Assembly (NCBI GenBank): GCA_030698695.1
Contig: JAUYMR010000017.1
Coordinates: 1-40,323, forward strand
Length of the DNA stretch: 40,323 bases
DNA from: a bacterium
GTDB lineage: Bacteria > Patescibacteriota > Minisyncoccia > UBA6257 > WO2-44-18
Direction: 5' to 3'
The notes under the pieces are model-generated. The model saw nothing but the letters and a program-made list of their open reading frames with translations, searched no databases and was not told where the DNA came from. Positions 1 through 40,323 of this stretch are shown here, one piece after another. Each line of letters opens with the position of its first letter. The first letter of the stretch is position 1. The position numbers and the translations under genes were made by a program.

Positions 1-84
1 AATTCGGGAATTTTTGGCGGGAATGCGTTTGTGTCGCGCCTTCGGCGCGACCCCATTTCGGCTTCCAATTGCGATTTCCAATTT

Positions 85-172
85 TGGCGGAGGGGGAGGG
101 ATTCGAACCCTCGATACCTTGCGGTATGCGTCGTTTCCAACGACGTGCACTAGGCCACTATGCGACCCCTCC
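85..172 (-). tRNA. tRNA-Ser (anticodon GGA), class II with long variable arm, CCA encoded
   Basis: Reverse complement GGAGGGGTCGCATAGTGGCCTAGTGCACGTCGTTGGAAACGACG...GAGGGTTCGAATCCCTCCCCCTCCGCCA. Acceptor GGAGGGG/CCCCTCC, anticodon loop TTGGAAA, variable-arm hairpin ATACC-GCAA-GGTAT. Confidence 0.95.
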
Positions 173-186
173 ATATTTCTTTTTAT

Positions 187-405
187 TTACTCGCGTTTAT
201 AACCCTTCTTGTATTCTAACTCGAGCTTGATAGATTCTTGTTCTGTGGCCATCATTATCTTCTCAAGAAGCATGAATGGTCTCCTAGATTTAGTTGATTG
301 AATCTTGCCGGAATTATGTTCTTTAAATCGTCGATCGAGATTATTAGTTCGACCAGTGTATAAATTTCCATCCTTCGTACTTCTAAGAATATAAACTAAA
401 AACAT
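187..405 (-). CDS. small GIY-YIG nuclease family protein
   Basis: 72 aa MFLVYILRSTKDGNLYTGRTNNLDRRFKEHNSGKIQSTKSRRP; VYIL...LYTGRTNNLDRRFKEHN matches the GIY-YIG core. Confidence 0.88.
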   Translation of the reverse strand: MFLVYILRSTKDGNLYTGRTNNLDRRFKEHNSGKIQSTKSRRPFMLLEKIMMATEQESIKLELEYKKGYKRE

Positions 406-411
406 AATGTA

Positions 412-461
412 TGCACTAGGCCCCTGCCTGCCGGCAGGCAGGACTATGCGACCCCTCCATA
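412..461 (-). repeat. partial duplicate of the tRNA-Ser 5' end, interrupted by a 20-bp palindrome
   Basis: 412-422 + 443-461 (tgcactaggcc/actatgcgacccctccata) is identical to 146-175 of the tRNA region; 423-442 is cctgcctgccggcaggcagg, a perfect palindrome. Confidence 0.93.
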
Positions 462-643
462 AGCTGAATATATAATAACTCAGGTATTATTGTTAATCAA
501 TTTAAAAATCATGATTTTGCAATTATCTCATTGATGTTGAATATAACGCCGCGCTATATATAAACTCCGAGTAGCCAGTAGCTTTTTAAAGAGTTAAACT
601 TGAGTAACTGTGATTAGAATGATTATAATCAATTTAATAACCA

Positions 644-1285
644 ATGAATGAATTTTTAATAATAATTTTTCAATTAGTGGTTTTCCTTTTTTCAGTCATG
701 ATTCACGAAGTGGCTCATGGCGCGGTGGCTTTGAAGCTAGGAGATACGACAGCTAAGGATGCCGGGCGTCTCACTTTGAATCCGCTTAAACATCTGGATT
801 TTTTCGGGTCTATTTTGTTGCCGCTGTCATTATATATAATATCTCAAGGAAGTTTTATCTTGGGGTGGGCTAAGCCGGTTCCTTATAATCCTTATAATTT
901 AAAAAATCCCAAAAAAGGCGCCGGATTGATAGCCGCCGCCGGACCCTTAACCAATATTACAATAGCTGTTATTTTCGGAATTTTGATTAGAATCGCGGGC
1001 ATATTTCCAATTAACGAGTTCGTGGGAATGTTGTTGCTAATGTTTAATATAGTTGTTTTCGTGAATGTGCTATTGGCTATATTTAATTTATTGCCATTGC
1101 CGCCCCTAGACGGATCGGGTATCTTATTTTCGTTATTGCCAGAGAAGTGGTCAATGGTTCGGCAGTGGTTGCAGCGCTACGGGTTTTATCTGTTATTTTT
1201 CTTTATTTTTTTCGGTTTTCAATTAATCATTCCCGTAATTATGTTTTTATATAGATTGATAGTCGGATCAGCCAGTGTTTTGTAG
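644..1285 (+). CDS. M50 (site-2 protease family) membrane metalloprotease
   Basis: HEVAHG (HExxH) motif, NPLKHLDFFGSILLP, LPLPPLDGSGIL; multiple TM segments. Confidence 0.88.
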   Translation: MNEFLIIIFQLVVFLFSVMIHEVAHGAVALKLGDTTAKDAGRLTLNPLKHLDFFGSILLPLSLYIISQGSFILGWAKPVPYNPYNLKNPKKGAGLIAAAGPLTNITIAVIFGILIRIAGIFPINEFVGMLLLMFNIVVFVNVLLAIFNLLPLPPLDGSGILFSLLPEKWSMVRQWLQRYGFYLLFFFIFFGFQLIIPVIMFLYRLIVGSASVL

Positions 1286-1335
1286 CGAACGTTAATCGTT
1301 GACACTTACTATTAATATTTGATAGAATCTTTGTT

Positions 1336-1743
1336 ATGCCGACCATCAGGCAATTAGTTAAAAAAGGTAGAAAGAATATTGTGGGCAAATCTAAAGCTCC
1401 GGCTTTGTTGCGTTATTTTAATACGATTCAAAACAAACCAGTCAGATCGCCGTCGCCATTTAAGCGTGGAGTATGTGTTAAGGTTTTCACCACTACACCC
1501 AAAAAACCGAACTCAGCTTTGCGCAAAGTAGCTAGAGTGAGATTAACCAACGGCATGGAGGTTACCGCTTATATTCCGGGTGAGGGTCATAATTTACAAG
1601 AACATTCGGTAGTTGTTATCCGTGGCGGTCGCGTCAAAGATCTCCCGGGTGTTCGTTATCATATTGTTAGAGGTGTTTTAGATACAGCCGGAGTTGAAAG
1701 AAGGCAACAGAGAAGTAAGTATGGCGCCAAGACGCCTAAATAG
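1336..1743 (+). CDS. rpsL: 30S ribosomal protein S12
   Basis: [13 protein letters not shown]...[22 protein letters not shown]...[17 protein letters not shown]. Confidence 0.97.
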
Positions 1744-1790
1744 TTGATTAGTTACTCAGTTAAATGGTTAATTAGAAAAACAAAAAAGCA

Positions 1791-2258
1791 ATGCGTAAAA
1801 AACGTAATTATAAAAGAGATCATAAACCAGATTTTAAATTCGGCAGTGTCGCCGCCGGTCGTTTTATTAGTTATTTGATGTATGACGGCAAAAAATTGAC
1901 AGCTCAGAAAGTTTTTAACGATGCCATGGAAACGGTTCATAAAATTGCCAAACAAGAACCCTTAGCGGTTTTTGAGAAAGCTCTAGAGAATGCTTCGCCA
2001 TTGGTTGAGGTGTCCACTCGTCGCGTTGGCGGCGCCAATTATCAAGTTCCCAGAGAAGTCAGGCCCGAAAGAAAATTTATGTTGGCGACTCGTTGGATTA
2101 TCCAGGCCGCTAGAACTAAAAAAGGCAAACCTATGGCCGATAGATTGGCTGAGGAAATTTTGGCCGCCTCTAAAAATGAAGGCGCGGCTATTAAGAAAAA
2201 ACAAGATACTCATCGCATCGCCGAAGCTAACAGGGCGTTTGCTCACTTCGCCAGATAA
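1791..2258 (+). CDS. rpsG: 30S ribosomal protein S7
   Basis: SVAAGRFISYLMYDGKKLTAQKVF...VGGANYQVPREVRPERK; downstream of rpsL. Confidence 0.96.
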   Translation: MRKKRNYKRDHKPDFKFGSVAAGRFISYLMYDGKKLTAQKVFNDAMETVHKIAKQEPLAVFEKALENASPLVEVSTRRVGGANYQVPREVRPERKFMLATRWIIQAARTKKGKPMADRLAEEILAASKNEGAAIKKKQDTHRIAEANRAFAHFAR

Positions 2259-2312
2259 TAAACAGCGAAGTGTCTGGTTTTAAGATTTAAGACACGTAAT
2301 ACATGAAACATC

Positions 2313-4451
2313 ATGGCTAGATTATATCCCATAGAAAAAGTCAGAGACATCGGCGTCATTGCTCATATTGATGCTGGCAAAACCACTGTTACCGAGCGCA
2401 TTCTTTTTTATACTGGCGTTTCTCACAAAATTGGCGAAGTGCATACCGGTGATACGGTTATGGATTGGATGGAACAAGAGCGTGAACGCGGCATTACTAT
2501 TACGGCCGCCGCCACGACTTGTTTTTGGGTGCCAACTTATCGTCGCGCCGAAGGTTTAACTAGCGGTTTAAACGAGGACGAAGTTAAAAAGCAATACGAG
2601 CATCGTTTTAATATCATTGATACGCCGGGACACATTGATTTTACTGTTGAGGTTAAACGTTCTATGCGCGTGCTTGATGGCGCGGTAGTGGTTTTTGATG
2701 GCGTCGCTGGAGTAGAGCCACAATCAGAAACAAATTGGCGCTATGCCGATGAATATAAAGTTCCACGACTTTGTTTTATTAATAAACTGGACCGCATGGG
2801 GGCCAACTTTGAATCGGATATCAAATCCATCAAAGAAAGATTAACTCCTAACGCCATACCTATTCAGATTCCGATCGGTGTCGAGGGCGATTTTGAGGGC
2901 GTGGTGGATCTTATCAAGATGAAGGCCTATTATTTTGAAGGAGAAAGGGGCGCCAGTATTATTGAGAAAGATATCCCCAGCGAGTCGCAAGAAGCGGCCA
3001 AAAAATATAGACAAGAATTAATAGAGAAGATTGTTGAACAGGATGACCAACTGATGGCGTCATATTTAGATGGCAAAGAGCCGAGCGTGGAAGACCTCAA
3101 GAGGGTATTGCGTCAGGCTACTTTAAAAATTACTATAATTCCTATTTTATGCGGATCAGCTTTAAAAAATAAAGGGGTGCAATTGGTATTGGACGCGGTT
3201 ATAGATTTTCTACCTTCACCTGCCGATTTGCCACCAGTTAAGGGCTTAGATGTTAAAACCGGAGCAGAATTAGAACGCCATCCCAACGATGACGATCCGA
3301 CCGCGGCTCTGGCTTTCAAAATTGCCAATGATCCATTCGTGGGATCGTTGGGTTATTTCCGGGTTTATTCCGGAGTTGTTAAAAAGGGCAGTTATATTTT
3401 TAATTCCACTAAAAACGTCCAAGAGAGAATCGGGCGCATTGTTCGTTTACATGCTGATAAGCGCGAAGAAGTTGATGAAGTGCCATCGGGCGATATCGCG
3501 GCCATAGTCGGTTTGAAGAGTACTACTACCGGTGATACTTTATGTGATCCGGATCACCCGATTATCTTAGAAAAAATTGATTTTCCAGAGCCGGTTATTT
3601 CCATTCGTGTTGAGCCAAAAACCAAAGCTGATCAGGAAAAGATGGGCATTGCTTTGCGTCGTCTAGCCGAAGAAGATCCGACTTTTCGGGTTGCCGGCGA
3701 TATGGAGACCGGCGAAACTATTATTTCCGGCATGGGAGAGTTGCATTTGGAAATTATCGTTGATCGTATGAAGAGAGAATTTAAGGTAGAGGCCAGTACC
3801 GGCCGACCACAGGTCGCCTACAAGGAAACCATTAAAGGGACTGCCGATGCCGAGGGTAAATATATCAGACAATCTGGCGGACGCGGTCAATATGGTCATG
3901 TTCGGATTAAGCTACAACCGAATGAGCGCGGCAAGGGTTTTGAATTTATAAATGAGATTAAAGGAGGGGCCATTCCGCAAGAATTTATTCCGGCGATTGA
4001 AAAGGGTATTAAAGAAGCTATGGATAGGGGCGTGGTGGCTGGCTATCCTTTTGTAGATACGATAGTTAGCTTGTATGACGGATCTTATCACGACGTGGAT
4101 TCATCTGAGGCGGCTTTTAAAATAGCCGGTTCTATGGCCTTTCAAGAGGGCGCCAAAAGGGCTAAGGCGATTTTGTTGGAGCCCATTATGAAAGTTCAAG
4201 CTATTGCTCCTGCGGAATTTTTGGGTGATATAACTGGAGATCTTAGTTCCAAACGCGGCAAGATTGAAGCCATGAATGATCGTGGCAATCTTAAAGTGGT
4301 AGATGTTAACGTGCCTTTGTCAGAAATGTTCGGCTACGCGACTAAATTGCGCTCCATGACGCAGGGCCGAGGTTCTTTCAGTATGGAATTTAATAGTTAT
4401 GAAGAAGTTCCGGCTAGCGTGGCTCAGTTGATTATAGAAGGGAAGAAATAA
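2313..4451 (+). CDS. fusA: translation elongation factor G
   Basis: 712 aa; [39 protein letters not shown]; str operon order. Confidence 0.98.
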
Positions 4452-4498
4452 TAAGTTTTAGGTGTTGGGTATCAAGTGTCAGGTGTTATAATATAATA

Positions 4499-4969
4499 AT
4501 GGATCGGTCTAGCGGAGTTACTTTAATTGAGGTCGTGATATATACCGGCATCGTGGCGATTTTTTTGGCTCTATCTTTTTTGGTGGTGGGGCAATTTTTA
4601 GAATATGGCGATCGTTTGCAGATAAGTAGGAATCTTAACGAGACTCAGAGATTCATTGTTCAAAAGTTTAATTGGGCCATGAGCGGAGCTCAAAATATAA
4701 ATGAGCCGTCGTTGGGCAGTAGCGGTGTCGTGTTATCTATTGATAAGACTGGTTTTGCCGAGAATCCTTTGGTGTTGGATTCTTTTGATGGGGTTTTGAG
4801 ACTGACGTCGGGCATAAATCAACCGGTAGAATTGAATCACAACGCGGTCATCTCGGATTTGTTGTTTGAACATTTGGATTTTTCCGGTCAGTCAGCTATT
4901 AGAATGACTGCCACGTTGACCAATGATTTCGCCAGCACGACTATTGATACGACTGTGATTTACGAATGA
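4499..4969 (+). CDS. prepilin-type N-terminal cleavage/methylation domain protein
   Basis: SSGVTLIEVVIYTGIVAIFLALSFLVVG: type IV prepilin-like signal and hydrophobic helix. Confidence 0.75.
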   Translation: MDRSSGVTLIEVVIYTGIVAIFLALSFLVVGQFLEYGDRLQISRNLNETQRFIVQKFNWAMSGAQNINEPSLGSSGVVLSIDKTGFAENPLVLDSFDGVLRLTSGINQPVELNHNAVISDLLFEHLDFSGQSAIRMTATLTNDFASTTIDTTVIYE

Positions 4970-5367
4970 AAAAAATTTTTGAACAAAAAAATAGCGGCTA
5001 TATTGCCGTGGTAACATCAGTCATTTTGGGAATGCTGATGCTGATGATCGCTGTTACATTAAGTTTGTCATCTTTCGGTTCTCGTTTGAATAATCTGGAT
5101 TTCTACAATAAACAAACCAGCTATTTTGTAGCCCTTTCTTGTTTGGATAAGACATTGTTGGAGCTTTCTAAAGACAGCAATTACGGCGGCGATGCCACTA
5201 CTACCGTAGATAGTTTTGAATGTTTCGCGTTTCCCATTGAGATTGACGGCAATAATAAAATTATTAAGTCCAGATCGCGGGTAAACGGCGCGACTACGAA
5301 TTTACTATTGACTATTGAGTCCGAGACCTTATCCACAATATCATTAGAAGAGGTGGGAAAATTCTGA
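4966..5367 (+). CDS. pilus assembly PilX-like / hypothetical pseudopilin
   Basis: MKKIFEQKNSGYIAVVTSVILGMLMLMIAVTLSLSSFGS, N-terminal TM; overlaps the preceding prepilin gene by 4 bp. Confidence 0.55.
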   Translation: MKKIFEQKNSGYIAVVTSVILGMLMLMIAVTLSLSSFGSRLNNLDFYNKQTSYFVALSCLDKTLLELSKDSNYGGDATTTVDSFECFAFPIEIDGNNKIIKSRSRVNGATTNLLLTIESETLSTISLEEVGKF

Positions 5368-5595
5368 TATACTAAAAATGATCTTGAAAGGTCGAGAAAA
5401 AATATTACGGATAGACGTTGATAATATGCGGATAGACGCCGATCACCGATCTGTGATCCGTGCCGATCAGCTCTCAATCTGTGTCCATCTGTAAACATAT
5501 ATGAAGAAAGGCTTTACCCCGTTAGAAATCTAACAAGCGGAGTAAATCGTTTTTTCAAGATTAGAATTAATAAGATATCAACGTTAAGAAAATCT

Positions 5596-6045
5596 ATGAT
5601 TAATAAAATTTCTAAACGAGGTTTTACTTTAATTGAATTATTGGTTGTGTTGGGCATTATCGCTGTCTTAGCCGCTATAGTTATTGTGGCTCTAAATCCA
5701 GCCAGACAATTTGCTCAAGCTCGTAATACGCAACGCGCTTCCAATGTTCGCACTTTATTGGATGCCACACAGCAAAGAATGGCTGACAATAGAGGAGTTT
5801 GGGATACTACTTGCGGATCCGCTACCGTGTCTTTGCCGACTTCTGCTACTGATATCGGTTCCGATACTGGTTTGATTGATTTGGAATCCTGCTTGGTTCC
5901 GACATACATTTCTACTATGGTTTTTGATCCAAGTACCGGCGATGCCGCTGATACTGATTATCAAATCGTTCAAGATGCTAATGGCCGTTTGACTGTAAGC
6001 GCTCCGGGCGCTGAATTGGGAGATGCGATTTCCGTTACTAGATAG
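5596..6045 (+). CDS. type IV pilin / pseudopilin (PulG/PilA-like)
   Basis: KRGFTLIELLVVLGIIAVLAAIVIVALNPARQFAQARNTQR. Confidence 0.88.
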   Translation: MINKISKRGFTLIELLVVLGIIAVLAAIVIVALNPARQFAQARNTQRASNVRTLLDATQQRMADNRGVWDTTCGSATVSLPTSATDIGSDTGLIDLESCLVPTYISTMVFDPSTGDAADTDYQIVQDANGRLTVSAPGAELGDAISVTR

Positions 6046-6068
6046 TTCGTCGCATTGCAAATCGTCAC

Positions 6069-6098
6069 AAAATTCTCCGCTATTAAGCGGGGAATTTT
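6069..6098. terminator. bidirectional intrinsic terminator between pilin and fmt
   Basis: AAAATTCtCCGCT-atta-AGCGGgGAATTTT between convergent genes. Confidence 0.75.
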
Positions 6099-6101
6099 AA
6101 T

Positions 6102-6917
6102 TTAGATGTTGTTTATAAACTCTATCGCGCTATCAACTCGGCGCGGTTTTTTACTTTCATATTGAATAGTTTTTAGATCAAGTATTTTTATGCGTACGCC
6201 GTTTTTTATAACATAAGTCCCGGGATTGGGATTTAGAGCTTTGATTTTGCGGATTGTTTTTTCCAATGGCCCATTTTCCAAATCTAATAATCCATCCTCG
6301 GTGATAAATTTTTTGGTGTAGGTAGCTTCAGTCTCGTTTTGTGGTTGTGGAGTTAAAGAGTTGCTAATAAATTTAGGCAAATTTTCTATAAGTAGATTAG
6401 CGCTCAAATCGGCCAATTTCTTACTCAGTGTTTCGTAGTTATCATCATCAGCTATTGTTAGTGGCGATTTTGCCAAAACTGGCCCGTGGTCAACTTGGGC
6501 GTCCATAAGGATTAAAGCCGTACCAGTTTTTGTTTCGCCATTGAGTAAGGCGGTTTGTATCGGCGTGGCACCGCGATATTTTGGCAGCAATGATGGATGA
6601 ACTACAATAATTCCCATTTTGAAAGAGTCTATTATTTCTTGGGGCAATATTTTGGCGTAAGCGGCCAATATAGCGAAATCAAAATCGCCGAATTTCTTAA
6701 CCTCTAATCTGAAACTATCAACGTCCAGTGTTTTTGGTTGCCAAACAGGAATATTATTTCTTTCGGCAATGACTTTGGTTGGCGGGGGAGTGATTATTTT
6801 TTTTCGTCCGACTGGCTTATCGGGATTGCAAATTACCAGATCTGGTTTTAGAGTGTTTTGTATAAGTTTTTCCAAGATTGTGGCGGCAAAGTCGGGTGTG
6901 CCGAAAAATACAAACAT
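6102..6917 (-). CDS. fmt: methionyl-tRNA formyltransferase
   Basis: MFVFFGTPDFAATILEKLI...HPSLLPKYRGATPIQTALLNGE. Confidence 0.95.
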   Translation of the reverse strand: MFVFFGTPDFAATILEKLIQNTLKPDLVICNPDKPVGRKKIITPPPTKVIAERNNIPVWQPKTLDVDSFRLEVKKFGDFDFAILAAYAKILPQEIIDSFKMGIIVVHPSLLPKYRGATPIQTALLNGETKTGTALILMDAQVDHGPVLAKSPLTIADDDNYETLSKKLADLSANLLIENLPKFISNSLTPQPQNETEATYTKKFITEDGLLDLENGPLEKTIRKIKALNPNPGTYVIKNGVRIKILDLKTIQYESKKPRRVDSAIEFINNI

Positions 6918-6935
6918 ATGAGTTATAATAATATT

Positions 6936-7199
6936 ATGCAGTCGTTAGAAGAATACGGCAACAATTACCTAGCCGAACTTAAGAAAAGATCATCGCAATC
7001 CCGCGTTTCTAAATCATATCAGTTGGTGGGGTTAGAGATAGCGGGCATGCTGGGCGATTTTAAAAATAAATCGCTTTATATTAAGTTAGCTAAACAGCAT
7101 GGAGAGGACAAGATGAGGCGATTGGCTAAAAGCGTGCTTGATAGAAAGAATCTTAAAAATCCAGCGGCTTATTTTATGAAGGTATTGCATAGTGAATAG
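6936..7199 (+). CDS. conserved hypothetical small protein
   Basis: ORF track starts at 6858; ATG 6936 preferred because TATAAT (6924-6929) lies 6 nt upstream. MQSLEEYGNNYLAELKKRSSQSRVSKSYQLVGLEIAGML... Confidence 0.75.
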   Translation: MQSLEEYGNNYLAELKKRSSQSRVSKSYQLVGLEIAGMLGDFKNKSLYIKLAKQHGEDKMRRLAKSVLDRKNLKNPAAYFMKVLHSE

Positions 7200-7211
7200 A
7201 GTTGTAAATTT

Positions 7212-7703
7212 ATGAAAATTGTAACATTAGATGATAAAAAACGGGTCAAGATATTGCGTCGCAGAATGGCGGATTTTGATTTTGCTAAACATAATAAAAA
7301 AGAATTGCGTGAATTAATGGGGCAGATGAAGCAAACGATGCGCGATGCCCAGGGGATAGGGTTGAGCGCCAATCAAGTTGGCATAGGTTCGGATTTTTTT
7401 GTCGCCGAAGTAGAGAACAAGTTTTATACCATTTTTAATCCTCGGATAGAGAAGTTATCAAAAGAAACGATTTCTTTGGAAGAGGGTTGTTTGAGCGTGC
7501 CCGGTGTTTATGGACAAGTTGAGAGACCGACTAAAGTAACGTTGATTGGTTATGATATCAACGGTAAAAAAATAAAAATCAAAGCTTGGGGTTTGTTGGC
7601 TAGAGTTTTTCAACATGAAGTAGATCATTTAAATGGCAAGCTGTTTATAGATAAATGCAAGGAATTATATAAGATAGAAAAGCTAACCGATAATAATAGT
7701 TAA
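7212..7703 (+). CDS. def: peptide deformylase
   Basis: GIGLSANQVG, EGCLSVPG, QHEVDHL motifs. Confidence 0.96.
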   Translation: MKIVTLDDKKRVKILRRRMADFDFAKHNKKELRELMGQMKQTMRDAQGIGLSANQVGIGSDFFVAEVENKFYTIFNPRIEKLSKETISLEEGCLSVPGVYGQVERPTKVTLIGYDINGKKIKIKAWGLLARVFQHEVDHLNGKLFIDKCKELYKIEKLTDNNS

Positions 7704-7714
7704 CAGATTATTTT

Positions 7715-8278
7715 ATGAGGAAGCGTTTGTTTGTTGCAGTTAATTTGCCCGATGACATTAAATCCGCGATAAGCCGTCAAATAGATGATTGGCGTCCGCT
7801 TTTTAGCAATGAAATTAGATTTATGCCAGCTGATAATTGGCATTTGACCATAACTTTTCTTGATTACCAAGAAGATGAATATATCCCTGCTATCGTGGGA
7901 GCCATGGAGGAGGTGGCTGAGACATCGTTGAGCGCAGATATAAATTTTACAAGCTTTGCTTATGGACCAACCGAAAAGAGGCCGAGAATGATTTGGTTGA
8001 TGGGCGATGAGATGGCCGATAGATGGCTTGGCGATATTAAAAATAAATTGGAAGTCGCTCTTATCGGTAGGGGAGTTATGTTTAACCAAGAACGCAAGCC
8101 GCCAAAAACACATATTACCTTAGCCAGATTCCAAGATGGGACGCGAAACAATTTACCCAAGATCGCGGGGGTGGCCAATATAAATTTCTTGGCTACCGGC
8201 TTAGATTTAATGGAATCAACATTAAAACGTTCGGGGGCGGAATATGATGAGTTGTTTAGCGTGGATTTTAATGATTAG
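7715..8278 (+). CDS. thpR: RNA 2',3'-cyclic phosphodiesterase (2'-5' RNA ligase family)
   Basis: RLFVAVNLPDDIK; two HxTx motifs (HLTITF, HITLARF). Confidence 0.9.
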   Translation: MRKRLFVAVNLPDDIKSAISRQIDDWRPLFSNEIRFMPADNWHLTITFLDYQEDEYIPAIVGAMEEVAETSLSADINFTSFAYGPTEKRPRMIWLMGDEMADRWLGDIKNKLEVALIGRGVMFNQERKPPKTHITLARFQDGTRNNLPKIAGVANINFLATGLDLMESTLKRSGAEYDELFSVDFND

Positions 8279-8366
8279 GCAGATAAAGGAATCGTTTTGG
8301 TTAGGATAAACTTGCGAGATTATTTGCGTACTGGATTTTATAACCTCCAGAGATTAAAATATATCT

Positions 8367-9596
8367 ATGTCTATAAGAAAAATATTACCGATTTTTTTGG
8401 TCATCTTGATTTTAATCAGTGGCGGTTCTTATTATTTTGGCTACCATCAAGGAACTCAGAATCCCGAACAATTTATTGTTAGAGGAATTACCAACATCGG
8501 TGATGATGATGTTACCGCTGATTTTGGTATTTTTTGGGAAGTCTGGAAAAAGATTAAGGATAGCTATATTAACGGCACCGAAGTAACTGATGAAGATTTG
8601 GTTTATGGCGCCACCAATGGTTTGGTTGATTCTTTGGGAGATCATAATAGCGTATTCTTTCCGCCAGATGATTCACAAAAATTTAACGAAGATATCAGTG
8701 GTAGTTTTGGCGGCATAGGGGCGGAGATAGGAGCTCGCAATGGCCGACTGGTTATCGTGGCGCCGCTAAAAAATTCTCCAGCAGAGGCGGCTGGCCTGCA
8801 GAGTGGGGATATTATTCTTAAAGTAGATGATAATATTACCGGTGATTTAGATGTGATGGAGGTTGTGAAGTTGATTAGGGGTTCGGTTGGCGAACGAGTG
8901 ACGTTAACCATTGCTCGCGATTCTTGGACTACGCCTAGGGATGTTGTGATTGTCAGAGAGATTATTATGGTGCCGACACTTGATCTCAACATTGAAGACG
9001 GCATTGCTCACATAAAATTATATGCCTTCAACGAAAGCGCGCCCTATGAATTTTATAAAGCAATTTTAAAAGCGGCTGGAGAAGACGCTCAGGGTATAGT
9101 GTTGGATTTAAGAAATAATCCCGGTGGATTCTTGGAAGTTGCCGTAAATATAGCCGGTTGGTTTTTGGATAGGGGAGATATAATAGTTTCCGAAAAATTT
9201 CGTTCCGGCGATGAGGAGGTTTTTCGGGCCAGTGGCAATGTATCTTTAGAGGACGCTCCTTTGGTAATTTTGGTTAATAAAGGTTCGGCATCGGCTTCGG
9301 AGATACTGGCTGGCGCTTTGCGCGATCAGAATGGCACAAAATTAGTTGGAGAAAATACTTTTGGCAAGGGTACTGTGCAACAAGTGTTTGATTTGCGCGA
9401 CGGATCGTCGGTTAAACTGACTATTGCCCATTGGTTATTGCCGAGTGGCAAAGAAATTGACAAAGAGGGAATCATGCCAGACTTTGAAGTTAATCTGACT
9501 GAAGATGATATTATGGCCGGCAGAGATCCTCAATTGGATAAGGCCAAAGAAGTGTTGCGAGAAGAAATAGCCAAAAAACTGAACCCCGACAGTTAA
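8367..9596 (+). CDS. S41 family C-terminal processing peptidase with PDZ domain
   Basis: GGIGAEIG, PDZ SPAEAAGLQSGDIILKVDD, catalytic GSASASEILAGALRD...GENTFGKGTVQ. Confidence 0.95.
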   Translation: MSIRKILPIFLVILILISGGSYYFGYHQGTQNPEQFIVRGITNIGDDDVTADFGIFWEVWKKIKDSYINGTEVTDEDLVYGATNGLVDSLGDHNSVFFPPDDSQKFNEDISGSFGGIGAEIGARNGRLVIVAPLKNSPAEAAGLQSGDIILKVDDNITGDLDVMEVVKLIRGSVGERVTLTIARDSWTTPRDVVIVREIIMVPTLDLNIEDGIAHIKLYAFNESAPYEFYKAILKAAGEDAQGIVLDLRNNPGGFLEVAVNIAGWFLDRGDIIVSEKFRSGDEEVFRASGNVSLEDAPLVILVNKGSASASEILAGALRDQNGTKLVGENTFGKGTVQQVFDLRDGSSVKLTIAHWLLPSGKEIDKEGIMPDFEVNLTEDDIMAGRDPQLDKAKEVLREEIAKKLNPDS

Positions 9597-9617
9597 GCGC
9601 GTCGGTTATTTAAAGAT

Positions 9618-10049
9618 ATGAAAATTTTATTACTTCAAGATATTAAAGGCATCGGACGCAAGTATGATGTCAAAGAGGTTAAAGAAGGTTACGCCAGAAA
9701 TTTTTTACTACCCAGAAAATTAGCAGTCGTAGCCGATGAAAGAGCTTTGAGTATGAAGGCAGAATCAGAGATTTATGAGCGAACGCTATTGGATAAGAAT
9801 CGCGCCCTAGCTAAGGATATAGAAAATCAAGCGATTGTCTTTAAAGTTAAAACTGGAGACAAAAAGGAAGTTTTTGGATCTATTAAAAAAGAGGACATCA
9901 AGAAAGTTTTGATTGATAGGGGTTTTGATATAGTGGATGTGATATTGCCGCACCCATTGAAAAAAATAGGCGACCATTCAGTTGAGATCGCTTTTGGCAG
10001 GGGAATAAAAGGAAGGGCGATGGTTACTTTGCAGTCGATTGAGGAATAA
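9618..10049 (+). CDS. rplI: 50S ribosomal protein L9
   Basis: [36 protein letters not shown]. Confidence 0.96.
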
Positions 10050-10314
10050 CGTTAACTACCTTTACATAGCGATGATTGCCGTCAAACCGTGTTTTTTTGG
10101 CGCTGGAGAACATTACTTTGCCGGTTACGCCAGCGTATAAAGTATCGTCGCCTCCACGACGAACGTTTTTGCCGGCTAAGTATTTAGAGCCTCTTTGGCG
10201 AATAATAATGCCGCCGATTTTAACGGTTTCATCATGATTGACCTTGACTCCAAGTCTTTTACTGATAGAGTCTCGTCCTAATTTAGTAGAGCCACCTGAT
10301 TTAGTATGTGCCAT
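10024..10314 (-). CDS. rpmA: 50S ribosomal protein L27
   Basis: [24 protein letters not shown]...[28 protein letters not shown]. Confidence 0.96.
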
Positions 10315-10442
10315 ATTAGTTGATTAATTTCGTGGTTGAGTAGTTTCTTAGCGGCGGACGCGCCGGATGAGACACTAGCCAACTTATAAAAGTATGATAA
10401 GATTTTAGCACCATAGCTTTTATTAAGTCAACTCTTCGCATT

Positions 10443-10580
10443 ATGAATTTTTGGCAAGAAAATAAAGTTAAAATATTCAATATAGTTTTATGGCTACTTC
10501 TGGTGGTGGCCAGTTTTGGCGTGGGATATTTGGTTGCCAAAGATAATAATCGAGCCCCGATAATTATTGAACAGCATTAG
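10443..10580 (+). CDS. small single-TM hypothetical protein
   Basis: Manual translation MNFWQENKVKIFNIVLWLLLVVASFGVGYLVAKDNNRAPIIIEQH* (45 aa), not in the ORF track because of its length; one hydrophobic segment. Confidence 0.55.
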   Translation: MNFWQENKVKIFNIVLWLLLVVASFGVGYLVAKDNNRAPIIIEQH

Positions 10581-10581
10581 C

Positions 10582-11871
10582 TTATCCCAGCCGGTCGTTT
10601 TTGATAAATATCCTTAACCCCTTAGACCAAAGTTTAACAGCTTGCCATGGATTGGTTATAGATAAAAGATAATTTAGTTCAACAAGTATTTTAAATATCC
10701 AACCCCAAAATCCGGATATGATTATTGATCCTAATTTAGCTATCGCATATTTGCCGCCGATGGGTATGACATAGGGATAGGTGATAGGTTGATAGATTCT
10801 ATGCTTTGTCTTGCTAGTTATTTCCTCTCTGGCTTTTATATCCTCAATAATATTGTTAGCTACAACGTCGGCCTGTACGAGCGCCGCTCGAGCGACTTTG
10901 GGAATGGTTTTTTCAGTAATCGGGTCGTAAAAACAAATAGCATCTCCTAAGGCATAAATTTTGCCGTATAGTTTTAAGTCTGGAGTGGCCGGCAAACATT
11001 CCATACCCGGAACGGTGACGATTTGTTTTCTTTTTTCCTCTCTTTTTAGGGGCAGGGTTTGCATAAGACTAGACGCCTTGACGCCGCCGGTCCAGATGAA
11101 TATATCATAATGAATTTCTCGGCCGCTTTTTAATAAAATCTTATTGGGTTTTATGCTATCAATAACTTCATTAAATGAAGTGTTGACGCCTATTTTTTTC
11201 AATCTGATAGAAGCTGATTCAATTATTTTTTCTTCAAATCCCGGCAAAATATTGGGAGCGGCTTCAATAATAGTGGTTTTGACATCGCAGCTATTCTTGG
11301 TTTCGGTCCTAAGCTCGCGAAGCCAGCCCTGTATTTCACCAGCCAGTTCCACGCCGGTAGAGCCACCGCCACCAATAACAATTTTTAAATCTTTTTTGCC
11401 ATCGCTGATATAATTGAGAATGCGATTACGTATCGCCAGAGCATCTATGAATGTTTTTAAAGACAGAGAATTTTCTTTTAGGCCCGGTATGTCAAAGTAG
11501 TTAACCTCTGACCCGATAGCTAATATTAAATAGTCATATTTAAGTCTGCCATTATCATAATGAATATCGCCCCCAATCAAATCCAAAGTGGTTATAGCGG
11601 CCCGTATAAAATTGATTTTGTATTTTCTAATAAGATTTCCAATTGGGATAGCGACAATTTCTTGCAGTTCTGGATAATTAGCCGTGGTTTTGGAAGTAGT
11701 GGCGGCTTCGTAAAGTGTGGGTGTGTAGGTATGGTAACTATTTTTATCCAACAAAATAACATCGTATTTTTTTTGAAGATGTAATTTCTTAATTTTTTTA
11801 GCTATGGCGATGGCGGTTCGTAAACCGCCGAATCCGGCGCCGAGAATAACAATAGACTGCTTTCGTTCCAT
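10582..11871 (-). CDS. NAD(P)/FAD-dependent oxidoreductase, type II NADH dehydrogenase-like
   Basis: IVILGAGFGGLRTAIAIAK, IVIGGGGSTGVELAGEI, YALGDAI motifs; C-terminal hydrophobic region. Confidence 0.9.
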   Translation of the reverse strand: MERKQSIVILGAGFGGLRTAIAIAKKIKKLHLQKKYDVILLDKNSYHTYTPTLYEAATTSKTTANYPELQEIVAIPIGNLIRKYKINFIRAAITTLDLIGGDIHYDNGRLKYDYLILAIGSEVNYFDIPGLKENSLSLKTFIDALAIRNRILNYISDGKKDLKIVIGGGGSTGVELAGEIQGWLRELRTETKNSCDVKTTIIEAAPNILPGFEEKIIESASIRLKKIGVNTSFNEVIDSIKPNKILLKSGREIHYDIFIWTGGVKASSLMQTLPLKREEKRKQIVTVPGMECLPATPDLKLYGKIYALGDAICFYDPITEKTIPKVARAALVQADVVANNIIEDIKAREEITSKTKHRIYQPITYPYVIPIGGKYAIAKLGSIIISGFWGWIFKILVELNYLLSITNPWQAVKLWSKGLRIFIKNDRLG

Positions 11872-11908
11872 TGATATAAGTTTAGCAGATTTATGCTAAA
11901 ATTTAGAC

Positions 11909-12919
11909 ATGAAGTTTTTGAGTAAATTAAAGGGCGGCTTGCGTGGCCAAACTGTATTGTTGCGAGTAGATTTCAATGTTGAGGGAGTGCATGATGCGCT
12001 AAGACTTTGCGCCGTTTTGCCGACCATAAAATTTTTGTTAAACAGAAAGGCTAAAATCATAATTTTGAGTCATCGTGGTAGGCCAACTCGCAAAACTCCA
12101 TCTTTGAGTTTAAAATTTTGTTTAAAATTTTTAGAAAAGAATGTCGGTCGGAAAATAACATTTCTGTCCACCATACCAGATAAACTTCCTATGGGAGAAT
12201 TGTTTGTGTTGGAGAATTTGCGTTTTTGGCCAGGAGAGGACGATAACGATATAGTTTTTGCTAGAAAACTGGCTGAGCTGGGAAATGTTTATGTAAATGA
12301 CGCTTTCGGCGTTTCTCATAGGGCCAATGCCTCGGTTACTAGATTGCCTAAATTATTGCCAGCTTATGCCGGCTTGCTATTAGAAAAAGAGATCAAGACC
12401 TTATCTAGTGTTATGAGATCGCCTCGTCAGCCGTTGGTTTTGATTTTCGGCGGAGCGAAGGTGGGAGATAAAATACCGGTTGTTAAGAAATTATTACCCA
12501 AGACGTCGGTGGTTTTACTAGGTTCATCAGTAATTGGTGATCGTAGTTTATTGCCCAAATCCAACAAGATACTTTGGCCGATAGATTGGTTGGCCGAAAA
12601 AGATCGGGCTTTTGACATAGGTCCGCTGACCGTTGATGTCTACGGTCAAATTATTAAAAAAGCCGGGACGATTATTTGGAATGGCCCCGTTGGCAGGTTT
12701 GAAGATAAAAAGTTTGCCGCCGGATCTATGTCAATTGCCAATTTAATAGCCAGAAGTAACGCTAATGTTATTATTGGCGGTGGCGAGACGACAACTGTAT
12801 TCCAAATGTCTCAAAGAAATCATAGCATTAGAAAAAATATATTTTTATCTACTGGCGGTGGGGCTATGTTGGCTCTGCTAAGCGGCAAAAAATTGCCGGG
12901 AATAGAAGCTCTTAAATAG
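11909..12919 (+). CDS. pgk: phosphoglycerate kinase (unusually short, 336 aa)
   Basis: VLLRVDFNVEG, LSHRGRP, ENLRFWPGE, VNDAFGVSHRA, IFGGAKVGDKI, WNGPVGRFE, STGGGAML. Confidence 0.93.
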   Translation: MKFLSKLKGGLRGQTVLLRVDFNVEGVHDALRLCAVLPTIKFLLNRKAKIIILSHRGRPTRKTPSLSLKFCLKFLEKNVGRKITFLSTIPDKLPMGELFVLENLRFWPGEDDNDIVFARKLAELGNVYVNDAFGVSHRANASVTRLPKLLPAYAGLLLEKEIKTLSSVMRSPRQPLVLIFGGAKVGDKIPVVKKLLPKTSVVLLGSSVIGDRSLLPKSNKILWPIDWLAEKDRAFDIGPLTVDVYGQIIKKAGTIIWNGPVGRFEDKKFAAGSMSIANLIARSNANVIIGGGETTTVFQMSQRNHSIRKNIFLSTGGGAMLALLSGKKLPGIEALK

Positions 12920-12970
12920 TCATTAAGCGATTCAATAATTTAATAACTCAATTATTACTAATAAAAAACC

Positions 12971-13807
12971 ATGCGTGATATAATCGTTATTTTTCATGGA
13001 GATTGTCCAGATGGGTTTAGTGGCGGTTGGGCGGCCTGGAAGAGGTTCGGCAATAGAGCTACCTATATTGCCGCCAAACATCATTTTCCACCCGTGACCA
13101 ATCTTAAAAACAAAGAAATTTACTTTGTAGATTTTATTTATCCCACAGAGATCACTAAAAAACTTATAAAAAACAACAAGCGGGTAGTTTTGATAGACCA
13201 TCATATTTCAGCCAAGCCCATAGCTAAACTTATCAAAGAAAAGCTATATCGTACCACTAATTCCGGCGCGGTGTTGGCTTGGCAATATTTTCATCCAGGT
13301 AAAAAAGTTCCTAAAATGTTGCTACACGTAGAGGATGTTGATCGTTGGCAATTCAAATTGCCGCATACTAGAGAAATTTCAGCTTACATCAACTTGTTTG
13401 ATTATAGTTTTAAAAATTGGAGCAAAATAGTGACTGACATAGATAACAAGAAAAAACTTAAAGAAATTATTAGTCATGGTAAGTGGGTATTAAAATATGA
13501 AGATCAATGGATAAACAAATTAATAAACAATGCTCAACTAGTAAAATTTTGTGGCTATAAAACGTTGATTGTTAATTCGCCCGTTTTGAATTCTGATATC
13601 GGCAATCGGCTTACAAAGATGCTACCGCCCGTAGGCATCGTTTGGAGTCAGAAAAGCGATGGGAAAATAGCAGTCTCTTTAAGATCAAGCGGCAGAGTTG
13701 ATGTTTCCAAATTGGCGGCAAAGTTTGGCGGTGGCGGACACAAGAGGGCGGCGGGTTTTGCCATAGATTCAAAAGAAAAATTTCCTTGGAAAGCTATCAA
13801 GAGTTAG
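12971..13807 (+). CDS. DHH family phosphoesterase
   Basis: HGDCPDGFSGGWA, VVLIDHHISA, GGGGHKRAAGFAI (DHHA1). Confidence 0.88.
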   Translation: MRDIIVIFHGDCPDGFSGGWAAWKRFGNRATYIAAKHHFPPVTNLKNKEIYFVDFIYPTEITKKLIKNNKRVVLIDHHISAKPIAKLIKEKLYRTTNSGAVLAWQYFHPGKKVPKMLLHVEDVDRWQFKLPHTREISAYINLFDYSFKNWSKIVTDIDNKKKLKEIISHGKWVLKYEDQWINKLINNAQLVKFCGYKTLIVNSPVLNSDIGNRLTKMLPPVGIVWSQKSDGKIAVSLRSSGRVDVSKLAAKFGGGGHKRAAGFAIDSKEKFPWKAIKS

Positions 13808-13872
13808 TCGGTGAGTTGTTTAATTGGTACGAAAAAGTTATCTGATCGGTTTAGTAGTTTAATCAATAAAAA

Positions 13873-14292
13873 ATGAACACGCTTTTTGATGATAAAAGAT
13901 TAGTGATTTATACCGATGGGGGAGCTAGGGGCAACCCCGGCCCAGCGGCTATCGGCGTAGTGGTTGGAAGTAAAAAATATGGTGAATACATTGGTGAAGC
14001 TACTAATAATGTCGCTGAATACAAAGCCGTTATTTTTGCTTTAAAAAAAGCCAAGGCGTTAATCGGCAAAAAAAAGGCGGCCGACGTAGAATTAGAAGTT
14101 AATATGGACAGTGAGTTAGTAGTTAGGCAATTAAACGGTGACTATAAGATTTTAGATGAAAATTTACAGCCGCTTTTTGTTGAGGTTTGGAATTTAAGAT
14201 TGGATTTTGGGGGGATTATTTTTAGACATGTTCCGCGCGAAAAAAATAAAGAGGCCGATGGATTGGTTAATGAAGCTCTTGACAATCAATAG
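13873..14292 (+). CDS. ribonuclease HI family protein
   Basis: LVIYTDGGARGNPGPAAIGVVV...NNVAEYKAVIFALKKA...DSELVVRQLNGDYK...REKNKEADGLVNEAL. Confidence 0.92.
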   Translation: MNTLFDDKRLVIYTDGGARGNPGPAAIGVVVGSKKYGEYIGEATNNVAEYKAVIFALKKAKALIGKKKAADVELEVNMDSELVVRQLNGDYKILDENLQPLFVEVWNLRLDFGGIIFRHVPREKNKEADGLVNEALDNQ

Positions 14293-14306
14293 CTATCTGC
14301 CATAAT
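14279..14306 (+). promoter_or_regulatory. sigma70-type promoter for the putative ncRNA
   Basis: TTGACA (14279-14284), N16, CATAAT (14301-14306), overlapping the 3' end of the RNase HI gene. Confidence 0.6.
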
Positions 14307-14312
14307 GGTCAT

Positions 14313-14606
14313 ATCGCACATTGATTGAAGGTTTATATCGAGGTTAGGACTGAAATTGGCCCGCGATGTCGCAGTTATGACGCCGCGGCGCGGCTGCGAA
14401 TCTTGTCTGGAGTCAGATTCATAGTTTTCTGGTTGTGGGAACTCTGTCTCTAGACAAAAAGCGGGATCCTCTCGGTCCAACCTCGATACTAATTTTTACC
14501 GGGATTAGGCACCGGCCTGTCTAGTCGGAATGCTTGGTCCCAATGGTGACGTGCGCCCCGTGAGGCAGCCCCCGTACGATATTTTCATCGTACGGGGGCC
14601 TTTTTT
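14313..14606 (+). ncRNA. putative structured non-coding RNA of unknown family
   Basis: No convincing ORF. Long-range helix TATCGAGGTT(a)GGAC/GTCCAACCTCGATA, CCCGC/GCGGG, TCGCAG/CTGCGA, a 15-position helix 14403-14417/14443-14457 with one mismatch; own promoter and strong terminator. Confidence 0.65.
14568..14606 (+). terminator. Rho-independent terminator
   Basis: GCCCCCGTACGAT-attttc-ATCGTACGGGGGC followed by ctttttt. Confidence 0.92.
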
Positions 14607-14712
14607 ATTAATAAGATTATTAATTTAAAATGAATTCGAAAACGATGAAAATAAATTCAAAGAATCATAATTAGAGAGCGGCAAAGCGGGGCGAGGGGGC
14701 GTGTTGCTGCTA

Positions 14713-14741
14713 TTGACTTATATAGTAGTATCTGATATAAT
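14713..14741 (+). promoter_or_regulatory. consensus promoter for the Ig/FN3-like surface protein
   Basis: TTGACT (14713-14718), N17, TATAAT (14736-14741); ATG at 14749. Confidence 0.75.
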
Positions 14742-14748
14742 TAATAAC

Positions 14749-15969
14749 ATGATTAATATGAATAAATATATCGCGATTGTTACAATTTTATTGTCTTTGG
14801 GATTGATTCTTCAGGTTGCCCAAGCTAAAAACAATAGTTTCCCTGTCTGGGATCAGATATCAGATAAATCTGTTATAGCGGGACAAACTATTCAATTTAC
14901 TGTTAATGCTTCAGATCCGGATGGAGATGCTTTGTCGTATCAAATCGTGAATTTGCCCAAAGGCGCTACTTTTAATAGTTCTAGCAGAATATTTAATTGG
15001 AATCCCAACGAAGGTCAAGTTGGCGGTTGGTTGGTATGGTTTAAAGTTTCAGATGGCCAGCATTTATCTGAAATGATGATTTATGTCAGCGTGATTAGTT
15101 CTCAACAAACGGGCTCAGCTAATACCTCTACTAATGTAACCAATGATGATGCGATTTATTACACTAATTATACTGCTTCGCCGACATTTCTTAGTTTCAA
15201 TCCCTCTCTGACAGCTACCGAGGGCGTGCTTTACAATTATCAAATTCAAGCGGCTAGCAATAACGGCAGTATGACCAAATATCGTTTAACCGATTATCCT
15301 GGTGGTATGTTTATCAATGAAACAGCTGGTCTGATAGCTTGGGTGCCGAATGAGAATCAAGGACGCGCTGAACCATATCAAGTTACTGTGGTTGCTACTA
15401 ATGGTCAGTGGGAATCGAGCAGAACTTTTTATATTACAGTTAATGATGTTCAGACTTCTGAAACTATAACTAATAATACTTCTGGTAACAAAAACGCGTC
15501 AGTGCCTACATCCGGTAAATCGGCCAAAGAAGTTATAGAGGTGAGCGATGTCGTGATTGAAGCTAAAGATAATGGCGATATCGTTGTTAGTTGGAATACC
15601 AATCTGCCGACAAGGGACAGAATAATTTATGACATTGTTTCCGAAGCTGATCGCACTAGCGACTATGAATATGCTTATGCCAGTTCGGAAAGCGATGAGT
15701 TGTCTAAAAATCACGAAGTTAATTTAGGCAAATTAGACGTCGGTCAGACATATTATTTTCGCATAGTTTCCAAAACCGATAAAACCGTTAAGATCGGCCA
15801 AGAGAGGATTTTTGTTCGTTTGGCTGATGGGGCTATAAATGATTTGGGTCTAGCTTCCGCTTTCACTGCGTTGGGCAGTCTCTTATTCAGTCCAGGTATT
15901 TTGTTTATAGTTATTATTATACTAGGATTTATGCTATATCGTGCTAGAAAGAAATCAGATTTGATATAA
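14749..15969 (+). CDS. putative surface protein: signal peptide, Ig/cadherin-like repeats, FN3-like domain, C-terminal TM anchor
   Basis: FPVWDQISDKSVIAGQTIQFTVNASDPDGDALSYQIVNLPKGATFN...FNWNPNEGQVG (Ig-like repeat, second copy at LTATEGVLYNYQIQA...); C-terminal hydrophobic helix + RARKK. Confidence 0.8.
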   Translation: MINMNKYIAIVTILLSLGLILQVAQAKNNSFPVWDQISDKSVIAGQTIQFTVNASDPDGDALSYQIVNLPKGATFNSSSRIFNWNPNEGQVGGWLVWFKVSDGQHLSEMMIYVSVISSQQTGSANTSTNVTNDDAIYYTNYTASPTFLSFNPSLTATEGVLYNYQIQAASNNGSMTKYRLTDYPGGMFINETAGLIAWVPNENQGRAEPYQVTVVATNGQWESSRTFYITVNDVQTSETITNNTSGNKNASVPTSGKSAKEVIEVSDVVIEAKDNGDIVVSWNTNLPTRDRIIYDIVSEADRTSDYEYAYASSESDELSKNHEVNLGKLDVGQTYYFRIVSKTDKTVKIGQERIFVRLADGAINDLGLASAFTALGSLLFSPGILFIVIIILGFMLYRARKKSDLI

Positions 15970-16010
15970 AATTTTCTTGGGTTTAGAGATCGTCGATCAA
16001 AAACTAAAAA

Positions 16011-16030
16011 CCCCCGCCTTGCGGCGGGGA
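16011..16030. terminator. terminator hairpin
   Basis: CCCCCGCC-ttgc-GGCGGGG flanked by aaaaa and ttttt. Confidence 0.8.
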
Positions 16031-16040
16031 TTTTTAATAG

Positions 16041-16068
16041 TCCGCCTCAGCTTAAAGCTTCGGCGGGA
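16041..16068. repeat. intergenic palindromic hairpin repeat
   Basis: TCCGCCtcAGCTTaAAGCTtcGGCGGGA. Confidence 0.6.
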
Positions 16069-16070
16069 CA

Positions 16071-16428
16071 AGCTGGTAATTCATAAGCCGGATTCTGTAT
16101 CAAGCAATCATTTATCTGGGATCAATATTACTATTGACCTCTAGCGGCACTCCCGCCTCAATGGCGGGCGCGGCCTTGCGCCCAGTAAGGATTTAGCCGT
16201 TTCATTCCAGTCTTTTAATCTCTATAACTGGACTAGACCAACTAGCTTGAGATTGGGTCTTCCGATTCCTTTCGAAACCGGACGTTTCTGCTCGCACCTC
16301 TGTATCACTACTGATGGATGTTATCCATTACTATTTTATCCCGATAAACATCGGGAGAGCGTCCGGACTTTCCTCCCAGTTCTTTTGACATTCGTCATGG
16401 GTCTGGGCGATTGCCCGAATTACCAGCT
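16071..16428 (-). ncRNA. rnpB: RNase P RNA (bacterial type)
   Basis: Reverse strand carries GAGGAAAGTCCGGAC (16361-16375) and ends ACAGAATCCGGCTTATGAATTACCAGCT; P1 AGCTGGTAATTC/GAATTACCAGCT pairs perfectly. Promoter TTGCAA-N17-TATCTT just upstream on the minus strand. Confidence 0.94.
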
Positions 16429-16471
16429 AGTTTTAAGATAACATAAAATACTATATTTTGCAATAGATAGA

Positions 16472-16501
16472 TTGACTTATCCAAATAATGTGTGCTATAA
16501 T
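16472..16501 (+). promoter_or_regulatory. promoter for the 16549 gene
   Basis: TTGACT (16472-16477), N18, TATAAT (16496-16501); SD GGAGG upstream of ATG 16549. Confidence 0.7.
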
Positions 16502-16548
16502 TAACTTTAGTAACTTGAACATATTAACTCTATTTCCTGGAGGAAATA

Positions 16549-16875
16549 ATGGAGATTGGGAAGCCAGAAGTGATTAGGGTTGTGCGTGATGAGAGCGGCC
16601 AAGTTTTACTAGTAGAGATACAACAGGAGGATGAGAGTGGCCTTATCCACAAGGCCACTTATCGTCGCATTAACGGGAAGATGATCCCCACAGATAAGAC
16701 GGTGACGGGTGGGCGGCTTGTCCAGAGTGATATTCCGTACTTCGTTTTGAAGTCCATGCGTAGGATAGCTATGGCCATATTTAATAAAAAAAATCCACCC
16801 AATGATCCGGAGGGACAAGCCGCCCTAGCCCAAAAGGTAGGGGAAGGAACGATGCTTCAACCGGAGTTGTTTTAA
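16549..16875 (+). CDS. hypothetical protein
   Basis: 108 aa with its own promoter, strong SD (tcctGGAGGaaataATG) and terminator; no recognised family. Confidence 0.75.
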   Translation: MEIGKPEVIRVVRDESGQVLLVEIQQEDESGLIHKATYRRINGKMIPTDKTVTGGRLVQSDIPYFVLKSMRRIAMAIFNKKNPPNDPEGQAALAQKVGEGTMLQPELF

Positions 16876-16887
16876 ATAAAAAAACAT

Positions 16888-16910
16888 CCCCCAACGGTAA
16901 CCGTTGGGGG
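16888..16910 (+). terminator. Rho-independent terminator
   Basis: CCCCCAACGG-taa-CCGTTGGGGG followed by attttc. Confidence 0.85.
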
Positions 16911-16919
16911 ATTTTCATA

Positions 16920-16959
16920 GCATAACATTATAATAGAATATTCTGTTATAATGTTATGC
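16920..16959. repeat. 40-bp near-perfect palindrome
   Basis: gcataacattataatagaat|attctgttataatgttatgc; half-sites differ at one position. Confidence 0.9.
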
Positions 16960-17040
16960 CTTTGAGGATGTGGGCAATAATAAAAGATAAAGACAATGAC
17001 AAAAAATGAGACTTAGCGCCGCCCGGCGCGGTTTTACTAA

Positions 17041-17067
17041 TTAGCACTCTTGACATGAGAGTGCTAA
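17041..17067. promoter_or_regulatory. CIRCE element (HrcA operator)
   Basis: TTAGCACTC-ttgacatga-GAGTGCTAA, perfect 9-9-9 inverted repeat upstream of hrcA; the spacer contains TTGACA. Confidence 0.97.
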
Positions 17068-17093
17068 TAGCTAATAATAATTTTAATTGCTTA

Positions 17094-17780
17094 ATGACTA
17101 TTAATTCAAGAACACAATCAATTTTAGAAACAGCCATTCGTGATTATATAAGAACTGGCAAACCTGTTAGTTCTGAACAATTATGTTGCGATCATGATTT
17201 TGGCGTCAGGCCGGCGACTATTAGATCCGAATTGAATTGTTTAATTGACGGAGGGTTTTTAATGCAACCGCATACTTCGGCCGGACGCGTGCCAACTGAT
17301 AAGGGTTATAGGTTTTTAGTGGATAATATCTTAGAAAATATAGCCGATGACATTATTCTAACAAGATCGCGTCTTAGAAATTTATTTGCCGAGGAGGCAA
17401 GTAAATTGGTGCAAGATTTGGCGGCGGAATTAAATTTATTAGGCGTTGGCTATGAGGCCAACGATGGTGATTTACACAAAGAAGGATTGGGCGGTCTTTT
17501 TGCTAAACTTGACTTAGCTGACAAAAAAGATATTTTTGAGATTATTAGTGATTTTGAAATGATAGATGATCGCATTGATAATATTATGAATCATATTTCG
17601 GGGCAAAAACCCAATGTTTTTATTGGCAAGAGCCCGATTACTAAAAGTCGTCATCTTTCAGTGGTGGCTGATATTTACAATAGGAATGGCGAACAATTAG
17701 TGTTGTTGGCAATTGGGCCCAAAAGAATGAATTACCCCAAAGTTATACAAACATTTACGATATTACATCAATATGAATGA
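17094..17780 (+). CDS. hrcA: heat-inducible transcription repressor HrcA
   Basis: ILETAIRDYIRTGKPVSSEQL...RPATIRSELNCLIDGGFLMQPHTSAGRVPTDKGYRFLVD. Start moved to 17094 because ATG 17055 lies inside CIRCE. Confidence 0.93.
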   Translation: MTINSRTQSILETAIRDYIRTGKPVSSEQLCCDHDFGVRPATIRSELNCLIDGGFLMQPHTSAGRVPTDKGYRFLVDNILENIADDIILTRSRLRNLFAEEASKLVQDLAAELNLLGVGYEANDGDLHKEGLGGLFAKLDLADKKDIFEIISDFEMIDDRIDNIMNHISGQKPNVFIGKSPITKSRHLSVVADIYNRNGEQLVLLAIGPKRMNYPKVIQTFTILHQYE

Positions 17781-18273
17781 TTATAAAGAAAAAAATAATA
17801 TGGGAGATGCCCAAGATGATTCCCAAACTGATTTACAAAAATGCGAACAGGCCAGAGACGAGAATCTCAATGGCTGGAAGAGGGCTAAGGCGGACCTGAT
17901 CAATTATCAGAAGGATGAGGTTAAGCGATTAGAAGAAATGGCGAAATTTAGCAATTGGGATTTAATAAGAGAATTAGTCGCTGTTTTAGATAGTTTTGCC
18001 GCCATGGAGGCCAGCGGCAACAACGATGGGGGCGATGCGTCCGATTTGAAAGGACTTTTGATGATCGGGCGTCAGTTGGAAGATGTTTTGAAAAAACGTG
18101 GTTTAGAAAGAATAAAAGCCGAAGTTGGCCAACAATTGGATACATCATTGCACGAGGCAGTGGAAGAGATGGCGGCTAACGGACCGCCCGGTAGCATTGT
18201 TGAAGAGGTCGGAAGAGGATATGTATTTAATGGCCGTGTCGTTAGGCCGGCAAGAGTTAAGATTAATAAATAA
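17773..18273 (+). CDS. grpE: nucleotide exchange factor GrpE
   Basis: RAKADLINYQKDEVKR...VLDSF...GLERIKAEVGQQLDTSLHEAVEE; between hrcA and dnaK. Start may be 17800. Confidence 0.93.
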   Translation: MNDYKEKNNMGDAQDDSQTDLQKCEQARDENLNGWKRAKADLINYQKDEVKRLEEMAKFSNWDLIRELVAVLDSFAAMEASGNNDGGDASDLKGLLMIGRQLEDVLKKRGLERIKAEVGQQLDTSLHEAVEEMAANGPPGSIVEEVGRGYVFNGRVVRPARVKINK

Positions 18274-18360
18274 AAATATAAAGTATCAAGTATCAAGTAT
18301 CGGGCTTCAGATATCAAGCTTTATGATATATGACGCGCGACACATGATATATTAAACAAT

Positions 18361-20295
18361 ATGTCTAAAATAATCGGTATTGATTTAGGAACAACTAATT
18401 CGGCGATGGCCGTTGTTGAGGGTGGTTCGCCAAAAATATTAGAAAATACAGAGGGCAATCGCACTACGCCATCAATTGTGGCAGTTACTAAGGCCAATGA
18501 AAGAGCGGCCGGTCTTTTGGCTAAGCGTCAGGCCGTGGTCAATCCTAAAAATACAATTTTTTCCGTAAAACGTTTAATTGGACGAAAATTTTCTGATTCA
18601 GAAGTGCAACAAGACAAAAAGTGGCTACCTTTTGATATTAAAGAATCTTCTACTGGCGGAGTGGAAATAAAAATGGCTGATAAGTGGCATAGACCAGAAG
18701 AAATCTCAGCTATGGTTCTCGCTAAACTAAAAGCAGACGCCGAGGCCAGATTGGGTGAAAAAATCATAGAAGCAGTGATAACGGTACCGGCTTATTTTGA
18801 TGACAGCCAAAGACAAGCCACTAAAAATGCCGGCGAGATTGCCGGTTTGAAAGTAAGGCGCATTATCAATGAGCCAACGGCAGCGGCTTTGGCCTATGGT
18901 TTGAATCGTAAAAAAGACGAACAGATCGTAGTTTACGATTTTGGCGGTGGAACATTTGACGTGTCTGTTTTAGAGATTGCTGAAAATACCATAGAAGTTA
19001 AGTCCACCGGCGGCGATACTCATTTGGGCGGAGACGATTTTGATAAGAGGATTAATGAATATCTAGTCAGTGAATATAAAAAGCAAGAAGGTATAGATGT
19101 CGCTAAGGATCCATTGGCCTTGCAAAGGTTGAAAGAGGCAGCTGAACGAGCCAAACATGAGCTTTCTACGTCCATGGAAACGGAAATAAATTTGCCATAT
19201 ATTAGCTCGGACGCCTCTGGACCAAAGCATTTTTTAATGAAATTTACTCGCGCCAAATTAGAATCATTGGTAGCCGATGAAATAACGCGATCTATCAAAC
19301 TTACTGAACAAACAATCAAAGAGGCCGGTTTTGCAGTGAAAGATATTGATGAAATTATATTGGTTGGCGGTCAAACGCGCATGCCTGCCATAGTTGACGC
19401 TGTTAAAAAGTTTTTTGGTAAGGATCCTCACCAGGGAGTCAATCCTGACGAAGTGGTGGCCATAGGCGCGGCGATACAGGGAGAGATTTTATCCGCTAAA
19501 GATGAGGGGCGCCGTCCAGAGGGCGAAGTTAAAGATGTTTTGCTTTTGGATGTTGCGCCGTTGTCATTAGGTATTGAGACCCTAGGGGGCGTCTTTACCA
19601 AATTAATTGAGAAGAATACAACCATTCCTACTGCCAAGACGCAAGTATTTTCCACCGCCGCCGACAATCAGACTTCAGTTGAGATCCATGTTCTGCAAGG
19701 TGAGCGCGAGATGGCGGCAGATAATAAAACTCTGGCTAGATTTATTTTAGATGGTATTCCCACAGCTCCAAGGGGCGTGCCACAGGTAGAGGTGAGTTTT
19801 GATATTGATGCTAACGGCATACTCAATGTCTCTGCCAAAGATAAAGCTAGCGGCAAAACTCAATCAGTTAAAGTTGAGGCCACAACTAGCATTTCTAAAG
19901 AGGAGGTTGAACGATTGAAACAAGAGGCGGCTAAGCATGCTGAAGAGGATAAAGCCAAGAAAGAATTAGTGGAAACTCACAATCAAGCCGAAAATTTAAT
20001 CTACGTTTCGGAAAAATCATTAACTGACGCCGGAGATAAAATACCAACTGATGTTAAAGAAGGGGTTACTAAAAAAATTGAAGCGCTCAAATCAGTAAAA
20101 GATGGCCAAGATGTTAATGCCGTTAAAACTGCCATCGCTGAACTTTCTACTGAAATTCAAAAGGTTGGTCAGCATATGTATAAAGATCAAAACCAAACCA
20201 AGCCGCAAGACCAAACTGGCGAGCAGGTGAAAGACCAGGATGAAAATCAAGACCAAGGCGGCAATGCCGAGCAGACCGATGGCGAGCAAAAATAA
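18361..20295 (+). CDS. dnaK: molecular chaperone DnaK
   Basis: [61 protein letters not shown]. Confidence 0.98.
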
Positions 20296-20356
20296 TGATG
20301 TCGCCCAGCCGCTGGCGGGATACTCACGTTTGTAGTTAAATTTTCTACGCATGAGC

Positions 20357-20376
20357 CCCGTCTGCCGGTAGACAGG
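20357..20376. repeat. 20-bp imperfect palindrome related to the one at 423-442
   Basis: cccgtctgccggtagacagg; its reverse complement CCTGTCTACCGGCAGACGGG matches CCTGCCTGCCGGCAGGCAGG at 16/20. Confidence 0.65.
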
Positions 20377-20394
20377 TTAAAGATTAAAACAAAC

Positions 20395-21498
20395 ATGGCA
20401 GATTACTACAAAGTTTTAGGAATTGATAGGGGGGCTAGCGATGACGATATTAAAAAGGCCTACAGAAAGTTAGCTCACCAATATCATCCGGATAAGCATA
20501 GTGGCGATGATAAGAAATTCAAAGAGATAAACGAAGCTTATCAAATTTTATCAAACAAAGAAAAGAAAGCTCAATACGATAAATTCGGACGTGTTTTTTC
20601 CGCCGGAGATGGATTCTCCGCCGGAGGCGGGCCATCTTCTGGTTGGGATTTTCAAGGTTTTGCCGATGGCTTTGGCTTTGGTTTTGATGCCAACAACATG
20701 GGGGACGTCGGTGATATTTTTGACGCTTTTTTTGGAGGATTGGGTGGTAGGAAACGTAAAACTTATCAACGTGGTTCCGATTTGGAATTGGGGCAAGAAA
20801 TAACATTAGAGGAGTCATTCACTGGCGTACAAAAAATTTTAAAATATAAAACTTTCGTAGCCTGCCAGAGTTGTTCCGGTTTGGGACATTTTCCCGATGA
20901 TGGATTTAAATCTTGTGCTATTTGTGATGGTCGTGGAGAGATAAAGGAAACACGCAATACTTTTTTTGGCGGTTTCGCTCAAGTTAAGCCCTGTAAACAA
21001 TGTCATGGCGCTGGCAAAATTCCTAACAAATCATGCAAGGATTGCTCCGGCTCTGGGCGGATTAGCGGCCAAAAAGAAATTAGCGTAAGTATCGTTCCTG
21101 GAGTTGCCGATGGCCAGATGATTAAAATATCCAAAGCTGGAGAAAAGGGAGTTCATGGAGCCGAGGCGGGTGATCTTTATGTTAGGTTACGAGTTAGGCC
21201 GCACCCGATTTTTAAGAGGATTGGCGATGACTTACTGGTAAAAAAAGAGATTAGCTTGATTGATGTTTTATCGGACAAAAAAATCTTACTGGATTCTATT
21301 TCTGGCAAGAAATTGGGAATCGGCATCCCACATGGATTTAATTTAAAAGATAAGATCGTAGTTGAGGGAGAGGGCATGCCTAAGTTGGGTAGTTATGGGA
21401 AAGGAAATCTTCTTGTAGATATTGATATTAGAACACCCAAGAAATTAAGTTCCAAAGCCAAAAAACTTTTGGAAGATTTGGATAAAGAAGTTGAATAA
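20395..21498 (+). CDS. dnaJ: molecular chaperone DnaJ
   Basis: DYYKVLGIDRGASDDDIKKAYRKLAHQYHPDKH; four CxxCxGxG zinc-finger repeats. Confidence 0.97.
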   Translation: MADYYKVLGIDRGASDDDIKKAYRKLAHQYHPDKHSGDDKKFKEINEAYQILSNKEKKAQYDKFGRVFSAGDGFSAGGGPSSGWDFQGFADGFGFGFDANNMGDVGDIFDAFFGGLGGRKRKTYQRGSDLELGQEITLEESFTGVQKILKYKTFVACQSCSGLGHFPDDGFKSCAICDGRGEIKETRNTFFGGFAQVKPCKQCHGAGKIPNKSCKDCSGSGRISGQKEISVSIVPGVADGQMIKISKAGEKGVHGAEAGDLYVRLRVRPHPIFKRIGDDLLVKKEISLIDVLSDKKILLDSISGKKLGIGIPHGFNLKDKIVVEGEGMPKLGSYGKGNLLVDIDIRTPKKLSSKAKKLLEDLDKEVE

Positions 21499-21550
21499 AT
21501 TTTTATAACGCGATTTTATATGATCCGTTAGTTGATGTAATAAATAAAAA

Positions 21551-21568
21551 CCCCCGCTATAGCGGGGG
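21551..21568. terminator. bidirectional terminator
   Basis: CCCCCGCTATAGCGGGGG flanked by aaaaa and ttttt, between convergent dnaJ and kinase genes. Confidence 0.85.
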
Positions 21569-21576
21569 ATGTGTTT

Positions 21577-23973
21577 TTAACATGGTTTATGGCAAATGCG
21601 GAAACCTAACGTGCCACAAGTTTTTTCCGTTTTATCGGCGACCGTGCGCACTTTAGTGGCGGCAATATCTGAATCATAGCGCCAACAACCGCCTCTGGTA
21701 ATTACCTTGTCAGTCGCGCCATTAGCAAAGCTATTGGTGAATTCTCTAACTCCGCCGGCACAGCCACGCACTCCATAGATAGACGTATCTTGTCTAGGAA
21801 TTTTATCAATGGGCAGCAGCTTGGCGTTTCCTGGTGGGCAAGAGTCCCAGAGGTTGGCGAAAGTTGGCTCGTCGGCGTTACCCCAAGGTTGACGACGTCC
21901 GTCTACGCCGGTCGCCGCCTTTTCCCACGACCATTCATCGGGCAACGAAAATTGTATGCCGATTAATTGAGATAACCACTTACAGTAAGCGTTGGCATTA
22001 TGCCACGAGATGCCCGTGACTGGGAGTAAGTCATGATCTGGCATCGGCATCATAAATTTTTTAGAATCTTCATCAAACAACCATAGGGGATCGCCATCTT
22101 CATCGTGTGGCAATAGTTCGTTGATATTATCGGAATATTTTATGGTTAGCGTGCTGTTAATAAATGCTAGATATTCTTTACAGGTGACTGGATAGCGAGC
22201 TATGAAGAAATCATCAGCTTTCAGGGTGGTTAGTTCTTTGCAGCCCGGAGAGTGGGAATCGCCGCCCGATATAAATTGTCCCGCGGGAATATAGGCAAAA
22301 TAATTGGAAGGTATTCTGTCAGGATTGATTTGATTGTCGGCATAGAAATTAATCAAGCCTTCCCATTTTTGCAAGCGAGTAATGTTGATTGGATAGCGTA
22401 TGATGCGATGGCCGGAGGCCTTAACTAGAATCAAATACGATCCTATGGGCAATGAAAAGCGCGTTGGGATAATATTATCGGCATATGATGGTAGCGGATA
22501 AAATAACGGCGCCAATCTTCTATTATATTCAATGAATCTATAAATTTTGATTCTGGCGTTGGGGGAGGGAGAATTCAAATCCAGTATGCTGTTGCCGGCC
22601 AAAAAAGCGGTAAAGCGATTACAATGGTCATGCTCGCGCATAAATTTCTCGGCCAGCGCCATTTTGTCTTTATTGCCAGATTGCTCCGCTTCAATAAATT
22701 CTATTTTATAATGATCGGCCAATAGTAGATGTGCTTTATCATTTTCAGCGTCATCCAAGAGTACTTGAGTAAGAGTCGCGATATAATCGGCGTTTAGAGC
22801 GGCGATAACCTGTTTGAAGGCTCTACAAAAATTTTCTAGACGGATGATTTTTGATTTTTCTTTAAGAGGTTTCCATGGCGGAATCGTCGTTCGCAATTTA
22901 TTAAGCCGGATTCTGTATTGTCCGTGTTGTTGTTGTAATTTTTTTAAGAGTTTTTTTAGACAAGAAGCCTCTACTAATTTTTCTTTAGCGCGCTCTTTAG
23001 CAGTTTCCCCGTTAAGCATCTTCTCAATTACGTCTATCATTTCAGCGATATTCTGATAACGATTATCTGGATTTTTGGTCATTGCTTTTTGTATGACAGC
23101 TCTAAGCTCAAGCGGTTTTATTTTATTCATCAACGCCGGCTCTTCATTAAGAATTTTGTGTTTATATGTTTCGTAGTTATTATCTGAGAAGAAGAATGGC
23201 GATAAGCCGGTCAATAATTCATAAAGAATCGTTCCCAGAGAATAGATATCGGAACGATGATCAATTTCACGACCAGTGACTTGTTCTGGCGACATATAAG
23301 CGGGCGTACCAGCAATGGTTCCTTCATTCAAATGGTCGGCGAAACTTTTAATTTTTGACAGGCCCCAGTCCAGAACAAAAACGTTGCCGGTTTTGTTCTC
23401 AATCATAATATTGCCAGGCTTAAGATCGCGGTGAATCACATTGCAGTTGTTGGCAAAACTTATGGCGTGACATATTTCTAAGAATAAACGCAGACGCTGG
23501 AAAGTATTGGCTTGATGAGGTTTTTTATTGTCGGCGATATATGATCCGAGAGTTTTGCCCTCAACCAGCTTCATAACAACAAATAATTGTCCTTCTGGAA
23601 TTTCATGAGCAGACCATTCAGCCGGCGTTTCTCCATAATCATAAATGGGAATTATATTCTGGTGTTCTAATCTGGCTTGAATGATGCCTTCGCGCAACAT
23701 TTGCGATGCGGCAGATGGCGATGAAGAGATGTTCAAAATCTTAATAGCGACAGATCGTCCCAGTCCACCTTCTCTAGCTCTAAAAACTTGCCCAAACCCG
23801 CCGGAGCCGATTCGCTCTTCAATTTGATAACGTTTAGCTCCGATTGGGAGATTTTTGGGATTGGGGATGACTAATTCCGGCAATCTACCGTGCGAGGTTG
23901 TTAATTCTGGAAATAGGATACTAGGTTCCGCAATGAGCATATTGGTTTCTATTTCAATCTGGGTGTGAGTCAT
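21577..23973 (-). CDS. Ser/Thr protein kinase fused to a C-terminal formylglycine-generating-enzyme/SUMF1-like domain
   Basis: YQIEERIGSGGFGQVFRA, HRDLKPGNIMIE, VLDWGLSKI, GTPAYMSPEQ; C-terminus AGQFISGGDS...YPVTCKEYLAFIN...PVTGISWHNANAYCKWLS...SLPDEWSWEKAATGVDGRRQPWGN...VITRGGCW...GFRIC. Confidence 0.93.
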   Translation of the reverse strand: MTHTQIEIETNMLIAEPSILFPELTTSHGRLPELVIPNPKNLPIGAKRYQIEERIGSGGFGQVFRAREGGLGRSVAIKILNISSSPSAASQMLREGIIQARLEHQNIIPIYDYGETPAEWSAHEIPEGQLFVVMKLVEGKTLGSYIADNKKPHQANTFQRLRLFLEICHAISFANNCNVIHRDLKPGNIMIENKTGNVFVLDWGLSKIKSFADHLNEGTIAGTPAYMSPEQVTGREIDHRSDIYSLGTILYELLTGLSPFFFSDNNYETYKHKILNEEPALMNKIKPLELRAVIQKAMTKNPDNRYQNIAEMIDVIEKMLNGETAKERAKEKLVEASCLKKLLKKLQQQHGQYRIRLNKLRTTIPPWKPLKEKSKIIRLENFCRAFKQVIAALNADYIATLTQVLLDDAENDKAHLLLADHYKIEFIEAEQSGNKDKMALAEKFMREHDHCNRFTAFLAGNSILDLNSPSPNARIKIYRFIEYNRRLAPLFYPLPSYADNIIPTRFSLPIGSYLILVKASGHRIIRYPINITRLQKWEGLINFYADNQINPDRIPSNYFAYIPAGQFISGGDSHSPGCKELTTLKADDFFIARYPVTCKEYLAFINSTLTIKYSDNINELLPHDEDGDPLWLFDEDSKKFMMPMPDHDLLPVTGISWHNANAYCKWLSQLIGIQFSLPDEWSWEKAATGVDGRRQPWGNADEPTFANLWDSCPPGNAKLLPIDKIPRQDTSIYGVRGCAGGVREFTNSFANGATDKVITRGGCWRYDSDIAATKVRTVADKTEKTCGTLGFRICHKPC

Positions 23974-24071
23974 GATTGCTCCTGTTTCAAGGGGGTGGCG
24001 GATAAAATTGTAAAAGAACTGATTCAGGTTCAGTGGATATACTAATACTTGTTTAGGGCCAAGTCTAGGGG

Positions 24072-24497
24072 CTAGTCCTTCTTCTTCAGGGATTCCAGGT
24101 CGGTGATTATTTTTTGCACATTTTTAGCCAGAGTTTCCAATGTCTCAATAGTGTGTTGGCTTCTGACATCATCTAGCTTGTCATCTTCGGTTATATCTTC
24201 AACATCTTCGCTAATTTCCTCAATTTCTTCTTGAATATCTTCAACATCCTCTTCAACTTCTTGCAAACTAGCCGTATGTTTATTAACTGTCATTTGTATG
24301 AAAATCGCTAAATAGATAGCTTCCAACGAAACAGCGGTTGTCAGTGCGATCAATACGAAATTCCAACTGGTTATTTCTAACATTCCTATAATCAAGAAAA
24401 AGATGAAAACAAAAGTATGCAAAACAAGAGAAGATGTTGAGCCAATCCATATAATGAGGCGGTCCATTATATTTTTTTGACCAGTTTTATTATCCAT
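24072..24497 (-). CDS. DUF1003-like membrane protein with acidic coiled-coil tail
   Basis: Two TM helices; WNFVLIALTTAVSLEAIYLAIFIQMTVNK is typical of this family (recalled, not searched). Confidence 0.65.
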   Translation of the reverse strand: MDNKTGQKNIMDRLIIWIGSTSSLVLHTFVFIFFLIIGMLEITSWNFVLIALTTAVSLEAIYLAIFIQMTVNKHTASLQEVEEDVEDIQEEIEEISEDVEDITEDDKLDDVRSQHTIETLETLAKNVQKIITDLESLKKKD

Positions 24498-24537
24498 AGG
24501 TAAAATATATTAATTAGATTTGAGACAAGTTAGATAT

Positions 24538-24611
24538 TGGTGCCCCCACATGGAATCGAACCATGATCAACTGCTTAAAAGGCAGCTGCTCTACCACTGA
24601 GCTATGGGGGC
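24538..24611 (-). tRNA. tRNA-Lys (anticodon TTT), CCA encoded
   Basis: Reverse complement GCCCCCATAGCTCAGTGGTAGAGCAGCTGCCTTTTAAGCAGTTGATCATGGTTCGATTCCATGTGGGGGCACCA; anticodon loop CTTTTAA. Confidence 0.95.
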
Positions 24612-24687
24612 AAGTTTGGCGTACTATTAAATGCTATTCACATCAACGAGCATGAAGACGATTGCTTTTTGTAGTATAATAAATTTT

Positions 24688-25455
24688 ATGAGCAACAACA
24701 AGACTAAACTAATCTCTTTGTCGGTGGTTATTATTATCAGCGCCCTGGTTCTTGGTTACACGCTTTTTATTTTTAAGGGTGGCTTTAGTATAAATTCGGG
24801 CATTAATTTATTGATAGCGTTAGTTATTTTCTTGGCGCTATTTGCTTTTCAGGCTTTATTAATCCAAAGAAGTTTTTTAGTCGTAGGATTGTGTTTATTG
24901 GAAACGTTAGCTCTGCTAGCGCCGTTTTATAAATCATTTTCATTAATTTTTGCTGGCGCCGGAGTTGCCTCTTTTTTCTTGCTTTGGAATGCTTCTTGGT
25001 CTGGCAATAAAGATGTAATCAATACGCTCAAAATTGATTTTCTAAAAATATCAGCTCGTATTAATGTTAGAGTCTCGGTGGCTATTGTTTTAATCGGAGT
25101 GGTGTCATATGTTAGCGCCCTGACTTTTCAAGATGTTACCGAATCAGTATTATCCTCCACAGACGTCGTTGTGGGCCAAGTAGCCAATCAGTTTTTACCA
25201 GCTTCTTTATCGGGTGATCTTATAGGTCAAGCTCAGAAATTAATTTCAGATCAATTAAATACCGTTCCCGATGCGATCAAAAGGGGGATTGTAGTCGGTT
25301 TCGGCGTATTGCTGTTTTTCGGCATAAAAGGGATTATGTTCATTGTTAATTGGTTGGCGGCTTTGGTGGCGCTGTTGATTTATAAACTATTATTAGCCGT
25401 CAAATTCATTAAACTTACAACTGAAGAGGTTAGCAAAGAAAATATAAGTTTTTAA
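24688..25455 (+). CDS. hypothetical multi-TM membrane protein
   Basis: MSNNKTKLISLSVVIIISALVLGYTLF...; start chosen 7 nt downstream of TATAAT (24675-24680). Confidence 0.7.
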   Translation: MSNNKTKLISLSVVIIISALVLGYTLFIFKGGFSINSGINLLIALVIFLALFAFQALLIQRSFLVVGLCLLETLALLAPFYKSFSLIFAGAGVASFFLLWNASWSGNKDVINTLKIDFLKISARINVRVSVAIVLIGVVSYVSALTFQDVTESVLSSTDVVVGQVANQFLPASLSGDLIGQAQKLISDQLNTVPDAIKRGIVVGFGVLLFFGIKGIMFIVNWLAALVALLIYKLLLAVKFIKLTTEEVSKENISF

Positions 25456-25474
25456 TTATTTCCACATATAGCAA

Positions 25475-25496
25475 GCCCTCGACCTATATCGAGGGC
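25475..25496. terminator. terminator hairpin
   Basis: GCCCTCGA-cctata-TCGAGGGC followed by tgtttta. Confidence 0.75.
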
Positions 25497-25500
25497 TGTT

Positions 25501-25788
25501 TTAGTCCATTTTTACTATTTTAAGTTTTCCAGTTTTGTTGTGGCGTAGAATTTTTAACATATCGCCTTTGCCAAATTTGTATTGGCCATCGGCCGTAAAA
25601 GACTCTACTTTTTTACCCAATCTAACGGTAGTGGAGGCCCTGCCGCCGCCAACGCAACAAGTAAGAATCTGCTGACATTCACCCGAAGTAATTTCTTCAT
25701 AATCATCGTCCACAACTCTTTTTTTATAAAAGTAGTAAGCAACTAATCCGGCGGGAATCAGTAGTGACAACCACAGCATCCAGGACAT
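25501..25788 (-). CDS. hypothetical small membrane protein
   Basis: MSWMLWLSLLIPAGLVAYYFYKKR...; SD-like GAGGTGG before ATG. Confidence 0.65.
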   Translation of the reverse strand: MSWMLWLSLLIPAGLVAYYFYKKRVVDDDYEEITSGECQQILTCCVGGGRASTTVRLGKKVESFTADGQYKFGKGDMLKILRHNKTGKLKIVKMD

Positions 25789-25943
25789 TTTCCACCTCTT
25801 TCTTGTGTGGATTTAAAAGTGCTTTATACGTTTATTATATAACGATATTTAATAATCAGCCACAGCTCAGAAGTTGGTTGATTTTTATTATTAACTCTTG
25901 AATTTTTAGTGCCGCCTTGATAAAATACATTTACATATTTACC

Positions 25944-27182
25944 ATGTCTAAGAATCCTGGACTTATTTTATTTCTAGTCATATTACTAACGGCTGTTTCC
26001 GCTTTTTTCGTTTGGCCGAACGGCTGGGGCGGCAATTTTTTACCGTGGCGTTTGGGTTTGGATTTGGTCGGTGGTAGCCATCTTCTTTATGAGGTTGATG
26101 TGTCAGCGGTAGACGCGGGTGATCGCGAGTCGGTGTTCGGCGGTTTGAGAGATATAATGGAGCGACGCGTTAATGTTTTCGGTGTCAGCGAGCCGCAAGT
26201 TTATACTTCCAAAGTTGCTGATTCATATCGTATTATCGTAGATTTGGCTGGTATTAAGGATACTCAAGAAGCTGTTAGGCAGATTGGTCGTACGGCTCAG
26301 TTAGATTTCAGGGAGGTCGCGCCGGCGGCTGACGATCAAGAAGGGGCGAGCTTTATAGCCACTGGCTTGGATGGCAGATATCTTAAAAAAGCCCAAGTTA
26401 CTTTAAATTCTCAATTGGGACAGCCGGAAATTCTTATTGAATTCAATTCCGAGGGCGCTAGTTTATTTGAAGAGATAACCGGACGTAACATAGGTAAGCC
26501 ATTGGCCATCTTTTTGGACGGCGAATTGATATCGGCGCCGACTGTTAACGATAAGATTATCGGCGGTACAGCGGTTATAAGCGGGCAATTTACTCCGGAT
26601 GAGGGCAAGAATTTGGCAGGCCTGCTTAACGCCGGCGCTTTGCCAGCGCCAGTACAGCTAGTTAGTCAGCAAGTTATTGGAGCGTCTTTGGGCGTAGATT
26701 CGCTTCAAAAAACGTTAGTAGCCGGTTTGATAGGGACTGTTTTAGTAATGTTGTTCATGCTGGTCTATTATAGGAAGTTGGGCATTTTTTCTGTTTTGGC
26801 GCTTTTTATATATATAGTGCTTACTATGGCCGTTTTTAAAGTCTTTAATATAACTATGACACTTTCTGGTATCGCGGGTTTTATATTATCTATCGGCATG
26901 GCCGTAGATGCTAATATTTTAATATTTGAGCGCACTAAAGAGGGTGTTAAATCGGGCTTATCCATGGTTACTGCTATTGAAGATGGATTTAAGAGAGCGT
27001 GGTTATCTATAAGAGATTCTAATGTCAGCACGATTATTACATCTATTATTTTGTATTATTTCACTACTGGTTTTGTAAAAGGTTTTGCGCTGACTTTGTT
27101 GATAGGAGTCGTGGTCAGTATGTTTAGCGCTATTACAATCACCAGAACGCTTCTTAGGGTATTTATGGAGGATCGTAGATAA
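25944..27182 (+). CDS. secD: protein translocase subunit SecD
   Basis: LGLDLVGGSHLLYEVD, GISGQFT-type region, GMAVDANILIFERTKEG; promoter TTGAAT-N17-TAAAAT upstream. Confidence 0.95.
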   Translation: MSKNPGLILFLVILLTAVSAFFVWPNGWGGNFLPWRLGLDLVGGSHLLYEVDVSAVDAGDRESVFGGLRDIMERRVNVFGVSEPQVYTSKVADSYRIIVDLAGIKDTQEAVRQIGRTAQLDFREVAPAADDQEGASFIATGLDGRYLKKAQVTLNSQLGQPEILIEFNSEGASLFEEITGRNIGKPLAIFLDGELISAPTVNDKIIGGTAVISGQFTPDEGKNLAGLLNAGALPAPVQLVSQQVIGASLGVDSLQKTLVAGLIGTVLVMLFMLVYYRKLGIFSVLALFIYIVLTMAVFKVFNITMTLSGIAGFILSIGMAVDANILIFERTKEGVKSGLSMVTAIEDGFKRAWLSIRDSNVSTIITSIILYYFTTGFVKGFALTLLIGVVVSMFSAITITRTLLRVFMEDRR

Positions 27183-27188
27183 AACAAT

Positions 27189-28049
27189 ATGAACATTATT
27201 GTAAACAAAAAAATATTTTTGATCATCTCTAGTTTATTGGTGTTGGCCAGTATAGTGTCTATGATGGTTTTTGGATTTAGGCAGGGGATAGATTTTGTTG
27301 GCGGAACATTGTGGCAAATAGAAATCCAAGCAAGCAAGGAAGCTCTGCTGGATGTTTTCCCAGAAGCTATTATTACTCAACAATCTGCCAGCGAATCCTA
27401 TTTGATTCGTTTGAATACTATATCCGAAGAAGAGCATCAAGCTCTATTACAGCAGTTAAATTCTCAGTTCGGAGAGATAAACGAACTTAGTTTTGAAAGC
27501 ATTGGTCCGGCTATTGGCAATGAATTGCGCAGTAAGGCCTTGACCGCGTTAGTCTTGGTATTAATAGGAATTTCTTTATATATCGCTTTCGTGTTTAGAA
27601 AAGTATCTAGGCCGGTTAGTTCTTGGAAATATGGCTTGATAACATTAGTTACCCTGTTTCATGACGCCATCATTCCCACTGGTTTGTTGGCCGTGCTGGG
27701 CCACTTTTTCAATGTAACTATGGACACATCATTTATTGTGGCCGTACTGGTGGTAATGGGCTTTTCAGTCCATGATACGATTGTGGTGTTTGATAGAATC
27801 AGAGAAAATCTACTCAGACAAAAAACACCGAAGTTTGATTTCAATTTATTAGTTAACGATAGTATTAATCAGACCATAGCTCGCTCCATCAATACATCTT
27901 TAACTTTAGTGCTAGTATTGATCGCTCTTTATTTCTTGGGAGCCGCCTCGTTACAATATTTTGTATTAACTATTATAGTTGGCACCATAGTGGGTACTTA
28001 TTCGTCAATATTTGTAGCGAGTCCTTTATTGACTGTCTGGAAAAGATAG
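27189..28049 (+). CDS. secF: protein translocase subunit SecF
   Basis: GFRQGIDFVGGTLWQIEI, GFSVHDTIVVFDRIREN, SINTSLT; follows secD. Confidence 0.95.
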   Translation: MNIIVNKKIFLIISSLLVLASIVSMMVFGFRQGIDFVGGTLWQIEIQASKEALLDVFPEAIITQQSASESYLIRLNTISEEEHQALLQQLNSQFGEINELSFESIGPAIGNELRSKALTALVLVLIGISLYIAFVFRKVSRPVSSWKYGLITLVTLFHDAIIPTGLLAVLGHFFNVTMDTSFIVAVLVVMGFSVHDTIVVFDRIRENLLRQKTPKFDFNLLVNDSINQTIARSINTSLTLVLVLIALYFLGAASLQYFVLTIIVGTIVGTYSSIFVASPLLTVWKR

Positions 28050-28095
28050 GGGGTTGCATTCAAAATCATAGTGTGTTATTATATACATATTCAAT

Positions 28096-29082
28096 ATGAA
28101 TAGTGGATTTATCAAAAAATTAGTAAAGGAATTGATTTCCGACCTTAGTCCGCGACAACGTGAGGTTATTGAGGGTCGTTATGGCTTAAAAGGGGGAGAA
28201 GAATTAACTTTGGCGGCTGTCGGTGATCGTTATGGGTTGACTCGTGAGCGTATTAGGCAGATAGAGAGGGCGGCCCTTAACTCCATTGAGTCTAAGTTTG
28301 CCAATGGATCTGGCGTCAAATTTGTAAGCGCTGTTAACGATATTTTTAAAAAATTTCGCGGTGTTCGTGAAGAAGCTTTGTTAGTCGGGGATTTGCGTTG
28401 TGCCTCCGCGGATTTAAATAATATTAGATTTGCTCTTGAAGCATCTAGTAAATTCAACCATCAACCAGAAGATGATGATTTTTATAGTTTTTGGTATGTT
28501 GATAATATAGCCAAGAAACAAGCCAACGATTTTATTTCCAAGTTAAAAGCTCAGTTAAAGAATGTTCGCGCCGCCAACAATGATTATAAGCCGGGCGATG
28601 AATGGGAATCTAACTGCGTCGCTGTTTCCAAGCATTTCGCCACAAGTCCATTCGGACAATTTGGTTTAAGAGAGTGGCCTGAAATAGTTCCCCAGAATTC
28701 ACGCGAATGGGCTTATTTGATTCTTAAAAAGAATAAGCAACCTATGCATTTTACTGAATTAGCCAAGGTTATTGATGATTATCGTCAGACTCATAGAAAA
28801 ACAAACGCTCAAACAGTTCATAATGAATTGATTAAAGACGAGAGATTTGTATTGGTCGGTCGCGGGACATATGGCTTGAGGGAGCTTGGGCTTTTACCCG
28901 GTACGGCCAAAGAGGTCATGGCTCATTTTATTAAAAAAAATGGTCCGTTACATTCGCGTGATTTAATAAAATTAGTTTTGAAAGAAAGAATGTTCAAAGA
29001 AAATACTTTATTGATTAATCTGCAGAACAGAGAAAGTTTTCAAAGATTGCAGGATGGACGTTACGATGTTCGCGAAGTATAA
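28096..29082 (+). CDS. sigma factor region 4-like HTH protein with C-terminal HARE-HTH-like domain
   Basis: LSPRQREVIEGRYGLKGGEELTLAAVGDRYGLTRERIRQIERAALNSIES (sigma 4.2-like); C-terminus KQPMHFTELAKVIDD...LVGRGTYGLRELG (HARE-like). Confidence 0.82.
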   Translation: MNSGFIKKLVKELISDLSPRQREVIEGRYGLKGGEELTLAAVGDRYGLTRERIRQIERAALNSIESKFANGSGVKFVSAVNDIFKKFRGVREEALLVGDLRCASADLNNIRFALEASSKFNHQPEDDDFYSFWYVDNIAKKQANDFISKLKAQLKNVRAANNDYKPGDEWESNCVAVSKHFATSPFGQFGLREWPEIVPQNSREWAYLILKKNKQPMHFTELAKVIDDYRQTHRKTNAQTVHNELIKDERFVLVGRGTYGLRELGLLPGTAKEVMAHFIKKNGPLHSRDLIKLVLKERMFKENTLLINLQNRESFQRLQDGRYDVREV

Positions 29083-29088
29083 AACCTT

Positions 29089-29116
29089 ACATAGCCCCGC
29101 GTGTCGCGGGCTATGT
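29089..29116 (+). terminator. Rho-independent terminator
   Basis: ACATAGCCCCGCG-tgt-CGCGGGCTATGT followed by ttttt. Confidence 0.85.
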
Positions 29117-29195
29117 TTTTAGTGGCCATATCGCCGTCAAAAGATAGATGGTTGAGTCTTAGCTCGGTGAGCATTATAATTATAAGAAGATCACT

Positions 29196-30494
29196 ATGTC
29201 AGATATTTTAGTCGTGGTTTTTAATTTGTTGTCAGATTTTTGGGGTATATTTAAAGTTTTTATTGCTGAAACTTGGTGGTTTTGGTTTTTTTTGATTTTG
29301 TTTCCGACTACAAGAGGAGTGTGGCTTTATTGGCGACAACTTCTATATGAGAAATCAGAAAAATATATTTTATTGGAAATTAGAATGCCTAGAGAAATTG
29401 ACAAGGGTCCGCGTGTTATGGAACAGGTCCTAAAGTCTATTCATGCTATGGCAAACGCGCCAGCCAATATTTCAGATAAATATTGGGAAGGAGAAACTCC
29501 AAGAACTTTTTCATTTGAAATAGTCAGTTTCGGCGGAGAAGTGCGTTTTTATATACGAGTTTATCATAAATATAAGACTTTGGTTTCAGCCGCCTTCTTT
29601 TCTTATTACAAGGACGTAGAAATGGTTGAAGTAGATGATTATATGAAAAAATTGCCGGCCGACATGATTGAGGTGGCCAAGATGGATTATGATATATGGG
29701 GCACGGAAATGGTTTTGACAAAGCCCTCAGTTTATCCGGTTAAGACCTATGTTGATTTTGAAACTCCAGATGAAGAATTACAATTAGATCCAATTTCATC
29801 TTTTTTGGAAGTTTTGAGTAAAGTCAAAAAGCGTGAAGTGGTTGTTATTCAAATTGTAACCACTTCAGCTAGCGCTAACTGGTATGCTAAATATCAGTCA
29901 ATAATAGACGATCTGCGCAAGCCACGAACTAAGTCGCTAGATCTTGATAGTGGATTTCCATCTATGAGGACTCCTGGAGAAACTGACATTCTTAAAGCAG
30001 TAGAGGAAAATATTAGCAAATCGGCGTTCAATGCCGTTATTAGATTTATCTATTTGTCGCCTAAGAATATCTTCTATGACAGCTTTGCTCGTCGTGGCAT
30101 AATAGGGTCCTTTAATCAGTACAGTACCCTAAACCTTAATTCTTTCAGACAGAATTTCGACATGAGTACGATGACTATGATTTGGTATTGGCCGCATTTA
30201 TTTACAAAAACCAGAGCGCAATTACGCAAACAGAGATTGTTTTATCTTCTTCGTAGGCGTATGATGCCACCCGAAACTAGTATGGGGAAATTTTTAAGTT
30301 CACATTTATTAAATTGGAATAAGCATTCGCAAACCGTTGAATTAAACACTCAAGTGTTAGCAACTTTATTTCATCCACCCGCTAAAACAGTTTTAACTGC
30401 CCCGCATATCAAGCGAGTGGAAAGCCGCAAAGCTGGTCCGCCGGCCGGATTGGAAATTTTTGGAGATGAAAAAGCTTTAGAAAAATTTGAATAA
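29196..30494 (+). CDS. membrane-anchored conserved hypothetical protein, in cluster with TraD-like ATPase
   Basis: N-terminal TM segment (WWFWFFLILFP), then a soluble domain (EIRMPREIDKGPRVMEQVLKSIHAMAN...). Confidence 0.72.
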   Translation: MSDILVVVFNLLSDFWGIFKVFIAETWWFWFFLILFPTTRGVWLYWRQLLYEKSEKYILLEIRMPREIDKGPRVMEQVLKSIHAMANAPANISDKYWEGETPRTFSFEIVSFGGEVRFYIRVYHKYKTLVSAAFFSYYKDVEMVEVDDYMKKLPADMIEVAKMDYDIWGTEMVLTKPSVYPVKTYVDFETPDEELQLDPISSFLEVLSKVKKREVVVIQIVTTSASANWYAKYQSIIDDLRKPRTKSLDLDSGFPSMRTPGETDILKAVEENISKSAFNAVIRFIYLSPKNIFYDSFARRGIIGSFNQYSTLNLNSFRQNFDMSTMTMIWYWPHLFTKTRAQLRKQRLFYLLRRRMMPPETSMGKFLSSHLLNWNKHSQTVELNTQVLATLFHPPAKTVLTAPHIKRVESRKAGPPAGLEIFGDEKALEKFE

Positions 30495-30499
30495 AAATT

Positions 30500-31153
30500 A
30501 TGGCTGATCAAAAAGGCGGCAAAAAACCGGTAGGCAATAAAAAGGGCGGCAACGAGGCGTCGTGGCTTTATATTATTTCAGCGCCGTTAATATTGGCCAT
30601 TTTAGTCGCGTTGCCGTTTATTCCTAAATTATTAGGTGGCGATTATCTAGCTGTTAAACTTTGGTCGGGATATGTTTTGAAAATATGGCGATTATTAGCT
30701 CCATTTTTTATTGTTGTAGACGTGGCGCTCGTAGTTACGGCGGTATATTTACTATTTGTTATTTGGCCGATTAATCCGCGCGTGAGTATGGCTGGTATTT
30801 TTAAGAAGAGGCATAAAAAAGCTATGGATAAAAATCCGAAACTTATTCAGCGCTGGAAAGAAATACAACAAAAAATAGCTACAGGAAATCCGGAAAATTT
30901 GCGCTTGGCGGTAGTCGCTAGTGATGCTTTGGTAGATGCTTGGTTAAAAAAATCCGGCTATCAAGGCGATAGTTTTGCCGAGAGGGTTTCGGTCATAAGA
31001 TCGGATCAAGTTAAGAGTTTTAATGCCATGTGGCAAGCGCATAGATTGCGCAATGACTTAGTTCATAATCCGGAATTTACTCTGAGCGCCAATCAAGCTA
31101 AAGACGCCATAACCGCTTATGAAAATTTCTTAAAAGAAATGGGCGCGCTTTAA
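30500..31153 (+). CDS. two-TM membrane protein with C-terminal HEPN-like domain
   Basis: Two hydrophobic segments; C-terminal helical domain with RNDLVH (R-x4-H). Confidence 0.65.
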   Translation: MADQKGGKKPVGNKKGGNEASWLYIISAPLILAILVALPFIPKLLGGDYLAVKLWSGYVLKIWRLLAPFFIVVDVALVVTAVYLLFVIWPINPRVSMAGIFKKRHKKAMDKNPKLIQRWKEIQQKIATGNPENLRLAVVASDALVDAWLKKSGYQGDSFAERVSVIRSDQVKSFNAMWQAHRLRNDLVHNPEFTLSANQAKDAITAYENFLKEMGAL

Positions 31154-31165
31154 CGATAAATTGAA

Positions 31166-32605
31166 ATGGCTCAAGAAAATAAAATTCAAATAATTAAATA
31201 TGCTCCGCCGCCACCGGAATTGCCCGTGCTTGGAAAGGTTGATCCAGATCAGGCCTCTTTTATTGGGCGTACTAATTATGTGTCAGCGCTGGAAGAAAAG
31301 AAATTTGTTTTCGGCATTAAAAGAGAAGACCGCAAGCGTCATTTGTATATAGTCGGGAAGGGCGGCGTTGGTAAATCTAAGTTGTTGGAGTTATTGATTA
31401 GACAAGATATAGCCAGTGGCCGGGGTCTATGCCTTATGGATCCCCACGGTGATGTGATTGAAGATATGTTGGCCTTTATTCCCGAAGATCGTATGGAAGA
31501 CGTGGTGATAATTGATCCGTCAGATAGCGACTATCCGGTGTCTTTTAATCCATTAGCCGATACTGATCCATCTTTAAAACATCAGCTTGCGCAAGGTCTT
31601 ATAGGGGTTATGGAGAAACAATTTGGAGCTAATTGGACCCCTCGTTTGGAGCATGTGTTTCGTTTTACAACTCTGGCGTTGTTGGATTATCCACACGCCA
31701 CTATGAGAGGCATGATTTTTATGTTGACCGATCATAATTATCGCCAAAAAGTTATTGAATATATTGAAGACGATATGGTTAAGCGTTTTTGGGCTATTGA
31801 GTTTGCCGATTGGTCAGAAAAATTTGATACCGATGCCATTATTCCATTAGTAAATAAATTGGGGCAATTTTTGTTTGACCCAATGTTGCGCAATATCTTT
31901 GGACAAAAAGAAAATAAGATAGATCTTTATAAGCTAATGAATGAACATAAAATAGTGTTTATTAACTTATCCAAGGGCAAATTGGGAGAGGAAAATTCTA
32001 GTTTCTTTGGAGCCATGTTTATTACCAAAATTAAGCAAGCGGGCATGCAACGAGCGCGCATGACAGAAAAACAACGCCCTGATTTTTATCTTTATATTGA
32101 TGAGTTCCACAATGTGGTTACGGAAACTTTTGAAAACTTACTTTCCGAAGCCAGAAAATACAGTTTATGCATCACGTTGGCTCATCAATATATGGGACAG
32201 TTATTGCCGAGAGTGCAGGCGGCTGTTTTGGGCAATGTCGGTTCTATGATTGTTTTTCGTGTTGGTGGCGCTGACGCGACAATCTTGGAATCAGAAATGG
32301 CGCCCTTATTTAAGATTAAAGATATGATAAATTTGGGCAAACAACAATTTTATATAAAATTAATGATTGATGGGGAATCTTATGACCCGTTTTCAGCCAT
32401 GACACTTAAAGTGTTAGAGTCTAACCATTCATCTTATCGTGATAAGATCATGGAAATTTCGCGGCGTAAATATTCTATCCCAGCCGATGCCGCTAAGAAA
32501 TTAATTGATGAGGATGAGTCTAGTGTTTTGCATAGCGCGCAGGACGAGGCCATTATCGCTGGCAATAAGAATTTTTCAACAGATCAAATAAAACATCATT
32601 TTTAA
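31166..32605 (+). CDS. TraD/VirD4-like (TraM-recognition) P-loop ATPase
   Basis: YIVGKGGVGKSKLLE (Walker A), CLMDPHGD, FYLYIDEFHNV (Walker B), ARKYSLCITLAHQYMGQL. Confidence 0.85.
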   Translation: MAQENKIQIIKYAPPPPELPVLGKVDPDQASFIGRTNYVSALEEKKFVFGIKREDRKRHLYIVGKGGVGKSKLLELLIRQDIASGRGLCLMDPHGDVIEDMLAFIPEDRMEDVVIIDPSDSDYPVSFNPLADTDPSLKHQLAQGLIGVMEKQFGANWTPRLEHVFRFTTLALLDYPHATMRGMIFMLTDHNYRQKVIEYIEDDMVKRFWAIEFADWSEKFDTDAIIPLVNKLGQFLFDPMLRNIFGQKENKIDLYKLMNEHKIVFINLSKGKLGEENSSFFGAMFITKIKQAGMQRARMTEKQRPDFYLYIDEFHNVVTETFENLLSEARKYSLCITLAHQYMGQLLPRVQAAVLGNVGSMIVFRVGGADATILESEMAPLFKIKDMINLGKQQFYIKLMIDGESYDPFSAMTLKVLESNHSSYRDKIMEISRRKYSIPADAAKKLIDEDESSVLHSAQDEAIIAGNKNFSTDQIKHHF

Positions 32606-32641
32606 TGACTAACAAAATTTATTTGGCAATTTTACAAGTCA

Positions 32642-33046
32642 ATGGTTAAAGTAATGGTTTTTGGTGTTTTTGACGGTCTGCACGAAGGGCACAGATTTTT
32701 TATTAACGAAGCCAAAAAGCAGGGGAACAAATTAGTGATTGTGGTTGCTCGGGATTCAATTGTTGAATTGCTTAAAAACAAAAAACCATCACACAATGAG
32801 GTAGAGCGACAGCGGCAATTGGCTGATTGCGAGAGGGGCGCGATGGTTATATTGGGCGATAGAGAAATGGGCGCATATGAGGTAATTAAACAATACGAAC
32901 CGGACGTTATTTGTTTGGGATACGATCAGGAAGCGTTAGCAACTGACTTGCGTCATAAAATGAAAGCGGGGGCTATTCCAGATGTTAAATTAATAGAAAT
33001 AGGTTCACATAAATCAGATAAATATCATAGCTCACTACTTCTTTAG
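32642..33046 (+). CDS. adenylyltransferase/cytidylyltransferase family protein
   Basis: VMVFGVFDGLHEGHRFFINEAKK...CLGYDQ; nucleotidyltransferase HxGH-like motif (HEGH). Confidence 0.85.
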   Translation: MVKVMVFGVFDGLHEGHRFFINEAKKQGNKLVIVVARDSIVELLKNKKPSHNEVERQRQLADCERGAMVILGDREMGAYEVIKQYEPDVICLGYDQEALATDLRHKMKAGAIPDVKLIEIGSHKSDKYHSSLLL

Positions 33047-33121
33047 TTCGCGCGTTCATTTGCCGAAATTTTGTTAAAGGAGGGGCAAATTACAAAATAG
33101 ACATCTAATTACAGATTTATT

Positions 33122-34243
33122 ATGAGCATGTATTGGGAGTTCAAAGCCGATTTTCAATCTTTGGATGAGAATAAAATTGAAGAGATATTAAATTGGTTGA
33201 CCGTGTATGCCAATGTCGCAAGCAGCGACAAGGAATTTATTTTTTTGTTCTGTCATGGCAAAAGAAATTATCTACTTTCGTCAGTTTTTTTACATCGCGG
33301 AAATAAGATGGAAGGTCAGTTACGGGAAATAAATATGCGAGATTGGTCAGATTGGAAAGATGGCGACAGCATAACTATTGGATTCGCACTTCCTTTCGCG
33401 GACAATCCGGAAAATTTAGATATTTTAAAAAAATCTTCAGTATGGGCTGATTTCGGAACGGTTGTCCGCAAAAATCAAGAAAAAGAATTTAATGATTGGA
33501 TCGGCCAACTTCGGCTTAACAGAAAAGACGGGAAAATTAGTTTTGGGGTTTTCTATCTATGTTTTTTAAAGGGTAGTAAATCTCTTACTATTAGACCCCC
33601 ATCTTCGGACTTATCGGAATTTTTATTCAAAAGCAGAGAATTTCACGAACTTTTAAAAGAATTTTCACTCTTCATAAAGCCGATAAGCGCGGGCATTCAT
33701 TTTGAGGGCGGTGAGATGGGGTATAGCAAGGCATTCGTTTCTAAAACAAGATCAATTTGCGCTTACGATGGAAGACTGGAAACAATCCCCGCTATAGAAG
33801 TAACTTCTGCTGGAGTGACGCGTGGGCCGTGTTTTTATCCTTTTACTGATCGCTGGGGATCGATCATCGCCGATGTTATGGAAAAACATCTTGGTTGGAA
33901 GCGCGACGCTAACCGATTGCGTGAGCTTTTGGATCTAAATATCAACTGCAAGGAATTGATTTTGAACGAAAAAGAAACTCGAGAATTAAAGGAATTGCTT
34001 TCGTGGGATGGCGAGAGCGAAAAAGCTAGGCGCGCTGAATTTTGGAACATAGTAAATGGTCCCTTTGATGAAAAAGTTATGACCGCCTTTTTGTCTTCGG
34101 CAGATCATGCTAAGCAACTTAGAGAACTTGGATCCAAACTTCCTTATGAAGAGGTGCTTATTGTTGAAAATATTCAAGAAATTGCCGATTTTATTGAGGA
34201 CGTGGAAAAACAAGGGTTTGTTATAAAAATCGGTGGCCAATAA
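33122..34243 (+). CDS. hypothetical protein
   Basis: 373 aa ORF with coherent composition; no family recognised. Confidence 0.65.
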   Translation: MSMYWEFKADFQSLDENKIEEILNWLTVYANVASSDKEFIFLFCHGKRNYLLSSVFLHRGNKMEGQLREINMRDWSDWKDGDSITIGFALPFADNPENLDILKKSSVWADFGTVVRKNQEKEFNDWIGQLRLNRKDGKISFGVFYLCFLKGSKSLTIRPPSSDLSEFLFKSREFHELLKEFSLFIKPISAGIHFEGGEMGYSKAFVSKTRSICAYDGRLETIPAIEVTSAGVTRGPCFYPFTDRWGSIIADVMEKHLGWKRDANRLRELLDLNINCKELILNEKETRELKELLSWDGESEKARRAEFWNIVNGPFDEKVMTAFLSSADHAKQLRELGSKLPYEEVLIVENIQEIADFIEDVEKQGFVIKIGGQ

Positions 34244-34300
34244 TATGGTGGCAGTGTGTTATTATAAACATTTTAGCTAATTTTTTGCTATAATATCAAT

Positions 34301-36151
34301 ATGGCTGAAGCTTGGGAAAGTCAACAACCAGAATTGGGCAAGAATGTGGTTTATTTCGGTAAAACCGATTTCCGAAATGATGAGCGTCTTTTTGGCATTA
34401 AAAGAAAGGATCGTCGACAGCATATGTATATTGTTGGCAAAACCGGTACCGGTAAGTCGGTTTTAATAAATAACTTAATAATACAGGATATATCCAACGG
34501 CGATGGCGTTTGCGTAGTTGATCCTCATGGCGAATTAGTGGAGGGTGTTTTGTCTAGCATTCCCAAATCTCGCGAGAAGGATATTATTTATTTTAATCCC
34601 GCTGATACAGAATTTCCTATCGGCTTCAATGTTTTAGAATTGCCAGATCCTAAATACAAACATTTGGTCGCTTCTGGGTTGATGGGTATTTTTACTAAGA
34701 TTTGGTCTAATGTTTGGTCGGCTAGAATGGAATATATTTTGAATAATGCCATTTTGGCCTTATTAGATACGCCAAATACTACACTCTTGGGCATACCGCG
34801 ATTGTTGGTTGACAAAGAGTATCGTCAAAAAATCATCAATAATCTTAAAGATCCGGTAGTTAAGGCTTTTTGGGTCAACGAATACGAGGAATGGCAAGAT
34901 AAATTTAGAAACGAAGCTATCGCGCCTATTCAAAACAAAGTAGGTCAGTTTTTATCTACGGCTATCGTGCGCAATGTGGTGGGGCAGAGCAGAAGTACTA
35001 TCAATATTTTTGATTTGATGAATTCGCAAAAGATTTTTTTGGTTAATGTTTCTAAGGGGCGTATCGGTGAGGATAATGCGGCTTTATTGGGCGCCATGAT
35101 TATTACCAAAATTCAACTCTCGGCCATGGAGAGGGTCCGCATCCCAGAAGAAAACCGTAAAGATTTTTATCTTTACGTTGATGAGTTTCAGAACTTTGCC
35201 ACCGATTCTTTCGCCAACGTTCTTTCGGAAGCTAGAAAGTATCGTCTGGATTTAATTATTGCCCATCAATATGTCGGCCAGTTGGTAACCGATGTTTCTA
35301 CCAAGGTTCGCGATGCTGTTTTTGGAAACGTTGGCACCATGGTTGTCTTTAGAGTGGGAGCGGCGGACGCAGAATTCTTAGAAAGCGAATTTGAGCCAGA
35401 GTTCACTATACAAGATATCGTGAATCTGCCCAATTATCGCATTTATCTAAAATTGATGGTGGACGGAGTTACTTCGCGGCCGTTTTCGGCAGCGACATTG
35501 CCGCCGTTGAAAATGAAGACAGATGTGGTTTCGGCGAATGAGGTTGTTGATGGTTCTAGGCGAAGATATGCCAAATCTCGTCAAGAGGTGGAAGATGAGG
35601 TGTATAGTTGGAGTACCGGTTCTCCGATGGGCGTATCAGAAGAGGGCGCTAGCGCTGGCGGCAGTAGTGGGGCTGGCAGTAAGAAAATCGCGGCAGGTTT
35701 ACATTCGGCAGTATGTTCTAGTTGCGGCAAGGAAACCAAAGTTCCTTTTAAGCCAATCGCAGGCCGACCGGTTTTTTGTTCAGAATGTTACGCTAAAGCA
35801 AAAGCGGGCGAAATATCTTTAGGTGGCTCTGAGCGTGGAAGTAGGCCCGCTAAGGAATCATCATCCTCGGTATCTAATCTAGCAGATATAGGCATTGAAT
35901 TTGAAAGTCTCAAGTCGTTTGATCGGCCGCAAAAGCGTGAAGGGCCCAGTCCATCCCTTCCCAGAGGAACTCGTGAGATGCCACCCAGACCTAGGGCACA
36001 CCAAACACTTACTCTTAGCGATTTAAAAGCAACCCAATCGCCGATTAACAAAGAAGTTAAATTAAAAACATTGAAACCATCAAAAACATCGCCGGATGTT
36101 GGTAGTATCAAAGAGGCATTAAAGGAAGCCTTGAAGAAAAAAAATAACTGA
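34301..36151 (+). CDS. TraD/VirD4-like P-loop ATPase with C-terminal zinc ribbon (paralogue of 31166-32605)
   Basis: YIVGKTGTGKSVLINNLI, CVVDPHGEL, FYLYVDEFQNF, ARKYRLDLIIAHQYVGQL; tail CSSCGKETKVPFKPIAGRPVFCSEC. Confidence 0.88.
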   Translation: MAEAWESQQPELGKNVVYFGKTDFRNDERLFGIKRKDRRQHMYIVGKTGTGKSVLINNLIIQDISNGDGVCVVDPHGELVEGVLSSIPKSREKDIIYFNPADTEFPIGFNVLELPDPKYKHLVASGLMGIFTKIWSNVWSARMEYILNNAILALLDTPNTTLLGIPRLLVDKEYRQKIINNLKDPVVKAFWVNEYEEWQDKFRNEAIAPIQNKVGQFLSTAIVRNVVGQSRSTINIFDLMNSQKIFLVNVSKGRIGEDNAALLGAMIITKIQLSAMERVRIPEENRKDFYLYVDEFQNFATDSFANVLSEARKYRLDLIIAHQYVGQLVTDVSTKVRDAVFGNVGTMVVFRVGAADAEFLESEFEPEFTIQDIVNLPNYRIYLKLMVDGVTSRPFSAATLPPLKMKTDVVSANEVVDGSRRRYAKSRQEVEDEVYSWSTGSPMGVSEEGASAGGSSGAGSKKIAAGLHSAVCSSCGKETKVPFKPIAGRPVFCSECYAKAKAGEISLGGSERGSRPAKESSSSVSNLADIGIEFESLKSFDRPQKREGPSPSLPRGTREMPPRPRAHQTLTLSDLKATQSPINKEVKLKTLKPSKTSPDVGSIKEALKEALKKKNN

Positions 36152-36223
36152 TTATTATATAAACTCTAATAAAAATGATTTAAGATTCATGATTTATGAA
36201 TTGAACGTCATACGTTAAAGACG

Positions 36224-36796
36224 ATGCTTACTTATAACGATTTAAAAACAGGCACGGTTTTTGTTTTAGACGGAGAGCCCTATGAGGTTTTGAGCTACGA
36301 ATTCTTACGCATGCAACAACGAAAGCCGGTGGCTAAAACTAAAATTAGAAACTTGATTAATGGCAAGATTGTTGAGCGCAATTTCCATCAAAGTGAAAGT
36401 TTTGAAGAAGCCGAGATTGATAAAGTGCCTATCAAATATCTTTATAATCATAGAGACGAATATTGGTTTTGTGACAAAGATAATCCCGCTCATAGGTTTT
36501 CCTTAAGCAGAGAATCATTGGGCTCTCAGATAGATTTTGTTAAACCCAACAGCGAAGTTTTATCATTAAAATTCGGTGAGAAATTTATCGGCATCAAGCC
36601 GCCGATTAAGGTTGATCTTGAAGTTAAGGAGACCCCGCCAGGAGAAAGGGGAGATACGGCTACGGGCGGGAAAAAAGCGGCCATTTTGGAAACTGGGGCC
36701 GTGGTGCAGGTGCCGTTGTTTATAAATATTGGAGATGTTATCAGGGTCAATTCTGAAAGTGGAGAGTACGTGGAGAGGGCGGAAAAATCTAAATAA
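36224..36796 (+). CDS. efp: translation elongation factor P
   Basis: TYNDLKTGTVFVLDGEPYEVLSYEFLRMQQRKPVAKTKIRNLINGKIVERNF...FINIGDVIRVNSESGEYVERA. Confidence 0.93.
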   Translation: MLTYNDLKTGTVFVLDGEPYEVLSYEFLRMQQRKPVAKTKIRNLINGKIVERNFHQSESFEEAEIDKVPIKYLYNHRDEYWFCDKDNPAHRFSLSRESLGSQIDFVKPNSEVLSLKFGEKFIGIKPPIKVDLEVKETPPGERGDTATGGKKAAILETGAVVQVPLFINIGDVIRVNSESGEYVERAEKSK

Positions 36797-36801
36797 TAAA
36801 A

Positions 36802-36822
36802 ACCCGGGCGTGAAGCTCGGGT
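36802..36822. terminator. terminator hairpin after efp
   Basis: ACCCGgGC-gtgaa-GCtCGGGT. Confidence 0.7.
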
Positions 36823-36844
36823 CTTGAATTGGTTGCGATATTTC

Positions 36845-37393
36845 TTATTTTTTTCCTTGGCGAATCATTGCTCGCAATTTTTTTAGTCCAATGATTCTTT
36901 GAGCCAGACTTCTAACGTCTCTCACGAACGCCCTCTCTTTATCAGCTCTTTTTTGAGCTAGAGTTCGCCGGACATATTTTTTATAAAATTCCCGCAGATC
37001 ATCTTGCCACTTTCTAGATTTATTACACACCGTGTTGCATATCCTCGGATAGCGGTTGCCCTTGTCATATGTTATGCCACAACTAAACAAAATGATTTCG
37101 TCACCATCTTTACCATCATCAGTGGCAGTTAATTTTAATCTATATATTTTAAAACTAGATTCATATTCTTCCAGACAAGCAGTTAATTTAAAGCGTTTCA
37201 GTCGTAGCGATCTTTCGGTTTGAGTCATGACTCCTGTGGAGATTTTTTTATTACTATTTGATTCGGCATCAATAAGATTTGCTATCATATTCCATATTTT
37301 TTTATGGTTTGACGCGATGTCTCTGCGACGGACGGGTATTCCGATCGCGGGATTTGTTGGGAAATCCAACAAGATTGTGTTACGCCCCATCAC
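36845..37393 (-). CDS. hypothetical protein
   Basis: 182 aa; strong SD AAGGAGGTGTTGTGATG; K/R-rich, no family recognised. Confidence 0.7.
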   Translation of the reverse strand: MMGRNTILLDFPTNPAIGIPVRRRDIASNHKKIWNMIANLIDAESNSNKKISTGVMTQTERSLRLKRFKLTACLEEYESSFKIYRLKLTATDDGKDGDEIILFSCGITYDKGNRYPRICNTVCNKSRKWQDDLREFYKKYVRRTLAQKRADKERAFVRDVRSLAQRIIGLKKLRAMIRQGKK

Positions 37394-37482
37394 AACACCT
37401 CCTTTTTAAAGGTACCTCTAATATATTTTCACGTTTCTACCATCTCTGTCAATTTTTTAAAACTTATCATAAGATTATAAAC

Positions 37483-38760
37483 ATGAAAGTCCATTTTATA
37501 GGTATCGGCGGCATAGGTGTTTCTGCTATCGCGCGTATGATGCTGTTTGGGGGGCATGAAGTAACTGGTTCCGATGTGTCAACTTCAATAATCACCGACC
37601 AATTAATCAAATTGGGCGCCAAAGTCGCCATTGGTCAAAATCGCGATAATATAAAAAAACCGGATTTGGTAATCTATACTTCGGCTATTGGAAATAAAAA
37701 TGAGGAATTAGCCGAAGTTAGACGTTTAAAAATTCCGATTTATTCTTATCCAGAGATTTTAGGGAAGATGTCGGTTGATAAATATACTATTGCTATTGCT
37801 GGCACGCACGGTAAAACCACCACTACGGCTATGATCGGTAAAATTTTAATGGACGCCAAACTATCGCCCACGGTTATCGTGGGTAGCTTGTTGAAAGATA
37901 AAAAATCGAATTTCGTTAGTGGTCGGAGCAACTATCTAGTAGTGGAAGCGTGTGAATACAAAAGATCGTTTCTAAATATCAATCCGATCATTGCCGTCAT
38001 TACTAATATTGATAATGACCATCTGGATTATTATGGCAACATCTCCGGAGTAATTAAGGGCTTTAGTGAATTTGCGGCCAAGTTGCCTAAAGATGGTTAT
38101 TTAGTTTGCGATTCTCATCAGCCGCATATCGTTAAGGCCATCAAACATGCCAAATGTAAGGTTGTTGATTATACTAAGTTATCGCGCAATTTTAGATTAA
38201 AAATTCCCGGTGATCATAATTTGAATAATGCACAAGCGGCCTCCGCGGTGGCTAAAATACTTAAAGTTTCTCAAGCCACGATTAAAAAATCTTTAGAAGG
38301 TTATTTAGGTACTTGGCGACGCTTTGAATACAAAGGTAAAACCAAAAATGGCGCGTTGGTTTATGATGACTACGCTCATCATCCGACGGAAATAAAGGCC
38401 ACCCTAACTGCCGCGCGTCAAAAATTTGGCTCACAAAAGATAATATGCGTTTTTCAGCCCCACTTGTTTAGTCGCACCAAATTATTACTTAATGATTTTG
38501 CTAGGAGTTTTGGTGATGCCGATGAAGTTATAGTAGGAGATATATATGCGGCGCGCGAATATGCCAATGATAATAGGACTGGCGTTATTAAATTAGTCCA
38601 AAAAATAAGCAAGTATCATCCACGTATTGTTTATGGTAATAGTCCTAGAAAAATACTTTCTCTATTGACCGATAATGTGGAACGTGGTAATGTAGTGTTT
38701 ACTATGGGGGCCGGAGATGTTTATAAGATAGGAGAGAGATTATTACGCAGTAAGTCATAA
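37483..38760 (+). CDS. murC: UDP-N-acetylmuramate--L-alanine ligase
   Basis: VHFIGIGGIGVSAIARMM...IAGTHGKTTTTAMIGKIL...YDDYAHHPTEIKATL. Start at ATG 37483; the ORF-track N-terminal extension is probably not translated. Confidence 0.95.
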   Translation: MKVHFIGIGGIGVSAIARMMLFGGHEVTGSDVSTSIITDQLIKLGAKVAIGQNRDNIKKPDLVIYTSAIGNKNEELAEVRRLKIPIYSYPEILGKMSVDKYTIAIAGTHGKTTTTAMIGKILMDAKLSPTVIVGSLLKDKKSNFVSGRSNYLVVEACEYKRSFLNINPIIAVITNIDNDHLDYYGNISGVIKGFSEFAAKLPKDGYLVCDSHQPHIVKAIKHAKCKVVDYTKLSRNFRLKIPGDHNLNNAQAASAVAKILKVSQATIKKSLEGYLGTWRRFEYKGKTKNGALVYDDYAHHPTEIKATLTAARQKFGSQKIICVFQPHLFSRTKLLLNDFARSFGDADEVIVGDIYAAREYANDNRTGVIKLVQKISKYHPRIVYGNSPRKILSLLTDNVERGNVVFTMGAGDVYKIGERLLRSKS

Positions 38761-38768
38761 TAAAAATA

Positions 38769-39479
38769 ATGAAAGCAATAATTTTAGCGGCGGGAGAGGG
38801 TATCCGTATGCGCCCGCTGACCTTAGAAAAACCGAAACCATTATTGGAGGTAACGGGCAAACCATTATTGCGACATATTTATGAATCTTTGCCCGATGTT
38901 ATTGATGAGGTTGTTTTAGTCGTGGGCTATAAAGGGGATCTTATTAAAAAACATTTTGGATCAGAATTCGCCGGTAAAAAAATAAGTTATGTTGAACAGT
39001 TGGAAAAGCTGGGCACAGCTCATGCCTTGGGGTTGTGTCGACCCCATTTATCAGAGGGCGAGAAATTTTTATTGCTTTATGCCGATGATTTACAGCATAA
39101 GGAATCTATGACGAGATTATTGCGCCATGACAACGCTTTATTGGTTCACAAAGTTGAAGATCCGCGCCGTTTTGGAGTGGTTGTAACTAATGATGGGGGT
39201 AAGATATTGGATATAGAAGAGAAGCCGAAAAATCCTAAAACTAATTTAGTTGCCATCGGGGTGTATGTTTTAAATTATAATATCTTCAAATACGAATTGC
39301 ATGAAAAGAAAAACGGAGAGTATTTTTTAACCGATATGATAAAGTCTATGATCAAAGATCAAGACGTGTTTGCCGAAGAGACAAGTTTTTGGCATCCGAT
39401 TGGTTATCCCGAAGATTTAAAAAAGGCCGAGATAATCTTGAGCCAACGTTTTCAAGGCGATGTCGCTGATCCGAAATGA
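38769..39479 (+). CDS. sugar-phosphate nucleotidyltransferase
   Basis: MKAIILAAGEGIRMRPLTLEKPKPLLEVTGKPLLRHI. Confidence 0.9.
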   Translation: MKAIILAAGEGIRMRPLTLEKPKPLLEVTGKPLLRHIYESLPDVIDEVVLVVGYKGDLIKKHFGSEFAGKKISYVEQLEKLGTAHALGLCRPHLSEGEKFLLLYADDLQHKESMTRLLRHDNALLVHKVEDPRRFGVVVTNDGGKILDIEEKPKNPKTNLVAIGVYVLNYNIFKYELHEKKNGEYFLTDMIKSMIKDQDVFAEETSFWHPIGYPEDLKKAEIILSQRFQGDVADPK

Positions 39480-39531
39480 GCATGGCAGAAAATGTATTTA
39501 TTAAAAAATGAATTTTTGCTAAAATAAGGTA

Positions 39532-40323
39532 ATGGAAAAGCATCCTCTCCACCTCAAAAACCCCGAATTGCAGACATCTCCCGAAGTGCAACGGGCGGTT
39601 GAGCGTGAGGAGCAGAAAACTGGGGAAAAAGTGCCCAATGACCCGGCTGAGCGCATAGAGGCCTATATGGATCGCCTTGAGAACATCTTTCTCAATCCGG
39701 ACGAGCGAAAACGCGACCGCAACCTTGAAATGTTCAGAGATAAGATATATGACGCGCTCATCATAAAGCGCGAGAATTTTCCCGACAGCTACTTTGAACT
39801 CCAAAAACGCATTGCGCGAGAACGCGGACAAGCAGTCGAAGAAATTCCGGACAACGTCCGAGAGCAGATGATGGATGTGGCCATCGAGGATCAAAGAGCG
39901 TCGCTTGACGCATGGATGGACTATCTTACTTCGGACGACGCAGTTTATCCGGCGTGGTTCAAATATTTCGTTTGGAGAAACGTCACCAAGCTTTCGCAGT
40001 TTGATAAGGAGCGAGGCGAATTCAAAAAGCGCACCGACAGCACGGTCGCTCCGTATCCGGACATTTACCGCGAACCGCTCGCGCAGATCGCTGACATCTA
40101 CGAAAAAATAAAAGCTGACAATAAGAATCTCAAAGAGCCGGAGATCAGAGAAGCCTTTTCAAAGAAATTTCCGAATCTTTATGCCGAGCTCATCTCCAAG
40201 TCTCTCGCCGCTTCGATGGAGAACCGCGAAGAAATTCGCGGAGAATGGGTGAAGTACGAACAAGGGAGAGACGGCGATGCGGAGAAACTTTTTCAATCGC
40301 TAGAAGGCAAGGGCACCGGCTGG
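39532..40323 (+). CDS. hypothetical protein, truncated by window end
   Basis: Open frame MEKHPLHLKNPELQTSPEVQRAVEREEQKTGEKVPNDPAERIEAYMDRLENIFLNPDERK...GKGTGW to the window edge; TGCTAAAAT 6 nt before ATG. Absent from the ORF track because there is no stop. Confidence 0.78.
   Translation, partial: MEKHPLHLKNPELQTSPEVQRAVEREEQKTGEKVPNDPAERIEAYMDRLENIFLNPDERKRDRNLEMFRDKIYDALIIKRENFPDSYFELQKRIARERGQAVEEIPDNVREQMMDVAIEDQRASLDAWMDYLTSDDAVYPAWFKYFVWRNVTKLSQFDKERGEFKKRTDSTVAPYPDIYREPLAQIADIYEKIKADNKNLKEPEIREAFSKKFPNLYAELISKSLAASMENREEIRGEWVKYEQGRDGDAEKLFQSLEGKGTGW

Follow-up and report, generated by a model that had tools for sequence, protein, structure and literature searches.

In a bacterium of the Patescibacteriota, a tRNA-Ser gene appears to have been split by a selfish element whose sole gene encodes a small GIY-YIG nuclease, with a complete copy of the tRNA kept alongside. 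The locus lies at one end of the window, by which we mean the whole stretch of 40,323 nucleotides that was analyzed (GenBank assembly GCA_030698695.1, contig JAUYMR010000017.1). Judging from sequence comparisons, it is probable that this arrangement represents a minimal homing-like element, whose GIY-YIG gene would have entered the tRNA-Ser gene in a manner that left a whole tRNA. This reading is based on the architecture of the locus, its recurrence, the existence of occupied and empty alleles within its clade, the linkage of nuclease lineages to tRNA isotypes, and purifying selection on the nuclease gene. Its close relatives appear to split tRNA-Ser genes in the same way in numerous other uncultured bacteria, and this suggests that a class of elements that invade tRNA genes has so far received little notice.

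Organization of the tRNA-Ser locus

Read along the minus strand, the locus consists of a promoter-like site, a partial copy of the tRNA gene (remnant R), the GIY-YIG ORF, and an intact tRNA-Ser(GGA) gene (Table 1). An earlier note on this DNA had recognized both the intact tRNA gene and the nuclease ORF, and these assignments are borne out by ARAGORN and Rfam for the tRNA and by Pfam for the ORF. The coordinates that it gave for the duplicated tRNA 5′ end are also right, and the match is exact, covering 19 of 19 nt (443-461 = 157-175) plus the 11 nt at 412-422. However, the note overlooked the palindrome between these two pieces; the number of perfect 20-nt palindromes expected by chance in the window is 0. 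Because this insert separates them, the pieces repeat at different distances, one at the 266 nt that had been noted and the other at 286 nt. The gap between remnant R and the ORF start is 6 nt, as described previously.

Table 1. Parts of the tRNA-Ser locus, listed in minus-strand order (window coordinates).
Feature	Position	Strand	Remarks
Promoter-like site TTAACA-18-TATATT	467-496	-	5′ of the remnant; consensus matches only; presumed original tRNA promoter
3 nt beyond the 5′ end of remnant R	459-461	-	Match the flank of the intact tRNA too
Remnant R, tRNA nt 1-16	443-458	-	Identical to the working tRNA
20-nt perfect palindrome CCTGCCTGCCGGCAGGCAGG	423-442		Between remnant nt 16 and 17
Remnant R, tRNA nt 17-27 (D-loop GG, D-stem 3′ strand)	412-422	-	
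72-aa GIY-YIG nuclease ORF	187-405	-	Pfam GIY-YIG E=5.9e-16, residues 2-71 of 72
14-nt linker, ORF stop to tRNA nt 1	173-186	-	
Intact tRNA-Ser(GGA)	85-172	-	ARAGORN; Rfam tRNA agrees

The tRNA-Ser(GGA) has no other full match in the assembly, and it is therefore presumably this intact copy that functions. By consensus matching, no promoter-like site was found on the minus strand between the ORF and this tRNA. Among intron and other structured-RNA families, none besides tRNA reaches its cut-off within positions 1-700. A group I intron-encoded endonuclease was ruled out because no intron family is present in this region and the downstream tRNA is uninterrupted.

The nuclease ORF

The tyrosines of the GIY and YIG motifs and the conserved Arg, His, and Glu positions are invariant in 12 homologs of the window ORF. 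The gene is under purifying selection, with a pN/pS value of 0.02 for the closest pair and a median of 0.29. Its nearest solved relatives are of the UPF0213 and SLX1 types (1zg2, 1ywl, and SLX1 chains), not of the I-TevI type, and for this reason a structure-specific nuclease is plausible. To our knowledge, UPF0213 and SLX1 nucleases are not known as parasites of tRNA genes. A comparison of the ORF with PHROG gave no match at E<=1e-3, and viral contigs yielded only two weak relatives, such that no phage vehicle is shown. One 182-kb viral contig (L275) has a GIY-YIG ORF near a tRNA-Pro gene.

Related ORFs at tRNA-Ser genes

The window ORF belongs to a clade (SH-aLRT 99) of 17 members, comprising the window, its eleven best homologs from the host's order, and five from a named genome collection. 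Those eleven homologs (56-69% identity) are spread over five GTDB families, and all are located on the same strand 5′ of tRNA-Ser(GCT). Throughout the clade, a tRNA-Ser gene is directly 3′ of the ORF (17/17), with an anticodon that is mostly GCT but is GGA in the window and L200 and TGA in L194. The earlier note had proposed a search for related ORFs accompanied by tRNA fragments; indeed, all 17 members carry remnant R upstream, interrupted by a 20-nt hairpin at the nt 16/17 junction.

In 16 of 17 loci, the first 16 nt of the remnant (R1-16) agree fully with the local tRNA, and the 16-mer itself varies between genomes. Mismatches to the local tRNA are more frequent in R17-26 (12/170) than in R1-16 (1/272; p=7e-5). 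Remnants at tRNA-Ser genes are uninformative regarding a foreign replacement end because they are identical to the working tRNA. Tandem remnants are present in L152 and L157, which suggests repeated entry. In L183, where there is no ORF, the hairpin in the remnant occupies this same point but is a different one. These patterns fit either repeated entry or loss of the ORF.

Occupied and empty alleles

Three same-genus pairs provide both an occupied and an empty allele at tRNA-Ser(GCT). Loci L186 and L187 are 91.5% identical over 71 nt (the upstream flank and tRNA nt 1-16); synteny continues farther upstream, and the downstream match is weaker. The match between L176 and L177 is 84% over 195 nt and that between L184 and L180 is 74% over 68 nt with upstream synteny; both end at tRNA nt 16. 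In all three pairs, upstream homology passes through tRNA nt 16 and breaks exactly at the hairpin, which fits the D-arm entry point proposed in the earlier note. The flank with the presumed promoter stays with the remnant (L186 versus L187), and the intact tRNA stands after the ORF. The presence of the element is thus patchy, with congeners that lack it at the same site, and these alleles of clade members support the previous suggestion of a homing-type insertion into a tRNA gene. For the window's own locus, no syntenic empty allele was found among its relatives. That locus is unusable for allele comparison because the relatives' tRNA-Ser(GGA) genes have different neighbors and the contig ends 84 nt past the tRNA.

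Association of small GIY-YIG genes with tRNA genes

The broader survey covers 197 distinct small GIY-YIG loci, which constitute a non-random sample fetched in part by using the window's clade as the query. Within this sample, 94 of 197 loci have a same-strand tRNA within 250 nt, and about half have no tRNA nearby. The density of tRNAs within 150 nt downstream of the ORF is 0.26 per 100 nt, versus a background of ~0.01. Relative to regions farther out, this proximity corresponds to an enrichment of ~15-fold upstream and ~25-fold downstream, or ~20-fold overall. Downstream tRNAs are almost always on the strand of the ORF (74/75, p=4e-21), and many different tRNAs are affected.

Remnants were evaluated by a paired comparison of matches to the 5′ and 3′ halves of the tRNA; a rank test was dropped because it was contaminated by tRNA targets common to several loci. 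In the class with a downstream tRNA (n=75), the 5′ half is the better match for upstream remnants (63:7, p=2e-11). Remnants in the class with an upstream tRNA (n=39) match the 3′ half better, albeit more weakly (23:12, p=0.011). The type of remnant therefore follows the side on which the tRNA is located, as would be expected from the association with tRNA fragments that the earlier note had put forward. Remnants that score above all shuffles are also found in loci named Bacteroidota, Cloacimonadota, Calditrichia, Ignavibacteriae, and Kryptonia. Furthermore, GIY-YIG lineages track tRNA isotype, with 50 isotype changes on the GIY-YIG tree, whereas none of 200 shuffles gave fewer than 65. Linkage to tRNAs is not universal in the broader GIY-YIG family, and therefore our claim is valid for certain lineages and not for all small GIY-YIG ORFs. 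A search for RNA genes near 20 tRNA-less loci gave only one tmRNA neighbor. In L018 (77-789), a GIY-YIG ORF lies ~150 nt upstream of a tmRNA gene on the same strand.

All four small GIY-YIG ORFs in the window's assembly adjoin same-strand tRNA genes. One (L002) repeats the layout of the window at a tRNA-Tyr gene, where the remnant extends to the T loop, and another (L003) is located just 3′ of a tRNA-Gln gene. In L004 (1300-2100), an intact tRNA-Val gene beside a GIY-YIG ORF is nested in the D-loop-split remnants of two other tRNAs.

Two duplications of protein-gene ends were also encountered. In L054 (~1900-2370), the C-terminus of EF-G (fusA) is duplicated on either side of a GIY-YIG ORF, with differences that are mainly silent. 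In the window's own genome (L006; contig C8, reverse complement 468-620), a partial prfA start carries the same palindrome as the window remnant, read in frame as LPAGRQA. This partial copy is directly before a longer prfA frame with no GIY-YIG gene between, and the differences are again mostly silent.

Hairpins and palindromes

Most 5′ remnants are interrupted by hairpins. The exact 20-mer of the window palindrome is a dispersed REP-like sequence in the host's order, with 0-23 exact copies per genome (e.g., relatives G006 and G024), versus 0 for the reversed control. In the window's own genome, it is present at two sites only, namely the window remnant and the partial prfA start. The proposal that all hairpins reside in tRNA loops holds only in part when more loci are considered: of the 39 inserts that could be mapped, 28 are in loops, and most of these 28 belong to the tRNA-Ser clade. 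Several of the non-loop inserts map near the D stem, and some lineages have the hairpin in the T loop. There is perhaps a small chance that an SLX1-like mini-nuclease recognizes the folded D, anticodon, or T loop of tRNA genes, depending on the lineage, with the dispersed GC-rich palindromes as its products or substrates. If so, these genes would form a family of structure-guided elements able to split and rebuild tRNA genes as well as the ends of some protein genes.

Possible origins of the arrangement

A homing-like route to the observed layout can be envisioned as follows. A small GIY-YIG gene would enter a tRNA-Ser gene, and the original 5′ part of the tRNA (nt 1 to ~27) would be left at the old promoter as a remnant marked in its D loop by a hairpin. 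The intact tRNA after the nuclease gene would presumably share a transcript with that gene, starting at the old promoter, and be trimmed by RNase P. The element might then spread if the nuclease cleaves an empty tRNA gene at or near the D loop and the break is repaired by recombination from the occupied copy. The hairpin could be a scar of entry or a block to re-cutting. The replacement part might be carried by the element, or the local 5′ part might be duplicated at entry. The homing-like reading leaves the immunity of the occupied allele unaccounted for because the working tRNA still contains the presumed site.

It seems unlikely, although plausible on some of the evidence, that the arrangement is instead a by-product of local segmental duplication, wherein the tRNA gene is broken, whether by the nuclease or by a replication error, and microhomology repair duplicates the 5′ part in place, with no homing that involves a carried 5′ half. 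All but one of the 17 loci show a 16/16 match between R and the local tRNA, across many different 16-mers, which would fit a local duplication and a 5′ half carried by the element equally well. The L070 remnant is a near-perfect match for 65 nt, of which 9 nt are 5′ flank, and amplification driven by SegB via microhomology at the tRNA 5′ end is documented for this phage enzyme (PMC13096335). However, R17-26 is less conserved than R1-16, which is unexpected of a plain local copy. Most differences between the two fusA copies and between the two prfA copies are synonymous, a pattern that a foreign origin of one copy would predict, and the anticodon stems of the remnant and the working tRNA differ in L013 and L019. 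These same three observations may favor a replacement part carried by the element. Local duplication also does not readily explain why one ORF lineage is paired with one isotype across families.

Two other explanations fare less well. If the remnant and hairpin regulated tRNA or nuclease output, as a structured leader or decoy, and were kept for the benefit of the host, then the conserved remnant arms and hairpin position, the strong purifying selection on the ORF, and plausible co-transcription would all be understandable. We consider such a domesticated module quite improbable, given that the element is absent from congeners at the same site and that so many different tRNAs are affected. Even less credible is the chance placement of a degenerate neighboring tRNA beside an unrelated GIY-YIG ORF through decay of a tRNA cluster. 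Truncated tRNAs and nested tRNA debris do exist (L004), but coincidence is contradicted by the tRNA enrichment, the strand bias, the 5′/3′ dichotomy, the 17/17 clade members, and the empty alleles.

Relationship to known systems

Integrase-type elements that occupy tRNA 3′ ends keep the tRNA working after insertion, and the element described here is alike in this respect. However, the window unit is without an integrase, uses the 5′ side, and leaves a remnant that is interrupted rather than an exact copy of an attachment site. An integrase-type tRNA element was ruled out on the basis of the single GIY-YIG ORF on the 5′ side; the end of a serine-recombinase element found 3′ of the tRNA is separate (see below).

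SegB is a free-standing GIY-YIG homing endonuclease from the tRNA regions of T-even phages (PMC13096335; Brok-Volchanskaya 2008 cited there). According to the former study, SegB cleaves within tRNA genes, is able to amplify a segB-tRNA segment by way of the tRNA 5′ end, and has the motif RAWTSGAAC, and its authors regard the avoidance of self-damage as an open question. By our own reading, this motif would be the reverse complement of the tRNA T-loop consensus. Like SegB, the window ORF is a GIY-YIG protein encoded beside tRNA genes; it has the catalytic domain with its active-site residues, and its clade has occupied and empty alleles. In contrast, SegB is a phage protein and the window element resides in a bacterial chromosome. 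Moreover, the passages of the SegB study considered here describe no displaced, hairpin-marked remnant, and the study reports no isotype preference, whereas the lineages examined here track isotype. The window ORF is also little more than a catalytic domain. Because it is nearer to UPF0213 and SLX1 and has no PHROG match, we have not filed it as a SegB member.

Endonuclease ORFs in fungal mitochondria replace gene ends, as observed for Allomyces atp6 and for Glomus atp6, atp9, cox2, and nad3, and the Glomus atp9 ORF is of the GIY-YIG type (PMC3630166). Both there and here, an endonuclease ORF is located in a gene, a working end is supplied alongside, and the displaced native end sits beside the ORF as an unused remnant (PMC3630166). 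The fungal cases involve the 3′ ends of mitochondrial protein genes, whereas those described here mostly involve bacterial tRNA genes, mainly their 5′ ends, and have a hairpin in the remnant. On the best reading of these comparisons, the element would work most like SegB and the fungal gene-end-replacing ORFs, as a bacterial variant with displaced, hairpin-marked remnants. We found no description of this arrangement in bacteria in the literature searched, whose coverage leaves many subscription papers outside.

If the homing-like reading is correct, then many tiny ORFs annotated as "GIY-YIG nuclease family" in Patescibacteria and some other bacteria would not be housekeeping nucleases but parasites of essential tRNA genes, and pairs of empty and occupied alleles would already be available in public genomes. 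A tRNA gene would have been colonized without splicing or an integrase. Such elements would offer a tractable system for learning how a free-standing nuclease spares its host when the repaired gene keeps the target. The fusA and prfA end-duplications suggest that protein genes are affected too, which would be relevant to annotation and gene trees.

A second mobile element in the window

Directly 3′ of the tRNA-Ser gene, window positions 1-84 (minus strand) hold the ~83-nt end of a second mobile element, which is probably the reason that the contig ends at window position 1. The same ~83-nt end is found at the 3′ end of tRNA-Ser genes (GGA, GCT, or TGA) in L294, L296-L300, and L302. In L297, it adjoins a 502-aa ORF for a large serine recombinase, with an inverted second end 1.6 kb away.
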